Part shown: piece by piece, positions 1 to 64,000 of the stretch | Layout of the letters: each line of letters starts with the position of its first letter | How positions within the stretch are numbered: the stretch's first letter is position 1 | Assembly: GCF_025643595.1 (NCBI RefSeq) | Contig: NZ_CP102826.1 | Location: forward strand, 5,828,001-5,892,000 | Origin: Saccharopolyspora rosea | GTDB lineage: Bacteria > Actinomycetota > Actinomycetes > Mycobacteriales > Pseudonocardiaceae | Reading direction: 5' to 3' | Length of the DNA stretch: 64,000 nucleotides | The notes under the pieces: generated by a model | Told to the model about the DNA's origin: nothing | What the model saw: the letters and a program-made list of their open reading frames with translations, nothing else | The model's database searches: none | Translations under genes and position numbers: made by a program

Positions 1-616
1 CGCCGACGAAGCCGATGTGGCAGGTCTTCGTGCGGTGCGCGGCGATCACGCCGGCCAGGAACGAGCCCTGCTCCTCGGCGAACACCAGCGGTGTGACGTT
101 CGGAATGCCCCGCAGGTCCTCGTCGATGATCGCGAAGCGGGTGCGCGGGAACTGCGCAGCGACGATCTTCAACGCGTCGGCGTAGGCGTAGCCGACGGCG
201 ATGACCGGGTCGAAGCCCTCCTGGGCGAGCTGGCGCAACCGGGTCTGCTTGGCGTCCTCGGGTTCCCCCGCGCCCGCGTCGAGCTCCTTGACCTCGGCCA
301 GTCCCATCTCCCGCTTGGCGCGCTCCAGACCCGCCACCGAGGCGTCGTTGAACGACGCGTCACCCCGGCCGCCGATGTCGAAGGCCAGCCCGACCTTCAT
401 GGCCGCCGCGTTCGGCGCCGGTCCGGGCCGGTGCACCACCGGACCGCCCGCGGTGACCACCGGGGGCGGGTTGAGCCGGCAGCCCTGCCCCGCGGAACCC
501 GCGGTGCCTCCCCCGATGTCCTTGGCGCACCCGGTCAGGCCGAGCGCTCCGGCCAGCAGCGCGGTGGCCACCGCGGCCACCGCGCGACGCGATCGTCCGG
601 CACCCGAAGCCCGCAT
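1..616 (-). CDS. BMP-family ABC transporter substrate-binding lipoprotein (partial)
   Basis: The reading frame is open from an ATG at 616 to the window edge, so the C-terminus is missing. The N-terminus has an Arg-rich start, a hydrophobic stretch and a lipobox (LTGC, Cys about residue 27), so the product should be a lipid-anchored extracytoplasmic binding protein. The following sequence (KVGLAFDIGGRGDASFND) is the signature of the BMP/PnrA family, whose members bind purine nucleosides for an ABC importer. A purine-rich ribosome site (GGAAGGGG) precedes the ATG. It is divergent from sdhC. In many actinomycetes nucleoside uptake and salvage genes sit next to sdh, which fits. The family call is firm; the exact ligand is inferred. 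Confidence 0.85.
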   Translation of the reverse strand, partial: MRASGAGRSRRAVAAVATALLAGALGLTGCAKDIGGGTAGSAGQGCRLNPPPVVTAGGPVVHRPGPAPNAAAMKVGLAFDIGGRGDASFNDASVAGLERAKREMGLAEVKELDAGAGEPEDAKQTRLRQLAQEGFDPVIAVGYAYADALKIVAAQFPRTRFAIIDEDLRGIPNVTPLVFAEEQGSFLAGVIAAHRTKTCHIGFVG

Positions 617-1060
617 GCCGTTCCCCTTCCGCCAGGTACCGCCACGGCCCCCCGGCCGCGCTCCCGGGCCCCCGGGAGACCACGGCACCGGACGAATTCC
701 ACCCGATGGTGTTCACCGCGGTGAATTGTTGGCCCGGTGCGCGACGCACGCCATTCGGTGACGTGGCTCTCGAAATTAAGGCTTGACGGTGCGGCGCGGG
801 CATTGCTCGCACGTCACGAAACGATTTCTACATCGATCAACCGATCCGAGGCGCTTGTCTGGTCGATCACAGACAGCATCGGGCGAGTAGGCCCGGCAGA
901 TGCCTCGGGTCTAGCATCCGAGAAGTCAAGGCCCCAGTTCAGTGGCCGGTGACGGGCGTGCACCCAATGCCAGATTGGGACCAACTGCAACTCGGGGCCG
1001 GTCGCCCCTGTTCGGCGAACGGGGCCGTCAGTCCACCAGCGAGGTTGGAGGCCTTCCACC
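617..1060. other. Divergent promoter region, BMP lipoprotein / sdhC
   Basis: This gap of about 440 bp between two divergent genes has no supported coding sequence. It must carry the promoters of both the nucleoside-binding lipoprotein and the sdh operon. The only clear element is a GGAGG ribosome site about 9 bases before the sdhC ATG. I could not identify convincing -35/-10 pairs or an operator. Confidence 0.5.
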
Positions 1061-1498
1061 ATGGCCAGCACCACCGCCTCCGCGGCCGAGGCCCCCGAGC
1101 GCGTCGAACCGCCGCGCGCCAAGGGCCGCCTCTACCGCGGCGATCTGGGCATGTGGTCGTGGGTCGCCCACCGGATCACGGGCGTACTCACTTTCTTCTT
1201 CTTGTTCGTGCACGTCCTGGACACGGCTCTGGTCCGGGTCTCCCCGAACGCCTACGACACGGTCATCAACACCTACAAGCAGCCGGTGATGATCCTGTTC
1301 GAGCTGGGTCTGCTGGCGGCCGTGCTGTTCCACGCGTTCAACGGCATCCGGGTGATGCTGGTCGACTTCTGGTCGAAGGGCACCAAGTACCAGAAGCCGA
1401 TGCTGTGGACCGTCGTGGTGCTGTGGCTGGTGTTGATCATCCCGGCCGCGATCAGCCTGATCGGCCGCGCCATCACGCAACTCACCGGGGGGCTGTGA
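1061..1498 (+). CDS. sdhC: Succinate dehydrogenase cytochrome b556 subunit
   Basis: This 145-residue protein has three hydrophobic helices (about residues 35-58, 75-98 and 108-135) and the family motif around W-V-A-H-R-I-T-G in helix 1, with conserved histidines for quinone/haem binding. It anchors complex II in the membrane and passes electrons from succinate to the quinone pool. It is the first gene of an sdhCDAB operon, five bases upstream of sdhD. A GGAGG site precedes the ATG at 1061. The context (sdhD, sdhA and sdhB follow in order) makes the assignment secure. Confidence 0.95.
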   Translation: MASTTASAAEAPERVEPPRAKGRLYRGDLGMWSWVAHRITGVLTFFFLFVHVLDTALVRVSPNAYDTVINTYKQPVMILFELGLLAAVLFHAFNGIRVMLVDFWSKGTKYQKPMLWTVVVLWLVLIIPAAISLIGRAITQLTGGL

Positions 1499-1503
1499 GA
1501 CCG

Positions 1504-1923
1504 ATGACCGTCACCGACGCTCCGCTGTCCGTCGACAAGCCGCGCTCGCCGTCCCGCCGCGCCGCGCGCCGCAGCAACTTCGAGATGTTCAGCTGGCTGT
1601 TCATGCGGCTGTCCGGCGTGGTCCTGCTGTTCCTGGTGCTGGGGCACCTGCTGATCATGCTGTTCCTGGACGGCGGGGTCCACAAGATCAACTTCGCGTT
1701 CGTGGCGGGTCGCTGGGCTTCGCCGTTCTGGCAGCTCTGGGACCTGACCATGCTCTGGCTGGCCGGACTGCACGGCGGGAACGGCCTGCGCACCGTCATC
1801 AACGACTACTCCCGCAAGGACAGCACGCGCTTCTGGCTGAGGATGCTGCTGTACGTCTCGGTCATCCTGACCGTGGGTCTGGGCACCTTCGTGATCTTCA
1901 CCTTCGACCCGAACATCGGCTGA
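1504..1923 (+). CDS. sdhD: Succinate dehydrogenase hydrophobic membrane anchor subunit
   Basis: This 139-residue protein has three transmembrane helices, preceded by a basic Ser/Arg-rich N-terminus and the motif F-M-R-L-S-G-V in helix 1, typical of SdhD. With SdhC it forms the membrane domain of complex II. The ATG at 1504 was chosen because it lies five bases after the sdhC stop. Longer upstream readings of this frame run through sdhC and are not credible. The protein ends shortly before the ribosome site of sdhA. Confidence 0.94.
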   Translation: MTVTDAPLSVDKPRSPSRRAARRSNFEMFSWLFMRLSGVVLLFLVLGHLLIMLFLDGGVHKINFAFVAGRWASPFWQLWDLTMLWLAGLHGGNGLRTVINDYSRKDSTRFWLRMLLYVSVILTVGLGTFVIFTFDPNIG

Positions 1924-1984
1924 CCGCAGACCACAGCGTGGCGCACCGCGCGGCGGTCGGCGCCACCAGCCCGAGGAGGCGACC

Positions 1985-3774
<1,790 letters not shown>

Positions 3775-3775
<1 letters not shown>

Positions 3776-4563
3776 TGACCGCCGCCACCACCGCGAACAA
3801 CGACACCAAGGACATCCCGGAGGACGCGCCGCCGATCCCCGACGGGGCGACCATGGTCACCGTCAAGATCCTGCGGTACAACCCGGAGCAGGACGAGGAC
3901 CTGCACTGGGAGTCCTACCGCGTTCCGGCGCTGCCGACCGACCGGGTGCTGAACCTGCTGCACTACATCAAGTGGTACATCGACGGTTCGCTGACGTTCC
4001 GCCGGTCCTGCGCGCACGGCGTCTGCGGTTCCGACGCGATGCGCATCAACGGCGTCAACCGGCTGGCCTGCAAGGTCCTGATGAAGGACATGTTCGCCAA
4101 GAGCGGTGAGACGACCCTGACGGTCGAGCCGATCAAGGGCCTTCCGGTGATGAAGGACCTGCTGGTCGACATGGAGCCGTTCTTCGAGGCGTACCGGGCG
4201 ATCAAGCCGTACCTGATCACCACGGGCAACGAGCCGACCCGGGAGCGGATCCAGTCCGTCGCCGAACGCGCCCGCTTCGACGACACCACCAAGTGCATCC
4301 TGTGCGCGGCGTGCACCACGTCGTGCCCGGTGTTCTGGTCGGAGGGCTCCTACTTCGGCCCGGCGGCGATCGTGAACGCGCACCGCTTCATCTTCGACAG
4401 CCGCGACGAGGGCGCCGAGGAGCGCCTGGACATCCTCAACGACGTCGACGGCGTCTGGCGCTGCCGCACCACGTTCAACTGCACGGACGCCTGCCCGCGC
4501 GGCATCCAGGTCACCAAGGCGATCCAGGAGGTAAAGCGGGCCCTGATGTTCCGCCGCCGCTGA
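3775..4563 (+). CDS. sdhB: Succinate dehydrogenase iron-sulfur subunit
   Basis: This 262-residue electron-transfer subunit carries the [2Fe-2S] ferredoxin-type cysteines (CAHGVCGSD and a following Cys) in the N-terminal half. The two C-terminal clusters are marked by CILCAACTTSCP and CTDACPRG. It moves electrons from SdhA flavin to the quinone site of SdhCD. The start overlaps the sdhA stop by one base. It is the last gene of the operon and is followed within 12 bases by a long perfect hairpin. Confidence 0.97.
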
Positions 4564-4574
4564 CGGCGCAGTCC

Positions 4575-4616
4575 GCGAAAACGGCGCCCACCCCGCCGGG
4601 TGGGCGCCGTTTTCGC
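4575..4616 (+). terminator. Intrinsic terminator after sdhB
   Basis: Two perfect 18-base arms (4575-4592 and 4599-4616) enclose a six-base loop. The stem begins with A residues and ends in TTTT, so it can end transcription from either side. It lies between sdhB and the convergent small membrane protein gene at 4675-4905. Confidence 0.9.
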
Positions 4617-4674
4617 GTTCCCGCCGGGAAAGCGCGGAACCGCATTCGGCTGCCGGGAGCGGGAATTCGGGGTC

Positions 4675-4905
4675 TCAGCTGCTGCGACTCGCGCGGTACG
4701 CCCGCCAGCCGAGGACGCCGATGATCGTGCCGAGTACGAGGGAGACGACCGCGATGACCAGGTGGACGATGAGGTAGCCGGTGGGCGAGCTCCCGGCCCA
4801 GGAGCGGTCGCTGTGCCAGATGTTGCGGATGAACGTCGGCCAGAGCAGGTAGCTCCAGACGCCGAAGGCCAGCAGGAACAGGGCGGTGCGGCGGGAAAGT
4901 GTCAC
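4675..4905 (-). CDS. SCO4848-family small membrane protein
   Basis: This is a 76-residue protein starting with GTG at 4905. It has two hydrophobic helices (about residues 8-24 and 44-66) joined by a short loop rich in Trp and Ser, and ends in a basic tail. The same small protein sits next to the D-Ala-D-Ala carboxypeptidase gene in streptomycetes (SCO4848 beside SCO4847), and that order is kept here. No enzymatic motif is seen and the function is unknown. It is transcribed divergently from the carboxypeptidase. Confidence 0.75.
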   Translation of the reverse strand: MTLSRRTALFLLAFGVWSYLLWPTFIRNIWHSDRSWAGSSPTGYLIVHLVIAVVSLVLGTIIGVLGWRAYRASRSS

Positions 4906-4982
4906 GGGGCCAGTATCGGCTGTCGGCCAGGTCACCCACCTGGCCGGGGGTTCTCGGGACCCCGACGGGGATCGGAATTGGC

Positions 4983-4988
4983 TAGCCT
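4983..4988 (+). promoter_or_regulatory. Candidate -10 box giving a leaderless carboxypeptidase mRNA
   Basis: TAGCCT fits the actinobacterial TANNNT -10 consensus and lies seven bases before the GTG at 4996. Transcription would then start at or next to the start codon, giving a leaderless message. No Shine-Dalgarno sequence is visible before this GTG, which supports the reading. No clear -35 was identified. Confidence 0.45.
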
Positions 4989-4995
4989 GCTGCGT

Positions 4996-6255
4996 GTGCC
5001 TCTGAGTGCCCGCCGTTCCTCGCCGTCCCGCACCGGTTCCGTGGTCCTGTGCGCCGCCGTCGCTGCGCTGGTCGCCCCCGCGGTGGCCGTCGCGGCGCCG
5101 GAGCCGCCGCCCGCGCCGTGCCCGAAGGTCGCCCCACCACCCGCGGTGGACACCTCCGAGGTGCCGCCGCCGGGGGCCGCGGTGCCACCGCCGGTGCCGG
5201 TTCCGGACGACCCGGTCGGCGGGCAGCGCATGGCCGAGTGCGGGCTGATCACCGGGCAGGGCACGCCACCGCCGCCCGCCGAGGTCACCTCCGAGAGCTG
5301 GGTGCTCGCCGACCTGGACAGCGGCCAGATCATGGCCGCGCGCGACCCGCACGCCCGGCAGCGACCGGCCTCCACGATCAAGGTGCTCACCGCGCTGGTG
5401 GCGCTGCGCGAGCTGAAGCTGGACGACACGATCGTCGCCACCCAGCAGGACGCCGACCAGGAGGGCAGCCGGGTCGGGCTGAGCCCCGGCGTCACCTACA
5501 CCGTCCGCCAGGTGCTCACCGGGTTGATCATGCAGTCCGGCAACGACGCCGCGCACGCGCTGGCCATGAAGGTCGGCGGCATGGACGCCATGGTCGACAA
5601 GATGAACGCGCTCGCCCGCGAACTCGGGGCGCTGGACACCCGGACCGCCACCCCGTCCGGGCTGGACGGCCCGGGCATGAGCACCTCCGCCTACGACCTC
5701 GCGCTGTTCTACCGCGCGGCGATGCGCGACCCGAACTTCGCCGCGATCTCCGCGACCAGGAACACCCAGCTGCCCGGACCGCCCGGCAAGCCGCCGATGG
5801 AGGTCTGGAGCGACAACCAGGTGCTGCTGCACTACCCCGGCGCGATCGGCGGCAAGACCGGGTTCACCGACGACGCCCGGCACACCCTGATCGGGGCCGC
5901 CGACCGCGGCGGCCACCGGCTCGTCGGCGTGATGACGCGCGGGGAGAACCAGCCGATCCGGCAGACGGCGCAGATGATGCGGCTGCTCGACTACGGCTTC
6001 GCGCTCGGGCCCGTGGAGCCGGTCGGCAAGCTGGTCGACGAGACCGCCAAGCCCAGCGCGGACCACGCGGCGCGGGCCGGCTCCGACGCGGCCGGGGAGG
6101 AGCCGGGCCAGCAGTCGCGCGCGCTCGGTTCCGTGGGCGGACCGCTGGCGCTGGTGGTCGTGCTGCTCGCGGCCGTGGTGGGCGCCCTGGCCCTCCGGCG
6201 GCGCCGGGCTGCGGCGCACGCCCGCCGGAACAGCGGCGGCGACGACCACCCGTAG
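4996..6255 (+). CDS. D-alanyl-D-alanine carboxypeptidase (PBP5/DacA type)
   Basis: This 419-residue exported serine peptidase trims the terminal D-Ala from peptidoglycan stem peptides. The three catalytic motifs are present: S-T-I-K (Ser126, Lys129), SGN (from Ser181) and KTG (from Lys287). A signal sequence occupies about residues 1-35, a Pro-rich linker follows, and a C-terminal helix (about 375-400) with an RRRR stop-transfer tail should anchor the domain outside the membrane. GTG 4996 is the only start giving a proper signal peptide. It runs convergently into the YhjD-like gene with only four bases between the stops. Confidence 0.93.
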   Translation: MPLSARRSSPSRTGSVVLCAAVAALVAPAVAVAAPEPPPAPCPKVAPPPAVDTSEVPPPGAAVPPPVPVPDDPVGGQRMAECGLITGQGTPPPPAEVTSESWVLADLDSGQIMAARDPHARQRPASTIKVLTALVALRELKLDDTIVATQQDADQEGSRVGLSPGVTYTVRQVLTGLIMQSGNDAAHALAMKVGGMDAMVDKMNALARELGALDTRTATPSGLDGPGMSTSAYDLALFYRAAMRDPNFAAISATRNTQLPGPPGKPPMEVWSDNQVLLHYPGAIGGKTGFTDDARHTLIGAADRGGHRLVGVMTRGENQPIRQTAQMMRLLDYGFALGPVEPVGKLVDETAKPSADHAARAGSDAAGEEPGQQSRALGSVGGPLALVVVLLAAVVGALALRRRRAAAHARRNSGGDDHP

Positions 6256-6259
6256 CGCT

Positions 6260-7279
6260 TCAGCGGCGGCGGCGCCAGAACCAGCCCACGACGGCTCCCA
6301 GGCCGAAGGCGCCTGCTGCGGTGCGCAGCCGGGATCGGCGGACCTCGACGACCGGGCGGATCACCGCGGGCCCCGGGACCGGCGGCGGCTCCTGTTCCAG
6401 GTTCTCCCGGGCCGAGGCCGTCCACGCGGTGACGAACAGGATGAACCGGGACGTCAGGTTCGCGAACACCAGCAGACCGAGGATCGGGCCGAAAGCCGCG
6501 CCGGCCGGGGACTGCGTGACGCTGTTCAGGTAGATCACGGCGACCTGCTTGAGCACCTCGAAACCGACCGCGGCGAACAACGCTCCCCAGACCGCGCTGC
6601 GCAGCGTCACCGGCTTGCGGGGCAGCCGGGCGAGCACCCAGAGGAACACCAACCAGCTCGCGACCAGCGACAGCGCGATCGTCAGCAGGCGCAGCACGAC
6701 GTGGGCGGCGGTGGTGTCCTGGATCCCGACGAGTTCGAACAACCGCTGCCCGACCCCGCCGCCGAGCGCGCTGATGCCGAACGAGACCGCCATCGCCACG
6801 CCGAGCCCGATCAGCGACAGCAGGTCGGACGCGGTGCGCCGGACCAGCGGCAGCGGAGTCGGCTGCTGGGTCCACTGGGCGGTCAGCGCCTCGCGCAGGT
6901 TCGTCATCCAGCCCAGCCCGGAGTACAGCGCGGCGAGCAGGCCGAGGATCCCGACCGCGCCCGCCTTGGCGACGGCCTCGTCGACGACCTGCCGCAGGAG
7001 CTGGCTCAGCCCCGGGTTGGGCACCGCGGTGGTGATCGACGTCTGCAACCGCGCCAGCAGGTCCGGGTTGCCCTTGAGGACGAACCCGGCCACCGCGAAC
7101 GCGATCATGAGCAACGGCACGAGCGCGAGCACGCTGAAGTACGTGACCGCCGCCGCGTAGTAGTCGCCGTACTGGCTCTGGTAGCGGGAGAAGGCGCGGA
7201 TGAGCCGGTCCAGCCACTCGTACCTGCGCCGGAGCAAGGTCAGCCGGCTCGGCCGGTCCTCGCGCGTCTGGTCGCCCAA
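6260..7279 (-). CDS. YhjD/YihY (BrkB-like) inner membrane protein
   Basis: This 339-residue protein has about six transmembrane helices and the conserved first segment Y-x-D-Y-Y-A-A-A-V-T-Y-F-S found in the YihY/YhjD (former 'ribonuclease BN') family. It ends in a basic tail after a Pro-rich stretch. The family is membrane-embedded; a transport or envelope role is suspected but not established. The start appears to be TTG at 7279, preceded by a GGGGG run. It is followed 63 bases upstream by the trpS stop, so the two may be co-transcribed. Confidence 0.85.
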   Translation of the reverse strand: MGDQTREDRPSRLTLLRRRYEWLDRLIRAFSRYQSQYGDYYAAAVTYFSVLALVPLLMIAFAVAGFVLKGNPDLLARLQTSITTAVPNPGLSQLLRQVVDEAVAKAGAVGILGLLAALYSGLGWMTNLREALTAQWTQQPTPLPLVRRTASDLLSLIGLGVAMAVSFGISALGGGVGQRLFELVGIQDTTAAHVVLRLLTIALSLVASWLVFLWVLARLPRKPVTLRSAVWGALFAAVGFEVLKQVAVIYLNSVTQSPAGAAFGPILGLLVFANLTSRFILFVTAWTASARENLEQEPPPVPGPAVIRPVVEVRRSRLRTAAGAFGLGAVVGWFWRRRR

Positions 7280-7342
7280 TGCTGCCCCCTCCGACGCAAC
7301 GGGTTCGCCCGGACGGCAGCAGAGTACCCGGGGTTGATCAGA

Positions 7343-8479
<1,137 letters not shown>

Positions 8480-8713
8480 TCAGTTCCGCCGCTCGTTCTC
8501 GGGCTGGATCTTCTTCTTCCGGAACGCGCCCGCGACCATGCCGACCACGCCGAGCCCGACGGCCGAGAGACCGACCGGCATGCTCAACGTGTCCAGCGGG
8601 CTGGCCTGCGCCAGCACCCGCGAGGACGCCTGGGCGCACGCGGGCACCGCGACGACGAACCCCGCACTCAGCGCTGACGCTCGCGTGCACACGCGAGATA
8701 TTCGGCTACGCAC
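8480..8713 (-). CDS. Hypothetical small secreted/membrane protein
   Basis: This 77-residue frame starts at ATG 8713 and ends 93 bases before trpS on the same strand. It has an N-terminal signal-like segment (residues 1-28), a Ser/Leu spacer, one strong hydrophobic helix (about 47-64) and a basic tail (FRKKK). That layout suggests a single-pass envelope protein. I recognise no family. Position and hydrophobicity support it as a real gene, but the start is not certain. Confidence 0.55.
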   Translation of the reverse strand: MRSRISRVCTRASALSAGFVVAVPACAQASSRVLAQASPLDTLSMPVGLSAVGLGVVGMVAGAFRKKKIQPENERRN

Positions 8714-8899
8714 GAGCGCGCCTCCCTAGACAGTCGACTCGTTCCGGCCACGTGCTTGCCTGAGCTCGGTGGCGGACCGTACCGACCGCGGTGCGACACC
8801 ACGGTCGCGTTGCGTAAACCAGCCACGACGAAGTGATCATATTTTCCGACTGAGAAGACGCTCAGCCGGGTATGGTGATCATGGATCCGTGCAGGCCAA

Positions 8900-8935
8900 G
8901 GGCCCAGAATCACCTGAAAGCGCGATTCCGGGCCC
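8900..8935 (-). terminator. Terminator downstream of fbiC
   Basis: Twelve-base arms (8900-8911 and 8924-8935) pair with one mismatch around a 12-base loop. The hairpin lies about 55 bases beyond the fbiC stop. It lacks a strong U tract, as is common in high-GC actinomycetes. Confidence 0.6.
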
Positions 8936-8989
8936 CCGGCCGGTGCACGACTGCTCAGGGAGCGGCGACCTCGACGACCGAGCGCGCGG

Positions 8990-11566
8990 CTACACCTCGG
9001 TGAGCCCGAGCTGCACCCGACCGGCGCGCCCGTAGGTGGTGGTCCGCTGCCGGGCGGTCCGGCCGACGCGCGCGGCGAGCTCGTGCAACTGTTCGATGGT
9101 GCGCGCGGAGCCGTGCTCGGAACCGGCCATGCGGCTGATCGTCTCCTCCATCAGCGTGCCGCCGAGGTCGTTGGCGCCGCCGTTGAGGACCTCGGACGTG
9201 CCGTCGTCGCCGAGCTTGACCCAGGAGCACTGCACGTTGTCGACGCGCCCGTGCAGCAGCACCCGGGCCATCGCGTGCACCGCCCGGTTGTCCCGCCGGG
9301 TCGGTCCCGGCCGGGCGAGCCCGGCCAGGTAGATCGGGGCGTTGCGGTGCACGAACGGCAGCGGCACGAACTCGGTGAACCCGTCCGAGCCGTTCTCCCG
9401 CGCGGTGTCCTGCACCCGCGCCAGGGTCCGGAGGTGACCGAGCCAGTGCTCGGGGGTGTCGACGTGGCCGTACATCATCGTCGACGTGGTCGGGATGCCG
9501 AGCCGGTGGGCGGTCGAGATGACCTCGATCCACTCGGCGGCGGGCAGCTTGCCCTTGGTCAGCACCCAGCGGACGTCGTCGTCGAGGATCTCGGCGGCGG
9601 TGCCCGGGATGCTGCCCAGTCCCGCTTCCTTGAGCTCGGCCAGCCAGTCGGCGATGCTCACGCCCGCCTTGGCCGCCGCGCTGACGATCTCCATCGGGCT
9701 GAAGGCGTGCACGTGCATCTCCGGCACGCGCTGCCGCACCGCGCGCACCAGGTCGGCGTAGCCGCTGACGGGCAGCCGCGGGTCGATGCCGCCCTGCATG
9801 CACACCTCGGTCGCCCCGGCCCGCCACGCCTCCTCGGCGCGGTCGGCGACCTCCTCGGGCGAGAGCCGGTAGGCGTCGGCGTCGCGCTCGCGCTGCGCGA
9901 AGGCGCAGAAGCGGCAGCCGACGTAGCAGATGTTGGAGAAGTTGATGTTGCGGTTGACGATGTAGGTGACGTCGTCGCCCACCGCGTCGCGACGCAGCCC
10001 GTCGGCGATCCCCGCCAGTTCGTCCAGCGCGGCTCCGTCGCAGGTCATCAACGCCATCGCGGCGGCGGTGTTGGTCTCCTCCAGCAGCGCGGCCGGGTTC
10101 GAGCCGGCGAGCCGCAGCGCCGCTCGGACGTCGGCGTCGAGCCGCTCGGGTGCGCCGGTCGGCAGTTGGGTGCGCAGCTCGTCCCAGTCGCCGTAGACGG
10201 TGTCGAAGTCACCCCGGCGCTCGTCGCTGCGCCCCTCGGTGTCGATGCTGCGGTGCAGGTCGGTGCGGCCGACCGACTCGAATCCGCCGTCCGGTTCCTG
10301 CCACTCGCGGCCGACGACCTCGGCGTCCTCGGCGGCGAGCCCGTCCGGTGTGGACAGCGCGGCGACGTGCGCGGCCACCCGCAGGTCCAGCCACTGCGTG
10401 CTGTCCCCGGCGAGCCCGTTGCGCACGTAGCGCGGGTAGGCGGTGAGGCGTTCGCGCAGCCGGAACCCGCCTTCGGCGGTCTGCGCGGCCAGCGCCTCGA
10501 TCTGCGGCCACGGGCTCTCCGGGTTGACGTGGTCCGGGGTCACCGGCGACACGCCGCCCCAGTCGTCGATGCCCGCGCGCAGCATGAGCAGCTGCTCGTC
10601 GCCGACGAGGTTCGGCGGTGCCTGCACGCTCACGCCCGAGGGCATCAGCAGCCGCGCGACGGCGATGGTGGCGGCCAGGTCGTGCAGGTCCGCGTCCGGC
10701 ATGCCGCGCATCGCGGTGTCCGGTTTGGCCCGGAAGTTCTGCACGATGATCTCCTGCACGTGCCCGTACTGGCGGGCGACGCGGCGCAGCGCGAGCAGCG
10801 ATTCGGCGCGCTCGGCCCTGGTTTCCCCGATGCCGATGAGGATTCCGCTGGTGAACGGCACGGCGACGCGGCCGGCGTCGGTGAGCACCCGCAGCCGGAC
10901 GGCGGGTTCCTTGTCGGGGCTGCCGAAGTGCGGACCGCCCTTGTCGCGCCACAGCCGCTCGGCGGTCGTCTCCAGCATCATGCCCATGCTGGGCGCCACC
11001 GGCTTCAGCCTGGTCAGCTCCGACCAGCTGAGGACGCCCGGGTTCAGGTGCGGGAGCAGCCCGGTCTCCTCCAGCACGGCGATCGCGCAGGACCGCACGT
11101 AGTCCACTGTGGAGTCATAACCGCGCGCCCGGAGCCACTCGGCCGCCGCCGACCACCTGTCCTCGGGCCGGTCGCCGAGGGTGAACAGCGCTTCCTTGCA
11201 GCCCGCCGCGGCACCCTGCCGGGCGATCTCCAGCACTTCGTCGCGTTCCAGGTACGGCGAGTCCAGCCGGTGCGGCACCGTCGCGAAGGTGCAGTAGTGG
11301 CAGCGGTCCCGGCACAGGCGGGTGAGCGGCACGAACACCTTGCGGCTGTAGGTGACCAGCCCTTCCCGGCCCTCGGCGACCAGGTGCGCGTCGCGGGCGC
11401 GCGACGCCGCGGCCATCAGTGTTTCGAGGTCGTCCCCTCGCGCGTGCAGCAGGGTCGCGGCCTCGGTGGCGTCCAGCGCGACACCGTCGGTGGCGCGGCG
11501 CAGCGCCCGGCGCATCGCCGACGCGCTCGGAACGGGTTCCGGCGGGGAAAGTTCGAGATCCGACAC
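8990..11566 (-). CDS. fbiC: FO synthase, bifunctional CofG-CofH (FbiC)
   Basis: This 858-residue fused radical SAM enzyme makes the deazaflavin chromophore FO of coenzyme F420. Two CX3CX2C cluster motifs are present: Cys85/89/92 in the N-terminal CofG half and Cys547/551/554 in the C-terminal CofH half. The CofH half condenses tyrosine with the ribityl-diaminouracil substrate and CofG closes the ring. The length matches actinobacterial FbiC. The start is GTG at 11566. No other F420 gene is nearby, as is usual for actinomycetes. Confidence 0.96.
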
Positions 11567-11784
11567 CCCGCGACTCTAAGTCCGCCGAACCGCGATCCGC
11601 AGCCACCGCACGGGTGCGGAACGCCTCACCCGGCGCGCGGGCGGCAGGTGTGTCGGTGGCGCGCAGCGCCTCCGTGGGGGGTGGCGGTCGGGTGACGGGT
11701 GGGATTACTCCGTTTCGCCCTAGTCGTGATCCACATCGCGGAACAGAATCCGACAACACGAGCGGGTGATCCACAGGAGGGCAC

Positions 11785-13254
11785 GTGGCGCGCAGAAGAG
11801 GGTTGCGCTGGCTCGGTTCGGTGCTCGCGGTGCTGCTCGGCGCGATCAGCACCGCCGCGCCGGCTTCGGCGGCCACCGCCGCCCCCGCGCACTTCGTGGT
11901 CGTCGGCCCCACCGGCGACGGGCTGCGGCAGACCGAGGACTCGGTGCGCGCTGCCGGGGGTTCGGTGGTGCAGAGCTGGCCGCAGATCGGCGTGGTCGTG
12001 GCGACCTCGACCGACCCTGGATTCGCCGCCGAGGTGCGGCACCGACCCGGCGTCGACCAGGCCGGGGCCACCCGCAACCTGGCCGAGCAGCTGCCGCCGG
12101 CGAAGCCCGCGCAGCGCGTCGAACGGCTGGAGGGCACGGTCGGCGCGACCGCCGCCGCCACCCCGCCCGGCGCGGAACCGCTGGAGCCCGACCAGTGGGA
12201 CCTCGCGCAGATCCGCGCCGACCAGGCCAACGCGATCTCCCAGGGCAGCAAGGACGTCACGGTCGGCGTGCTGGACTACGGCATCGACGCGACGCACCCC
12301 GACCTGAGGCAGAACGTCGATGCGTCCCAGTCGGTCAGCTGCGCCGGTGAGGGCGTCCCGAACACCGACCCGGCGGCGTGGGCGCCGAAGGACGAGACCC
12401 AGGCCCACGGAACGCACGTCGCGGGCACCATCGCCGCCGCGCGCAACGGCGTCGGCGTCGCGGGCGTCGCCCCGAACGCGCGGCTGGCGTCGGTGCGGAT
12501 CATCGACGACGCCGGGTTCATCTACCCCGAGTACGCGATCTGCGGTTTCGTCTGGTCCGCCGAGCACGGGTTCGCCGTCACCAACAACTCGTACTTCGTC
12601 GACCCGTGGTTCCTGTGGTGCGATCACGACCCGGACCAGAAGGCGGTCGCCGAGGCGGTGCGGCGCGCCGTCGCCTACGCGCAGCGCAAGGACGTCGTCA
12701 CCGTGACGTCCGCGGGCAACAGCGGCTGGGACCTGTCCAGACCGATCCACGACACGGAGAGCCCGAACAACGGCGGTCCCCAGCAGGACCGGATGACCGG
12801 CCCGGACTGCCACGTGCTGCCCGGGGAACTGCCGGGCGTCGTCACGGTCTCCGCGGTCGGCCCGCTCGGCGTGAAGTCGTACTACTCCAACTACGGACTG
12901 GGCTCGACAACGGTGACCGCGCCGGGCGGTGACGCCAAGCAGGTCCCGTCGACGCCGTCGCGCAACGGCCGGGTCCTGTCGACCGTGCCCGGCGGCGGTT
13001 GGGGCTGGATGCAGGGCACCTCGATGGCCTCGCCGCACGTCGTCGGCGTGGTCGCGCTGCTGCGCAGCACGCACCGGGACTGGACCGCGCAGCAGGCGAT
13101 CGGCGCGCTCGCCGCGCAGGCCGATCGGCTGCCCTGCCCGAAGAACTACGACCCGGACGGCGACGGCAAGCCCGACGCGGTGTGCGAGGGCGGCAGCACC
13201 GGCGCCGGTTTCTACGGCGCGGGCCTGGTCAACGCCCTGCACGCGGTGCAGTGA
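11785..13254 (+). CDS. Secreted S8-family serine peptidase (subtilase)
   Basis: This 489-residue protein has a signal peptide (about 1-29, Arg-rich start and cleavage near ASA-AT), a prodomain of about 100 residues, and a subtilisin domain with the catalytic triad Asp164 (VLDYG), His208 (HGTHVAG) and Ser413 (GTSMASPH). It is expected to be exported and to degrade proteins outside the cell. GTG 11785 follows a strong AGGAGGG ribosome site. It is monocistronic or loosely linked with the flavoprotein gene 88 bases downstream. Confidence 0.93.
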   Translation: MARRRGLRWLGSVLAVLLGAISTAAPASAATAAPAHFVVVGPTGDGLRQTEDSVRAAGGSVVQSWPQIGVVVATSTDPGFAAEVRHRPGVDQAGATRNLAEQLPPAKPAQRVERLEGTVGATAAATPPGAEPLEPDQWDLAQIRADQANAISQGSKDVTVGVLDYGIDATHPDLRQNVDASQSVSCAGEGVPNTDPAAWAPKDETQAHGTHVAGTIAAARNGVGVAGVAPNARLASVRIIDDAGFIYPEYAICGFVWSAEHGFAVTNNSYFVDPWFLWCDHDPDQKAVAEAVRRAVAYAQRKDVVTVTSAGNSGWDLSRPIHDTESPNNGGPQQDRMTGPDCHVLPGELPGVVTVSAVGPLGVKSYYSNYGLGSTTVTAPGGDAKQVPSTPSRNGRVLSTVPGGGWGWMQGTSMASPHVVGVVALLRSTHRDWTAQQAIGALAAQADRLPCPKNYDPDGDGKPDAVCEGGSTGAGFYGAGLVNALHAVQ

Positions 13255-13342
13255 CGGCCCCACGGCCGCGGTGACCCCGGGTTGCCGAGGCCGCCCCACC
13301 GCCCCACCCTCCGGAAGGGGAACTCGACGTGCGGAGGCGGCG

Positions 13343-14578
13343 GTGGCTGATTCGGAGACCTTCGTGGTGGTCGGCGCCGGGATGGCCGGGGCCAAGACCG
13401 CGGAGGCGCTGCGCGACCAGGGGTTCGACGGACGCATCGTGCTGATCGGCGACGAACGGCACCGCCCGTACGAGCGCCCGCCGCTGTCCAAGGGCTACCT
13501 GATGGGCCAGTCCGATTTCGACAGCGCCTACGTGCACTCCCCGAACTGGTACACCGACAACCGCATCGACCTGCAACTGGGCACGCCCGCGAGGCGGATC
13601 GACCGGGCGCTGCGGCACGTCGAGCTGGCCGACGGCACCCGGGTCGACTACGACAAGCTGCTGCTGGCGACCGGTGCCACCCCGCGCTCGCTGCCGATCC
13701 CGGGCACCGACGCCGACGGAGTTCTGCTGCTGCGCCGCGTGGAGGACTCCGACCGCATCAAGCGCACGCTCGCCCGCATCGAGCGGTTGGTCGTGGTCGG
13801 CGCGGGCTGGATCGGGCTGGAGGTCACCGCGGCCGCCCGCGAGGCCGGTGTCGAGGTCGCGGTCGTCGAGACCGCCGAGCTGCCGCTGCTGCGGGTGCTG
13901 GGCCCGGAGGTCGCCCGGGTGTTCGCCGATCTGCACCGCGAGCACGGCGTGGACTTCCGCTTCGGGAGCCAGGTCCGCGAGATCACCGCCGCGGGCGGCG
14001 CGGTCACCGGCGTCCGCCTCGCCGACGGCGCGGAGCTGGCGGCCGAGGCGGTGCTGATCGCCGTCGGCGTCGAACCGGACGTCGCGCTGGCCCACGACGC
14101 CGGACTGCGCGTGGAGGACGGGATCGTCGTGGACTCGTCGCTGCGCACCGGCGACCCCAACATCGTGGCCGCGGGCGACGTCGCGAACGCCTTCCACCCG
14201 CTGCTGGACCGGCAGCTGCGCGTGGAGCACTGGGCGAACGCGCTCCACCAGCCGACCACCGCGGCGGCGTCCATGCTCGGGCGCGACACCCGGTACGAAG
14301 CGCTGCCCTACTTCTTCACCGACCAGTACGACCTCGGCATGGAGTACCTCGGGTACGTCGAGCCCGGCGGCTACGACCAGGTCGTCTTCCGCGGCGACGT
14401 CGCCTCCCGCGAGTTCATCGCGTTCTGGTTGGACAACGGACGGGTCCAGGCGGGCATGAACGTCAACGTCTGGGACGTCGGCGACCGCATCGAAGTGCTC
14501 ATCACCTCCGGCGCCCTGGTCGACCCGACCCGCCTCGGCGATCCCGACACCCCGCTGGACGAGCTCATCGCCCGCTGA
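13343..14578 (+). CDS. FAD-dependent ferredoxin/rubredoxin reductase-like oxidoreductase
   Basis: This 411-residue flavoprotein has two dinucleotide-binding motifs: VVVGAGMAGAKTAE near the N-terminus for FAD, and VVVGAGWIGLE about residue 152 for NAD(P)H. The C-terminal domain resembles the reductase C-domain of ferredoxin reductases that serve P450s and dioxygenases. GTG 13343 was chosen because GGAGG lies just upstream and the glycine motif starts soon after. No ferredoxin or P450 gene is adjacent, so the electron partner is unknown. Confidence 0.88.
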   Translation: MADSETFVVVGAGMAGAKTAEALRDQGFDGRIVLIGDERHRPYERPPLSKGYLMGQSDFDSAYVHSPNWYTDNRIDLQLGTPARRIDRALRHVELADGTRVDYDKLLLATGATPRSLPIPGTDADGVLLLRRVEDSDRIKRTLARIERLVVVGAGWIGLEVTAAAREAGVEVAVVETAELPLLRVLGPEVARVFADLHREHGVDFRFGSQVREITAAGGAVTGVRLADGAELAAEAVLIAVGVEPDVALAHDAGLRVEDGIVVDSSLRTGDPNIVAAGDVANAFHPLLDRQLRVEHWANALHQPTTAAASMLGRDTRYEALPYFFTDQYDLGMEYLGYVEPGGYDQVVFRGDVASREFIAFWLDNGRVQAGMNVNVWDVGDRIEVLITSGALVDPTRLGDPDTPLDELIAR

Positions 14579-14662
14579 CGGCTGCGCGGGGGCCACGCGC
14601 GCGCTCGCCGGTTCCCGGACGTGCCGCCGCCGGCTGTCCGATGTGGAGTGCCGGTCGGGGCG

Positions 14663-15307
14663 CTACCGCTGGACCGCGGCGTGCAGGCCGGCGAGCACGA
14701 CGTTCAGGCCGAACTCGAAGCGGGCGTCGAAGTCCAGGAGGAGTTCGGCCGGGACGGCGGCCAGGCGCGGGAACTCGCCGCCGCGCACCGCCTCGGTGAG
14801 CAGTTCGCGCTCGTCGCCGGTCGAGCCCTGCTGTTCGAGGACCTCGCCGAGCACGTAGCAGAACAGCGTGGTGTTGGCCCATATCGCGGTCGCGGCCGGA
14901 AAACCGGCCTCGTGCATGACCGCGAGCGCCGTCTCGACCAGGGTGAGGGTGGGGCGTTTCGCCGCGTAGCTCCCGCCGACGATGCGCGCGCCGTCGCGCT
15001 GCTCCAGCAGCACGGCCCGCAGGCCCCGCGCGAGGGAGGCGGCGGACTCCCGCCAGTCAACGCCGTCGCCCGGGGCGGCGATGCGCTCGGGAACCGCGGC
15101 GAGCAGCGTCTCGGACATCTCGTCGAGCAGCGCCCGCTTGGAACCGAAGAGCCGGTAGATCGTCGGCAACTGCACGTCGAGGCTGGTGGCGAGCCGGCGC
15201 ATGGTGAGCGAGTCGAGCCCGTCGGAGTTGACCAGCGCGAGCGCCGCGCGCGCCACCGTTTCCGCGCGCACCGGTCGGTCGCGCCGTCGTCCGGCTCCCG
15301 TTGACAT
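14663..15307 (-). CDS. TetR/AcrR-family transcriptional regulator
   Basis: This 214-residue repressor has an N-terminal helix-turn-helix (about residues 15-60, with LTMRRLATSLDVQLPTIYRLF as the recognition region). Its C-terminal ligand domain resembles the TetR_C type. It is divergent from the PDR-type reductase gene 63 bases away, and two related palindromes lie in that gap; one overlaps its own start codon. It probably represses itself and the reductase operon. The effector is unknown. Confidence 0.9.
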   Translation of the reverse strand: MSTGAGRRRDRPVRAETVARAALALVNSDGLDSLTMRRLATSLDVQLPTIYRLFGSKRALLDEMSETLLAAVPERIAAPGDGVDWRESAASLARGLRAVLLEQRDGARIVGGSYAAKRPTLTLVETALAVMHEAGFPAATAIWANTTLFCYVLGEVLEQQGSTGDERELLTEAVRGGEFPRLAAVPAELLLDFDARFEFGLNVVLAGLHAAVQR

Positions 15308-15323
15308 GTTATCGATGATAACA
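15307..15323. promoter_or_regulatory. TetR operator O1 (palindrome)
   Basis: This is a perfect 17-base palindrome, TGTTATC-GAT-GATAACA, that overlaps the TetR start codon. Its sister site O2 lies 36 bases away centre to centre. The location and symmetry are those of a TetR-family operator with autoregulation. Confidence 0.7.
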
Positions 15324-15342
15324 CTACTGTCGGTTTTGGTCC

Positions 15343-15359
15343 TGATAACATCGTTAACA
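15343..15359. promoter_or_regulatory. TetR operator O2 (imperfect palindrome)
   Basis: TGATAACATCGTTAACA is an imperfect palindrome. Its reverse complement differs from O1 at only two symmetric positions. It ends 11 bases before the reductase ATG at 15371, so binding would block the rightward promoter or ribosome access. Confidence 0.65.
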
Positions 15360-15370
15360 CTGGAGCGGCC

Positions 15371-16345
15371 ATGACGAGTGCGGCCCCGGCACGACCGAGC
15401 ACCGCGCCGACCGACCTGGTGGTGCTGGTGCGCCAACTGCGGTGGGAATCCACCGGCGTCGTCTCCGTCGAGTTGTGCGCCGCGGACGGGAACCCGCTCC
15501 CGCCGTGGCAACCCGGCGCCCACATCGACCTGGTGCTGCCGACCGGGATCACGCGCCAGTACTCGTTGTGCGGTTCGCCCGCGGACCGCGACCACTACCG
15601 CATCGCGGTGCTCCGCGAGCGCCGCAGTCGCGGCGGTTCGGAGTACGTGCACGCGTTCCTGCGGCCGGGACAGCCGGTCCGGGTCCGCGGGCCCCGCAAC
15701 AACTTCGGCTTCGAGCCGGCGGATTCGTACCTGTTCATCGCGGGCGGTATCGGGATCACCCCGATCCTGCCGATGGTGCGGCGGGCCGAGGAGCTCGGTG
15801 TGCCGTGGCGGCTGGCCTACGGCGGGCGCACCGCGGGATCGATGGCCTTCCTCGGGGAACTGCGCGAGTACCGGGACAGGGTGTGGCTGCACCCCTCGGA
15901 CCGGGCAGGGCGGATACCGCTCGGCGAGTGGCTGGACCATCCCGAGGACGGCACCGCCATCTACGCGTGCGGGCCGGAACCCCTGCTCCGCGCGGTCGAG
16001 AGCGCAGCCGCGCACTGGGCTCCGGGCAGTCTGCACCTCGAACGGTTCAGGGCCCGGCCCAAGCCGGAACTGCCGAACTCGGAGTTCGAGGTGGAGTGCG
16101 CCCGGTCGCACCGCACCGTGACCGTTCCCGCCGACCGCAGCGTTCTCGACGCGCTGGAGGGCGCCGGCCTGCCGGTTGCCGGGTCGTGCCGGGAGGGGGT
16201 CTGCGGCACCTGCGAGACCCGGGTGCTCGGCGGAACCCCGGAACACCGCGACGACATCCTGTCCGGTCCGGAACGCGAAGCCGGCGAGCGCATGTTCATC
16301 TGCGTTTCCCGCTCGTGCGGCCCGAAACTGACGCTCGACATCTAG
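15371..16345 (+). CDS. PDR/VanB-family oxidoreductase (FMN, 2Fe-2S)
   Basis: This 324-residue reductase has the phthalate dioxygenase reductase layout. An N-terminal flavin domain carries RQYSLCGS, a central NAD-binding domain carries GGIGITPILPM, and a C-terminal plant-type [2Fe-2S] ferredoxin domain has cysteines in CREGVCGTC plus a late Cys. It would pass electrons from NAD(P)H to an oxygenase or demethylase. It is the first gene of a two-gene unit under the divergent TetR. No oxygenase gene is adjacent, so the partner is unknown. Confidence 0.92.
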   Translation: MTSAAPARPSTAPTDLVVLVRQLRWESTGVVSVELCAADGNPLPPWQPGAHIDLVLPTGITRQYSLCGSPADRDHYRIAVLRERRSRGGSEYVHAFLRPGQPVRVRGPRNNFGFEPADSYLFIAGGIGITPILPMVRRAEELGVPWRLAYGGRTAGSMAFLGELREYRDRVWLHPSDRAGRIPLGEWLDHPEDGTAIYACGPEPLLRAVESAAAHWAPGSLHLERFRARPKPELPNSEFEVECARSHRTVTVPADRSVLDALEGAGLPVAGSCREGVCGTCETRVLGGTPEHRDDILSGPEREAGERMFICVSRSCGPKLTLDI

Positions 16346-16353
16346 GGAGGACG

Positions 16354-17040
16354 ATGAGCAGCGCGCGACGCGGTGCGCCGGAACGCACCGCAGCGGACGA
16401 CTACCGCCCCATCGACATGACCCGGGTCCGCGAAGTGCTGGGGCATCCGCCGCGGTTCATCGCGGAGAAGAAGCAGCCCCACGTCGGCGAGTTCGCCGCC
16501 CGGTTCATCGCGCACAGCACGTTCTTCTGCCTCGCCACCGCCGACGCGGAAGGCCGGGTCGACACCAGCCCGAGGGGCGACCCACCCGGTTCGGTGCGGG
16601 TGCTCGACCCGTGGACGCTGGCCATCCCGGACCGCCCGGGCAACCGGCTGGCCGACACGTTCGAGAACCTCACCCGCAATCCGCGCGTCGGCCTGATGTT
16701 CCTCGTGCCGGGGATCCGCGAGGTCATGCGGGTCAACGGGGACGCCTTCGCCACCGACGATCCCGACCTGCTCGCCCAGCTCGGCGCCGAGGGCAAGCCG
16801 GCGGTGCTGGCCATCGTGGTGCGAGTGCGCGAGGTGTTCGCCCAGTGCGGCAAAGCCGTCATCCGCGCGCGGTTGTGGGAAGCCGACGAGCGCGGCCTCG
16901 CCGACGCGCTCACCCTCGGCGGCGACTTCTACACCATGACCGTCGCCGAGAACGCCGGGAAGATGGCCGACGCACTCGGCGACCAGCTCGGCGGCATCAC
17001 CGCGATGGCCGAGGAGAACTACCGGAACGAGCTGTACTGA
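16354..17040 (+). CDS. Pyridoxamine 5'-phosphate oxidase-family FMN protein
   Basis: This 228-residue protein starts at ATG 16354 after a GGGAGG site, eight bases behind the PDR-type reductase. It has the split-barrel FMN-binding fold signature (FFCLATADAEGRVDTSPRG, then a conserved F-x-N-L-x-R-N-P-R-VGLMF block). It belongs with the larger DR_2398/MSMEG_1061-like 'PPOX' proteins, not with true PdxH. The pairing with a reductase suggests a joint redox or detoxification role, which is inference. A transcription end is not obvious. Confidence 0.85.
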   Translation: MSSARRGAPERTAADDYRPIDMTRVREVLGHPPRFIAEKKQPHVGEFAARFIAHSTFFCLATADAEGRVDTSPRGDPPGSVRVLDPWTLAIPDRPGNRLADTFENLTRNPRVGLMFLVPGIREVMRVNGDAFATDDPDLLAQLGAEGKPAVLAIVVRVREVFAQCGKAVIRARLWEADERGLADALTLGGDFYTMTVAENAGKMADALGDQLGGITAMAEENYRNELY

Positions 17041-17106
17041 GCTGGCGCCGCACCGCTGCGCCGATCTCGTTCGGCGTAGCAGCTGGGAACCGGTGGCGAC
17101 GGCTGG

Positions 17107-17270
17107 TTCTGGACGGTCGGGCGGATCGAGGTCGGCCATTCGGCCCGATCTCGCTGATCCCCGCGTTGCTCACCAGGACATCGAGGCGACCGAACTCGTC
17201 CACCGCCTTGCCGACGAGTCGCCGCAGATCCTCCCGGTCGGTGACATCGACGGTGCAGGCGAAGGGATCG
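17107..17270 (-). pseudogene. SDR remnant with internal deletion
   Basis: This 164-base stretch matches the SDR gene at 18025-18678 in two separated blocks. The first 18 bases equal 18029-18046, then the match jumps to about 18458 and continues with scattered differences. About 410 bp of the middle are missing. The surviving block encodes the DEFGRLDVLVSNAGIS segment. It is a broken second copy of the same gene. Confidence 0.7.
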
Positions 17271-17329
17271 ATCCGCCAATCCGATGCATGTCTGAAACCA
17301 CCTGGAAAACCCGGTGCACCGCGGCTTCT

Positions 17330-17833
17330 TCATCGCGTGCTTTGCAGCAGCAGAACCGCGTATTCGTCTCCGGCCTGCGGCTCCTGCCTGATCAACCCGA
17401 CTCGTTCGGCGACCCGGATCGCTGCGGTGTTCCACGGGCGCGTTTCCACGAGGACCGGCCAGTCCGGATGCGCGGTCGCGGCAGCGCTGATCGCTTCGCG
17501 GGCCATCTCGGTTGCTATCCCGATCCCCCACAAGCCGGGAAACACGCGGTAGTACAGGTTCCAACAGCGGCGACCCCGCCAGAGCTTCGGCTGGACCCCG
17601 CCGAATCCCGCGACCTCTCCCCGGAACAGGATCGTCCAGTAGCCGAGTTCGCCACGCTCCCACACGGAACAGAACTCGGCGAGGTACTTGGCGGACGCGG
17701 CGAGGTCCGGAGGTTCGCGTGGTGGGTCTTCACGTTCCCGAAGCGAAGCTTCCAACGCCGCGAAAGCGCCCAAGTCCGCCGCGGCCACGCGGCGGAGCCG
17801 CAGCCTGGCAGTGGAACCCTCGAACGCACCCAT
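17330..17833 (-). CDS. GNAT-family N-acetyltransferase
   Basis: This 167-residue protein resembles the RimJ/RimL-type GNATs that acetylate protein N-termini or small amines with acetyl-CoA. It has the N-terminal RLRLRRVAAADLGAFAAL beta-alpha start, the Y-W-x-I-x-F-x-G-E-x-A-G-F core strand and, near the end, RPWNTAAIRVAERVGL, the family's typical N-x-x-A-x-R-V-x-E-x-x-G motif. It lies alone between an SDR remnant and a decayed xth tail. The substrate is unknown. Confidence 0.85.
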   Translation of the reverse strand: MGAFEGSTARLRLRRVAAADLGAFAALEASLREREDPPREPPDLAASAKYLAEFCSVWERGELGYWTILFRGEVAGFGGVQPKLWRGRRCWNLYYRVFPGLWGIGIATEMAREAISAAATAHPDWPVLVETRPWNTAAIRVAERVGLIRQEPQAGDEYAVLLLQSTR

Positions 17834-17877
17834 GCGGGCAAAGTAGCCTGTCGCGTCAACCGCGAATCCGCATCATG

Positions 17878-17919
17878 GCGGTCGCCCTCCAGGCCGATCA
17901 CACGGCCTGGTGCAGACCA
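17878..17919. repeat. 42-bp dispersed repeat, copy 1
   Basis: This matches 19705-19746 at 37 of 42 positions, and every difference is a transition. In both places the repeat is followed, after some tens of bases, by a copy of the xth 3' end. It is probably part of an older duplicated unit or the end of a mobile element. Confidence 0.55.
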
Positions 17920-17956
17920 GGACAGCGACCAGTCAGCTCCACCCCGAGCGCCCAGC

Positions 17957-17994
17957 AGTCGAAGACCGGCGCGTGATCCGACCAGCGCTGGTCG
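17957..17994 (-). pseudogene. Decayed copy of the xth 3' end
   Basis: About 38 bases match the last bases of exonuclease III (20771 onward), with a 12-base deletion and changed flanks. It includes the stretch encoding the catalytic SDH region. This is the third xth tail in the window, besides the intact gene and the perfect copy at 19889-20020. Confidence 0.6.
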
Positions 17995-18024
17995 CACCGA
18001 GCCGGCCGCGCGCGGCCGCGACGA

Positions 18025-18678
18025 CTAGTTCTGGACGGTCGGGCGGAGGGTGATCTCGCCGATCTCGACTTCGTGGGGCTGTTCGACGGCGCAGGCGACG
18101 GCGCGGGCAACGGCTGCCGGCTCCATGGCGAACTCGTCCACCTTGCGCCGGATCTGCTCGCGGACCCGGGGGTTGTCGATGGAGTCCGCGAGTTCGGTGC
18201 GCACCATCCCGGGTGACACCGATGTCGTCCGCAGGACCCCGTCGGTCGATTCCTGCCGCAGTCCTTCCAGGAGCGTGCGGACGGCGTTCTTGGTCCCGGC
18301 GTAGACCGCCTGCGCGGGGACGATCTTCAGGCCGGAGGTCGACACCGTGGTCACGAGGTGACCACGCCCCTGTCGGCGGAACACCGGGAGCGCCGCGGCG
18401 ATGCCGTGGAGCACCCCGCGGAGGTTGACGTCGATCATCGCCGACCACCCGTCGACGTCGAGGTCGGCCACCGGCCCGGTCTTGCTGATCCCCGCGTCGC
18501 TCACCAGCACATCGAGCCGACCGAACTCGTCCAGCGCCCGACCGGCGAGTCGTTCGAGGTCCTGCCGGTCGGTGACATCGGTGGTGCACGTGAGGGCACG
18601 ACCACCGCCTTCTCGGATCTCCCGGGCGATCTCGTCGAGCCGCGCGGCGCGGCGGCACCGGCGCTGCTGGCCGAGCAC
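18025..18678 (-). pseudogene. SDR-family oxidoreductase, 5'-truncated
   Basis: The protein carries the SDR central and C-terminal parts: LDVLVSDAGIS (NAG-type motif), the catalytic Ser, Y-A-G-T-K (YxxxK) and PGMVRTEL. It lacks the N-terminal Rossmann strand and TGxxxGxG cofactor loop; homology begins only at about RLDEIAREIREGGG. The sequence that should encode the start instead belongs to a TetR fragment on the other strand, from about 18647. An ATG at 18678 would give a 217-residue product without a cofactor site, so I treat it as non-functional. Confidence 0.75.
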
Positions 18679-18989
18679 GAGCCGCTCGACGCCCTCGCGC
18701 GCTGGTTCGACCGGCTGGTGGACTACGCGCGGGTCAAGCGCGGAGTGATCGCCGCGGTCGAGGTGGGGGTGTGGCGGGAGTCACCGCGCACAGCCTCGGC
18801 CCGATCGGCGATGCGGTGACGACGCTTCTCGACGCGGGCAGAGCAGACGGCACCATCCGCCCCGACGTCGACGCCCGCGACGTCATCCTCCTCGTCGGCT
18901 ACCTGTCCCGACTCGACGACACCGAGTGGGACACCCGCGCCCGCCACCTGCTCGACCTCGTCCTCGACGGACTGCGCCGCCGCGACTGA
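18647..18989 (+). pseudogene. TetR-family regulator, C-terminal remnant with frameshift
   Basis: The frame ending at 18819 encodes PLDALARWFDRLVDYARVKRG, and the next frame (from about 18771) encodes AHSLGPIGDAVTTLLDAGRADG and the rest of a TetR C-terminal domain to 18989. The helix-turn-helix half is absent and a frameshift lies near 18770. It directly abuts the truncated SDR, which runs in the opposite direction. The original was probably a divergent SDR-TetR pair whose shared promoter and both 5' ends were lost. Confidence 0.7.
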
Positions 18990-19180
18990 GGAACCACCCG
19001 GACACCGTGGCCGCGCGAGCGATACCGGGTGGATGGACGAGCGTCCGGGGCGGTGGCACAACAGTGCACGATGTCGGAACCCGGCTGGCAGTGCGGAGCA
19101 ACGCTGGGCATTGATGCGATCTGCAACGCACCGGCCGCGAGTCCGAGTCGCCGCGTGCACCCAGCTGAGAACATGAGCGC

Positions 19181-19777
19181 ATGGGGATCGTGCCCGGCGA
19201 TTTCGAGTTGACCATGGACGAGTTGCGCGTGGTCGCTCGCTACGCAGTGGACAGCGCCGAGGAGGTGCTGAGCATCTTCGAGCAGGTTCACCCCGACGAC
19301 CGAAGACCACGTGCAGCCGTCGAAGCGGCGTGGATCTTTGCCGGCGGTGCCAACCGAACGATGCTGCAACGAACCGCCGCCCTTGATGCACACCGGGCCG
19401 CCAAGGACGCGACCACCGAGGCAGCCAAGCACGCCGCGCACGCCGCCGGTGACGCCGCCTCCGCCGCGTACCTGCACCCCATCGCCAAAGCGACCCAGGT
19501 CGGACACATCCTGCGCGCCGCCGCGCACGCGGCACGCGCGGCCGAGCTGTCCGCCGGGGGCGATCCGAGCGTGGGAGACCAGCGCATCGAGCGGGCTCGT
19601 CAGCGCGCACTACCTGCTCTTGTCGACGTGCTCGGGCGCTATCCGCCCGCACCCGCCGGCAAGAGCCGGGTCGCACAGCTCATGCAGACCTTGGACGCGT
19701 CGTTGCGGTCGCCCTCCGGGCCGACCACGCGGTCTGGCGCAGACCACGGCGGCCCGCCGCGCGATCAGCCAGCTTGA
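19181..19777 (+). CDS. Putative immunity protein (Imm5-like)
   Basis: This 198-residue protein is rich in Ala and His. It has the pattern FELTMDELRVVARYAVDSAE, then AAWIFAGGANRT, then repeated A-H-A-A segments and [20 protein letters not shown]. These match actinobacterial proteins annotated as putative immunity domains. The last about 25 residues come from the 42-bp dispersed repeat and look like an accidental extension. No toxin gene is adjacent. Function is inferred from family resemblance only. Confidence 0.65.
   Translation: MGIVPGDFELTMDELRVVARYAVDSAEEVLSIFEQVHPDDRRPRAAVEAAWIFAGGANRTMLQRTAALDAHRAAKDATTEAAKHAAHAAGDAASAAYLHPIAKATQVGHILRAAAHAARAAELSAGGDPSVGDQRIERARQRALPALVDVLGRYPPAPAGKSRVAQLMQTLDASLRSPSGPTTRSGADHGGPPRDQPA
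19705..19746. repeat. 42-bp dispersed repeat, copy 2
   Basis: This matches 17878-17919 at 37 of 42 positions with only transitions. It lies inside the apparent C-terminal extension of the immunity-like gene and about 140 bases before a perfect copy of the xth tail. Confidence 0.55.
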
Positions 19778-19888
19778 CCGCCCACCGCCGTGCCAAGCGC
19801 CGGTTCCCGTCAGCCTCGCGGCTGCCCCTGGCGAACTGGTGGCCCGTCTCGACCGCCGGTGTCATCGACGGGAGATCTTGGGCGCCTG

Positions 19889-20020
19889 GAAGTCGAAGAC
19901 CACCGTCACCGGTGCGTGATCCGACCAGCGCTGGTCGTAGCTCGGGGCCTTCTCCACCCGGGCCTCGACGGCGCGGTCGGCCAGTGCGGGCGTGGCGACG
20001 TGGTAGTCGATCCGCCAGCC
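19889..20020. repeat. 132-bp direct repeat, duplicated xth 3' end
   Basis: This is identical base for base to 20770-20901, the last 132 bases of xth including the codons for the catalytic SDHAP motif. The pair is in direct orientation, 881 bases apart, and encloses the HEPN-MNT genes. Upstream of the block the sequence diverges at once; downstream the copied frame reads on for eight codons (QAPKISRR) before a stop. It looks like an attachment-type duplication left by integration at the xth 3' end. Confidence 0.85.
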
Positions 20021-20063
20021 GATTGAACTTGTCGAAGGCGACATCGACTGGGCACTACAAGAG

Positions 20064-20402
20064 CTAAGACTTCAACAGTGTCCGCAGAACATCAGCTAGC
20101 CCTGGGAGTCGCTCGGTGAGGACCTGCCAGACCAGCGCGTCGTCGACTGTCGCGTATCCGTGTATGAGGATGTTGCGGAACGCCACGATACGAGCGAGAT
20201 CCGGCACTTGAGCGGCGAGTTCTGGATCCACCTTGGAAAGCTGGTTGAGAGCCTCGCCGATGATCTCGAACTGCCGCTCAACGGCGGATCGCAGCATGGC
20301 GTTCGCTTGATAACCAGCAAAATCCTCGCCCTTGCTGAAGCCTCTCAGTAACTCTGCCGCTTGCAGCGCATCCCAGAGGTAGGCACGAGCATCACGCTGC
20401 AT
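20064..20402 (-). CDS. hepT: HEPN toxin, HepT/DUF86 family
   Basis: This 112-residue all-helical protein has the HEPN ribonuclease motif RX4HXY (Arg76, His81, Tyr83 in RNILIHGY). Proteins of this family act as toxins paired with a minimal nucleotidyltransferase antitoxin. Its start overlaps the 3' end of mntA by 11 bases, typical of a coupled toxin-antitoxin operon. The gene is less GC-rich than its surroundings and lies between 132-bp direct repeats, consistent with recent acquisition. Confidence 0.9.
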   Translation of the reverse strand: MQRDARAYLWDALQAAELLRGFSKGEDFAGYQANAMLRSAVERQFEIIGEALNQLSKVDPELAAQVPDLARIVAFRNILIHGYATVDDALVWQVLTERLPGLADVLRTLLKS

Positions 20403-20709
20403 AGAGGAGTTCCCTCGTATCCAGCACCTGCTGCTTGAAGTAGGGGTTGCGAATGCTGGTAGCGCTCACGAGATCGACCGGGCGACCGAGGATCCGTTCC
20501 AACCCTTCCTTCAGATCGAAGTACGTACCGAAGTAATCGAAGCCGGGGCCGGTGTCGAATTCGACCAGCACGTCGACGTCACTGGCCTCGACGTCGAACG
20601 AGTCACCCACACCGGAACCGAACAGGTCGAGACGACGGACCGAGAGCGCGCGACACAGCTCTTCGATCTCACTGCGCTTCTCTTCGATCAGTTCGTGCAT
20701 GACCTGCAC
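20392..20709 (-). CDS. mntA: MNT antitoxin nucleotidyltransferase
   Basis: This 105-residue minimal nucleotidyltransferase has Gly31-Ser32 followed by Asp44-x-Asp46 (GSX11DXD). In studied pairs the MNT protein AMPylates the HEPN toxin and so silences it. It is the first gene of the pair and overlaps hepT by 11 bases. ATG 20709 and a second in-frame ATG three codons later are both possible starts. Confidence 0.9.
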   Translation of the reverse strand: MQVMHELIEEKRSEIEELCRALSVRRLDLFGSGVGDSFDVEASDVDVLVEFDTGPGFDYFGTYFDLKEGLERILGRPVDLVSATSIRNPYFKQQVLDTRELLYAA

Positions 20710-20766
20710 CTCCCGACACGATTGTGCCCGACCGAAGCGGATAGGTCACCTCGCAGGAGGAATCGC

Positions 20767-21573
20767 TCAGAAGTCGAAGACCACCGTCACCGGTGCGTGA
20801 TCCGACCAGCGCTGGTCGTAGCTCGGGGCCTTCTCCACCCGGGCCTCGACGGCGCGGTCGGCCAGTGCGGGCGTGGCGACGTGGTAGTCGATCCGCCAGC
20901 CCGAGTCGTTGTCGAACGCCTTGCCGCGGTAGGACCACCAGGAGTACGGGCCGGGGCCCTCCGGGTGCAGGCGGCGGACCACGTCGACGTAGCCGGCCTC
21001 GTCGAAGACGTGGCTGAGCCAGGCGCGTTCCTCGGGCAGGAAGCCCGCGTTCTTCTGGTTGCCCTTCCAGTTCTTCAGGTCGATCTCGCGGTGGGCGATG
21101 TTCCAGTCGCCGCAGACCAGGACCTCGCGGCCGGCGGCCGCGGCGCGGTCGCGCAGGTCCACCAGGTAGCTCAGGAACTCCTTCATGAAGCGTTCCTTCT
21201 CGTCCTGGCGCGGGGTGCCGACGTCGCCGCTGGGCAGGTACAGGCTGCCGACCACCAGTCCCGGCAGGTCGACCTCGACGTAACGTCCACTGGTGTCGAA
21301 CTCGGCCGAGCCGAAGCCGATGCGGGTCGCCTCCGGGCGGGTGCGGCTGTAGAGCGCGACTCCCGCGCGGCCCTTGAGCGAGCTCGGGGCCAGCACGCCG
21401 TGCCACCCCTGTGGTTCGCGCACGTCGCCGGACAGCTGATCGGGCTCCGCGCGGGTCTCCTGGAGGCAGACCACGTCAGCGCCGGTGGCCGCCAACCACT
21501 CCAGGTAGCCCTTCTTGGCCGCAGCGCGCAGGCCGTTGACGTTCACCGTCGACACCGTTAGAAAAGCACACAC
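20767..21573 (-). CDS. xth: Exodeoxyribonuclease III
   Basis: This 268-residue exonuclease III/AP endonuclease of base excision repair has the family motifs VNVNGLRAA near the start, VCLQET (metal-binding Glu), GDWNIAH, and the C-terminal WSDHAP with the catalytic Asp-His. The start GTG 21573 gives an unusual leader (MCAF) before the normal LTVSTVNVNG. An AGGA site seven bases upstream supports it. A copy of the expected native start (VLTVSTVNV) sits at 24855-24923, so the present start seems to have been supplied by inserted DNA. Confidence 0.95.
   Translation of the reverse strand: MCAFLTVSTVNVNGLRAAAKKGYLEWLAATGADVVCLQETRAEPDQLSGDVREPQGWHGVLAPSSLKGRAGVALYSRTRPEATRIGFGSAEFDTSGRYVEVDLPGLVVGSLYLPSGDVGTPRQDEKERFMKEFLSYLVDLRDRAAAAGREVLVCGDWNIAHREIDLKNWKGNQKNAGFLPEERAWLSHVFDEAGYVDVVRRLHPEGPGPYSWWSYRGKAFDNDSGWRIDYHVATPALADRAVEARVEKAPSYDQRWSDHAPVTVVFDF
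20770..20901. repeat. 132-bp direct repeat, native xth 3' end
   Basis: This is the partner of 19889-20020, with no mismatches. It is the genuine 3' part of xth. Confidence 0.85.
21542..21565. repeat. 24-bp imperfect repeat at the xth 5' end (left copy)
   Basis: The bases encoding the first codons of xth match 24898-24921 at about 20 of 24 positions, in the same orientation. The two copies bracket about 3.3 kb of foreign or decayed DNA and may be the ends of an old insertion into xth. Confidence 0.5.
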
Positions 21574-21679
21574 AATTCGATCCTACGAAACCGGCGCCCA
21601 GGCCGGGATGACCTGCACCGAGGCGCGGCGCCGCTTTCCGGGCGAGGCGCCCGGGACGATCTCGATCCGCTTGATCAAT

Positions 21680-21968
21680 CACCAGCGAAGCGACCTACCT
21701 GCGCGGCCGGATCGACTGGGCCAGCACACAACCCTGGATCGACGAGCTCGCCGACGACCTCCGCGACCTCCACCACCAGGTCGCCAGGCTCGCCGGAACC
21801 ACCGTGCGTCCGCTCGCGCCCTGCCCGGACTGCAACCGGCCCGCTGTGGCCGGTCGGCGACACCGACACGATCGCCGTGCGGTGCGGTATCTGCGGCAGC
21901 TCCTACGACGGGCTCGACCTGCTGAACCTCGGGCAGCAGGCCGCATTCGAGAGGGCCGGGGCCGCATG
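21680..21968 (+). pseudogene. Zinc-ribbon protein remnant of a mobile element
   Basis: Two frames join into one protein: EATYLRGRIDWASTQPWIDE through CPDCN, then after an extra C near 21840, PLWPVGDTDTIAVRCGIC and GQQAAFERAGAA with a stop at 21968. The paired CPDC and CGIC look like a zinc ribbon. Proteins of this type are common in actinobacterial prophages and integrative elements. The start is lost and the frame is broken. Confidence 0.5.
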
Positions 21969-22228
21969 ATCGGGCGACCTCCCAGTGCACTCGACGTGTC
22001 GCGCTGGAGCAGCACCGCCAGCAGCATGATCCGGCCCATGAGATCACCCCTGACCTTGACCAGCTGCGCGCGAGCATGGAACCCGCGAAGGCCGCCGAAG
22101 CCCAGTTCTGGGCGCGTACTGCCGAGCTCGGCATCCCCGACGGCCAAGCCTGGGACGCGCTCCGCGTCGTGCTCGGCGAAATCCAGGACCGCCTCGCCGC
22201 CGATCCTGCACGGAAGCCGGAACTGTGA
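21966..22228 (+). pseudogene. Mobile-element hypothetical protein remnant
   Basis: An ATG overlaps the previous stop (ATGA), but the conserved-looking reading lies in another frame: LEQHRQQHDPAHEITPDL, then QLRASMEPAKAAEAQFWAR, ending in a stop at 22228. A frameshift near 22000 separates the start from this part. I do not recognise the family. Its coupling to the zinc-ribbon remnant suggests they came from the same element. Confidence 0.4.
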
Positions 22229-22324
22229 CCCGTTACATGTTCCAACGCCGTGGCGCGGGAAGCCGACGGTTTCCCGCTGAACTGGCAAGACTTCCGATGG
22301 AGTGCTTATCCCTGTTCGACGACG

Positions 22325-22645
22325 TCACTCGCCCGGCGGGCGGTAGCCGAGCTCCTTCGACACGGCCTCGTCGACCTCGGCGGGAGTCATCAGGACGACG
22401 GTATCGGTGCGAGCGGCACCGGAGCCGCTGACGGCCAGTCCGATGGACGCCGCCGAGGCGTTGTCCGGCAGGTCGACGATGACGTAGGTGTCGTAGTCGC
22501 CGAAGGCGAAGTAGAACGACTCCAACTTGCCGCCGAGCTTCTCCGCCACGCTCCGGATGGCGTCCACCCGGGCAGTGCCGCCTTTCTTGCGCAGACCTTT
22601 GACACCCTCGGCGGTGTAGGCCGCTCGCACCAGGTACTTGGTCAC
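22325..22645 (-). CDS. GYD domain-containing protein
   Basis: This small protein of about 106 residues has the pattern TKYLVRAAYTAEGVKGL, a G-G-T-A-R-x-D-A segment, and FYFAFGDYDTYVIVDLPD, which contains the Gly-Tyr/Asp-Tyr-Asp signature that names the family. GYD proteins are small ferredoxin-like-fold proteins with no settled function. I chose GTG 22645 because homologues begin just before TKYL; GTG 22654 or an ATG further upstream are alternatives. It is an intact gene within the xth scar zone. Confidence 0.8.
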   Translation of the reverse strand: MTKYLVRAAYTAEGVKGLRKKGGTARVDAIRSVAEKLGGKLESFYFAFGDYDTYVIVDLPDNASAASIGLAVSGSGAARTDTVVLMTPAEVDEAVSKELGYRPPGE

Positions 22646-22796
22646 TTCGATCACGCCCTCGATCTGTCGTTCGTAGGCAGCAAAATTGCTGGTCGTCGTG
22701 AAGCGCGATGCCGTCGATGGGATGCGCGCAAACGCTCTACCCTGAACGGGTCCGAAAGCCGAACGACGCACCAATGATCCACAGTGGAGTTCGAAA

Positions 22797-23036
22797 GTGA
22801 CAACCCGTCCGTCGATCGTCCGCTACCGCGACGGCCGCACCCTGGTCGACAGGGCGAGCCTCGCCCGGCTCACCGGCCGCTCCGTGCACACCATCCGCGG
22901 CGCCTGCCCCGTCGCCGACCGAGACCGCACCGGACGCCCCCTCTACGACGCCCAGCACTGCGCGCAGATCCTCGCCGCGGTCCGCACCCGCAAGCGCCGC
23001 AGCGGGTCAGCGCCTCAGTGCGACGGGCACAGGTAG
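22797..23036 (+). CDS. Small helix-turn-helix protein of mobile-element type
   Basis: This 79-residue protein is basic with a central helix-turn-helix-like stretch (VDRASLARLTGRSVHTIRGA). It is followed by GRPLYDAQHCAQIL, a pattern seen in MerR-like or excisionase-like proteins of actinobacterial elements. It starts with GTG 22797, just after a TCCACAGTGGA palindrome. Its 3' end overlaps the convergent DUF732-like gene by 22 bases. It is probably a leftover of the element inserted at xth. Confidence 0.55.
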   Translation: MTTRPSIVRYRDGRTLVDRASLARLTGRSVHTIRGACPVADRDRTGRPLYDAQHCAQILAAVRTRKRRSGSAPQCDGHR

Positions 23037-23338
23037 GTCTCGGCGTTCCCGACGATGTACGTCGCCATCTCCGCCACCGCGTGCCCGTTGGTCTGCCGAA
23101 TCTCCCGTGCCACCTCCGCCGGAGTGCGTCCGCCCTCTAGTTCTGCGCACACGCGGCGCGCGAGGTCGAGGGTCTTCTCGTCGCCGTACCCGTGGATCCC
23201 GGACCCGACCTCCGACGCCTTCCGGTACACCGCGTTGAGGTAGTCCTGTTCGTCCTGCGGCAAGTCGGTGCTCGCCGCGACCTCACCGCCACACGACGCG
23301 AGCGCTGGAGCCAGGGCCACACCCAGAAGAACGGGCAA
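23015..23338 (-). CDS. DUF732-like lipoprotein
   Basis: The frame encodes a hydrophobic lead, a lipobox (LASC), and a mature part of about 85 residues with EQDYLNAVYRKASEVGSG. The HGYGDEKTLDLARRVCAELEGG segment follows, matching DUF732 proteins common in mycobacteria and relatives, then two late Cys. It should be an anchored envelope protein. The start is uncertain: I used TTG 23338, while longer readings overlap the divergent secreted-protein gene. The function is unknown. Confidence 0.65.
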   Translation of the reverse strand: MPVLLGVALAPALASCGGEVAASTDLPQDEQDYLNAVYRKASEVGSGIHGYGDEKTLDLARRVCAELEGGRTPAEVAREIRQTNGHAVAEMATYIVGNAETYLCPSH

Positions 23339-23365
23339 AATTCGCGAAATAATCGCATCGCGAAA

Positions 23366-23788
23366 GTGCTTCGCCAGTCGGTCACCGCGACCGCAGTAGC
23401 ACTCCTGGGGGTTCTCGCGATGGGTGGCGCCGCGGGCGCCGCACCGCAGGCCGTAGCCGAAGATCTGCCCGTGCCGTCGGGTTACGGTCCGGTCGGGGAG
23501 CCGTATTACCTCGATTTCAGCCACGAGGCACAGATGGCCGTGGCCTCCGGAATCCCAGCTACCGCTTCCGGTGCCATCTGCCTTACGACGAGCGGAGCGG
23601 CATGCACCATCTCAGGACCGGTGGCGGCAATTGCCACTCCTTTCGTATCCGGGGCCGTGGTGTGTCCGAACAACGGCATCCGTCGGCTCCACTTCCAGGA
23701 TTACAGCGTCCCTCCGACGGGAGTCCCGACACCTGGGGTGCAGCCAAAGCTCATCGGCAATGAATGCGTTCCTCCACCGCCGAAATAA
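23366..23788 (+). CDS. Secreted hypothetical protein
   Basis: This 140-residue protein starts at GTG 23366 with a clear signal peptide (LRQSVTATAVALLGVLAMGG, cleavage near AGA-AP). The mature part is rich in Gly, Pro and small residues with four cysteines and a Pro-rich end. I see no known domain. No good ribosome site is visible. It lies back to back with the DUF732-like gene and is followed by a hairpin with a TATTTT tract. Confidence 0.6.
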   Translation: MLRQSVTATAVALLGVLAMGGAAGAAPQAVAEDLPVPSGYGPVGEPYYLDFSHEAQMAVASGIPATASGAICLTTSGAACTISGPVAAIATPFVSGAVVCPNNGIRRLHFQDYSVPPTGVPTPGVQPKLIGNECVPPPPK

Positions 23789-23812
23789 CTGAACCACGCA
23801 CCCGACTGAAGA

Positions 23813-23849
23813 GCCCGGTTATGCTGCTGACCCAGCTGCATAACCGGGC
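23813..23849 (+). terminator. Intrinsic terminator after the secreted protein
   Basis: Twelve-base perfect arms (23813-23824 and 23838-23849) are followed closely by TATTTT. It can serve the secreted-protein gene and, on the other side, the hydrolase remnant. Confidence 0.7.
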
Positions 23850-23906
23850 CCTATTTTGCTGTCCATCCACGACTTCACCGCGCATGAATGAACCCGCGCT
23901 GACAAT

Positions 23907-24560
23907 TCAGGTTTCATGTCGGCGCGGGTTGCTGGGGATCTGGTTGCCACCGAACGCCGGGTCTGCTGGGTTCATGCCGTACCAGTGTTGGTCCGGCGAG
24001 CCGCCCCATGTGGTCGGATCCGGGCTCGCGGCGAGGTGGATCGCGTCGTCACGGGACGTTCCAGCCCACACGTGATCCGCGGGTACCCCCAAGTCCCCAG
24101 CGTGTTCGACCCCCACGCCAGGGGAGCCGAGGAAGGCGATGTCGTCTGCGTGCAAGCCGTGATCGCGTGAGGCATAGCCGACCACCGTGGAACCGTAGCT
24201 GTGCCCCAAGACTGTGTTGTGTGACGGCGGGCCGTCATGGGTGACGCGGAGTCCCTGCTGGAAGTCGGCGAGGTCTTTCTCAGCTCCCCGCGCATAGTGT
24301 TCCTCCGCCGCACCGGGCACGAGACTGTTCGGCGACTCGTAGCCCTCCGAGACGATCGTCGCGACCTTCTGGTCTGGCGCGATCTGCTGCGCACGGTCGA
24401 GGACGGCCTGGTTGTTACCCAGATCGCCTTTGACGCCGCCAACTGGGTGTCCAGCGGGTCCTTCGAATCTATGATCTGGCGCTGTTCCTTCCGTATCTCG
24501 TTCAGCTTGTTCAGAATCGATTGCTTAGCGGAGGCCAGAAGGAGATGGACGCCGTCTACG
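23907..24560 (-). pseudogene. Alpha/beta hydrolase (DUF1023 type), frameshifted
   Basis: The C-terminal 137 codons carry the nucleophile elbow GHSYGS and the typical DDIAFLGSPGVGVEHAGDL region of actinobacterial DUF1023 hydrolases. The frame upstream (GNNQAVLDRAQQIAPDQ and beyond) is intact back to about 24447. There one base seems lost in a run of C, and the N-terminal part (NEIRKEQRQIIDSKDPLDT) continues in another frame. No proper start is seen. It is a disrupted gene in the scar zone. Confidence 0.7.
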
Positions 24561-24596
24561 AAGTCCCTGTGAGAGACCCCCTGCAAGGGAGAACGC

Positions 24597-24800
24597 ACGA
24601 GGTACGAGCTCGATGGCGCCGCGTGGCGGAAGTCGTCACGCAGCGCTGGCAGCGGCCAGTGCGTCGAGGTCGCGCAGAACCTGGCCCACGTGGCCGCGGT
24701 GCGCGACTCGAAGAACCCGCACGAGACCGCGCTGGTCTTCGGCAAGGAGAACTTCGCCAACTTCCTCACCGACATCAAGCGCGGCAAGTTCGACCTCTGA
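24597..24800 (+). CDS. DUF397 domain protein with no standard start codon
   Basis: The frame encodes YELDGAAWRKSSRSAG, then GQCVEVAQNLAHVAAVRDSK, and ends NFLTDIKRGKFDL, a complete DUF397 protein of about 67 residues. These small proteins partner XRE/DUF5753 regulators. Where the start should be the codon is ACG (24597), well placed six bases after AAGGGAG; an in-frame stop lies at 24570 and no ATG, GTG or TTG intervenes. It either uses ACG or was silenced by a T-to-C change. Its HTH partner is absent here. Confidence 0.55.
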   Translation, partial: TRYELDGAAWRKSSRSAGSGQCVEVAQNLAHVAAVRDSKNPHETALVFGKENFANFLTDIKRGKFDL

Positions 24801-24810
24801 GGCACGACAC

Positions 24811-24844
24811 CAACGGGCCCCGTCGATCCCGACGGGGCCCGTTG
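24811..24844 (+). terminator. Intrinsic terminator after the DUF397 gene
   Basis: Perfect 14-base arms (24811-24824 and 24831-24844) enclose a six-base loop. It lies 10 bases after the DUF397 stop. Confidence 0.8.
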
Positions 24845-24854
24845 CTTGATCGCT

Positions 24855-24923
24855 CTACCTGCGGTTATCGCCGTCTCCTCGGCTGTGTGTCTTGCCAACG
24901 TTCACGGTCGACACAGTCAGCAC
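24855..24923 (-). pseudogene. Orphan xth 5' end
   Basis: A GTG at 24923 opens a 22-codon frame beginning LTVSTVNV, the exact expected N-terminus of exonuclease III, then runs into unrelated sequence and stops. The true xth body is 3.3 kb away. This marks the original upstream flank of xth, next to the histidine kinase gene. Confidence 0.65.
24898..24921. repeat. 24-bp imperfect repeat at the xth 5' end (right copy)
   Basis: This is the partner of 21542-21565, with about 20 of 24 positions equal. It covers the codons LTVSTVNV of the orphan xth start. Confidence 0.5.
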
Positions 24924-25011
24924 GGCACCGAGGGTAACGACGCCGAACCGGCGGGCCCGGTCCGGTGTGGTCCGGCGCTCGCGGCAGGACCGGTGCGGCG
25001 ACCGACCGTGC

Positions 25012-26355
25012 TCAGCCCACTCCGGCGGGTTTGCGGGTCCGGCGGCGGTGGCGGCGACGGGAGCGCTTCGGAGCGGCCGGGCGTTGCCAGAGCCACATGC
25101 AGACCCGGGCACCGCCGAGGCTGGAGCGGTCGAGACCGATGCGGCCGCCGGTGGATTCGGCGACGCGGCGCGCGATGTCCAGGCCGAGGCCGGTGGAGCC
25201 GGCGCTGCTGCGGCCCCGCTGCACCGCCTCGGCGAGCTCGGCGACACCGGGACCGGCGTCCTCGACGACCACGCTGACCACGCCCTCGCTCCGCTGCAAC
25301 GACACGACGAACTCGGTGCCCTCCGGGGTGTGCCGGAACACGTTGCCGACGACCGAATCGACCGCCGCGGCCAGTTCCGCGCGCGGCACCGGGACCTGCA
25401 CCGACCCGGTCGCGCCGCGCAACCGCCACGGGCGCTGCTGGTCCTCGGCCAGCGCGGACCAGAACTCCAGGCGTTCCCGGAGCAGCTCGGCCGCGTCGCA
25501 CTCGGACTCCTCGCCGGGATCCGCGCGGCGGGCGCTGGTGATGACCGCGTCCACCTCGCTCTCCAACCGCTCGACGGCCTCCCGGGTCTGCTCGGCGGCC
25601 GGGTCGTCACCGAGCGCCTCGGCGTTGAGCCGCAACGCGGTCAGCGGGGTGCGCAGCCGGTGCGAGAGATCGGCGGCCATCTCGCGCTCGGCGGTCAACA
25701 GTTGGCGCACCCGGTCGGCCATGGTGTTGAACGCCCGCCCCGCTTCCTCCAGTTCGGGCGGTCCGCTCGGGTGCACGCGCACCGTGAGGTCCCCGGCACC
25801 GAGCGCGGACGAGGCGTCGGCGAGCCGCCGGGACGCGCGCACCACCCGCGCCGCCAGCCGGTCGGCGATCAACACCGAACCCGCGACCAGGAACAACCCG
25901 ACCGCGGCGAGCACCAACCAGGCCCGCAGCACGCCGCGCGACTGGAGTTCCTCGGGCACGAAGACCTCGGCGAGCGCGGTGCGCCCGCCGTCCAGCGCGA
26001 TCGGCTGCACGAAAGCCGTGCCACCGCGGACCGGCACCGTCGAGGCGCGCACCTCGGAGATCGCCAGCCGCACGGCGTGCGCGTCGACGCGGGGAGCGCC
26101 GACCACCCCACCGCCCGGCAGGTACACCGCGAGGCGTCCGTCCTGCCCGGCCGGGGTGCTCGCGACGGCCTTGCCGACCAGGCCGCGGTCGGTCGTGGTG
26201 GACAGCACGGGCGCCAGCGCCACCGCCTGGCGTTCCGCGTCGGTGATCGCCTGATCGCGCGCCATCTCCCGGACCACCAGGCCGAGCGGGATGAGGAACG
26301 CCAGCGCGACCATCGAGGTCACGGCGAGGAAGACCAGCGCGAGCGAGCTCCTCAT
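25012..26355 (-). CDS. Sensor histidine kinase
   Basis: This 447-residue membrane sensor has two transmembrane helices (about 5-27 and 145-168) flanking an extracytoplasmic domain of about 115 residues, then HAMP, a DHp domain with His232 in LSHRLRTPLTAL, and an ATPase domain with N-V-F-R-H-T, DAGPGV and GLGLDIA boxes. A basic, possibly nucleic-acid-like tail follows. It overlaps the upstream response regulator stop (ATGA), so the two are translationally coupled. The signal is unknown. Confidence 0.93.
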   Translation of the reverse strand: MRSSLALVFLAVTSMVALAFLIPLGLVVREMARDQAITDAERQAVALAPVLSTTTDRGLVGKAVASTPAGQDGRLAVYLPGGGVVGAPRVDAHAVRLAISEVRASTVPVRGGTAFVQPIALDGGRTALAEVFVPEELQSRGVLRAWLVLAAVGLFLVAGSVLIADRLAARVVRASRRLADASSALGAGDLTVRVHPSGPPELEEAGRAFNTMADRVRQLLTAEREMAADLSHRLRTPLTALRLNAEALGDDPAAEQTREAVERLESEVDAVITSARRADPGEESECDAAELLRERLEFWSALAEDQQRPWRLRGATGSVQVPVPRAELAAAVDSVVGNVFRHTPEGTEFVVSLQRSEGVVSVVVEDAGPGVAELAEAVQRGRSSAGSTGLGLDIARRVAESTGGRIGLDRSSLGGARVCMWLWQRPAAPKRSRRRHRRRTRKPAGVG

Positions 26356-27029
26356 TCCGGGCACACCAGCTTCACGCCGACACCGCGCACCGTGTGCAGG
26401 AACCGGGGCTGCGCCGCGCTTTCGCCGAGCTTGCGGCGCAGCCAGGACAGGTGCACGTCGATGGTCTGGTCGTCCCCATAGGACTGCCGCCACACCTTGG
26501 CGAGCAGTTCGCGGCGCGGCACCACCCGTCCCGGCCGGGCGGCGAGGTAGGCGAGCAGGTCGAACTCGCGGCGGGTCAGTTCGAGTTCGGCGCCGTCCAA
26601 CCGGGCCACCCGGCTGTCCAGGTCGATGTGCAGCCCGCCGACCTCCACCAGCTGCGCGGGCTGCGCGCCGCGGGCGCGGCGCAGCACCGCGTCGATGCGC
26701 GCGTTGAGGTGCTCGCCGGAGAACGGCTTGACGATGTAGTCGTCCGCGCCCGCGCGCAGCAGCCGCACGATCTCCCGCTCGTCGTCGCGGGCGGTCGCGA
26801 CGATGGTGGGGGCGTCGGAAACGCCGCGGATCATCTTGAGCGTCTCCCCACCGTCGAGGTCGGGCAGGCCGAGGTCGAGGATGATGACGTCCGGCGGGTG
26901 TTCGGCGACCTCGCGCAGCGAAGCGAGCGCGGTGCCGACGCTGCGCACCACCCGGTCGCGGGCGGTCAGGTCGCGGATCATCGCGGCCCGCACCACCGGG
27001 TCGTCCTCGACAACAAGAACCACAGCCAT
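26352..27029 (-). CDS. OmpR-family response regulator
   Basis: This 225-residue regulator has a receiver domain with acidic Asp9-Asp10, phosphoacceptor Asp52 in ILDLGLPD and the conserved Lys in YIVKPF. A C-terminal OmpR winged helix follows (LTRREFDLLAYLAARPGRVV ... DVHLSWLRRKLG). It is the first gene of the two-component operon and overlaps the kinase by four bases. ATG 27029 places the receiver motif correctly. Confidence 0.94.
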   Translation of the reverse strand: MAVVLVVEDDPVVRAAMIRDLTARDRVVRSVGTALASLREVAEHPPDVIILDLGLPDLDGGETLKMIRGVSDAPTIVATARDDEREIVRLLRAGADDYIVKPFSGEHLNARIDAVLRRARGAQPAQLVEVGGLHIDLDSRVARLDGAELELTRREFDLLAYLAARPGRVVPRRELLAKVWRQSYGDDQTIDVHLSWLRRKLGESAAQPRFLHTVRGVGVKLVCPE

Positions 27030-27179
27030 GGCGAGGACGCTACCCAAAAGCCCGAGAGTTTCTCGTCTTCTGGTCGGCGGACGCCCCCGGGGCAGGCCGC
27101 GAACGGCGAGCGAGCGTTCGGTCGCGACGATCCGGGGTGGTTGCGCCGGACCCCGCAGCCGGGCCAGGATGTCGCTCCC

Positions 27180-27659
27180 GTGCGCGTCAAACGAACCCTC
27201 ACCTACGTCGGCGCCTGGCTGGCCGCGACGACGGCCGCGGTGACCGTGACGTGGCTGGGGGTGCGCGACGTGATGCGCGGCGCGGTGATCGACCAGCCGG
27301 ACGCGATCCCGGTGCTGCGCCCGGTCTCCGCCCCGGCCGATCCGCCCCCGCAACCACCACCGGCCCCGCCTCCCCCGCCGGATCCGGTGTCGACGCCGCC
27401 GGTCCCGCAGCAGGCGGCGCCGCCTCCCGAGCCCACCGACGACGTGCGCGGCTACGACGTCCTGGGCGGACAGGTGGTGCTCGCGGTGAGCCCGGACGGC
27501 GCGGAACTGGTCTCGGCCACGCCGAACCAGGGCTACACGGTGCAGACCTGGCAGAACGAGGGTTGGCTGCGCGTCGAGTTCACCCGCGGCGAGCACGGTT
27601 CGACGGTGATCGCGAGCTGGTACGAGCACCCGACGACCGTCGAGCGGTTCGAGCACTGA
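27180..27659 (+). CDS. Membrane-anchored hypothetical protein with Pro-rich linker
   Basis: This 159-residue protein has an N-terminal helix (about 6-28), a linker of about 45 residues dominated by proline, and a C-terminal globular part of about 70 residues with several Trp (QTWQNEGWLRVEFTRG). This is the layout of a signal-anchored periplasmic-side protein. GTG 27180 was chosen because it precedes the helix directly. It is divergent from the two-component operon, 150 bases away, and might be a target. No family recognised. Confidence 0.6.
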   Translation: MRVKRTLTYVGAWLAATTAAVTVTWLGVRDVMRGAVIDQPDAIPVLRPVSAPADPPPQPPPAPPPPPDPVSTPPVPQQAAPPPEPTDDVRGYDVLGGQVVLAVSPDGAELVSATPNQGYTVQTWQNEGWLRVEFTRGEHGSTVIASWYEHPTTVERFEH

Positions 27660-27837
27660 CCGGCGGTCCACAGTGGGCGGGCGTGCGCTCGGCGAATGCC
27701 CCGAAACGGGATACGCACAGGTAACTTGCCGCGACGGGGTCGACTGACCACGCCGTTCGACTAAGATCCCCCCGGTAACGATCCGGCGGCCGGGAACGAC
27801 TCACCGATCGCACGATCACTCACCGGGAGGTCTCGAC

Positions 27838-28704
27838 GTGACCACGGATGGTGCCGCGGGCAGCGGCCCCACCGCTCGTCGGCTGGTGCTCGGCAGCCAG
27901 CTGCGCAGGTTGCGCGAAGCGAACGGGATCTCCCGCGAGGACGCCGGTTATTCGATCCGCGGCTCCGGGTCCAAGATCAGCCGGATGGAGCTCGGCCGCG
28001 TCGGGTTCAAGGAACGCGACGTCGCCGACCTGCTCACGCTGTACGGGGTGACCGAGGAGTCCGAACGGGAGTCGCTGCTGGAACTGGTGCGGCGCTCCAA
28101 CGAACCGGGCTGGTGGCACCGCTACAGCGATCTGATGCCCACCTGGTTCTCCGACTTCGTCGGCCTGGAGGAGTCGGCTTCCCGGATCCAGACCTACGAG
28201 CTGCAGTTCGTACCCGGTCTGCTGCAGACCGAGAACTACGCCCGCGCGGTCGCCTCGCAGGGCCGCCCGGAGTCGTCCTCCGACGAGATCGACCGCCGGG
28301 TGCGGCTGCGGATCCAGCGCCAGCGCATCTTCTCCCAGCCCCGGGCACCGCGGCTGTGGGCGGTGATCGACGAGTCGGTGCTGCACCGGCCGATCGGCGG
28401 TTCCAAGGTGCTGCGCGAGCAGATCGAGCACTTGCTGGAGATGACGCGGTTCCCCACGGTGTCGCTGCAGGTGCTGCCGTTCAACCTGGGCCGGTCGGCG
28501 GCCGAGGGCGCGTTCACCATCCTGCGGTTCGCCGAGCCGGAGATCCCCGACATCGTCTACCTGGAACACCTCTGCGGTGCGTTGTATCTGGACAAGCCGG
28601 ACGAGGTCGAGGTCTACAGCAAGGCCAGCCACCGGTTGGCCGTGGACGCGCACACTCCCGAGCAGACCCGCCGCACGCTGGCGGCAGCGCTGAAGTCCCT
28701 GTAA
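27838..28704 (+). CDS. XRE-family regulator with DUF5753 domain
   Basis: This 288-residue protein has an N-terminal Cro/C1 helix-turn-helix (about 17-75, LRRLREANGISREDAGYSI) and a long C-terminal DUF5753 region (ELQFVPGLLQTENYARAV and HLCGALYLDKPDEVE). Such proteins pair with DUF397 proteins in many actinomycetes and some control development or secondary metabolism. GTG 27838 follows GGGAGG. The DUF397 partner lies 167 bases downstream, beyond a cluster of palindromes. Confidence 0.92.
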   Translation: MTTDGAAGSGPTARRLVLGSQLRRLREANGISREDAGYSIRGSGSKISRMELGRVGFKERDVADLLTLYGVTEESERESLLELVRRSNEPGWWHRYSDLMPTWFSDFVGLEESASRIQTYELQFVPGLLQTENYARAVASQGRPESSSDEIDRRVRLRIQRQRIFSQPRAPRLWAVIDESVLHRPIGGSKVLREQIEHLLEMTRFPTVSLQVLPFNLGRSAAEGAFTILRFAEPEIPDIVYLEHLCGALYLDKPDEVEVYSKASHRLAVDAHTPEQTRRTLAAALKSL

Positions 28705-28765
28705 CGACGGGACACCTCCGGGGTCACTCCGCTACGAACATCGAGTGATCAAGATCTCAATCGTG

Positions 28766-28847
28766 ATGCACGTGCATTCACTCGTGCAGCGACGGCTGTT
28801 ACATTTCGTTGCACGGTCATCTGCACGTGCAGACGGCCGTGCAACGA
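28766..28847. promoter_or_regulatory. Nested palindromes upstream of DUF397 gene
   Basis: A 12-base palindrome (ATGCACGTGCAT, 28766-28777) is followed by an 11-base inverted repeat (28806-28816 with 28837-28847) that encloses a second palindrome (CTGCACGTGCAG, 28821-28832). All share the TGCAC/GTGCA core. They end 24 bases before the DUF397 ATG. They could be binding sites of the XRE regulator or form an mRNA hairpin near the ribosome site. Confidence 0.6.
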
Positions 28848-28871
28848 GAGTCGGGGAGGGTGGGGATTCTG

Positions 28872-29108
28872 ATGACGGAGATCCACAACGGAATGCCCGC
28901 GCAGCAGATGCCGAACGTCGTGTGGCGCAAGAGCCGCCACAGCGGGTCGGTCGGCAACTGCGTTGAGGTGGCACCACTGGTCAATGGCGGGATCGCCGTC
29001 CGCAACTCGCGCTACCCCGACGGCCCGGCGTTGGTCTACAGCCGGGCCGAGATGGCCGCGTTCCTGCACGGAGCCAAGGACGGCGAGTTCGACGATCTGA
29101 TCGCCTGA
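28872..29108 (+). CDS. DUF397 domain protein
   Basis: This 78-residue protein has the family core VVWRKSRHSGSVGNCVEVA, NSRYPDGPALVY and an acidic C-terminus (AKDGEFDDLIA). It is a partner of XRE/DUF5753 regulators; the pair can act as regulator and co-regulator. The XRE gene is immediately upstream. ATG 28872 follows a GGAGGG stretch. Palindromes 28766-28847 lie directly upstream. Confidence 0.88.
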   Translation: MTEIHNGMPAQQMPNVVWRKSRHSGSVGNCVEVAPLVNGGIAVRNSRYPDGPALVYSRAEMAAFLHGAKDGEFDDLIA

Positions 29109-29153
29109 GCTCGGCGCCGGCCCGGCGCGGAGCCGAAGAGAAACGGTGGCGCC

Positions 29154-29510
29154 ATGAACGACATCACGACCGGTCTGCAGACCCTGGTGGCCCGCGACTT
29201 CCAGTTCGCGCATCCGCGCGACGCCGCCGGCGCGCTGGTCGCCGTAGTCGGAATCCGCGTGCATCACGGCGTTTTCGACATCATCCAGCTGTTCGGCGAG
29301 AACGACGCCGACGCTGCCCGGGTGCCCGGGGACGAGGTGGACGTGCTGTGCCCGTCCCGGGTGCTGTGGCGGACCACGGGCCCGGCGCGCGACGTCATCC
29401 AGGAACTGCTGGCGTTGCGCGATCCCGCCCCCGAGGTCGGTGTGCACGGCAGCGGGTGCTGGCTGCCGACGAACGCCGGCCGGTCGTCCTGGCTCGCCGT
29501 CACGGCCTGA
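29154..29510 (+). CDS. Hypothetical protein downstream of the XRE/DUF397 pair
   Basis: This 118-residue soluble protein starts at ATG 29154, 45 bases after the DUF397 stop, with GGAG-like purines upstream. It contains VAVVGIRVHHGVFDIIQLFGENDADAAR-type sequence (a short beta-rich core) and GSGCWLPTNAGRSSWLAV at the end. No family was recognised. Its position suggests it is co-transcribed with DUF397. Confidence 0.6.
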   Translation: MNDITTGLQTLVARDFQFAHPRDAAGALVAVVGIRVHHGVFDIIQLFGENDADAARVPGDEVDVLCPSRVLWRTTGPARDVIQELLALRDPAPEVGVHGSGCWLPTNAGRSSWLAVTA

Positions 29511-29844
29511 GGGCGCGGCGGAGCACGACCAGCCACGGTGGACAGCGCCGGGGGGAGCGCCGGGAGCCCCCGCCCGGTGCGGCGCCGTCCGCTCGTTCCG
29601 GTGCGGCTGGTCGAGGGGTTCGCGACGTGCCGTCCCCCGTCCGGCACGTCGCGAACCTCCGGGAACTGGCGCCGCTTTCCGGAATTCGGTGGAGCACCGT
29701 CCGCCACCTCGGGACCGGCCGAACACGGACGGGGAAAACCCTTGCACCGCATGCGACTGGGGCGCCGAGCACTGCTGACCGGAGCGGCCTGACGCGGTCG
29801 CGAGTCCGGTGCGGGCAGGACTCCCGGTCGGCGGAGTGGTGCCC
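29511..29844. other. Gap with a strong hairpin
   Basis: No convincing gene lies between the hypothetical protein and the GntR gene. The gap holds a perfect 15-base inverted repeat (29617-29631 with 29643-29657). Apart from that I see only GC-rich non-coding sequence. Confidence 0.5.
29617..29657 (+). terminator. Perfect 15-bp hairpin, probable terminator
   Basis: Arms 29617-29631 and 29643-29657 are exact reverse complements around an 11-base loop. It sits about 105 bases after the stop of the preceding operon and before a convergent gene. There is no T tract, so a protein-binding role is possible. Confidence 0.5.
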
Positions 29845-30198
29845 TCACCGCTGGGCCTTGCGCACCAGTTCGAGGGTTTCCTCGTCGGTCAGACCGAGAT
29901 GCCGTGCGGCGTCGACGAGTTCGCGCGCCTGCGCTCGCACGCGGACCAGACCCGACCGGGCGTCGCCGGTGATCGTCGCGCCGCGCCCGCGGCGCAGCTC
30001 CACGACCCCTTCGTCGCGGAGTTGCTGGTACCCGCGCAGCACCGTGTGCACGTTGATCCCGAGCGCCTTGGCGACCTCCCGGGCCGGTGGCAGCGAGTCG
30101 CCGGGGCCGACCAGTCCCTTGGCGATGCCCGCTCGCACCGACGCCGCGACCTGGTCGCCGAGCAGCACCGGGGACGAAGTGTCCACCGTGATCAGCAC
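29845..30198 (-). CDS. GntR-family transcriptional regulator (short, YtrA-like)
   Basis: This 117-residue protein consists of an N-terminal winged helix (SLPPAREVAKALGINVHTVLRGYQQL) and a short helical C-terminal dimerisation part. It has no large ligand domain, as in the YtrA subfamily. Such regulators often control adjacent transport or membrane genes. The start is GTG 30198, which overlaps the stop of the small frame upstream by seven bases. Confidence 0.88.
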   Translation of the reverse strand: MLITVDTSSPVLLGDQVAASVRAGIAKGLVGPGDSLPPAREVAKALGINVHTVLRGYQQLRDEGVVELRRGRGATITGDARSGLVRVRAQARELVDAARHLGLTDEETLELVRKAQR

Positions 30199-30344
30199 GA
30201 CGCGCCCCGCGTCCGGTCGAGCATGGTGTTGACCAGCCCGGCCGCGGCGCGAGCGCGCTGCACCGAGCCGACCGAGAACAGGAACTCGTCGCCGTCGGAC
30301 AACCCCAGCACCAGAGCGTCACCGCCGCGCCCAAGTATCGACAC
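30192..30344 (-). pseudogene. Short frame, possible C-terminal remnant of a membrane protein
   Basis: GTG 30344 opens a 50-codon frame containing GGDALVLGLSDGDEFLFSVG and a helical end. It resembles the C-terminal tail of the DUF1648-type membrane proteins that often accompany YtrA-like GntR genes, but no membrane part precedes it. It overlaps the GntR start, so translation may be coupled. It is either a truncated gene or a small real one. Confidence 0.4.
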
Positions 30345-30466
30345 CGGTGCGCGCTGTCAACGCGCGTTCGCCCCCTCGGTTGGCCTGAATCGCGGTGCCG
30401 CGGGCGGCCGAATCGTTACGATCCGCCCGGAGAGCGCAGACCCCGGCTCGCGAAGGAGAGGTCCGC

Positions 30467-31273
30467 ATGTCCGAGCCCCAGGACCCGCAGGTGCGGGTGT
30501 CCAGCCCAGCGGAACTGGACATGTCGGTGCCGCACGCGGCCCGGGTGTGGAACTACTGGCTCGGCGGCAAGGACTGCTACGCCGTCGACCGGCAGGCCGG
30601 CGACGAGTTCCTGGGCGCGTTCCCCGGCATGCGGGCCGCGGCGCAGGCCAGCCGGGGCTGCCTGGGCAGGATGGTGCGGCACCTGGTCACCGAGGCGGGC
30701 GTGCGCCAGTTCCTCGACGTCGGCACCGGGCTGCCGACCGCCGAGAACACCCACGAGATCGCCCAGCAGGCCGCGCCGGAGTGCCGGATCGTCTACGTCG
30801 ACAACGATCCCCTGGTGCTCGCGCACGCCCGCGCGCTGCTGGCCAGCACCCCCGAAGGCGCCACCTGGTACCTGCACGCCGACATCCGCGAACCCGAGTC
30901 CATCGTGGACATGGCCGGGGATCTGCTGGACTTCTCCCGGCCGGTCGGGCTGATCCTGTTCGGCATCCTCGGCCTGATCCCCGAATACGACCGCGCGAAG
31001 TCCATCGTGGACACTCTGCTGGCTCCGCTGCCGAGCGGGTCGCACCTCGCCCTGTTCGACGTCGACGACACCGATCCGGCCGCCGTCGACGCGGCCCGGC
31101 GCTACGCCGAGACCGGCGCGATCCCGTACAACCACCGCAGCCCCGAGGAGATCGCCGGTTACTTCGACGGTCTCGAACTGCTCGCCCCGGGCGTCGTCCG
31201 CTGCGGGCAGTGGCGCGGCGACCTGCCGTCCGAGGACACCACCACGCTGGCCGGACTCGCCCGCAAGCTCTGA
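30467..31273 (+). CDS. SAM-dependent methyltransferase, DUF574 family
   Basis: This 268-residue protein belongs to a family expanded in actinomycetes (Methyltransf_19). It shows PHAARVWNYWLGGKD near the N-terminus, a SAM-binding loop DVGTGLPT, and YVDNDPLVLAHARALL as motif II. Substrates are unknown. ATG 30467 follows GAAGGAGAGG. It appears monocistronic. Confidence 0.93.
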   Translation: MSEPQDPQVRVSSPAELDMSVPHAARVWNYWLGGKDCYAVDRQAGDEFLGAFPGMRAAAQASRGCLGRMVRHLVTEAGVRQFLDVGTGLPTAENTHEIAQQAAPECRIVYVDNDPLVLAHARALLASTPEGATWYLHADIREPESIVDMAGDLLDFSRPVGLILFGILGLIPEYDRAKSIVDTLLAPLPSGSHLALFDVDDTDPAAVDAARRYAETGAIPYNHRSPEEIAGYFDGLELLAPGVVRCGQWRGDLPSEDTTTLAGLARKL

Positions 31274-31557
31274 GCTCGTCTTCTGGGGCGGCGGTGGCCG
31301 GTGGCGGAACCTCAAGAGCCTGACTTTGAACTCTTTGTGCGTGGCGGTGCCGGGAGCGGAACCTCAGCGGCCGTCTCGACTGCGGAAGCCCCTCCTGATG
31401 TATGCCCAATACACGGCGTCGGGGCTGTCCTCGCGAGACGACCGCTGAGAACCCGCGGCGGTGCCAGTGGCGAGACCGCTCACCGAAAGAGAAAGCGGCT
31501 CACGCCGCTTGCCACACCTCTTCCGGGCGCGGGTTCAAAGACAGGCACTCACCGACC

Positions 31558-31923
31558 TCATGCCTTCTGCATGAGGAAGTAGCCGTTCACGCATGGTCGG
31601 TCTTCGATCTTCTTCAGCGGTGGCACGGTGAAGTGGTCGTTCTCGCAGTCGATCACGACCTCGACGTTCTTGCTCCTGTTGTCGTAGGAGACGGTCGTCT
31701 CGAACTGGAGCGGCCCGCTGTTGCCCGGGTAGGCGGGTTCGTCGAGCTTGTCCCCACCGCTGTTGGGCTCGTTCCACCAACAGAAGTAGCCGGGCTCGCA
31801 ATCCGAGTCCGCCCTCGCGGTCGGCCCCCCGGCGGCGTGTGCCGGGAGCGTCGCGCCGAGTCCGGCCGAGACGAGGAACGCGGTTCCCAGCGCGGCGCGA
31901 ATTGCCTTGGAACGAGTGAACAT
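31558..31923 (-). CDS. Secreted small protein, peptidase-inhibitor I36-like
   Basis: This 121-residue protein has a signal peptide (residues 1-31, cleavage near AHA-AG) and a mature part with four cysteines. The CEPGYFCWWNEPNSGG opening is like the CxxGxFCxW segment of I36 inhibitors and related beta-gamma-crystallin-like proteins. It should be exported. The gap 31274-31557 beside it contains no gene that I can support. The family match is approximate. Confidence 0.65.
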   Translation of the reverse strand: MFTRSKAIRAALGTAFLVSAGLGATLPAHAAGGPTARADSDCEPGYFCWWNEPNSGGDKLDEPAYPGNSGPLQFETTVSYDNRSKNVEVVIDCENDHFTVPPLKKIEDRPCVNGYFLMQKA

Positions 31924-32282
31924 GAAAATCCCTCCTTGTCAGGAAAAGCGGACTCCAACGAGTCCGCGCGCCATGCTTCCGCAGCGCTCCTGGCGAGATC
32001 AATGACGCGGAGCGTCCGTCATACGGATGGCCGCAACTGCCCCTGATTATTCCAATTCCACACAGGACACATAGCATCATCCCAGCGCACGAGCCCTCCC
32101 AAATCGGCAGACGTGACCGCGTTCCCGAATTCCTGAATGCTGCGCAGCCTGTTCGCAAAAACGGCGATAGAACGGGGTTTCCGGCCGAATGACCCCGTTT
32201 CGGGTGGCACACAACAACGCGCCGTGCGGATACGCTTTCCGGATCCCACACTCGACACCGTCGAATCCAGCGAGGAGCAATT
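31924..32282. other. Divergent promoter region, I36-like gene / adenosine deaminase operon
   Basis: About 360 bases separate two divergent genes. The right end has the ribosome site GAGGAG before the GTG at 32283. I see no coding sequence, no clear palindrome and no riboswitch-like fold. It is somewhat more AT-rich than its surroundings, as promoters usually are here. Confidence 0.4.
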
Positions 32283-33959
32283 GTGCCCGAATCGTGGCCA
32301 TACGAAACCCCGCACGAACCGAAGGACAATTCGCGATATCGACGAAAGCTCAGCCGGAGACTGGCGACCGCGGCGCTGGTCCTGCCGTCGGCGGCCTGGC
32401 CCGCGTGGGCCGTCGGGTGCGATCCGGACGACAAGGAGTGCCAGGTCGACGAGTACCTGACCAGCGTCAAGGGCGATCCCGACCAGCTGCGCGCGTTCCT
32501 GCTGGACCTGCCCAAGGGAGGTGACCTCCACAACCACCTCCGCGGTGCGGTCCCCACCGAGAAGCTGATCGACTACGCGATCAGGGACAACATCTGCATC
32601 AACGACCTGACGCTCCAGTCCCGCCGCCCGCAGCCCTGCAAGTCGCCCGAGCGGCCGGCGACGGACATGAACGGGGACGTGAACTTCCGCAACCGGGTGC
32701 TCGGCGCGTGGTCCATGGAGGGCTTCACGAACCCGGACCTGCAGGCGGGCCACGACCACTTCTTCGCCACGTTCGGCAAGTTCGGCGCGGCCGCCGACCG
32801 GCACGACGGCGACAGCCTCGCCGAGGTCGCCAGGATCACCGACCGGCAGAACCAGGTCTACCTGGAAACCCTGCTCGGAGCCCGGTCCACCGACACCAAG
32901 AAGCTGGTGAACAAGGTCTGGGGCACGCAGAAGCCGGTCACCCCCAACGATTTCGGCACGCTGCTCGACAAGCTCACCGAGAACGGGGCGATGGCCGCCA
33001 TCGCGAACCACGCGGCGAACGACCTCGCGCAGGTCTACACCGACGCGCGCAACGAGTTGCAGTGCGCGGACCGCCAGAACGCCGATCCGGCCTGCGGGGT
33101 GGACATCCGCTTCGACCACCAGGTCGGCCGCAACCAGCCGCAGGCGGTCGTCTTCGCCCAGCTGCTGCTCGGGTTCCTGCTCCAGGGCACGCAGGGGTGG
33201 GACCGGTCGGTCGGGGTCAACCTCGTGCAGCCCGAGGACGGCAAGATCTCGCTGCGGGACTACCACCTGCAGATGCAGATGATCCGGTTCCTCAAGGGGA
33301 AGTTCCCCGGCAAGCACGTGACGCTGCACGCCGGAGAGCTGGTCAGCGGCCTGGAGGGGGTCAGCTACCACGACCTGACGTTCCACATCAACGACGCCGT
33401 CAACACCGCCGGTGCCGAACGGATCGGGCACGGCGTGGACCTGCGGCACGAGGACGAGTGGCGCGCCCTGACCCACGTGATGCGGGACCAGCACACCGCG
33501 CTCGAAGCCCCGCTGACCAGCAACTGCCAGATCCTCAAGGCGTGCGCCCCCGGCGAGGAGCCCGACACGCACCCGCTGACGGCGTACCGGGACGCGAACG
33601 TGCCGGTCGCGCTGGCCACCGACGACGCCGGGGTGTCGCGCAGCGACATGACGGAGGACTACCAGCGGGGCGTCACGCACTTCGCCCTGGACTACTACGC
33701 GCTGAAGAAGCTCACCCGGGACTCCCTGGAGTACGGGTTCATGCCCGGCGGAAGCCTGTGGCGCAACCGCGACGGCTTCGAGTTCGTGCAGCCGTGCGAG
33801 GGGGCCGATCCGAGCCAGGAGCACCCGGGCGGGACGTGCGGGGAGTACCTGGACGCCAACGTCAAGGCCAGTCTCCAGTGGACCCAGGAGCACCGGCTGC
33901 ACGTGTTCGAGGAGAAGTACTCGAACGCCGCTCACCGACTCGCCGATCCCGCGGCGTGA
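32283..33959 (+). CDS. Secreted adenosine deaminase-family protein
   Basis: This 558-residue protein starts at GTG 32283 after GAGGAG. An export signal (RRLATAALVLPSAAWPAWA) precedes an amidohydrolase fold with the metal-binding His83-x-His85 (DLHNHLRG), a LHAGEL motif (catalytic Glu), GHGVDL and a terminal DDAGVSRSDM. These are all features of adenosine deaminases, here in the longer growth-factor-like (ADGF) form. It should deaminate adenosine outside the cell. It heads a three-gene operon with a 202-residue protein and a radical SAM enzyme, an unusual partnership. Confidence 0.88.
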   Translation: MPESWPYETPHEPKDNSRYRRKLSRRLATAALVLPSAAWPAWAVGCDPDDKECQVDEYLTSVKGDPDQLRAFLLDLPKGGDLHNHLRGAVPTEKLIDYAIRDNICINDLTLQSRRPQPCKSPERPATDMNGDVNFRNRVLGAWSMEGFTNPDLQAGHDHFFATFGKFGAAADRHDGDSLAEVARITDRQNQVYLETLLGARSTDTKKLVNKVWGTQKPVTPNDFGTLLDKLTENGAMAAIANHAANDLAQVYTDARNELQCADRQNADPACGVDIRFDHQVGRNQPQAVVFAQLLLGFLLQGTQGWDRSVGVNLVQPEDGKISLRDYHLQMQMIRFLKGKFPGKHVTLHAGELVSGLEGVSYHDLTFHINDAVNTAGAERIGHGVDLRHEDEWRALTHVMRDQHTALEAPLTSNCQILKACAPGEEPDTHPLTAYRDANVPVALATDDAGVSRSDMTEDYQRGVTHFALDYYALKKLTRDSLEYGFMPGGSLWRNRDGFEFVQPCEGADPSQEHPGGTCGEYLDANVKASLQWTQEHRLHVFEEKYSNAAHRLADPAA

Positions 33960-33984
33960 CGACGACCGATTCCGAGGAGGAACG

Positions 33985-34593
33985 ATGACCCAGCCCTGGA
34001 ACCCGCCCACCAAGGACAAACTCGACTTGAAGCTCGGCGTGGAGACGATCGAGAAGTTCGAGTCGTTCATGTACACCCTGGACGCCAAGGAGAACCGGGA
34101 CAAGCTGAAAGACACGCAGAACACGCAGGTCCCCGAGTCGGTCAGGGAACTGCTCAAGATGATCGAGGAGAAGGGGACCGAGGAGAACCCGGGGTTCCTG
34201 CTGTACGCGCAGTACCTCCAGGACTCCCTCGACAAGCTCGCGAGCCTGGCCACCGTCATCGCCGAAGGCGGCAACAGCGAGTCGCAGGAGGCGTACAAGA
34301 ACCTCGAAACGCAGGTGAAGAACTTCAACAACTACATCGACACCAACTACCCCAACGCGAAGGCGCTGCTGCAGATGTACGGGTCGTTCCGGCGCCCGTT
34401 GACCCTGGACGAGGGGCAGGCGCAGTTCCGCCGCAAGAAGTTGCAGGACCCGAAGTTGAAGAACAACCAGGACATCCAGGACGGCACCGTCATCGTCTCG
34501 GCGGCCGGGGTCGTGCTGACCAACGTGGCAGCGGCGGCGACCGTCGTGGTCGCGGCCGAGGCGGTGGTGTTCGCCGCCGCGTTCGTGGCCTGA
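33985..34593 (+). CDS. Hypothetical protein with hydrophobic Val/Ala tail (candidate RiPP precursor)
   Basis: This 202-residue protein starts at ATG 33985 after GAGGAGG, 25 bases behind the deaminase. Residues 1-165 are hydrophilic, helical and rich in Lys, Glu and Asn with no Cys. The last about 37 residues switch abruptly to Val, Ala, Gly, Thr and Ser. The contrast resembles a long leader plus hydrophobic core, as in radical-SAM-modified peptides. Alternatively the tail is a membrane helix. It is followed 23 bases later by a radical SAM gene. I recognise no family; the precursor idea is inference. Confidence 0.6.
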   Translation: MTQPWNPPTKDKLDLKLGVETIEKFESFMYTLDAKENRDKLKDTQNTQVPESVRELLKMIEEKGTEENPGFLLYAQYLQDSLDKLASLATVIAEGGNSESQEAYKNLETQVKNFNNYIDTNYPNAKALLQMYGSFRRPLTLDEGQAQFRRKKLQDPKLKNNQDIQDGTVIVSAAGVVLTNVAAAATVVVAAEAVVFAAAFVA

Positions 34594-34616
34594 CGTCGAA
34601 CGTCCACTGTGGAGCA

Positions 34617-35687
34617 ATGCGCGAAGGGATCCCGATGTTCATCCGCCCGCACACCCTGTCGCTGATCACGACGCACCGCTGCACCGCCGCCTGCGACCAC
34701 TGCTGCTTCGGCTGCACACCCGACATCCCGATGAGCAGGTCGATCCCGGTGGAACGGATGCGCGGGCTCATCGACGAGGCCGCCACCATGCCGAGCATGA
34801 AGGTCGTCGTGTTCACCGGCGGCGAGTGCTTCCTGTTCGGCCGCGACCTGGTCGAACTGGTCCGCCACGCGACCGAGCGGGGCCTGGCCACCCGCTGCGT
34901 GACGAACGGCTACTGGGCCCGCACCAGGAAGGCCGCCCGCAAGCGCCTCGGCGAACTGCGCGAGGCCGGGCTCGGGGAGCTCAACCTCTCGACGGGTTCG
35001 TTCCACGCCCGGTACGTGCCCGCGGAACGCATTGTGCACGCGGCGGCGGTGGCCGCGGAACTCGGGCTCGGGACGCTGGTCAACGCCGAGGTCTACGCCG
35101 AATCGGACTTCGACATCGACGCGATCACCGAGCACGAGGAGCTGGCCGGGCACATCCGGTCCGGTCGCCTGCGGGTGCAGCGCAACGTGTGGATGACCAA
35201 CGACTGGGGCGAACAGGAGATCAGCCACGACGACCGGGCCTCCCGGTTCCGGGAGGAGAACAAGACCGGCTGCGACACCGTGCTCAACGTGCTGACGGTG
35301 ACGCCGGACCAGGACCTCGTGGCGTGCTGCGGGCTCACCCAGGAACTCATCCCCGAGCTGCACCTCGGCTCGGTGGCGGACCGGCCGCTCACCGAGGTCG
35401 TGGAGCGGACGCCGGACGACTTCCTCAAGATCTGGATCCACGTCGAGGGACCGGAACGGGTCCTGGAGTTCGTCAAGCGGCACGTCCCGGACTACGAACT
35501 GCCCACCGACTCGGTGCACCCCTGCCAGACGTGCCTGCACCTGCACCGCGACGAGACCGCCAGGCGGGTGCTCCGCGAGCACTACCGCAGCGAGGAGGAC
35601 CGCGTCACCGACCTCTACCTCGCGGGGATCGCGAGCCAGGCGGTCCGCAACCGGACGCTGCCGGCGTTCTCGACCGCGGAGAACTGA
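34617..35687 (+). CDS. Radical SAM protein with SPASM-like C-terminal cysteines
   Basis: This 356-residue enzyme has the canonical CX3CX2C cluster (Cys22, Cys26, Cys29) with extra Cys30 and Cys33 beside it, and a GGE motif (FTGGECF). Its C-terminal half holds Cys219, Cys237-Cys238, Cys303 and Cys306, fitting an auxiliary iron-sulfur cluster as in SPASM/twitch peptide-modifying enzymes. It is the last gene of the operon and is followed by a 15-bp terminator. The likely substrate is the preceding 202-residue protein. ATG 34617 or ATG 34635 may be the start. Confidence 0.88.
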   Translation: MREGIPMFIRPHTLSLITTHRCTAACDHCCFGCTPDIPMSRSIPVERMRGLIDEAATMPSMKVVVFTGGECFLFGRDLVELVRHATERGLATRCVTNGYWARTRKAARKRLGELREAGLGELNLSTGSFHARYVPAERIVHAAAVAAELGLGTLVNAEVYAESDFDIDAITEHEELAGHIRSGRLRVQRNVWMTNDWGEQEISHDDRASRFREENKTGCDTVLNVLTVTPDQDLVACCGLTQELIPELHLGSVADRPLTEVVERTPDDFLKIWIHVEGPERVLEFVKRHVPDYELPTDSVHPCQTCLHLHRDETARRVLREHYRSEEDRVTDLYLAGIASQAVRNRTLPAFSTAEN

Positions 35688-35736
35688 GCGGACCGGCGGA
35701 CGCCCTGGGCCCCGGGGTCCAGGGCACTCGGACGAT

Positions 35737-35770
35737 GGCGATTCCCCCGGCGGGAGCCGGGGGAATCGCC
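35737..35770 (+). terminator. Intrinsic terminator after the radical SAM operon
   Basis: Perfect 15-base arms (35737-35751 and 35756-35770) enclose a GGGA loop. It lies between the radical SAM gene and the convergent small secreted protein gene and can serve both. Confidence 0.85.
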
Positions 35771-35793
35771 GCACCGGTTGACGGTTGGCGCCG

Positions 35794-36036
35794 TCAGTTC
35801 TTGACCATGACGGTCAGCAGCCACGACCCGTCGTGCTCCCAGTCCTCGCAGCCCGAGCCGACGACGTTGGGGTCCTCGGCCTCCAACTTGTGCCCCTCCG
35901 CCTTGCATGCCTCCAGGCTGGGGAACTGACCCTTCTCCACCGGATGAGCGTCGACGGCGAGCGCGGTGCCCGCACCCAGCACGGACATGCCGGCGACGCA
36001 CAGCGCCAAGGTCGTGACGGTCTTCCGAATCCGCAT
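35794..36036 (-). CDS. Small secreted hypothetical protein
   Basis: This 80-residue protein has a signal peptide (residues 1-27, cleavage near ALA-VD) and a mature part of about 53 residues with two cysteines (EACKAEG and GSGCEDWEHDG), likely forming one disulfide. It has an acidic character and a C-terminal SWLLTVMVKN. No known family. It is convergent with the radical SAM operon and could be exported independently. Confidence 0.65.
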   Translation of the reverse strand: MRIRKTVTTLALCVAGMSVLGAGTALAVDAHPVEKGQFPSLEACKAEGHKLEAEDPNVVGSGCEDWEHDGSWLLTVMVKN

Positions 36037-36341
36037 GTAGCCGTTCCTCTTCGATCGAAATCACGGGATAGACGACAAATCGCCGTCTCCGGCGAACGTA
36101 GCCCACCGAGCTCGCACGCCATCGGTCCACCGGGGTGGGCCGGGGAATCCCCCACGCGCACGCGGGAATCGGCTGTCCCGGCGCGTGCGGCGGTGGAATC
36201 GCGCGCACCAGCCCCAGGTCACGCGGACCGCGGCCGAGGGGGGATCACTGAGTATTTCCACGGATGCGGGCGCCCCTTCCCCGGGAACTAGGCTCGGCCG
36301 GTCGGCCGCGAGCCGACGACGTCGCCGACCGGGGGAGTGCC
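36037..36341. other. Divergent promoter region
   Basis: About 300 bases lie between the small secreted protein (leftward) and the membrane protein at 36342 (rightward). The only element I can name is GGGGGAG before the ATG. No hairpin or operator stands out. Confidence 0.4.
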
Positions 36342-36734
36342 ATGACGGGCCCGCAGGACCAGGACGCGATGCCGAAGCCCAGGAGGCGAGGCCGCATCGC
36401 CGCGACCGTGGCGCTGCTGTTGCTGCTGCTGGTCGCGGGCGGCTTCCTGGTGGGCCTCTGGATGCTCGGCGCCGCCATGGGTTTCGGCGATGCCTGCTCG
36501 TTCACCCCGGAGTCGCTGCACTGCCCCAACGGCGAAATCGGCTTCCCGACCTACTGGACGTTCCTCGCCCTGCTGCCCGGCGGTCTGCTCGCCGGCCTGG
36601 TCCTCGGCTCCGTCGGCGGCGGGATCTCCATCCACCGCGGCAGAACCGGCCTTGCCTGGGCGGGCGCGGCGTGGGGCGTTTTCGCCCTCGCCTTCGTCCT
36701 CGCCACCGTCGTCGGTGGCTACGTGATGTGGTGA
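36342..36734 (+). CDS. Small multi-pass membrane protein
   Basis: This 130-residue protein has three hydrophobic helices (about 19-41, 70-92 and 104-126) after a basic N-terminus. A short extracytoplasmic loop between the first two has two Cys (DACSFTPESLHC). ATG 36342 follows GGGGGAG. No family recognised; a stand-alone membrane protein. Confidence 0.6.
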   Translation: MTGPQDQDAMPKPRRRGRIAATVALLLLLLVAGGFLVGLWMLGAAMGFGDACSFTPESLHCPNGEIGFPTYWTFLALLPGGLLAGLVLGSVGGGISIHRGRTGLAWAGAAWGVFALAFVLATVVGGYVMW

Positions 36735-36765
36735 CCGCGGGCGCCGGGGCGCCGGCTCCGGCGGT

Positions 36766-37479
36766 TCACATGCCGTTCAGCGCGGCGACCATCATCAGCA
36801 CCGAGCCCGCGAGCCCACCGACGAGGATGACCGCCGAGGCGACCAGCGCCGGACCGACCCGGTACAGGTGCCGCACCACCAGGTACGCCGCCGCGGCGAC
36901 GAGGAAGGGGAAGAACGCGAAGAAGGGGGCGAGCCAGGAACCCGCGCCCATCAAGACGACGCAACCCGCGGTGGCCAACGCCGACACCCGACCGCCGAAG
37001 TCCTTGCGGGTGGCCCGGTAGGTGAGCACACCGGCGAACACGGTGCTCCCGACCGGGAAGGAGAACGCCAGGAAGGCGCTGGACGCCAGGCAGCCCACCA
37101 GCCCGCCGACGAGGACGACCGCCGACACCGCCAACGCCGGGCCGACCGGGAGCAGGCCGCGCATCGCCAGGTGAACGGCCGCGGCGACGAGGAAGACGAA
37201 GAAGGGGAAGAGCGGTGAGAACGCGGAACTCGCGCCCACCAGGACGACACAACCCGCGGTGGCCAGCGCCGTTCCCCGCCTCCCGAAGTCCCGGCAGGTC
37301 AGCAGGTAGGTGACCGCACCGGCGACCACGGTGCTCCCGATGCGGAAGGGCAGGGTGAGGAGGAAGTCGGGTTGCATGCGCGCCAATCCCATCGTCTCGC
37401 TGGCGGGTGTCCGCTGCGGTGGACGCGCGGCGCCGACGGTGGATGCTCCACGAACGCCAGAAGTGCGATCGGTCTCCAC
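36766..37479 (-). CDS. Membrane protein made of two tandem homologous halves
   Basis: This 237-residue protein has about six to eight hydrophobic helices. Residues of about 38-130 and 131-230 are clearly similar: each half has GSTV-AG--TY, then DFG-R--ALATAGCVVL-GA, then a PF--F-FLVAAA stretch, and R-----GPAL--SAV-LVGGL. It arose by internal duplication. GTG 37479 has a GAGG site seven bases upstream; ATG 37377 is an alternative start closer to the first helix. The function is unknown. Confidence 0.65.
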   Translation of the reverse strand: METDRTSGVRGASTVGAARPPQRTPASETMGLARMQPDFLLTLPFRIGSTVVAGAVTYLLTCRDFGRRGTALATAGCVVLVGASSAFSPLFPFFVFLVAAAVHLAMRGLLPVGPALAVSAVVLVGGLVGCLASSAFLAFSFPVGSTVFAGVLTYRATRKDFGGRVSALATAGCVVLMGAGSWLAPFFAFFPFLVAAAAYLVVRHLYRVGPALVASAVILVGGLAGSVLMMVAALNGM

Positions 37480-37643
37480 CGCGCAACCTCATCGCACCTC
37501 GGACGTCGTAGGCCCTCCCGACCGCGAAACGCGACGACCGCGACCAACACCCGGGAAATCCCCCGGCTACCGGCGCGCGAACTGCGGCAGGAGCACTCGG
37601 TCGTGGGGAGGTCAGCAGGATGCTGAGCCAACGCGACCTCGTA

Positions 37644-38618
37644 TCAGATGTCGAGGCCGTACAAGGATGCCGCGTTGGCTGACGAGAACTTCTGACGTTC
37701 CACATCGGAAGAGAACTGAGCCAGGAAGGAACTGATTTCCTCCCGGGTCGGCTGCTGGAAGGGGTAATCAGTCGAGAAGATCAACCGGTCGACGGAGGTT
37801 GCCGCCAGGGCGTGGTGCAGGAGCGCCGGGTTGAGCATGCCGGAGGTGGCGATGAAGAAGTTCGACCGCATGTAGTCGGACACGGATCGTTGCAAGCCCG
37901 CGATACGAGAAAGGATGTCGGCCCGGTCCAACCAGAACAACAGCATCTCCCCCCAGTGGCCGAGCACGACCTGGAGGTCCGGATGCCGGTCGAAGGTGCC
38001 TCGGAGTACCAGCCGCAGTGCCGCTGTCGCGGCGTCCAGGTGCCACCCCCATCCGAACGTGGCGAGGGCGAGATCGGTCATGGGATCGAAGCCGCGGTAT
38101 GACGCGTCACGAACGGCAGGCGATGGCAGTTGAGGATGGATGAACACCGGTTGGCCGAGTTCCGCTGCGGCAGCGAAAAAGTCATCGTAGACGGGGTCAT
38201 CGAGGAAGAGGTCGCCCGATCGGCCGTAGACCATGGTGCCCACGTGCCCCATGCCCGCAGCTCGTTCAAGCTCGCCCGCGACGTCCGTTGGCGACGACAT
38301 GGGCAGCGTGGACAACGAACGAAATCGGTCCGGATGCCGGGCGACGGACGCTGCGGCCAGGTCGTTCGCGGCGCGGCTCAGCGCCAAGGCATTCTCGGGC
38401 GGCAGCGGCTGAGCTCCCGGCGGCGTCAGGGCGAGTATCGACATGTCGATGCCCTGGGCGTCCATCGCCGCGATGCGGCCCGCCCCCAGGTCCTCCAAAC
38501 GTTCCAGATGGTCGCCCATCTCGTTGAAGACAAGGCTTTCGTCGCGGTGCGGCACAGCGCGCAGGGCGGACGTCAGGTCCGGCATGATCCAGTGTTCTTC
38601 GACAGCGATGAGAGGCAT
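37644..38618 (-). CDS. Amidohydrolase family 2 protein (decarboxylase-like)
   Basis: This 324-residue metal-dependent hydrolase is related to ACMSD and gamma-resorcylate decarboxylase. It begins PLIAVEEHW, has a conserved P-V-F-I-H-P metal/active-site strand, LGHWGEML (second His) and FSTDYPFQ (late Asp). Such enzymes decarboxylate aromatic acids or hydrolyse lactones. ATG 38618 was chosen because homologues begin just there. It follows the SDR gene on the same strand with a 46-base gap, so the two probably form an operon, facing an Lrp-type regulator. Confidence 0.87.
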   Translation of the reverse strand: MPLIAVEEHWIMPDLTSALRAVPHRDESLVFNEMGDHLERLEDLGAGRIAAMDAQGIDMSILALTPPGAQPLPPENALALSRAANDLAAASVARHPDRFRSLSTLPMSSPTDVAGELERAAGMGHVGTMVYGRSGDLFLDDPVYDDFFAAAAELGQPVFIHPQLPSPAVRDASYRGFDPMTDLALATFGWGWHLDAATAALRLVLRGTFDRHPDLQVVLGHWGEMLLFWLDRADILSRIAGLQRSVSDYMRSNFFIATSGMLNPALLHHALAATSVDRLIFSTDYPFQQPTREEISSFLAQFSSDVERQKFSSANAASLYGLDI

Positions 38619-38664
38619 CGTCCTCGCCCTTGCCATTGCTCGGGTGTCGGCCACAGACGGGCAC

Positions 38665-39381
38665 TCACCAGGGCACGGTCTGCCCCGAGCGGTCCAGGTA
38701 CGCCAGACCGGGAGTGCCCAACTTGGACAGCAGGACGTCCACCAACAGCGGGACGCTCTCCTCAACGGTGAACGGTGCGTCCGGCCCCCCGAGCGCGGTG
38801 CGAATCCAGCCTGGCGCCAAGAGGACGAAGGCGCGCTGCGTCTCCGCCTGCCGGGCCGCGAAGCTGCGCATGAACATGTTCAAGGCCGCTTTGCTCCCCC
38901 GGTAGACCTCGCGGCCTGCGGTCGTGTTGTTCGTGATGCTGCCTTGCCCGGACGACATCGCTCCGATGAGTCCGGTGGGGGATACGAGATCTTCGAGCGC
39001 TTCGATGACGCGCATGGGGCTGAGCGCGTTGGTGATCATCACTTCGACGAAATCGGCTGTCGGAACCGCGCCGATCGGCGTCTGCTCGTTGTTCGTGGTG
39101 CCCGCGTTGACGAAGAGCAGGTCGAGCCGGCGTTGCGCGAGCCGCTCGTGCAGCGGCGCCAGGTGGTCGGGCTCGTTGATGTCGAGATGCTCGACGGTGA
39201 CGCGCCCGCCGGCTCGATCCGCGAGATCGTGCAGGGGCGTCCGGGCAGTGGTGTCACGGACCGTGCCGATGACGCTCCAACCCCTGTCGAGGAATTCGGC
39301 CGCCATCGCGTGACCGAGGCCGCGCGAGGCCCCGATGATGAGAGCGGTAGGCGTGTTCTGCTCTGCGGCAGTCGATGACAT
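38665..39381 (-). CDS. SDR-family oxidoreductase
   Basis: This 238-residue NAD(P)-dependent dehydrogenase has the Rossmann motif GASRGLGH (about residue 17), an FVNAGTT segment and the catalytic Y-R-G-S-K. A Ser precedes it in AMSSGQGS. It is the first gene of a probable operon with the amidohydrolase. It is divergent from the Lrp-type regulator, 165 bases away. The substrate is unknown. Confidence 0.92.
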   Translation of the reverse strand: MSSTAAEQNTPTALIIGASRGLGHAMAAEFLDRGWSVIGTVRDTTARTPLHDLADRAGGRVTVEHLDINEPDHLAPLHERLAQRRLDLLFVNAGTTNNEQTPIGAVPTADFVEVMITNALSPMRVIEALEDLVSPTGLIGAMSSGQGSITNNTTAGREVYRGSKAALNMFMRSFAARQAETQRAFVLLAPGWIRTALGGPDAPFTVEESVPLLVDVLLSKLGTPGLAYLDRSGQTVPW

Positions 39382-39546
39382 CCGGCGTCATCTCCGTTCT
39401 TGTGCGGTCAGCTCACATCGTGCGTCCGTCACCGGGACTGGCGTCGGTCGGTGATGCTGCTGCGGCTTTTCTTCTGCGCGTCGCAAGTCTGTCCGCTGCG
39501 CTGTCGTCGGGGCGACTCGACAAGGCCCAGCTGTAGGATTCCCTCC

Positions 39547-40596
39547 ATGGCAGGCGCACCGATGTCCGAGTCCGTCGCCGTCCAGCCCGACGATGTGCGA
39601 ATCATTCGTGCGCTGCAGATCGATCCGCGGGCTTCTTTCGCCTCGATAGCAGCCGCGCTCGGCCTCACCGAAAGCACTGTCAACCGCCGGTACCGGCGGC
39701 TGCGCGCTGATGGCGTCATCCGCATCGCCGGTGTGGTCAACCCGGGGGCGCTGGCGCAGAGCAGGTGGCTGGTGCGACTCCGCTGCCGCCCCGGCAGCGT
39801 CGAAGCGATCGCCGACGCACTCGCCAAGCGCGAGGACGTCAACTGGGTAGCCCTGAGCGCAGCCGGCTGCGAAATCACCTGCGCGACCCAGTCACGGACT
39901 CAAGAACAGCGCGAAGACCTGCTCGGGCGACGACTTCCGCGCACAGCGGCGGTGCTCGACGTCAACGCCTTCGCCATGCTGCGCCAATTCATGGGAGGCC
40001 GCGGCCACTACTGGGCCGCCCTGCAGGGCGCGCTGTCCCCGGAGCAGGAAGCCATGCTCGGCAGCGACGGTTCCCCTTTCACCGAGTCCCCGGTCGTCAC
40101 TCGCGATCCCGTGCGCCTGACAGCTGGGGACGAGAAGATCCTGAACGCTCTCGCCACGGACGGTCGCGCCAGTCTCGTGGACCTCGCCGCTGCGGCGGAC
40201 TCCACTCCAGGGCGCGTGTCACGCCGCCTTCGCGCTTTGCTCCGGCGCCGCGTCGTCCACATCGACGTCGAGATCGCCGCAGCCGCTTTGGGCTATCACG
40301 CTCGGGCGAACCTGTGGCTGCGCGTGCATCCGGCGGCGGTGAAGAACGCCGGACGCACGCTTGCGCAGGAACCCGAGATCGCCTTCGCCGCGGCCGTCTC
40401 CGGGCCCCACAACATCCACGCCGTCGCACACTGCCGAGACCTCGACGAACTCTTCGAATTCACCTCGGATCGCCTCGGGTCCTTGACCGGACTGCAGAGC
40501 ATGGAGGTCTCACCGGTACTGCGGCACGTCAAGCAGGCGGGCACGCTGCTGTCCGGCGACCGCCTCGTCGAGCCACCACGTACTCGACGAGCGTGA
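39547..40596 (+). CDS. Lrp/AsnC-family regulator with two HTH units
   Basis: This 349-residue regulator contains two AsnC-type winged helices, at about residues 12-60 (RIIRALQIDPRASFASIA) and about 195-240 (ILNALATDGRASLVDLAAAA). Each is followed by a ligand/oligomerisation domain, a doubled arrangement frequent in actinomycetes. It probably governs the divergent SDR-amidohydrolase operon. ATG 39547 is preferred because frames further upstream are low-complexity; ATG 39562 is possible. Confidence 0.88.
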   Translation: MAGAPMSESVAVQPDDVRIIRALQIDPRASFASIAAALGLTESTVNRRYRRLRADGVIRIAGVVNPGALAQSRWLVRLRCRPGSVEAIADALAKREDVNWVALSAAGCEITCATQSRTQEQREDLLGRRLPRTAAVLDVNAFAMLRQFMGGRGHYWAALQGALSPEQEAMLGSDGSPFTESPVVTRDPVRLTAGDEKILNALATDGRASLVDLAAAADSTPGRVSRRLRALLRRRVVHIDVEIAAAALGYHARANLWLRVHPAAVKNAGRTLAQEPEIAFAAAVSGPHNIHAVAHCRDLDELFEFTSDRLGSLTGLQSMEVSPVLRHVKQAGTLLSGDRLVEPPRTRRA

Positions 40597-40750
40597 CCGA
40601 AGGCGGGCCCGGCGGGCCCGCACTCCTGCCGCCGTTCCACGGCCGCGGATCTGGTCGGTGAATACCCGATTCGCGCGTCGCTGTCGCCGGGCTGGTGGGC
40701 ACTGCCGGCCGGGTTCACCGAAGCCCGCAATGCTCCCGCAAAGCGAAAAT

Positions 40751-40779
40751 CCCCTGCCGACGAAGCTCGTCGACAGGGG
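40751..40779 (-). terminator. tRNA terminator
   Basis: The stem CCCCTG-C-CGACGA (40751-40763) pairs with TCGTCG-A-CAGGGG (40767-40779) around AGC, with one mismatch. It lies 20 bases beyond the 3' end of the tRNA-Val fragment on the same strand, where a tRNA terminator is expected. Confidence 0.75.
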
Positions 40780-40798
40780 CTCTGAACTACCAGAACAG

Positions 40799-40850
40799 TG
40801 GTGCGCGATGCTGGGATTGAACCAGCGACCTCTACCGTGTCAAGGTAGCT
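40799..40850 (-). other. 3' half of tRNA-Val(GAC): attachment site scar
   Basis: Read on the minus strand this has the anticodon stem-loop (CTACC-TTGACAC-GGTAG, anticodon GAC), a variable loop, a perfect T arm (GCTGG-TTCAATC-CCAGC), the 3' acceptor strand ATCGCGC-A and an encoded CCA. The 5' acceptor strand and D arm are absent; unrelated sequence begins right after the anticodon stem. Integrative elements that use tRNA 3' ends leave exactly this scar at one end. The element lies to the right, and the rebuilt tRNA should be beyond the window. Confidence 0.8.
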
Positions 40851-41261
40851 GTCCACATCGCCATGACCTGCACAAACAGAGAATCGGCTGGTCAGCGCGG
40901 TGTTGCCAGAAGCCGTCGCATGCCGTTCGCTGCCGTTTGGCGCACGCGTCGGCTCCCACATTGCTCCCATCATGCGGCTCCCAACTTAGTGAAGTTATGA
41001 TATTGGTCACGCTATAACCATGGAAGAATTCCATCTCGCTGTACGGCTGATGTCTGTCGGAGACAAGTATCTCGACGGCTACGCTGGCGTCCGTGCTGCC
41101 GCAGGCATCCCCGCACCTTCTCCCTGTGCGCACCGCCACCCTGCCGCGGCCGCAGCGCGGGGTCGAAGCGATGGCGCTCCGCGCATCGGCGGGGCCCCGG
41201 CACGTGCGACTGCGGAACCTGGTGTCCCAATGCTTCGAGCACCTCTGGTTTCCGGACCGCT
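40851..41261. other. Element end, no supported gene
   Basis: About 400 bases between the tRNA scar and the first clear gene of the element. The sequence near the scar contains repeated GGGAGC-type words on the minus strand (about 40960-41000). Open frames here are short, overlap on several strands and match no family. Confidence 0.4.
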
Positions 41262-42107
41262 TCACCGATCTTCAGGGCTGGTACGGCTCGGCGCTTCGGC
41301 ATCGATGGCGTGCTCCCGCCTGCGTGCGACGTAGAGAACGGCACCGAGTATGGCCACCGCGACGAGCACGATCCCGGTGAAGATCATGAGGGCGGGTCCC
41401 AGCAGGTCCGGTCGGAACAGGTACATCGCGCCGAAGACCGCGGCGATGACCAGGAGGAGTGTCCAGGCGGCGCGGTCTGGGATCTTGGGGCGGATGGTCT
41501 GCCGTGCGCGTCCTTCGAGTTCGGGCCGTAGCCGGAGCATTCCGGCGGCGAGGTTGTTGATCTCGGCGCCGTGGTGCACCGAGTGCGTCACGCCGTTGTA
41601 GACCAGGGCCCAGAGTTGGGGGTTGGCTTCCAGGTCGCTGAGGGAGGTGCGCAGGTGGCGTCCGTCGGTGTCGCGGAGTCGGAGCGTCCAGCCGAACCAC
41701 ACGCCGCGCAGCGTGATGTGGGTGAGCTGGTAGGTGTCGACCCAGCGTCGGTTGACGCGCAGCCAGTCGGCCCCGGCGGTGAGCCGGACTCCCCACTCGC
41801 GGAAGAGGGTGATCAGGAAGACGGCTGCGAGCAGGCACCACGCGAAGGGGTCGGAGGCCCACGCGCCACCGCCGTCCGAGATCGAAAAGATGATCATGGT
41901 GACGACGGTGAGCACGCATCCCGTCGCGGGGGCCAGCCACCAGGGGTTTCCCTGCGCTTCCAGCGTCGGTCCACGTCCGTGTGGGGCGGTATCGCCGGCG
42001 CCGGGTTGTCCCGATTGCGCGGCCGACAGGCCCAGTACCGCGGGTGCTGCCGGTGGGCGTGGTTCTCCGGTCGCCGGGTCCGGCTTGGGGGGAAGGTTCG
42101 TCGTCAT
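41262..42107 (-). CDS. Multi-pass membrane hypothetical protein (element)
   Basis: This 281-residue protein has a Pro-rich N-terminus of about 60 residues and two pairs of hydrophobic helices (about 62-85 and 95-112, then 222-242 and 248-270). They flank a soluble middle part with VNRRWVDTYQLTHITLRG, a beta-rich segment like a PH-type domain. ATG 42107 was chosen; the longer frame has low-complexity Thr repeats and is unlikely. It follows the WXG operon on the same strand. Confidence 0.65.
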   Translation of the reverse strand: MTTNLPPKPDPATGEPRPPAAPAVLGLSAAQSGQPGAGDTAPHGRGPTLEAQGNPWWLAPATGCVLTVVTMIIFSISDGGGAWASDPFAWCLLAAVFLITLFREWGVRLTAGADWLRVNRRWVDTYQLTHITLRGVWFGWTLRLRDTDGRHLRTSLSDLEANPQLWALVYNGVTHSVHHGAEINNLAAGMLRLRPELEGRARQTIRPKIPDRAAWTLLLVIAAVFGAMYLFRPDLLGPALMIFTGIVLVAVAILGAVLYVARRREHAIDAEAPSRTSPEDR

Positions 42108-42126
42108 CGCGCAGCGACCGTATCCG

Positions 42127-43251
42127 CTAGTGGTAGTAGTGGTGGTCGATGTAGTAGCCGACGCCCGCGGCGGCCACGGTGCCCAGCAGCAGGGTTCCGC
42201 CGCTGGCGACGACACCGCTGATGTAGCCCGCCGAGGCGGCGGCGGTCATGAAAATGCCGACCGCGGCGCCGGTGGCGCTGGTGGCCACTCCCTTGGTGAC
42301 CGCCTTTTCCTTGGGGACGCCGGAGTCGATCTCCTTCTTGACGTTGTAGACGGTGACGATGCCGCCGACGATACCCACGCCCCTGATGGACTTCCCGGCC
42401 AGTTGCTTGCCGATCGCCGAGCCGGGGATCTTCGCGTCGAGGTTCTTGGCCGACTGCGCGGCGGTTTCGGCCGTGCGCACCTTGCCCGCCCACATGATCT
42501 GGTTCGACAAGACCTTCTGCCGGTCCGCCGGGGTCAGGGTGGGGTCATCGAGGACGGCGAGGGCGCCCTCGGCGCGTGCTTGCGCGGTGGAGGCGACATC
42601 GGCGAGTGCTTTGGCGGTCGTGTGCGGTCCGCTGTACGCGCCGGTCAGCATCGGTGCCCATGCCCAGCCTTTCGGCACGAGATAGCTGCCGAGGTCCTTG
42701 TTCATGCTGATCGCGGCGATCAGCGTCTCGTGCGCGGCGTTTTCGTCGGCGCGTGCGTCGTCGACGGTGACCTTGACTTCGTTCCAGACGTCGCACTTGG
42801 CCCCGTAGTCGGCCAGGATGCGCTTGTCTTCCGGGGAGCGTTCCCGGTTTTCACGCCGAGCCCCGGGTCCCGGGTTGTAAAGGGGGATGTCGGGTTTCGG
42901 CGGTTCCTCGATCGTTGTTTCGGTGACGACCAAGCCGCCTTGGCGCGCGACCATGCGGGCCTGGTCGATCCGGGTGGTGACGGTGGCGATCGAGTTGGCG
43001 AAGTTCTCCAGCGCGATCTTGGCGCGATTCAGGAACTCGGCAACCTGGTCGGCGTCTCCGGCGTTGTCGGACACCAGGTCCCGGAACGCGTCACCGGCAT
43101 CGCCTTCCCACATCGACTCCGACTCGGACTTCGCCCGGTGCAGTCCCGTACCGAGGTCGTGCATGCCCGCACAGACCGCGGCCAACCAGCGCGCGGCTTC
43201 CCGGCACGACCCGGGATCGGCCTCGACGACCGTGTTGATCGAGTGCCCCAT
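42127..43251 (-). CDS. WXG100-like protein with large C-terminal domain
   Basis: This 374-residue protein has a helical N-terminal region (about 1-105) with Trp-x-Gly in SMWEGDAGDAFR, the turn of WXG100 type VII secretion substrates. A Pro-containing linker and a helical middle follow. The C-terminus is rich in Gly, Ala and Val and predicted to insert in membranes, ending HHYYH. It may be a secreted effector or pore-like toxin; that is inference. Its ATG overlaps the stop of the EspC-like gene by one base. Confidence 0.7.
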   Translation of the reverse strand: MGHSINTVVEADPGSCREAARWLAAVCAGMHDLGTGLHRAKSESESMWEGDAGDAFRDLVSDNAGDADQVAEFLNRAKIALENFANSIATVTTRIDQARMVARQGGLVVTETTIEEPPKPDIPLYNPGPGARRENRERSPEDKRILADYGAKCDVWNEVKVTVDDARADENAAHETLIAAISMNKDLGSYLVPKGWAWAPMLTGAYSGPHTTAKALADVASTAQARAEGALAVLDDPTLTPADRQKVLSNQIMWAGKVRTAETAAQSAKNLDAKIPGSAIGKQLAGKSIRGVGIVGGIVTVYNVKKEIDSGVPKEKAVTKGVATSATGAAVGIFMTAAASAGYISGVVASGGTLLLGTVAAAGVGYYIDHHYYH

Positions 43252-43538
43252 CAGTTCCCCCCACGACCGTGGGGCATGTTCTCGGCAGCCCCGTCGTCGG
43301 TCTTGAGGTAATCCGTGCGGCCGGCCGCGACCTCATCAGCCGTGCGCAGCGTGCCGTCCAACAGCCCCGCCGAGGCGCGCAGCAGCGTCGCGATCGCGGC
43401 CTGCACCTCGGGCGAGGACTTCCCGGCGTTGACCTCACTGACCGGGTTCTTCGCCGCCGCATCGAGTTTGGCGGTCGAGGTGCGCATGTCGTCGGCCACC
43501 CGGCGCAGCGCGTCCGGGTTGACATTGATGCCGGTCAT
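43251..43538 (-). CDS. EspC-like type VII secretion-associated protein
   Basis: This 95-residue helical protein begins INVNPDALRRVADDMRTS, the pattern of EspC/ESX-1-associated small proteins that accompany secreted WXG100-type partners. It overlaps its neighbours on both sides (four bases with the SAV_915-like gene, one base with the WXG gene), so the three are translated together. It may be the co-secreted partner or chaperone of the large WXG protein. Confidence 0.7.
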   Translation of the reverse strand: MTGINVNPDALRRVADDMRTSTAKLDAAAKNPVSEVNAGKSSPEVQAAIATLLRASAGLLDGTLRTADEVAAGRTDYLKTDDGAAENMPHGRGGN

Positions 43539-43918
43539 GAGTTGCGACCTTCCCCCTCGGTCTCGTGCGTGTGCCGGAACTCCTCGGGTAGCTCAATCCC
43601 CCACAGCACTTGTGCGGCGCCGACGTCGGACTGCACGTGCGAGACCCTGTCGCGAGGAATCGCGATCCACGGTTGTGCCTCGCCGCAGCAGGCCACCAGC
43701 TCTTCCAGGGAGTTGTAGGCCAGCATCACCAGGCGATCGTGACCGTCGCGACGCAGCTCGATGCGGGCTTCCTGATCATCCGGGCCGACGCGCTCGCTGG
43801 GCACATAGACGGTCGCGGCGACCTCCTCGGATTCGAACCCGGAGAACTCCGAGCCGAGCACGGCAGGGGCCTCAGAATCCCACTCCTCGCCCCACGCTTG
43901 GCTGCCATCCCGGCGCAC
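43535..43918 (-). CDS. SAV_915-family protein
   Basis: This 127-residue soluble protein has VYVPSERVGPDDQEARIELRR-type beta strands followed by LVMLAYNSLEELVACCGEAQPW and ending PEEFRH. It matches the SAV_915 family, related to SseB-type proteins and often found beside type VII secretion-like genes. It is the first gene of the WXG operon. The function is unknown. Confidence 0.7.
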   Translation of the reverse strand: MRRDGSQAWGEEWDSEAPAVLGSEFSGFESEEVAATVYVPSERVGPDDQEARIELRRDGHDRLVMLAYNSLEELVACCGEAQPWIAIPRDRVSHVQSDVGAAQVLWGIELPEEFRHTHETEGEGRNS

Positions 43919-44043
43919 ACCAACACCCTTCCTGCTCTCTCATCCGGCCCCGCACCGTATCCGACCGCGGCTGGCAAGGAGGCCACGTGTGAGTCAGCCC
44001 CACCTCCAAGATCACCCGGACAGTCGAGTCGAAGAAAACACAC

Positions 44044-44082
44044 GAGGCCGGTGCCGTAGATCATCTCTACAGCACCGGCCTC
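44044..44082 (-). terminator. Hairpin terminator
   Basis: Seventeen-base arms (44044-44060 and 44066-44082) pair with one mismatch around TCATC. It lies beyond the stop of the small acidic peptide frame (minus strand) and upstream of the WXG operon. Confidence 0.75.
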
Positions 44083-44105
44083 GGAGCTAGGTAGCGGAGA
44101 ACTAC

Positions 44106-44237
44106 TCAGTCACCGTCTTCATCCGCGTCGTCCTCACCATCCACACGACTGCCGACTCCAGTAGCTACCGGATCGACGTCAACGGGCACCGGAACCGGCG
44201 GACCCGTGACCTCGCTCGGCTGGTCGGGGTGAGACAT
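44106..44237 (-). CDS. Small acidic peptide
   Basis: ATG 44237, preceded by GGAAGAG, opens a 43-residue frame rich in Pro and Val that ends in an acidic tail (VDGEDDADEDGD). A good terminator follows its stop at once, which supports a transcribed unit. No family recognised. It may be a small regulatory or structural peptide of the element. Confidence 0.45.
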   Translation of the reverse strand: MSHPDQPSEVTGPPVPVPVDVDPVATGVGSRVDGEDDADEDGD

Positions 44238-44364
44238 CGAACTCTTCCGGAAAGGGGGCGCCTATCGAAAATGGGAAGGCGGGCGGCTGGAGAGGATCAT
44301 TCGGTGTGCCGCCCGCCTAGGATGGGGTCACGCTAGATAGCATCACCTCCTGTCTATCTTCGTC

Positions 44365-44736
44365 ATGCCAGCCGCGCGGCGCGCGTCTTTGAGTGCGGCC
44401 GCCATCTCGCTACCGCCCTCCCTCAGCACGGAACCTGTAGCTGGCGCATTGGATGTGGCCGAGGCCCGGCCGGGGGCGGGGTGCCCTGGGCCGGGCACGC
44501 CGTACTCGCGCGCGTTCGGGTTGCACGCCGCGTCCCCCGACTGCGACGTCGTGCTCACGCACTCCACGGCCGGACGCCCTGGTGAACAGGCACGCGCGAC
44601 GTGGGCGATCACCTGGACGGTGTCCTGGCGCGGATTCGACGGCACCGCCCCGGTTGCTGGCACGCTGCCGCCGATGACCTCCCGGGCCACCACCGAACTC
44701 GCTGTCGCCGAGGCGCAATCGGTGACCACTGGCTAA
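44365..44736 (+). pseudogene. C-terminal remnant of a secreted protein usually preceding SAF genes
   Basis: The frame encodes CPGPGTPYSRAFGLHAAS, then a Cys-containing segment and ARATWAITWTVSWRGF, ending VAEAQSVTTG. In streptomycete plasmids and elements a larger secreted protein, often named ATP/GTP-binding protein, ends with this pattern just before the SAF gene. The N-terminal two thirds are missing. It is either truncated or a short form. Confidence 0.45.
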
Positions 44737-44799
44737 AGCCGTAGAACACGTTTCTCCTGTATTTTTCGTTGATTCCTTCCTTTCTGCACCGGGAGAGGT

Positions 44800-45480
44800 A
44801 TGTCCACAACAGACACGTCACACGTAACGAGCCACCGCGCCGAGACGGACACCCCTACCTCGCCGCGGGTGCCGCGGAAGCGGCGCACCGGGGTGTGGAT
44901 CGCTGCGGGAGTGCTCGTCGTGGCCGGGACCGTCGGGAATGCCGCGTTGATCAACGCGCTGGCGGATCGGGCACCAGTGCTGGTGCTGGCCCGGGACGTT
45001 TCGTGGGGGCAGCGGATCTCGGCTGAGGACGTGCAGCCCGTCTCACTGCCCGCCGCGGTCGGCCGCTACGCGGTGTCGGAGTCCGAGCGTGCTCAGGTCA
45101 TCGGTCGTACCGCTGCCGAGAACCTCCACGCCGGGCAGCTCCTCGGCCGCCGAGACACCACCCGCCAGGCCGTCCCCGGCCCCGGGCAGCGCGTGATCGG
45201 CGTTCGGCTCGAAATCGGCCGGTTCCCCGCGCGCGGGTTGATCGCCGACGATTCTGTCGCGGTCCGCCCCGCCCCGAGATCTTTCGGCACGGGATCTCCT
45301 GGGGAAGAGAGCTCGTCACCAGGTGCGGAGTTCTTCGCGCGGGTGGTGCGGGTCTCGCCGCCGGATGCGGACGGGGCGATCACCGCTGATTTGCTTATCG
45401 CTGATTCCACCGCTGCGACCGCTGTCGCCGCTGCCATCCAAGGCGCCCAGGTCAGCCTCCTCGGCCCTGCCCAGCACTGA
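44800..45480 (+). CDS. SAF-domain protein (CpaB/RcpC-like)
   Basis: This 226-residue protein has one N-terminal membrane helix (about 30-50) and a SAF domain (VLVLARDVSWGQRISAEDVQPV and GRTAAENLHAGQLL). It is the CpaB-like component that assists export of Flp-type pili. It opens the Tad-like locus. ATG 44800 follows GGGAGAGG. Its stop is 26 bases before the TadZ-like gene. Confidence 0.82.
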   Translation: MSTTDTSHVTSHRAETDTPTSPRVPRKRRTGVWIAAGVLVVAGTVGNAALINALADRAPVLVLARDVSWGQRISAEDVQPVSLPAAVGRYAVSESERAQVIGRTAAENLHAGQLLGRRDTTRQAVPGPGQRVIGVRLEIGRFPARGLIADDSVAVRPAPRSFGTGSPGEESSSPGAEFFARVVRVSPPDADGAITADLLIADSTAATAVAAAIQGAQVSLLGPAQH

Positions 45481-45506
45481 CGCTCCTACGATGAAAAGAC
45501 CCTCTC

Positions 45507-46310
45507 GTGATCACAGCCATGATTTCCGCGCTCGGGGCGCGGGGTGTGTCGACGACGGTGGCGGCGTTGGCGACCGCCTGGCCCGGCCCCGTTCTCGCGG
45601 TGGACGCCGACCCGGCACGTGGATCCCTGGTGCCGGGGTGGTTGTCGCGGTGGTGGGTCGATGGCCGGATCACCACCGAGACCGGGGTGGCCACGGTCGC
45701 CGCTGCCACCCGTGGGATGACCTCGGTGCCGGCCGAAGCGCTGGCCGGGCACTCCCAGGATGTCCCGCATGCCCGCCACGTCCGCGTCCTGTCCGGTGTG
45801 CTGCATCGAGAGCAGTCGCTCGCGATCGGCTCGGATGGTTGGCATCCCTTGGGAAGCGCGCTGCGCGACCTCACTATCTCGGGCCCGGACGTGCTCATCG
45901 ACGCCGGTCGGCGCGATCCGCAGACCTCGTGACCACTGCTTGCCGAGGCCGACCGGATCTTGCTGGCCGCGCGGCCCCGGTTGCGGTCGTGCTCGGGCAG
46001 CACCGACCTCGCGATGTCGCTGCGCGCCCGCTATGGCGACCGCGTCCAACTCGCCGTCCTCGCAGGCGATTCCCAGTCAGCGGCCGACACGGCCGCTGCG
46101 CTGGATCTCCCGGTCGCGATCACGGTGCCGATGGATTTGCCGTCATCGCAGGTGTTCGCCGACGGCATCCACGGGCCAGTGCATCTGGAGCGTCGCCCGC
46201 TGTGGAAGGCGGTCCGCCGAATTGCTCGGGGGCTGCATCGACAGGCGCGCCGGCCGGTCGGGTTCGACTACGAGCCGGATGTGGAGATGCGGGAGGTGGG
46301 CGTCGAATGA
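45507..46310 (+). pseudogene. TadZ/ParA-like protein interrupted by an in-frame stop
   Basis: The first 141 codons (MISALGARGVSTTVAALATAWP, VLAVDADPARGSLVPGWL) form a P-loop-like start in which the usual Lys is missing (GARGVSTT). A TGA at 45930-45932 interrupts, then the same frame continues PLLAEADRILLAARPRLRS to 46310. A single base change would restore a 267-residue protein. In Tad systems this ATPase-like protein localises the pilus machine. Its stop overlaps the TadA start (ATGA). Confidence 0.75.
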
Positions 46311-47638
46311 GCACCCGCCGCCTGTTGCCGGTCTTCGATGACGGTGACCCGATCCCCGACCCCGAGACCGTCAAGCAGCTCTGGGCGGCTGTGGCGGCGC
46401 GGTTGGACGCGGGCGAGTCGGACGTGGACACCGTGTTGAAAGACGAGCTCACCCGCTGGACAGCCGCCGGCTCGCCGGACTCCTCGCTGAGCGCGGAGCA
46501 CCGGCTCGGCCAGGCCGTGCGCGGGGCCTTGGCCGGGCTCGGCGGGCTGGCACCGCTGCTGGACCGGGATGGGGTCGAGAACATCCACATCCACGGTTGC
46601 GACCACGTTCTGGTGGAGTGCGCGGATGGCACGACGGCTCGGTGGCCGTACCCGGTGGCCGACTCCGACGAGGCGCTGTTGGAGCTGCTCGGTGAGCTGT
46701 TCGCCCGTTGCGGTCGCACCGCGCGGGAGTTCTCCCCGGCCCGGCCGATCGCGAACCTCCGCATCGCTGCTGGAGGACCGCTCGACGCGCGGGTCGCAGC
46801 GGTGCGGGAAGTCTGCGAACGGCCGAGGGTCGCGATCCGTCGCCACCGCCTCGCCCACGCGACCTTGGACGACCTCCACGCGGGGGGCACCCTCGATGCG
46901 TCCATGCGGGACTTCCTCGCCGCAGCCGTGGCCGCAGGGCTCAACCTGTTGGTGACCGGCGGCCCGTACGCGGGCAAGACGACCCTGTTGCGGGCGCTGT
47001 GCCAGCAGATCCCCGCCACGGAACATGTGGTCACCGTCGAGGACGACTACGAGCTCGGTCTGCATCTGGATCAACAGCGCCACCCGCTGGTCACCGCCTG
47101 GGAAGCCCGCGCCGCCGGGGCCGAAGGCGTCGGTGAGATCACCCTGGACGACCTGCTCAAGCAGGCGCTTCGGCATTCCCCGTCGAGGGTCGTGGTCGGC
47201 GAGGTGCGTGCCGGGGAGATCACGGCACTGCTGCGCGCACTCGGCAACGGCGCAACCGGAGGTATGGGCACCCTGCACGCCACCAGTGCACGCTCCGTAC
47301 CGGAACGCATCGCCGCCCTCGGTCAGCTCGCCGACCCGCCCCTGCCGATCCCCGCGGCACACCGCTGGACCGCCTCGGCCCTGGATCTGATCGTGCATGT
47401 CGCGCGCCATGACCACCCCGCCGGGCGCACCCGCTCAGTGGCCGAGGTGGTCGAGGTCGGGCCCGTCGGCGATGCCGAGACACCCGACTTCACTCCGCTT
47501 TTCGCCACTGCACCGGGAACGCCCGAGTCGATTCCGGTCGGGCCGCCAAGCCCTGGGCTGTTGGAGCGGCTCACCGCAGCCGGGCACGATGCGCGGGTGT
47601 TCGACCTTCCCACGGCATGGGGAGGCGGTTCCCGGTGA
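46307..47638 (+). CDS. tadA: TadA/CpaF-family secretion ATPase
   Basis: This 443-residue hexameric ATPase powers pilus assembly. It has a N-terminal domain, a Walker A of GGPYAGKTTLL (about residue 220), an Asp-rich VTVEDDYELGL, a Walker B-like VVVGEVRAGE and a His box (GTLHATSA). The start overlaps the TadZ-like stop, its own stop overlaps the next gene's GTG, so the locus is one coupled operon. It is intact, unlike some neighbours. Confidence 0.9.
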   Translation: MSTRRLLPVFDDGDPIPDPETVKQLWAAVAARLDAGESDVDTVLKDELTRWTAAGSPDSSLSAEHRLGQAVRGALAGLGGLAPLLDRDGVENIHIHGCDHVLVECADGTTARWPYPVADSDEALLELLGELFARCGRTAREFSPARPIANLRIAAGGPLDARVAAVREVCERPRVAIRRHRLAHATLDDLHAGGTLDASMRDFLAAAVAAGLNLLVTGGPYAGKTTLLRALCQQIPATEHVVTVEDDYELGLHLDQQRHPLVTAWEARAAGAEGVGEITLDDLLKQALRHSPSRVVVGEVRAGEITALLRALGNGATGGMGTLHATSARSVPERIAALGQLADPPLPIPAAHRWTASALDLIVHVARHDHPAGRTRSVAEVVEVGPVGDAETPDFTPLFATAPGTPESIPVGPPSPGLLERLTAAGHDARVFDLPTAWGGGSR

Positions 47639-48489
47639 ATGTCGACGAACTCGCCGGAGCAGCGTGCGGGCTCGCACTGGCCACCGCCGTGCTCATTGTC
47701 CTCTATGGACATCTCCCGGTACTGCGGCTCGGACGCACACGGTGGTGGACGTGGTCGCGACGCGGGTGGCAGCAGACCGCAGCCGCAGTGCTGCTCGGCG
47801 CCGGGGCGTGGTGGGTGACCAGATGGCCGGTGGCCGGGCCCGCCGTGGCCGCCGCCGTGCTCGGGCTGCCCCGCGTGCTCGCCCCGACTGCCTCGCGGGT
47901 TGCGATCACGCGCGGCGAAGCGGTGGCGAGCTGGACACGGCGGGTCGGGGATCTGCTGGCTTCCGGTGCTGGCGGGCTTTCGCAGGCGATCACCCGTTCC
48001 GCCGACACCGCCCCCGCGCCCATCGCCGGGGCGGTCCAGCGCTTGGCACATCGAATCCGCAGCGACGGGACCGAGCCCGCACTTCGGGCCTTCGCCGACG
48101 AACTCGCCGATCCCGCCGCCGACGCTGTCGTGCTCGCCCTGCTGCTGAGACTGCGAGCCGGTGGACGCGGCCTCGCAGACCTGCTGCACGCCCAGGCCGA
48201 GGCCCAATCCGAGCAAGTGCGCACCCGGCGGCAGGTCGAAGCCGACCGCGCCAAGCCACGCACCACGGTGCGCTGCTTGATCGCGATCGTCGCCGTGATG
48301 CTCGCCGGGCTGTTCCTCTTCGCCGGGCACTACCTGACCCCGTTCTCCACCCTGACCGGGCAGATCGTGCTGGCCGTACTCACCGCAATCGGCGCGGGGG
48401 CGGTGGCCTGGATGCACCGACTGACCGCTTCGCCCACCGCCGAGCGCGTCCTGATCGGCACACAGCGGAAGGAGGTGCAAGCCCGATGA
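47635..48489 (+). CDS. tadB: TadB-like inner-membrane platform protein
   Basis: This 284-residue protein has helices near residues 10-28 and 45-78 and a C-terminal pair (about 218-240 and 246-265). They flank the T2SS-F cytoplasmic domain (GDLLASGAGGLSQAI, DLLHAQAEAQSEQVRTRRQVEADRAK). The GTG at 47635 overlaps the tadA stop (GTGA). It forms the membrane platform of the Tad pilus with TadC. Confidence 0.82.
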   Translation: MNVDELAGAACGLALATAVLIVLYGHLPVLRLGRTRWWTWSRRGWQQTAAAVLLGAGAWWVTRWPVAGPAVAAAVLGLPRVLAPTASRVAITRGEAVASWTRRVGDLLASGAGGLSQAITRSADTAPAPIAGAVQRLAHRIRSDGTEPALRAFADELADPAADAVVLALLLRLRAGGRGLADLLHAQAEAQSEQVRTRRQVEADRAKPRTTVRCLIAIVAVMLAGLFLFAGHYLTPFSTLTGQIVLAVLTAIGAGAVAWMHRLTASPTAERVLIGTQRKEVQAR

Positions 48490-49348
48490 TCTCGCTCGCC
48501 CTCGTGCTCGGACTCGTCGTCGGCGCCGGCCTGGCCACCATGCTCGTCGCCGCAGCACCAGCACCTCGATTGGATCTGCACGCCGCGCTGCACCAAGCCA
48601 CGGCTTCACCCCCGTCGACGCCGTCGGGTCTCATCGCCGCACTGGCCGAGTGTGCCCAGACTTGGCGGCATCCGTGGATGGGAGTCCCGACGGCGGACCT
48701 GGATCTGCTGGAGAAGAATGCGCAGCACTACCTGGCACGGCGCCTACACCTCGCGCTCGCCGGGCTCGCCGCGGGGGCGGTGCTCAGCCTCCTCGCCGCG
48801 AACTCCGATCTGCTTCCCACCGCCCTGACGGTGGTCGGTGCACTGGGCGGAGCCGCTATCGGCTGGATGTGGCCGTACGTCGCGGTGCGCCAGACTGCGG
48901 CAGCTCGCCGGGACGCCTACCGGCGGGTGCTGGCGGTCTACCTCGACCTCGTCGCCCAGGAACGCAGTGCCGGCCGCGCCGCCACCCCTGCGTTGCGGGA
49001 GGCAGCCGAGGCCAGCGAGCACCCGCTGTTCCGTCGCATCCGCGCCACCGTGACCTCAGCCCACCGGCACGGCAACACCCCGTGGGAGGCACTACGCGCA
49101 CTCGGTAGCCGCATTCACCTGCCCGACCTGGTGGACGTGGCCGATCTCGCCGACACCGCCGCGGGAGGGGCTGCCATCGTACCAGCCTGCACACCAAAGC
49201 GACCGCGCTGCGACATGCCGCGCTGGCCGCCGACACCGCCGAGGCCAACGCCCGCAGCGAACGGCTCACCGTGCCGGTCTCCCTGCTCATGGTCACTGTC
49301 CTCGGCCTCGTTCTCTACCCCACCGCCGCACAACTAGTCGCCACCTAA
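48486..49348 (+). pseudogene. tadC: TadC-like platform protein, frameshifted near the C-terminus
   Basis: ATG 48486 overlaps the tadB stop. The first about 235 residues form a normal TadC-like protein with T2SS-F signature (YLDLVAQERSAGRAATPAL). At about 49180 a single base seems lost; the normal end (LHTKATALRHAALAADTAEA, then SERLTVPVSLLMVTVLG and a stop at 49348) is read in the other frame. As written, translation ends at 49337 with a Pro/Cys-rich tail lacking the last membrane helix. Confidence 0.75.
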
Positions 49349-49366
49349 CCGCTGAAGGAGCCTGCG

Positions 49367-49615
49367 ATGACCACCGTCCGTTCCCTCACCCGCCGCACCG
49401 CGGCCGTCGTGGCGCACTTCGCGCTGGTACTCGTGCTCGCCGCGACCACTGCCCTCGACCGGCTGCCCCGCTGGGCCGCGCGGGTCCAGGCCGACGACAC
49501 CGGGTCGGAGACGACCGAGAAAGCCGTACTCACCGCCATCGGCCTGGCCGTCGCGGTCGGGCTCGGCGCCGCCATCACCGCAGTGGTGAACAAATACCAG
49601 GGCCAGATCCACTGA
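49367..49615 (+). CDS. Flp-like pilin / small TadE-type peptide
   Basis: This 82-residue protein has a basic N-terminus and one helix (about 15-30), then DDTGSETTEKAVLTAIGLAV, a Glu-containing pilin-type processing context before a second hydrophobic helix (about 53-72). Small size, locus position between TadC and TadE and the hydrophobic C-terminus fit the major Flp-type pilin. ATG 49367 follows GAAGGAG. Confidence 0.7.
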   Translation: MTTVRSLTRRTAAVVAHFALVLVLAATTALDRLPRWAARVQADDTGSETTEKAVLTAIGLAVAVGLGAAITAVVNKYQGQIH

Positions 49616-49627
49616 AAGCTCCCGATC

Positions 49628-50032
49628 ATGACAGTCCACACCAGACAGCCCCGTGCGGATCAGGGTTCGGAAACGGTGGAAACCGCGGTCCTGGCCGCAG
49701 TCGTGCTCGTGACGCTGATCTCGGTGGTGCAGGCCGGATTGTGGTGGCACACCCGCAGCCTGTGCCACCACGCCGCCGCCCTCGGCCTGCACGCCGCCCG
49801 CGCCTATGCCGCCGACCCCGCCGCTGGCCGGGCCTCGGCCGCACAGTTCCTGCACCGCACCCCGAACGCCGCCGCCGACCCGCTCATCACGGTCACCGGT
49901 ACCGATAGGGAGGTATCCGTGCAGGTCTCGGCCACCGCCCCACACCTACTGCCGCTGCCGATCGACTTCCGCGCCACGCAAACCGCCACCGGGGCTCGCG
50001 AGCGCTTCACCACTCCGGGAGGTAGTCGCTGA
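49628..50032 (+). CDS. TadE-family pseudopilin
   Basis: This 134-residue protein has a short N-terminus with DQGSETVETAVLAAVVL, the TadE pattern with the conserved Glu at the start of a single transmembrane helix, and an extracytoplasmic domain of about 90 residues. It acts as a minor pilin. Its stop overlaps the next ATG by one base. Confidence 0.8.
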   Translation: MTVHTRQPRADQGSETVETAVLAAVVLVTLISVVQAGLWWHTRSLCHHAAALGLHAARAYAADPAAGRASAAQFLHRTPNAAADPLITVTGTDREVSVQVSATAPHLLPLPIDFRATQTATGARERFTTPGGSR

Positions 50033-50454
50033 TGAAACTCGACGACAACGGATCAGCGAGCATCGAGGTCGCCGTGCTCACCCCGATGGTGCTCCTCGTC
50101 CTCGTCCTGGTCGTGGCCGGTGGGCGAGTCGTCACCGCCCACGCTGCACTCGACACCGCCACCACCAGTGCCGCGCGTGCTGCCTCGATCGCCCGCACCG
50201 CACCCGCCGCACAACAGCAGGCCACTGCGACCGCCGAGGCAGCCCTGCGCGAGCAGGGCGTGCACTGCGCCCAGCAGCAGGTGTCGGTGGACAGCATCGG
50301 GTTCGACCGACCGATCGGACAGCCCGGCACCGTTGCGGTACACGCGGCCTGCGCTGTGCTCCTCGCAGACCTCACATTGCCCTTGATGCCCGGCAGCATC
50401 CCGCTGCGCTCGCACGCAGCGAGCCCGCTTGATCCATACCGGGAGCGGACATGA
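50032..50454 (+). CDS. TadE/TadG-family pseudopilin
   Basis: This 140-residue protein has DDNGSASIEVAVLTPMVLLVL at the N-terminus (Glu5-type pilin helix) and a soluble domain with two late cysteines (VHCAQQQ and HAACAVL). It overlaps the genes on both sides. It is the second minor pilin of the locus. Confidence 0.8.
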   Translation: MKLDDNGSASIEVAVLTPMVLLVLVLVVAGGRVVTAHAALDTATTSAARAASIARTAPAAQQQATATAEAALREQGVHCAQQQVSVDSIGFDRPIGQPGTVAVHAACAVLLADLTLPLMPGSIPLRSHAASPLDPYRERT

Positions 50455-50861
50455 GACCGGCCGACGACCTCGAGCGGGGTTCGGTGAGCGTGCTGGTAGC
50501 AGTGCTGCTGCCGTGCCTGCTGCTGGTACTCGCGCTCGTCGTCGATGGTGCCGACCGGATGCGCGCGCTGGCCCGGGCCGACGAGGTCGCCGCCGAAGCC
50601 GCCCGCGCCGCCCTTGCCGCGCTGGACACCCGCGGGCCGCAGATCACCCTCGATCCCACCCAGGCCCGCAGCACCGCTCAACACGTGCTCGCCGCCAGCG
50701 GACACCACGGCGAGATCACTTTCCACGGCCGAGCAGTCGAAGTCTCCGTCACACACACCGAGCCCGCGGTCATCGGTCTGTTCGGCCCGGCCCATCGCGT
50801 CACCGGCCACGCCGACGCCGCACTCGGCGTCGGCACCACCAATCCAGGACTCGCACCATGA
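50451..50861 (+). CDS. TadG-like pseudopilin
   Basis: This 136-residue protein has ERGSVSVLVAVLLPCLLLVLALV, a pilin-like helix in which the usual Glu is replaced by a Ser, followed by a soluble domain with ADEVAAEAARAALAAL. It is the third pilin-like protein. The replacement of Glu suggests a TadG-type role. It overlaps the LysM-BTAD gene by four bases. Confidence 0.78.
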   Translation: MRPADDLERGSVSVLVAVLLPCLLLVLALVVDGADRMRALARADEVAAEAARAALAALDTRGPQITLDPTQARSTAQHVLAASGHHGEITFHGRAVEVSVTHTEPAVIGLFGPAHRVTGHADAALGVGTTNPGLAP

Positions 50862-52954
50862 CCGGACTCCGGGCTCTGCTGCGCTGGCTGACCGCCGCAA
50901 GCGGTCTGGTCTTCGCCGTGCTCGTGTTGCCCACCGGGCTCGTGCTCGCCACCCAAGCCGCCCCGTGGCCCCACGGGCTCACACCACCACCGCTGGACTC
51001 CGGGATGTACAGGGACTCCGCGTGGGCCGACTTCGAGGCGTGGCTCGTCGCGACGTATCACGAAATCCGGCTGCAGCTCCCGGTCGACGACGTAGTGGTC
51101 CTCGGTGGACTGCTCGTGCTCTGGGGCCTGTGGGCGGCCTTGATCTGTTGCATCGTCACCGACACCTGCGCTCTGATCCGCTACGGCGCCCAGCAGCTGT
51201 GCACCGAAGACCGCCACGGTGTGCGGGGCTGGATCACGGCGGTGGTGACCAGCACCGTGCTCGTCGGCACGGCCGCACCGAGCGTGGCCTCGGCCCTCCC
51301 TTCCAGTCCGGTGGCGGCGAGCGCGCCCCGCCACCCCGGCGGCCCGCAGCGCACCCCCGAAGCGCCACGGGTCGCACCGGCCACGGACGGGCCCGCCCCA
51401 GACCCGTCCGTGGCCGGGCCGGCCGTCCACGTCCACCGCGGCGACAGCCTCTGGACGCTCGCCAAGGAACACCTCGGGGACGGAAATCGATGGCGGGAGA
51501 TCACTGATCTCAACCCGCAACTGGCCCCGCAGCCGCAGTTCCTGCGCGCCGGACAATGGCTGCGCATGCCCGACGACGCTGTTCGCCTGCAACCCCCGCC
51601 GGTGCCCGACGGAGCCAGGTGGGTCACCGTCGCCAGCGGGGACACCCTCGCCGGGCTCGCCGAGCGCTACCTCGGCGAGGCGTGGCGCTGGCCGGAAATC
51701 TTCGAACTCAACCGCGGCCGCACCCAGCCCGACCACCACGCCCTGCACAACCCCGAGATCCTGTTTCCCGGATGGCTCCTGGCGATCCCGCGCGCCGAGG
51801 CCCCGGACAATCCCACCCCACCCGGGCAGGACACCCCAGCCCCTCCACCGACGCCCACCTCGCCCAGCACGCCTCCGCCTGCTCCTGCGCTTGCGGGTTC
51901 GGCTGCCGCACCACGGCCCGAACCTGCGCCCGCCTCGCAGCCACGGGTGCGGGCGCGGGTGGTCGAGGGAGTCGTGATCGGGCTGATCGCCGCCGGAACC
52001 CTGACCGCCGCGGCGTATCGGTGGCGGCGACGCCGCACATCCCGCGCTCCCGCCGCCCCGCCACCAACCGTCTATTCCCTGCCAATCGCCTTGAAACGCA
52101 CTCACCTCCGCACCGACCAGCCCGCCGCGATATCGGCCCCGCCCACGGGCGGGGAGTGCGAGGCCGAGCACGCCGAGCCGCCTCCCGCCGGGCGGGTGCA
52201 GGCTCGTGTGACGGTGTTCGGCTCGCCCCGGCTGTACTGGCGTCCCGAGACCGAGGCGCCCGCACACGAGGTGGTGTTGCAGCCGCGGATGGTGTCCCTG
52301 CTGACATTCCTGGCGCTGCATCCTCGCGGGGCCGGCCGGGAAGAGATCCTGGAGGCTCTCTGGGGCGAGCACGCCGCGGGCAGCAACGCGCTCAACACCA
52401 CCCTGACCCGGTTGGGGCGCACCCTCAGCGGCCACGACCCCGCACTCGCAGAGCTGGTGGTCGCCGGGGAAGGACGGCGCTGCCGGATCAATCCCGAGCT
52501 GACCACAGTGGACTATTGGGAGTTCACCACAGCCCACGCTGCGCGCCGCCAAGCCCGCTCCGACGATGAGCGCGCGACCGCGGACCAGGAGATCATTTCC
52601 GCCTACGCCGGCTGGCTCGCTGACGGCCTCGACGCCCCCTGGGCTGAACCCGCCCGCGCCCACGCCCACCGCGCGTTCCTCGATGCCATAGCCGGCCGCG
52701 CCCACGACCTGCGCGAGACAGCCCCGCAGCACGCGCTCGACATGCTCGAACACGCCCGGGAATTCGCCCCCGATCACGAACCGCTGTATCGCGACATCAT
52801 GCGTCTGCAAGCCCGCCTCGGGCTGTACGAAGCCATTCCCCGCACCCTCGAACTCCTGCACACAAGCCTCGCCGCCCTCGGCACCGTTCCCAGCAACGAA
52901 ACCCGCGCACTCGCCGAGCAGCTCCGCCGCGAGCGCCTCTCCACGGAGACATAA
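50858..52954 (+). CDS. LysM and BTAD domain membrane protein
   Basis: This 698-residue protein has N-terminal helices (about 10-32, 82-105 and 130-150), two LysM domains (about 188-235, starting VHRGDSLWTLAKEHLGDG, and about 250-300), a Pro-rich linker, another helix (about 368-388) and a C-terminal winged helix plus BTAD repeat domain (from about 445, RMVSLLTFLALHPRGAGREEILEAL). It joins cell-wall binding with a regulator-type module, as seen in tad/plasmid loci of actinomycetes. It ends the Tad-like operon. Confidence 0.82.
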   Translation: MTGLRALLRWLTAASGLVFAVLVLPTGLVLATQAAPWPHGLTPPPLDSGMYRDSAWADFEAWLVATYHEIRLQLPVDDVVVLGGLLVLWGLWAALICCIVTDTCALIRYGAQQLCTEDRHGVRGWITAVVTSTVLVGTAAPSVASALPSSPVAASAPRHPGGPQRTPEAPRVAPATDGPAPDPSVAGPAVHVHRGDSLWTLAKEHLGDGNRWREITDLNPQLAPQPQFLRAGQWLRMPDDAVRLQPPPVPDGARWVTVASGDTLAGLAERYLGEAWRWPEIFELNRGRTQPDHHALHNPEILFPGWLLAIPRAEAPDNPTPPGQDTPAPPPTPTSPSTPPPAPALAGSAAAPRPEPAPASQPRVRARVVEGVVIGLIAAGTLTAAAYRWRRRRTSRAPAAPPPTVYSLPIALKRTHLRTDQPAAISAPPTGGECEAEHAEPPPAGRVQARVTVFGSPRLYWRPETEAPAHEVVLQPRMVSLLTFLALHPRGAGREEILEALWGEHAAGSNALNTTLTRLGRTLSGHDPALAELVVAGEGRRCRINPELTTVDYWEFTTAHAARRQARSDDERATADQEIISAYAGWLADGLDAPWAEPARAHAHRAFLDAIAGRAHDLRETAPQHALDMLEHAREFAPDHEPLYRDIMRLQARLGLYEAIPRTLELLHTSLAALGTVPSNETRALAEQLRRERLSTET

Positions 52955-53700
52955 AAGAGCCCCTCGGCACGTCGAGCGCACTGCGCTTTCCGACTCGCCG
53001 AAAGAGAACACCGCCTCCGCGAAACCCCTTTCTCTGCAGGAATGTCCTCGCCGGAACTGCTGCGGACCGTGACACAAAAGGTCCCTGGTATAGCCAGACC
53101 CACCAGCCGATCCGCACACCGAGGTCGTCTGCGGTCACGTGATCGTCAGCGGCGAGCATGATTGCCGCAGGGGGTTCCGACCGGGGTTCCATGCGGGGTT
53201 CCGCTTCGGGTTCCGCTTAAACCGGCACCCCCGCGCGGAGCGATCCGCGCAGGTCACAACGGCTTGTTAGCGGCCGCGGCGCTCCCAGACTCGGTCGTGC
53301 CCACCACGACAGGGCACATCAGCAGCAGGCGGGCGCACTCTCGAACGCCGCGGTCTTGTCCGCATGGTCCCGCCGGGCATACCTCGCCCCCGCCCTCCTG
53401 TTCCCCTATTTCTTTACTTTCCCTGCTCCCAGCGTATTCTTCTCGCTCCGCAGGTCTTGTCGTCGACGGGTTCGCGAGTCGCATTCGCCCGGGCTGACAC
53501 GGTTGCATTCCACGACGAGGACACGGTTTTCGCTGGTCACGGCGCCGGATTTTTCTACAAGAGGACCCATTTGGAGGGTCGTTTTTCCTTGAGAGGTCGT
53601 TCGGTGGAGAGTTAGCTTTGAATCGTTCGCGGGGATCACCCGCAATTCCGCCGAATGGTGAAACCCGCGCTGTGCGCGCATTCTGCGAAAGGACGAGCTA
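52955..53700. other. Non-coding gap with 12-bp repeats
   Basis: About 750 bases lie between the LysM-BTAD gene and the MoxR remnant. It has a four-copy 12-bp direct repeat (53172-53219) and otherwise overlapping short frames with no family match. It is the most plausible place for an origin or promoter of this part of the element. Confidence 0.5.
53172..53219. repeat. Four direct repeats, period 12 bp
   Basis: GGGTTCC occurs at 53172, 53184, 53196 and 53208, exactly 12 bases apart, each followed by five variable bases. Such evenly spaced short repeats resemble iterons or a multi-site operator. They could also be read as codons (G-V-P repeats), but that frame has no other support. Confidence 0.6.
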
Positions 53701-54914
53701 TGCCTTCCAGCACCCCCAACAGCACCACCGCCCCCGCCGCTCATCGGGCCGCCTGCGTAGGGGTGAGCTGCGTGCCCAGGTGGCCCGAGTACTCGCCGAT
53801 GACCGCAAGGGTGAGCACAGCCCGCGGCAGGTGGCCGCGAAGCTGGGCCGTTCGGCCGGGGCAGTGGGCAACGCGTTGAAGACCCTGGCGGACCAGGGCG
53901 CCGCGCAGGTCACCAGTACCTCCCCGCTGCGGTACCAGGCCACGCGAACCACCCGCAAGGCCGCCACCGGCGCCCCGGCGGCGCGCGCGGCGAAGCCCGC
54001 CACCCCCGCAAAGTCCAGCACGTCGGCGCAGTCCGGAGCGGCGACGCCCGCCCCGGAAACCACGGTCGCGCGGAACGGCACCAGCGCGGGCGCGGCGGCC
54101 TCCCCGGCGGCGCCGGTGTCGGGGCCGGTGACGCGGCCGAACGGCCAGCAGTACCACCCGCGAAGCCTGGCGGGTCTGCCGGACGTGACCGCCTTGCAAA
54201 GGCTGCGGGCGGCAGAGGTGCCGGTGCTGCTGTACGGCCCGCCCGGTACCGGCAAAACCGCCGTGGTCGAGGCTGCCTTCGGTGACGTGATCACGATCGC
54301 CGGGGACGGGGACACCACGGTCGCGGATCTGGTGGGTGAATACACCCAGACCCCGGACGGGCGGTACGAATTCGTGCACGGCCCGCTGATCACTGCCATG
54401 CGCGAAGGCCGCCCGCTGTTCATCGACGACGCGTCGCTGATCCCTCCAACCGTCCTCGCCGTCGTGTACCCCGCGATGGATGGGCGACGGAAAATCACGA
54501 TCAAGGCCAACGGCGGCGAACGTGTCACCATCGCGGCCGGGTTCTAGGTGATCGCCGGACACAACCCCGGCGTTCACGGCGCGATCGTGACCGACGCCCT
54601 GTCCTCCCCGCTTTTCGGCCCAGGTACAGGTGTCCAGCGACTACGACCTCGCCAAGCAGCTCAAGACCGATCCCCGGGCGGTGCGGGTGGCCCGCAACCT
54701 CGCCACCAAGCAGGACAAGGGCGAGATCGGCTGGGCGCCGCAACTGCGCGAGTTGATCGCATTCGACCGCATCGCCGCCGTGCTGGGCGCGCACGCAGCG
54801 GCCGGGAACCTGCTCAACCTCGCCCCCGAAGAGGACCGCGACACCGTCGCCGCAGTCGTGCGGTCCGCGTTCGGCGGCACGGTCGCACCCCTGGCGCTCG
54901 GCGCCCGCATCTAG
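53701..54914 (+). pseudogene. MoxR-type AAA ATPase with winged-helix N-terminus, broken
   Basis: The pieces form one protein: an N-terminal start (ATG 53701), a winged-helix part (SPRQVAAKLGRSAGAVGNAL), a Pro/Ala linker, and an AAA domain with Walker A GPPGTGKTAVVE and Walker B LFIDDAS. A frameshift separates the start from the rest near 53740; TAG at 54545-54547 replaces Tyr in GF-Y-VIAGHNPG; and an extra C near 54607 shifts the end, which continues to 54914 (SSDYDLAKQLKTDPRAVRV). Three lesions make it non-functional as read. Confidence 0.8.
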
Positions 54915-54960
54915 CCCGACCGTTCGCGAATTCGCCCACTGTGTAAGGAGATTCCGCGCC

Positions 54961-56745
54961 ATGAGTACGCACCTGATTGCCGCCCCAACCGCTACCCCCA
55001 CCGCGGCTCCCGCGTCGCTGTCGCCGGACTGGTGGGCACTGTCGGCCGGGTTCACCGAGGAAGCCCCGGTCATCGCCGACCGGGATGATCTGATCGTCAC
55101 CATTGCCCCCGGGGCCGGGCACGGCTCCCCTGCGTGTTTCCTGCCATCGCACGCCTTGATCGAGATCGACGGCGTCCACCTGGGCCCGATCCACCCCCGC
55201 ACCGCCGATCCGGCCGACCCCGCCGACCGCACCCGCTACAGCACCGCGTGGGGGTTGTTCACCCACGAATGCGCCCACGCGCGGCACACCCGGTGGAACC
55301 CGCCCGCCGGGACCCCAGCCGGGGTAGCGGAGGCCGCGATGCTGTTGGAGGAGTCCCGCATCGAAGCCGCCCACCTGTGCCGCCGCCCCGACGATAGGCA
55401 CTGGCTACGCTCCAGCGCCCGAAACCTGATCTTGGGTGACATGCCTACCAGCAGCACCGGCATGGACGCGGCGTCCGCCGCACAGGCGGCGGGGCTACTA
55501 CTGGCCCGCCGCGATGCCGGGATCCTGAACAACAGAGAAACCCTGGCCGTCACCCGGGTCATCCACGGCATCCTCGGAACTTCCACATTGGACACTCTGA
55601 GGGAATTGTGGCTGCTCGCGCACAACGTTGCCGACGACGATGCGGAGGCCATGCTCGAACTGGGCCGCCGCTGGTGCCACGCCATCGGAACCGACCCCAA
55701 TACCCACGCCACCAGCACCGGGAGGCGCGGCACGGGTGGTCCCGGGGCCGGTGGTGCAGCGGTGGGTTCCGGATCGGGGCAAGCGGACCCGTCGCCGTTG
55801 GCGCAGGTGATCCAGCACACCGTGGACGTGGTCGCGCGGAACGTCGCGGACGAGCCGGCCCCCGGTGCCGGGCAGGCGGCGGCGAAAGCCAACCGGCAGG
55901 CCGCCGAACGCGCCGCGCAGCAAGATGCCCGCACCGCCGCGCGGGCGGTGTTCGGCCGCAGCCCAGACGGCACGACCGGGACAGGCACCGGCACGGCCGG
56001 GACCCGTCAACCCAGCAGCGACGAACGACGGGCGGCACGCACCCTGGCCCGCGCCCTGAATTCCGCTGGGGTCACCGAACGCCACACCATCCGCACCACG
56101 TCGCCCGTGCCGCCCGGGCGGTTGCGCATGCGCGGGGCACTCGCCGCCGACGCTCAGCGCGCAGCCGGGCAGATACCCACCGCGGAACCGTTCACCCGCA
56201 CCCACCGCCGCGTGGCCCCGGCACCGCCGTTGAAGATCGGCATCGCCTGCGACGTGAGCGGGTCCATGTCCCGCTGCACCGACGCGGTCGCCTCAGCGGC
56301 GTGGATTCTGGCCGACGCGACCCGCCACACACCGATGCCCGCCGAATCAGCGACCGTCCTGTTCGGACAGAAAGTGCGGGCCCTGACCCACCCCGGCACC
56401 GCACCGCGGGCGGTGACCGAATTCGATGCCCGCGACGGGTACCACGACATCCCGAAGGCGATCCGGGCCCTGGATGGCGCCCTGGAGTTGTCCCACCCCG
56501 GGACGGCGCGACTGCTCGTGATCATCAGTGATGGGCAATTCGAACGCGACCGCTACGCAGCCGGGCAACGACTCCTGGACCGGCTGCGCGCGACCGGGTG
56601 CGGGGTGCTGTGGCTGGCCACCGACCCGGGAGCCAACCCCATGACCGGAGCGACGGTGCACGACCTGACCGACCCGGCGACCACCGCCGCCGTGATCGGC
56701 AGGGCCGCAGCCGCCGCCCTGCGCACCACCTCCCGACACAGCTGA
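54961..56745 (+). CDS. Metallopeptidase-like / VWA protein (DUF2201 type)
   Basis: This 594-residue protein has an N-terminal zinc-peptidase motif HExxH (His102-Glu103 ... His106 in THECAHARH), followed by Glu residues that could be the third ligand. A Gly/Ala-rich middle follows, then a C-terminal von Willebrand A domain with MIDAS DxSxS (Asp431, Ser433, Ser435). Such proteins work with MoxR ATPases as chaperone-like or metal-insertion pairs. The MoxR partner sits immediately upstream but is broken. ATG 54961 follows AAGGAG. Confidence 0.83.
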   Translation: MSTHLIAAPTATPTAAPASLSPDWWALSAGFTEEAPVIADRDDLIVTIAPGAGHGSPACFLPSHALIEIDGVHLGPIHPRTADPADPADRTRYSTAWGLFTHECAHARHTRWNPPAGTPAGVAEAAMLLEESRIEAAHLCRRPDDRHWLRSSARNLILGDMPTSSTGMDAASAAQAAGLLLARRDAGILNNRETLAVTRVIHGILGTSTLDTLRELWLLAHNVADDDAEAMLELGRRWCHAIGTDPNTHATSTGRRGTGGPGAGGAAVGSGSGQADPSPLAQVIQHTVDVVARNVADEPAPGAGQAAAKANRQAAERAAQQDARTAARAVFGRSPDGTTGTGTGTAGTRQPSSDERRAARTLARALNSAGVTERHTIRTTSPVPPGRLRMRGALAADAQRAAGQIPTAEPFTRTHRRVAPAPPLKIGIACDVSGSMSRCTDAVASAAWILADATRHTPMPAESATVLFGQKVRALTHPGTAPRAVTEFDARDGYHDIPKAIRALDGALELSHPGTARLLVIISDGQFERDRYAAGQRLLDRLRATGCGVLWLATDPGANPMTGATVHDLTDPATTAAVIGRAAAAALRTTSRHS

Positions 56746-56760
56746 ACCCTCGCAGCGATC

Positions 56761-56803
56761 GTGTGCGGTGCGGCGCCGCCCCAGTCGGCCCCGCACCGCA
56801 CAC
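56761..56803 (+). terminator. Hairpin terminator after the VWA gene
   Basis: Perfect 13-base arms (56761-56773 and 56791-56803) enclose a 17-base loop. It begins 16 bases after the stop codon. Confidence 0.65.
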
Positions 56804-56973
56804 GGTCATCCATGCCGCCTGGGACGCTCAGCCCACCGCCCACCAGCGGCCCGCCGCCACAGGGCACGGCTGCACGTCGGCGGCGTCGGGTCAGCGCTGT
56901 CAATCCACACAGCTGCGTACACCGACGGGCTACCCTTCGGTCGTTTGCCGAGGACCGTACTGGGGAGGCCGAC

Positions 56974-57552
56974 ATGCCAGACGCGAATCTGGTATCAAAG
57001 ATCAGCGAACGACTACCGGCGCCAAATCTGGATTGGATCTATCGCAGCGCTGCATCAGCCGGTTTTCTCTTGGCTTTAGTTGCCAGCATCAAAGGATATA
57101 GGGGTGGACTACTTGAATCAACGAGTCGCCTACTGGGCTGGCTTGGAATTCGGTCACGGGTCCCAGTCGACTCAATCGTGGCCTGGATGGAGTCGCGAGA
57201 AGAGGTGTTCTCCGCTCTGGTTCTTGCCGTGCTGTTGATTCTCTTTGCGGTCTATCTTGCTGGAAGAGCTCATGCGCCGTGGTATGGCGCAAATCGAACT
57301 CCGTCAACCTTCTTGATCTGCGCCTCCTTCCTAGAGCAGCTCTACGGCACAGTCGGCCTCGCCTCGGCCTTCTCTGCACTTATCATGGTGGCGATCGCGC
57401 GGTTCCACTTGACGAAACGATTTCCCGATATGATAACCGGCAATGACGAGTTACAGATTGTCCTTATCGACATCATTGTTGCTGCGGTGTTTGCCCCGTT
57501 AGTTCCGATCCTGTGGTCAGTGTCCCAGGCGACCCCTGGCGAGCAGGCTTAG
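56974..57552 (+). CDS. Four-helix membrane hypothetical protein
   Basis: This 192-residue protein has hydrophobic helices near residues 25-42, 72-95, 112-138 and 160-180. ATG 56974 follows TGGGGAGG. Codon use is clearly less GC-rich than in neighbouring genes (many ATT, TTT and AGA-like codons), which suggests recent acquisition. No family recognised. It stands alone between the VWA terminator and the convergent winged-helix gene. Confidence 0.65.
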   Translation: MPDANLVSKISERLPAPNLDWIYRSAASAGFLLALVASIKGYRGGLLESTSRLLGWLGIRSRVPVDSIVAWMESREEVFSALVLAVLLILFAVYLAGRAHAPWYGANRTPSTFLICASFLEQLYGTVGLASAFSALIMVAIARFHLTKRFPDMITGNDELQIVLIDIIVAAVFAPLVPILWSVSQATPGEQA

Positions 57553-57665
57553 GACGAGATCAACTATCTGGCTAGATGCGGAACGTGTCCGCGTCATTGC
57601 CATATTCCTGACGACGAGGAGGGCGCGTGTAGTTGGCGAAACAGTTCAGCTTTCGGAGCAATCCG

Positions 57666-57699
57666 CCGGGCCCGCGCTGTGCATTCCGCGTGGGCCCGG
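57666..57699. terminator. Weak hairpin between convergent genes
   Basis: CCGGGCCC (57666-57673) pairs with GGGCCCGG (57692-57699), extended by a few bases with a bulge. It lies between the membrane protein and winged-helix gene and may terminate both. Confidence 0.45.
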
Positions 57700-57722
57700 G
57701 GTCGGAAACTCTTGGGCCTAAT

Positions 57723-58334
57723 TTAGTTCACCTCGCCTGAAGCAAGGGCGAATCGCTTCGGCGCGTCCTGCGTTTTAACCGCGGCTCCTTGGGTGACCAT
57801 CTTCTCCAGGGCGTTGTTGACCGCTCCGGAGGACCGGTTGAGGGCTTTTCCGATCTGGCTCGGACCGAATTCTTCGCCGGGATGCTCGCGCAGGTAGTCT
57901 TTGACCAGCCTGTACAGCCCGCCGGGTTTGAGTCGTTCCGGCTTCGCCGAGGCCACTATGGCGTGCATCGGAGCCTCAGTGTCCGCGCCGTCCTCGTCCG
58001 GCTCGGGGTCCTTCGGCATGCCGTTGCCGACGGGTTCGGGCTGTGCAAGCGCGTCGGGGATGGCGGTGTTCGTCTCCGGAGCCGGGTTGGAGACAAGTTG
58101 TTCGGGCATGCGGGACCAGGTGGCGGCGGGGTTCTCTTCGTCGCCGTCCTGCCGGTTGATCAGCCCGGCCTTTGCCCAGCGCGCCAGGGCTTTGCCCGCA
58201 GTGGATCGGCCGACGCCGGCCGCGGAGACCACCTGCGCAGTGGTCTGCGGCTGTGAGCTCAGCGCGTCCCAGATGCGGGTTTCGGTCTCGGTACGCGGGC
58301 CGTCCAGCCCAGTGGTGTTGGTATCGGTGGGCAT
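57723..58334 (-). CDS. Winged-helix protein with two HTH modules
   Basis: This 203-residue protein has an N-terminal winged helix (DALSSQPQTTAQVVSAAGVG then STAGKALARWAKAGLI), an acidic linker, and a second C-terminal module (SQIGKALNRSSGAVNNALEK). The second module resembles the N-terminal module of the MoxR gene (RQVAAKLGRSAGAVGNALKT). It could be a regulator of the element. An 18-base inverted repeat lies in its upstream region. Confidence 0.75.
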   Translation of the reverse strand: MPTDTNTTGLDGPRTETETRIWDALSSQPQTTAQVVSAAGVGRSTAGKALARWAKAGLINRQDGDEENPAATWSRMPEQLVSNPAPETNTAIPDALAQPEPVGNGMPKDPEPDEDGADTEAPMHAIVASAKPERLKPGGLYRLVKDYLREHPGEEFGPSQIGKALNRSSGAVNNALEKMVTQGAAVKTQDAPKRFALASGEVN

Positions 58335-58696
58335 GACGCTCTCCGTCTTCCGGGTTCTGGGTTATTGGGACATGCCCCGGCCGGGGCGCGGATTCCCGCC
58401 CGGTGCGCATCCGGGAAATCAGGCGCGGGAATCGCGTAGCACCAGGAACGCTCGATGGCCGCTCGTTTGTCAAGCGACACATCATACAAGATATCCATCT
58501 TGTTTCTCATGTCCCGGAAATCAGCGGACGGATACGCCCATCTGGTTCTGATCCGCCGCAGGGCGCCGAACCACGTTGACAGCACACCCGCGCCAGAGCG
58601 TTCCTGGAATTGCGGCGCACCGCAGCGCCACGTTTCCGATGTTCTTCTGGATATTTCACGCAGCGTGGGCGCGTGGAAGGAAAGAGAGTGTGTTGC
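58335..58696. other. Divergent control region
   Basis: About 360 bases lie between the winged-helix gene and the broken gene at 58697. It is locally AT-rich and carries an 18-base palindrome. No gene supported. Confidence 0.5.
58486..58503. promoter_or_regulatory. Inverted-repeat operator candidate
   Basis: ACAAGAT-ATCC-ATCTTGT is a perfect 7+7 palindrome in an AT-rich patch. It lies about 150 bases upstream of the winged-helix start and 190 before the divergent gene, a suitable site for autoregulation. Confidence 0.5.
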
Positions 58697-59133
58697 ATGC
58701 CGAAGTACACGTATGCCGTGCACGGGCTCGCGTCCGGCACCGGTCGCGGTTTCAGCTTGGAAGCCGTCGCGGTTCGCCTCGCCGAATCCATTGGGGACTC
58801 CGCGACCACGGCGAACTACCCGCCCACCTGCACACCCGTGTCGAGATCGCCCCACCGAGCCGGGAACTCACGCTCCGCGGTTGGGGCCTCTCGCCCGAGG
58901 CCGATCCCGACCGCACGGAATCCCGCCGCGTGCTGCATACCCTGTTCGAGCTGGCGAGCTTCCACAACATCATCCCCCTCGATTCCCGTACCCCGCCGCT
59001 GTTCACCGTGCGCATCCTGCTGCTGGACCGAGCCGACAGTCCTTTTGCCGCCCTCATCGGCGCCGGGATGGGCGACGCCGAACCCGTGCCCGCCGGAGCG
59101 CCGTGGGACGACCGAGCCGCATCGCAGACCTGA
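58697..59133 (+). pseudogene. Hypothetical element protein, frameshifted
   Basis: ATG 58697 (after GGAAAGAGAG) opens a frame (PKYTYAVHGLASGTGRGFSL, then a short helical part) that fits a conserved-looking start. From about 58815 the better coding sequence is in another frame: HGELPAHLHTRVEIAPPSREL, LFELASFHNIIPLDSR, TPPLFTVRILLLDRADSP, ending at 59133. One base seems lost. No family recognised. Confidence 0.55.
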
Positions 59134-59274
59134 TCCAGCTGGCCCGGATTGGCGGGAAACCTCGGGAGTGTGGCGCGGAGCACCCGCGTCACACCCATTT
59201 TCGCTGTGATCAGCCACCGCCGGCACGCTCGTGGCGGTGGGGTTGGCCAGCGACTTCGGTGGCGTGGTGTGGTC

Positions 59275-60246
59275 TCACGAGTTCGCGCACAGGTGCAGTC
59301 CCTTTTGTTCGTAGAACGCGACCGGGTCGACTGGTCCTTCGCGGGTGTCGAGTTGGAAGTGCAGGTGGGGGCCGGTGGATTGGCCTCGGTTGCCGACTTC
59401 AGCGATGGGCTGGCCGGGCGTGACGTGTTGGCCTTCGGTGACGTGGCTGGTGTTGATGTGGCCGTAGGTGCTGATCGTGCCGTCGGGGTGCTGGATGCGG
59501 ACCCACAGGCCGTAGCCGCTGGCGGGGCCGGCGTTGAGCACGGTTCCCTCCGCGGCGGCGACGATGGGCGTACCGATGGGGGCGGCGAGGTCTTGGCCTT
59601 GGTGGAACTGTCCGTACCGGGGACCGAAGCCGGAGCTGCACCGGCCCGCGACGGGGAGGACCCACCCGTCGGCCGAGGCGGGTGGTGTGGCCGCCGCGGC
59701 GCGGTAGCGCTGGGCCTGGGCGAGCACCTTGTTCACATACCAGTCGGCGTGGTTGTACGCGAAGATCGCCGCGTGGAGGTCGCCGTTGCGGGCGCCGGAG
59801 TCGCACAGGTAGTAGGCGGCGGCGTGGATGGCGTCGTGCGGGTCATATCGCGACGGCGGTTGACCGCCGCCGGGCGGGATTGGGTGCTTGGCGGTGATGG
59901 CGGCGAAGGTGGGTTGGAGGAACTGCATGGGTCCGCCGGCGCCGGCGGCGTTTTCTCCACTGTGGACCCCTGGTGCGTCGAGGCGTCCGTGGTTGGTTTC
60001 CACTTTGCCGATCCCCGCCAGTACAGCCCAGTCCAGCCCTGGGCACAGCGGTGCGGCACGGCGGTAGAGGGCGAGGTAGTCGGCGGGGATGTCGGCCAGT
60101 GCCTCTGGGCTGGGATCGCTGGTGGCGGGGCCACCCGAGCCGAGGAGAGCGGAGACGGCTCCGATGGCGGCGGCGATGAGACTGATCAGCAGGAAGGCGA
60201 CCGCGACGGCGGCGGTGAGCAGCGGGCGCAGCATGTCCCGGTTCAC
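59275..60246 (-). CDS. Transglycosylase SLT + M23 peptidase, secreted
   Basis: This 323-residue cell-wall hydrolase has a N-terminal membrane helix (about 8-30), a lytic transglycosylase domain (about 58-170, catalytic Glu in GIGKVETNHGR, then GPMQFLQPTF and AIFAYNHADWY) and a C-terminal M23 LytM-type domain with the zinc ligands in FHQGQDLAAP and GPHLHFQL. It would open the peptidoglycan for a conjugation or pilus channel. GTG 60246 overlaps the upstream stop (GTGA). ATG 60234 is the alternative start. Confidence 0.9.
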   Translation of the reverse strand: MNRDMLRPLLTAAVAVAFLLISLIAAAIGAVSALLGSGGPATSDPSPEALADIPADYLALYRRAAPLCPGLDWAVLAGIGKVETNHGRLDAPGVHSGENAAGAGGPMQFLQPTFAAITAKHPIPPGGGQPPSRYDPHDAIHAAAYYLCDSGARNGDLHAAIFAYNHADWYVNKVLAQAQRYRAAAATPPASADGWVLPVAGRCSSGFGPRYGQFHQGQDLAAPIGTPIVAAAEGTVLNAGPASGYGLWVRIQHPDGTISTYGHINTSHVTEGQHVTPGQPIAEVGNRGQSTGPHLHFQLDTREGPVDPVAFYEQKGLHLCANS

Positions 60247-61238
60247 CGCCTGTGCTGGCGGTGCGGCTCCGGTGCGACAGGATTGGGGGCGGGCAGCAGC
60301 ACACTGCGCCCCGGCGAGGCAGGAGCCTCTTCGGTTCCGAGGGGTTGTGCGGCGGTGAGCTGCGGCCACCAGGCGTGGAGGTTGCAGAGGGGGCGGCGAC
60401 ACCCGTGGGAGTCTTCGATCGGGAGCCAGACCTGCCCGGCTGGGTCGGGGGTGGGGTGGGGGCTGGCGGTGGCGATCGGGACGAGGTCGGGCTGGTCGAG
60501 GTGACAGCGGGCCTGGTGGAGGACGCGGCGGGCGTGGGCTTCGCGGTGCGGGGAGGGCAGCCAGAACAGGATGGGCAGGGTGCAGGCGGTGCTGCGGGCG
60601 AGGTCGTGGTAGCCGGGAAGCTTCGCTGCCAGGCGGGTGAGGGCTTCGGTGCCGGTGTCGTATTCGAGGTAGAAGCTGACTTCGCCGGCCGGGGTGTGCA
60701 GGCGGAAGTAGGCATCGGGGCGGGCGAGGTCGCCGATGTGGCGGGCGCAGCGGTTTTCCGACCACCACGCGCACAGCCGTTGAGTGGTGGCGAGGGTGGT
60801 GAGCAGGTCGTTGACGGCGAGTTGGTGGATCAGTCGCAGGCTGTTGGCGATGCCGAGGGCGCGCTCGCGGCGGTAGCCGAGGTCTTTCGGATCCAGGCCG
60901 TGCTGGGCGGCCAGCACGGTGGCGCCGGCCGGGCCGAGGACGTAGTGCATGGCCGCGGTGCCGGAGCTCAGCAGGGGTTGGAAGCGGTCGAGCACGGACC
61001 AGGCGGCCAGTTCTCGCAACCGGGCGCGGGCGGAGCGTTCGGAGGGGAAGGCCAGGCGGACGAGTTGGCCGGTGGTCAGGACCCGGTGTTCGTGGGTCAT
61101 GGCAGCCAGCCACCGATCGCGGTTGGTCAGCCGGGCGGCCAGGAAGATCTGGTGCTCGGCGCTGTTGACCGCGCGCGGTGCTGCGCTTTTCGTGTGAGGG
61201 TTGCGCAGGTGGCGTTGGCGGGGCACGGGCAGCGACAT
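60243..61238 (-). CDS. Replication-relaxation family protein
   Basis: This 331-residue protein has an N-terminal winged helix (HRVLTTGQLVRLAFPSERSA) and the family block HQLAVNDLLTTLATT, then FYLEYDTGTEALTRLAAKL. It matches proteins of actinobacterial conjugative plasmids that act in replication/relaxation. ATG 61238 is chosen because GAGGAG lies 7 bases upstream. It sits between the TraG-like ATPase and the cell-wall hydrolase in one operon. Confidence 0.85.
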   Translation of the reverse strand: MSLPVPRQRHLRNPHTKSAAPRAVNSAEHQIFLAARLTNRDRWLAAMTHEHRVLTTGQLVRLAFPSERSARARLRELAAWSVLDRFQPLLSSGTAAMHYVLGPAGATVLAAQHGLDPKDLGYRRERALGIANSLRLIHQLAVNDLLTTLATTQRLCAWWSENRCARHIGDLARPDAYFRLHTPAGEVSFYLEYDTGTEALTRLAAKLPGYHDLARSTACTLPILFWLPSPHREAHARRVLHQARCHLDQPDLVPIATASPHPTPDPAGQVWLPIEDSHGCRRPLCNLHAWWPQLTAAQPLGTEEAPASPGRSVLLPAPNPVAPEPHRQHRR

Positions 61239-61342
61239 GACAACACTCCTCACATCGGGACATCCGAGAGCGACTCGCGCGAGACCGACGAGGTTCGGCG
61301 AGAATCAAGGCAGAAAAGCCAAGGCGGTAATGGGGTTCGGCG

Positions 61343-63793
61343 TTAGTGTGTGTCCACAGTGTTCTGTCGACTGGCGGCTCGGAGGTGGCGCGCGCGGCCG
61401 GGGATGGCCTCGGGCAAGGGCCGGGTCGCCAGCGTGAATGGGCGAGCGTGTTCGCTATGGGAGACAAGGCGCACGGCCGCGCGGTAGGCGCCGAGGTGGG
61501 TCAGGTCGTGTTCGGTCAGGTGTGGGGCGGTGTGGCGGGCCACGTCGCGGGCGTCGTTCGGTCCGGCGGCGAAGAAGACCTTGGAGCGTGCATTGGTGGA
61601 GATGCCGTCGCGGAGGTCTCGTGGGAGTTGGCCGAGGTTCTGGTGTGCGAGGGTCATCGACAGGCGCATGCCGCGGGCTTCGGCGAGCATGTCCTCGATC
61701 GGATAGGGCATGTTGAGGAAGTTGTGCGCTTCGTCGATGACCAGCGAGGCGTCCGGCCGCTGGTGTTGCGGGAGCATTGCGCGGGCGGTGGTGGCCTGCC
61801 ACGTGTGCGCCACCACCAACGAGCCGAGTAGGCGCGTCGTTTCTTCCCCGAGGGAGCCTTTCGGGACGCGTACGAGGCAGATCCCGCCGTCGTTGAGTAC
61901 CCGGTGCATGTCCACGGTGGAGGGCCCGGCAGCCAGGGCGTCACGGACGAACGGACGCAGCAGGAACGCCCGGAGCTTGTTCATCAACGGGCTGATGACC
62001 TGGCTGCGCCCGGCATCGGTGAGCTCGTCATACCAAGCCCAAAACCCCCGCAACACGGGGTCCTGGACGTGGCCGACGATGCGCGCCCGGAACGCGGGCT
62101 CGGCCAACAGCTTCGGCAGATCGGCCAGCGTGGTGACCCCGGGTTGAGCGCGCAGTGTCAGGCAGGCGGCCCGCATGACGTCGTCGGTACGCGGGCCCCA
62201 GAACGCTGAGAACACGCGTCGGAACACCGACACCAGGTTCTCGACGGCGAGATCCGCATCCCCGCAGTCGAGAGGGTTCAAACACGGTGGCTTGTGCCGA
62301 CTGTCAGCATCGAACACCACAAGCCGCTCTCCGGCCTCGGCGGGCAAGCGGGAGAGCACGTCGGTGGCCAGGTCGCCTTTAGGATCGATGAGCACCAGTC
62401 CGCGACCGGCCTCGGCGTCATCGAGCAACAGGTGGGCCAGCAGGGTCGACTTGCCCGATCCGGTGGCACCGAGAACGTGCAGGTGGTGTCGCGCATCGCT
62501 CACCCGCAGGCCCACCGGCCGTGCCAGCCCCGCGTCGGTGTCGCCGAGCGGCTTGATGCCGGGGCCGGGTACCGGGATGCCGGGTGGTGGGGCCAGCGCC
62601 CGGGCTCCAGCGCGGTGCAAGCCGGGAAGATTCTCGTCGTGCGGCAGGTGCGCCACGGCGGCGAGTTCCTTAACTGACAGCAGGTCGCCGCGATCGAGGC
62701 GCCGCCGCCATAACGGCTCGGTCCTCAACGCGCGGCGGCGGGTGTAGTGGTTGTGCTCGGTAAACGCCGCGAACGCCGACGCCAGCGCGTGGGCTCGGCC
62801 CTGCGCGGTCTGCCTCGCCTGCCGCAGTTCCGCGTCGGTGGCAGCCCGGGGAAGATCGGTCGCGACGGTGTAGCGCACGAGGGTCTCGTACTGGCCGCCC
62901 TGCTGTTTGGCCACGATCGCCCGGTTCTGCGCCGACAGAGCCAACGCGGTCTGCGGGTCGAGCGCGGTCTTTCGCCCGCTGCCCGCCGGGCGACGGGCAG
63001 GTGGGGTGTGCGGGGTGAGCAGGTCCAGCAACTGCCCGGTGAGCCGGAGCCGGGGTGAGCCGCCGGTGTGCAGGTGGCGGGCTTGGCGGCGGGCGCGAGC
63101 GACGCGAGAGGCGGTCACCGGGCGGGCGAGAATTTGGACGCAGGCGTGCTCGTGTTCGCCGAGTCCGGACGGGGCGCCGAGCAAGGCGCGGGCGGGGTCG
63201 GCGTCGAAGCTGGTGCGGATCGGCAACGCCTCGGCACGGGCGAGGCGCAGCTGCCCGGTTACCAGCACCCGCTGGGTGCCTTCCGGCGGTTCCGGGAGTG
63301 GTGGTGTGGCGGGCTCGGTGGTGGTGTGCGCACCGGGCCAGGCGGACTCGACGGCACGCTCGACCAACCCGGACGGGATCACGCCCGGAACCCAGATGCG
63401 CAGCGCCGTGCCCGATCGGGAGAAGCCGTACTCGAAAGACACGTGCGGCTGCCCGGCCCACCACCGTCGCCACGACGGCCGCAGCAGACCGACGAGGTTC
63501 GACCACAACGTCACCCCGCCAGCCGGGTCGACGGTCGGCGGGGCGAGCACGGTGACCACCCGGGCGTTGGTGTTGAGCACCGCAGCGTGACGGCGTCTCC
63601 GGACGGTACGGGCCGTGATGAGTCCGGCGGCCATGAGCACGACCAGCGGGCCCCAGACCCCAAGGGAGTCCTTGGTTTCCTCGAGGAGGTGCCGCACCGC
63701 ACCGAGCGGGTCACGCAGGTACTCCCCGACCCCTCCCCCGAGCGCAGCGACCGCCGGATTGATAGCGTTCAGCGGGATCGTCCACACAGGCAT
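61343..63793 (-). CDS. TraG/VirD4-like conjugation coupling ATPase
   Basis: This 816-residue protein has one N-terminal helix (about 43-65), a long linker region, and a TraG/FtsK-like ATPase domain with Walker A GATGSGKSTLL (Lys448), a LVLIDPKGDLATD box and Walker B LVIDEAHNF, then a TraM-like end. It should couple DNA or protein substrates to the export channel. ATG 63793 after GGAGAGGAAG gives a sensible membrane anchor; a longer frame upstream is low-complexity. The adjacent relaxation protein and hydrolase support conjugation. Confidence 0.9.
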   Translation of the reverse strand: MPVWTIPLNAINPAVAALGGGVGEYLRDPLGAVRHLLEETKDSLGVWGPLVVLMAAGLITARTVRRRRHAAVLNTNARVVTVLAPPTVDPAGGVTLWSNLVGLLRPSWRRWWAGQPHVSFEYGFSRSGTALRIWVPGVIPSGLVERAVESAWPGAHTTTEPATPPLPEPPEGTQRVLVTGQLRLARAEALPIRTSFDADPARALLGAPSGLGEHEHACVQILARPVTASRVARARRQARHLHTGGSPRLRLTGQLLDLLTPHTPPARRPAGSGRKTALDPQTALALSAQNRAIVAKQQGGQYETLVRYTVATDLPRAATDAELRQARQTAQGRAHALASAFAAFTEHNHYTRRRALRTEPLWRRRLDRGDLLSVKELAAVAHLPHDENLPGLHRAGARALAPPPGIPVPGPGIKPLGDTDAGLARPVGLRVSDARHHLHVLGATGSGKSTLLAHLLLDDAEAGRGLVLIDPKGDLATDVLSRLPAEAGERLVVFDADSRHKPPCLNPLDCGDADLAVENLVSVFRRVFSAFWGPRTDDVMRAACLTLRAQPGVTTLADLPKLLAEPAFRARIVGHVQDPVLRGFWAWYDELTDAGRSQVISPLMNKLRAFLLRPFVRDALAAGPSTVDMHRVLNDGGICLVRVPKGSLGEETTRLLGSLVVAHTWQATTARAMLPQHQRPDASLVIDEAHNFLNMPYPIEDMLAEARGMRLSMTLAHQNLGQLPRDLRDGISTNARSKVFFAAGPNDARDVARHTAPHLTEHDLTHLGAYRAAVRLVSHSEHARPFTLATRPLPEAIPGRARHLRAASRQNTVDTH

Positions 63794-63839
63794 CAATGAC
63801 TTCCTCTCCATCCGCAGCAGCAACGGATTCGCGTGGGTT

Positions 63840-64000
63840 TCAGGCGGGGCCGAGGTCGATTTCCCCGTCAGCGCCCACGGACAGCTCCGGTGGTTCGGGT
63901 TCGTCGCAAACGTCACCGCCACTCACCGGAACATCCACTGTGGAGTCGGTGAGTTCGGCGGGGTTACTAGTGACCAGGGCATGCTCGCTCTCGGAGGCGA
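63840..64000 (-). CDS. Hypothetical protein, C-terminus only (partial)
   Basis: An open frame runs from the window edge to a stop at 63840. Its 52 visible residues are acidic and Ser/Pro-rich (TDSTVDVPVSGG, EPEPPELSVGADGEID). The start and domain content lie outside the window. It is followed at 47 bases by the TraG-like start, so it may be co-transcribed. Confidence 0.5.
   Translation of the reverse strand, partial: ASESEHALVTSNPAELTDSTVDVPVSGGDVCDEPEPPELSVGADGEIDLGPA

Follow-up and report, generated by a model that had tools for sequence, protein, structure and literature searches.

A recurrent gene pair of an EpeE-like radical SAM enzyme and a long precursor with a Val/Ala-rich core, predicted to yield epimerized peptides

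In a 64,000-nt stretch of Saccharopolyspora rosea DNA (hereafter the window), a 202-aa protein with a Val/Ala-rich tail (P0002) is encoded directly before a radical SAM enzyme (P0003) resembling the peptide epimerase EpeE (YydG) of Bacillus subtilis, and similar pairs recur across many distant bacteria and one archaeon. We propose, with a probability of roughly 0.68, that P0002 is the precursor of a ribosomally synthesized and post-translationally modified peptide (RiPP) epimerized by P0003, with action in membranes as the likeliest outcome. This reading builds on the gene pair itself, the homology and modelled fold of the enzyme, the conservation of its catalytic cysteines, the recurrent pairing with cores rich in Val, Ala and Asn, the Asn ladders with 6-residue spacing that some relatives have and the methyltransferase-like genes in four of them; from these we infer the epimerization, its target residues, and the cutting, export and activity of the peptide.

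Results

Layout of the locus

Three tightly spaced genes lie on the plus strand, as the sequence-only reading had described: a gene for an adenosine deaminase (ADA)-like protein (32283..33959; 558 aa, putatively secreted, with the signal sequence judged by eye), the P0002 precursor gene (33985..34593) and the P0003 gene (34617..35687; 356 aa), separated by gaps of 25 and 23 nt, respectively. An AGGAGG ribosome-binding site (33975..33980, plus strand) is positioned 4 nt 5′ of the P0002 start codon (ATG 33985), while P0003 may start at a downstream ATG (34635; 350 aa), the point at which its nearest relative begins with MFIRPH. Two strong hairpins identified by folding energy follow the operon on the same strand (35699..35773; −74 kcal/mol, z −5.2, 0 of 200 shuffles equally stable), and the next ORF past them is on the minus strand (35794–36036). 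The strong terminator previously assigned to this site is only partly borne out, because the double hairpin is indeed strong, but no T-run was seen behind it. No transporter, protease or immunity gene, including those of the SdpI type, was recognized in the ten flanking proteins scanned.

The putative precursor combines an unrecognized leader with a Val/Ala-rich core

The leader of P0002 spans approximately residues 1–166, and the proposed core peptide (34483..34590, plus strand) corresponds to residues 167–202, a Val/Ala-rich tail of 36 residues with one Leu, two aromatic residues and, in agreement with what had been noted from the sequence, no Cys. To describe such stretches, we used a V/A/N score, i.e. 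the number of Val, Ala and Asn minus that of Asp, Glu, Lys, Arg, His, Pro and Gln in the best 25-residue window. P0002 scores 18, above every one of 270 ORFs (100 aa or longer) from 20 evenly spaced 20-kb segments (400 kb) of the same genome, where the maximum is 16 and only four ORFs score at least 14.

The core contains a single Asn, and its residues do not alternate in a strand-like manner (z +2.1 at lag 1 and −1.0 at lag 2). Its polar residues T168, N180, T186 and E192 share a 6-residue register (p 0.02, uncorrected, with eight periods tried), a weak signal that we treat as a hint only. In an AlphaFold model of low confidence (two sequences, mean pLDDT 52), the leader is helical and the tail is not folded as a helix. 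The N-terminus has no obvious signal peptide, unlike those of several relatives that seem to have one.

Nothing of the nitrile-hydratase-like (NHLP) leader family was found for P0002 at E-values up to 1 in NCBIfam and Pfam. Homologues of P0002 were likewise not found in 396 other genomes sampled from the host order, in genome_contigs (in a pattern search that reaches close relatives only) or in plasmids. The one known homologue of its leader is the partner protein at a Thermogemmatispora locus (L005:7125–7841; pairwise BLASTP, E 1e-5, 22% identity over 132 columns), which was reached only via the enzyme and not via P0002 itself. Since this homologue sits directly before its enzyme gene, separation of the 202-aa protein from the radical SAM gene was not observed, and the expectation that it precedes such a gene holds for the sole homologue found.

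P0003 is a predicted epimerase of the EpeE/YydG type

The overall fold of P0003 in the model matches that of EpeE, with which it shares approximately 20% identity. The SAM-cluster motif CX3CX2C (C22/C26/C29) is found without exception in an alignment of 17 sequences, and C219, C237, C238, C303 and C306 align with cysteines of EpeE; all 17 likewise keep a CC pair like that of EpeE and the remaining key cysteines. All eight of these cysteines are placed as reported earlier, and C30, C33, C71 and C94, which had gone unmentioned, are present as well. The H-atom donor of EpeE is Cys223, and the known case acts on Val and Ile (PMC5682303, PMC8326336); for the Cys223 mutant, epimerization is reported to be lost and the peptide to break (PMC8326336). 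The presumed equivalent of this residue in P0003 is C238, while C219, C237, C303 and C306 are presumed to be auxiliary cluster ligands, an allocation among the five C-terminal cysteines that we infer.

P0003 scores 92.1 bits against TIGR04078, for which the equivalog cut-off is 300 bits, and is therefore a relative of EpeE/YydG rather than an equivalog member. No PoyD-type epimerase name appears among the 25 listed of its 32 NCBIfam matches, and Pfam detects no B12-binding domain in it. Judged by homology and modelled fold, P0003 is thus an EpeE/YydG-like protein, i.e. a predicted epimerase, which sharpens the earlier assignment as a radical SAM enzyme.

The enzyme–partner pair recurs in distant lineages

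We assembled 30 loci, comprising 20 found by scanning genome_contigs with the enzyme, seven from a plasmid tblastn search, one from a viral collection, a second Thermogemmatispora copy from a profile search of seven genomes, and the window; L009/L013/L021, L019/L022 and L008/L035 are near copies. A same-strand partner of 159–368 aa, its nearest end separated from the enzyme gene by −26 to +227 nt, occurs in 27 of the 30 loci, the partners having been chosen by reading the gene neighbourhoods. The partner core reaches a V/A/N score of at least 14 in 21 of these 27 loci and of at least 10 in 26, the exception being L015 with 7; other weak cores are those of L010 and L040 (10 each), L018 and L033 (11 each) and L038 (13), and the first L011 partner scores 6. 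A count free of such selection, made over L005–L024, returned 13 ORFs scoring at least 14 among the 91 that lie up to 2.5 kb from the enzyme gene, versus none among 124 lying farther out. Three loci counted among the 30 lack a partner: at L023 the enzyme match spans residues 169–323 only, at L024 identity is 24%, and no recognizable partner was found at L007, which belongs to a tree group of three with the window (support 97/99).

Leaders differ widely among the partners. In most of them the core is internal, with 36–144 residues behind the 25-residue core window, and it lies near the C-terminus only in the window, L005, L033 and L039. Sec- or Tat-like N-termini were recognized by eye in the partners of L005, L006, L012, L014 and L020. 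Among 24 partners scanned, five weakly match TIGR04032 (SDP toxin), one weakly matches an NHLP-related model (E 0.0012) and one carries DUF5969 (Pfam; a Collinsella annotation); no other convincing family name emerged from Pfam or NCBIfam. SdpI-family genes are found near L005, L008 and L035, and a papain-family protease gene beside L038. No phage record matched, and the viral collection yielded a single contig (L034). The hosts of the pair include a Thermus plasmid, Collinsella, Lactococcus, Elusimicrobia, a halophilic archaeon and the actinobacterium of the window. Searches of titles and abstracts of the open-access literature returned no work that pairs EpeE-like enzymes with such precursors, and the open-access literature likewise returned none on DUF5969.

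The closest enzyme to P0003 is its sister from Thermogemmatispora (57% identity, tree support 98/91). In the host order, 396 other genomes gave just two weak enzyme matches (26–29% identity), and at 1e-45 only one of 396 genomes in the phylum matched, i.e. none of the 395 others. Because the sister enzyme resides in Thermogemmatispora while order and phylum offer only weak matches or none, the pair was probably moved horizontally.

Asn ladders and methyltransferase genes in the relatives

Some of the related cores are regular. The Thermogemmatispora (L005) core has Asn at positions 2, 8, 14, 20 and 26, exactly six apart, a regularity reached by none of 5000 placements, and all 17 Asn of the Thermus core and all 18 of the Calidithermus core fall on alternate positions. 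Asn pairs six residues apart are enriched in Collinsella (10 vs 3.9 expected, p 0.0002), four Asn are spaced exactly six apart in the Elusimicrobia partner (L020), and L011, L019, L022 and L034 have one such pair each. Taken together, 26 cores show recurrence of residue classes at lags of 2, 4 and 6, with lags 1 and 3 disfavoured; the Stouffer values are +3.9 for period 2, +4.4 for period 6, −5.2 for lag 1 and −4.2 for lag 3. This set includes one wrongly picked core (the first L011 partner, with a signal-like N-terminus) and non-independent rows (L008/L035, two L009 partners and two L033 partners); the signal stems mainly from L008, L035, L041, L009, L016, L037 and a few others, and the window core is without it.

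The four most Asn-rich loci (L005, L008, L035 and L041) carry a related methyltransferase gene that was not found in the DNA covered at the other 26 of 30, the window included. The two of these four methyltransferases that were scanned in NCBIfam match HemK/PrmC amide-methyltransferase families, below the cut-off. L009 and L018 encode B12-dependent radical SAM C-methyltransferases that exceed the TIGR03975 cut-off, with homologues in L013 and L021. In the 23 partners without the methyltransferase, spacing six is enriched (6 pairs vs 1.6, p 0.005, twelve spacings tried), and this is due to L020 alone, given that the enrichment vanishes once that partner is removed (3 vs 1.4, p 0.16). This methyltransferase was not found in the 17 kb of L020 covered; ladder and methyltransferase hence do not always co-occur, and this case strengthens the ladder while weakening its link with the methyltransferase.

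The adenosine deaminase is not a recurrent companion

The ADA-like protein matches PF00962 with 75.8 bits (gathering cut-off 27 bits) over residues 343–488 only, and with 74.7 bits remains below the equivalog cut-off of TIGR01430 (216.55 bits). Relatives of it occur in 9 of 397 genomes of the order and in 2 of 22 of the genus, its own genome being included in both counts. None stands at any of the radical SAM loci compared, 32 in all, of which 29 belong to the family and three are more distant, nor does a relative of either pair member stand at any of 13 ADA loci (nine distinct places, with flanks of approximately 1.5 kb in five). Co-transcription of the ADA gene with the pair is judged from its position, and the gene is not part of a conserved module; because the two kinds of loci do not co-occur, we rejected it as a module member. 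The suggested link of the peptide product to extracellular adenosine removal is not upheld by these counts, and ADA is best seen as a passenger beside the pair.

Discussion

The suggestion that a long leader of unrecognized type and a Val/Ala stretch beside a radical SAM enzyme form a RiPP-type pair gains support from our analysis; the alternative raised with it, that P0003 serves as a membrane protein maturase, may also apply. According to our proposal, P0003 would take C-alpha hydrogens from residues in the Val/Ala tail of P0002, and C238 would return a hydrogen from the other face, converting L- to D-residues at what are probably many positions. A protease, which was not found in the operon, would then separate this tail from its leader. 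Once freed, the epimerized tail would act in membranes; it would most likely form a beta-helical tube resembling gramicidin or polytheonamide, or else disturb the membrane potential, with an antibacterial effect. Several observations weigh against this proposal: the core of P0002 is a plain one, with a single Asn, no alternation and a weak register; the methyltransferase of the relatives was not found in the window, nor a transporter, protease or immunity gene among the ten flanking proteins scanned; P0002 has no obvious signal peptide; identity to EpeE is low and the TIGR04078 score far under its cut-off; and the leader has one known homologue, while L007, though close in the tree, has no recognizable partner.

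An unlikely alternative is that the tail is epimerized but never released: it would remain part of the protein, forming a membrane-spanning or structural segment that resists proteases, and in relatives this protein would often be an exported one. The internal position of the core in most relatives and the several Sec- or Tat-like N-termini would suit a retained tail, but the SdpI genes near three loci, the papain-family protease beside L038 and the patchy distribution resemble bacteriocin loci, and the products of EpeE and the polytheonamide pathway are membrane-active peptides. It is quite improbable that P0003 performs other chemistry on the tail (cross-linking, oxidation or C-methylation) or targets another protein, considering that the core is devoid of the Cys that thioethers require and has just two aromatic residues, that Pfam detects no B12-binding domain in the enzyme, and that all 17 aligned sequences retain a CC pair of the EpeE type along with the other key cysteines.

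There is very little room for the tail being an ordinary transmembrane helix next to the enzyme by a fortuitous gene order. Thirty-six hydrophobic C-terminal residues without alternation would suit a membrane anchor, but one Leu in 36 residues and a score exceeding those of all 270 genomic ORFs are at odds with it, as are the similar stretches that accompany this enzyme family in 27 of 30 loci and the period-2 and period-6 signals over 26 cores. We consider it just as improbable that ADA is a working part that clears extracellular adenosine, or the 5′-deoxyadenosine by-product of each epimerization. The 25-nt spacing places it in the same operon, 5′-deoxyadenosine released by radical SAM enzymes is reported to be an inhibitor (PMC8102628), and one genome (G841) has an ADA homologue approximately 0.9 kb from a radical SAM gene of another kind. 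However, co-occurrence is nil from both sides, eight genomes of another genus carry ADA and have no enzyme match at 1e-20, and, since the ADA protein appears to be exported, disposal of 5′-deoxyadenosine makes for a weak rival only.

Compared with known systems, the pair looks like EpeE joined to a polytheonamide-type core, yet it belongs to neither family, as the enzyme falls below the YydG cut-off and the leader is not NHLP. P0003 has in common with EpeE (PDB 8ai1–8ai6) the fold, the CX3CX2C motif, the C-terminal cysteines and the CC pair that includes Cys223. It differs in its score far below the TIGR04078 cut-off and in its 202-aa partner, the substrate of EpeE being a short pre-pro-peptide, and no transporter or protease was recognized among the ten flanking proteins scanned.

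The long leader and the Val/Ala(/Asn) core recall polytheonamide and the channel-forming proteusins (PoyA/PoyD/PoyE, PoyB/PoyC), and P0002 does have their Val/Ala/Asn-rich C-terminal core, being Val/Ala-rich with one Asn. Further features of proteusins appear in some relatives, namely Asn at a spacing of six, a methyltransferase-like gene of the amide type, or B12-dependent enzymes of the radical SAM C-methyltransferase kind. In polytheonamide, a hydrogen-bonded chain of N-methyl-Asn at positions 16, 22 and 28, made by PoyE, runs along the beta-helix (PMC11285071). In contrast, the leader of P0002 has no nitrile-hydratase-like match, its epimerase is of the EpeE type, and the window has neither such a methyltransferase nor an Asn ladder; on the leader, we rejected P0002 as a proteusin. 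The SDP toxin system (SdpC/SdpI) is similar in having a precursor with a hydrophobic toxin segment, and three relatives have SdpI-family genes nearby. Nevertheless, the four partner matches to TIGR04032 seen in detail overlap the hydrophobic core and are far below the cut-off (best 25.8 of 99.2 bits), for which reason SdpC membership was rejected; P0002 has no match to this model at E-values up to 1, and tblastn with SdpI from two relatives found no SdpI-family gene in the window. SDP maturation is not known to involve a radical SAM enzyme.

More broadly, the odds seem to us evenly balanced that the pairs constitute a cross-domain, so far unnamed class in which EpeE-type epimerases and varied long precursors would give rise to D/L beta-helices resembling gramicidin and polytheonamide, with the core internal or C-terminal, export signals in some precursors, 6-spaced Asn in some branches and HemK-like amide methyltransferases as decorating enzymes in four loci. 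To our knowledge, beta-helical channels of the polytheonamide type come from few organisms and from one leader/enzyme lineage. Should enzymes of the EpeE type build these tubes in many phyla and from unrelated leaders, membrane peptides with D-residues would be far commoner than thought, and the minimal locus, with its one precursor and one enzyme, would be a simple model in which to study how an epimerase picks its residues.

Genes in the window and their relatives in the genus

The adenosine-deaminase-like (ADA) protein encoded upstream of P0002 has only one other homologue that we found in the genus, at locus L065 of genome G841 (5784-9783), where its gene lies ~0.9 kb from, and in divergent orientation to, a different radical SAM gene. 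The best family for the product of the latter is TIGR04053, with a score under the cut-off, and the proximity of the two genes is perhaps due to chance. On the minus strand of the window, positions 36769-37479 encode a 237-aa protein that, judged by eye, looks very hydrophobic and tandemly repeated; a Pfam scan of this protein gave no match.

Further loci of the enzyme family and their partner proteins

At the Mesorhizobium locus L009, two genes (5003-6766 and 10234-12180) lie near those of two partner proteins with alternating Val-Ala cores: one encodes a second radical SAM protein, whose best family is YydG with a score under the cut-off, and the other a B12 radical SAM C-methyltransferase (TIGR03975). 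Thermogemmatispora possesses a second, distant enzyme of the P0003 family (L033; G397:C3, about 542-546 kb) with two tandem partners whose C-terminal cores are short; next comes an ABC-transporter-like ATPase, recognized by eye. In the tree, this enzyme is sister to that of the archaeon Halocatena (support 100/99), and on the Halocatena salina plasmid (L039) the protein adjoining the enzyme gene has a Val/Ala core close to its C-terminus.

In a Collinsella aerofaciens plasmid record, a protein annotated as DUF5969, a domain of unknown function (L041:3252-3977), seems to be a precursor of the same class as the partners, with an Asn ladder, and the annotated enzyme looks N-terminally short. The Asn-ladder core protein of an Elusimicrobia locus (L020:9075-10070) has four Asn spaced exactly six residues apart; no methyltransferase gene of the L005/L035 kind was found in the 17 kb examined around it.

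An enzyme of the family, a precursor and a bacterial PH-domain-like protein are also encoded on a contig classed as viral (L034; IMGVR_UViG_2919543075_000003), which may be a prophage or a misfiled contig; its enzyme is closest in the tree to that of Pseudoalteromonas (support 93/91). The PH-domain-like protein (bPH_5 in Pfam) is encoded 3′ of the pair in both L020 and L034, has homologues in four other loci (L006, L011, L012 and L014) and is a candidate immunity protein.
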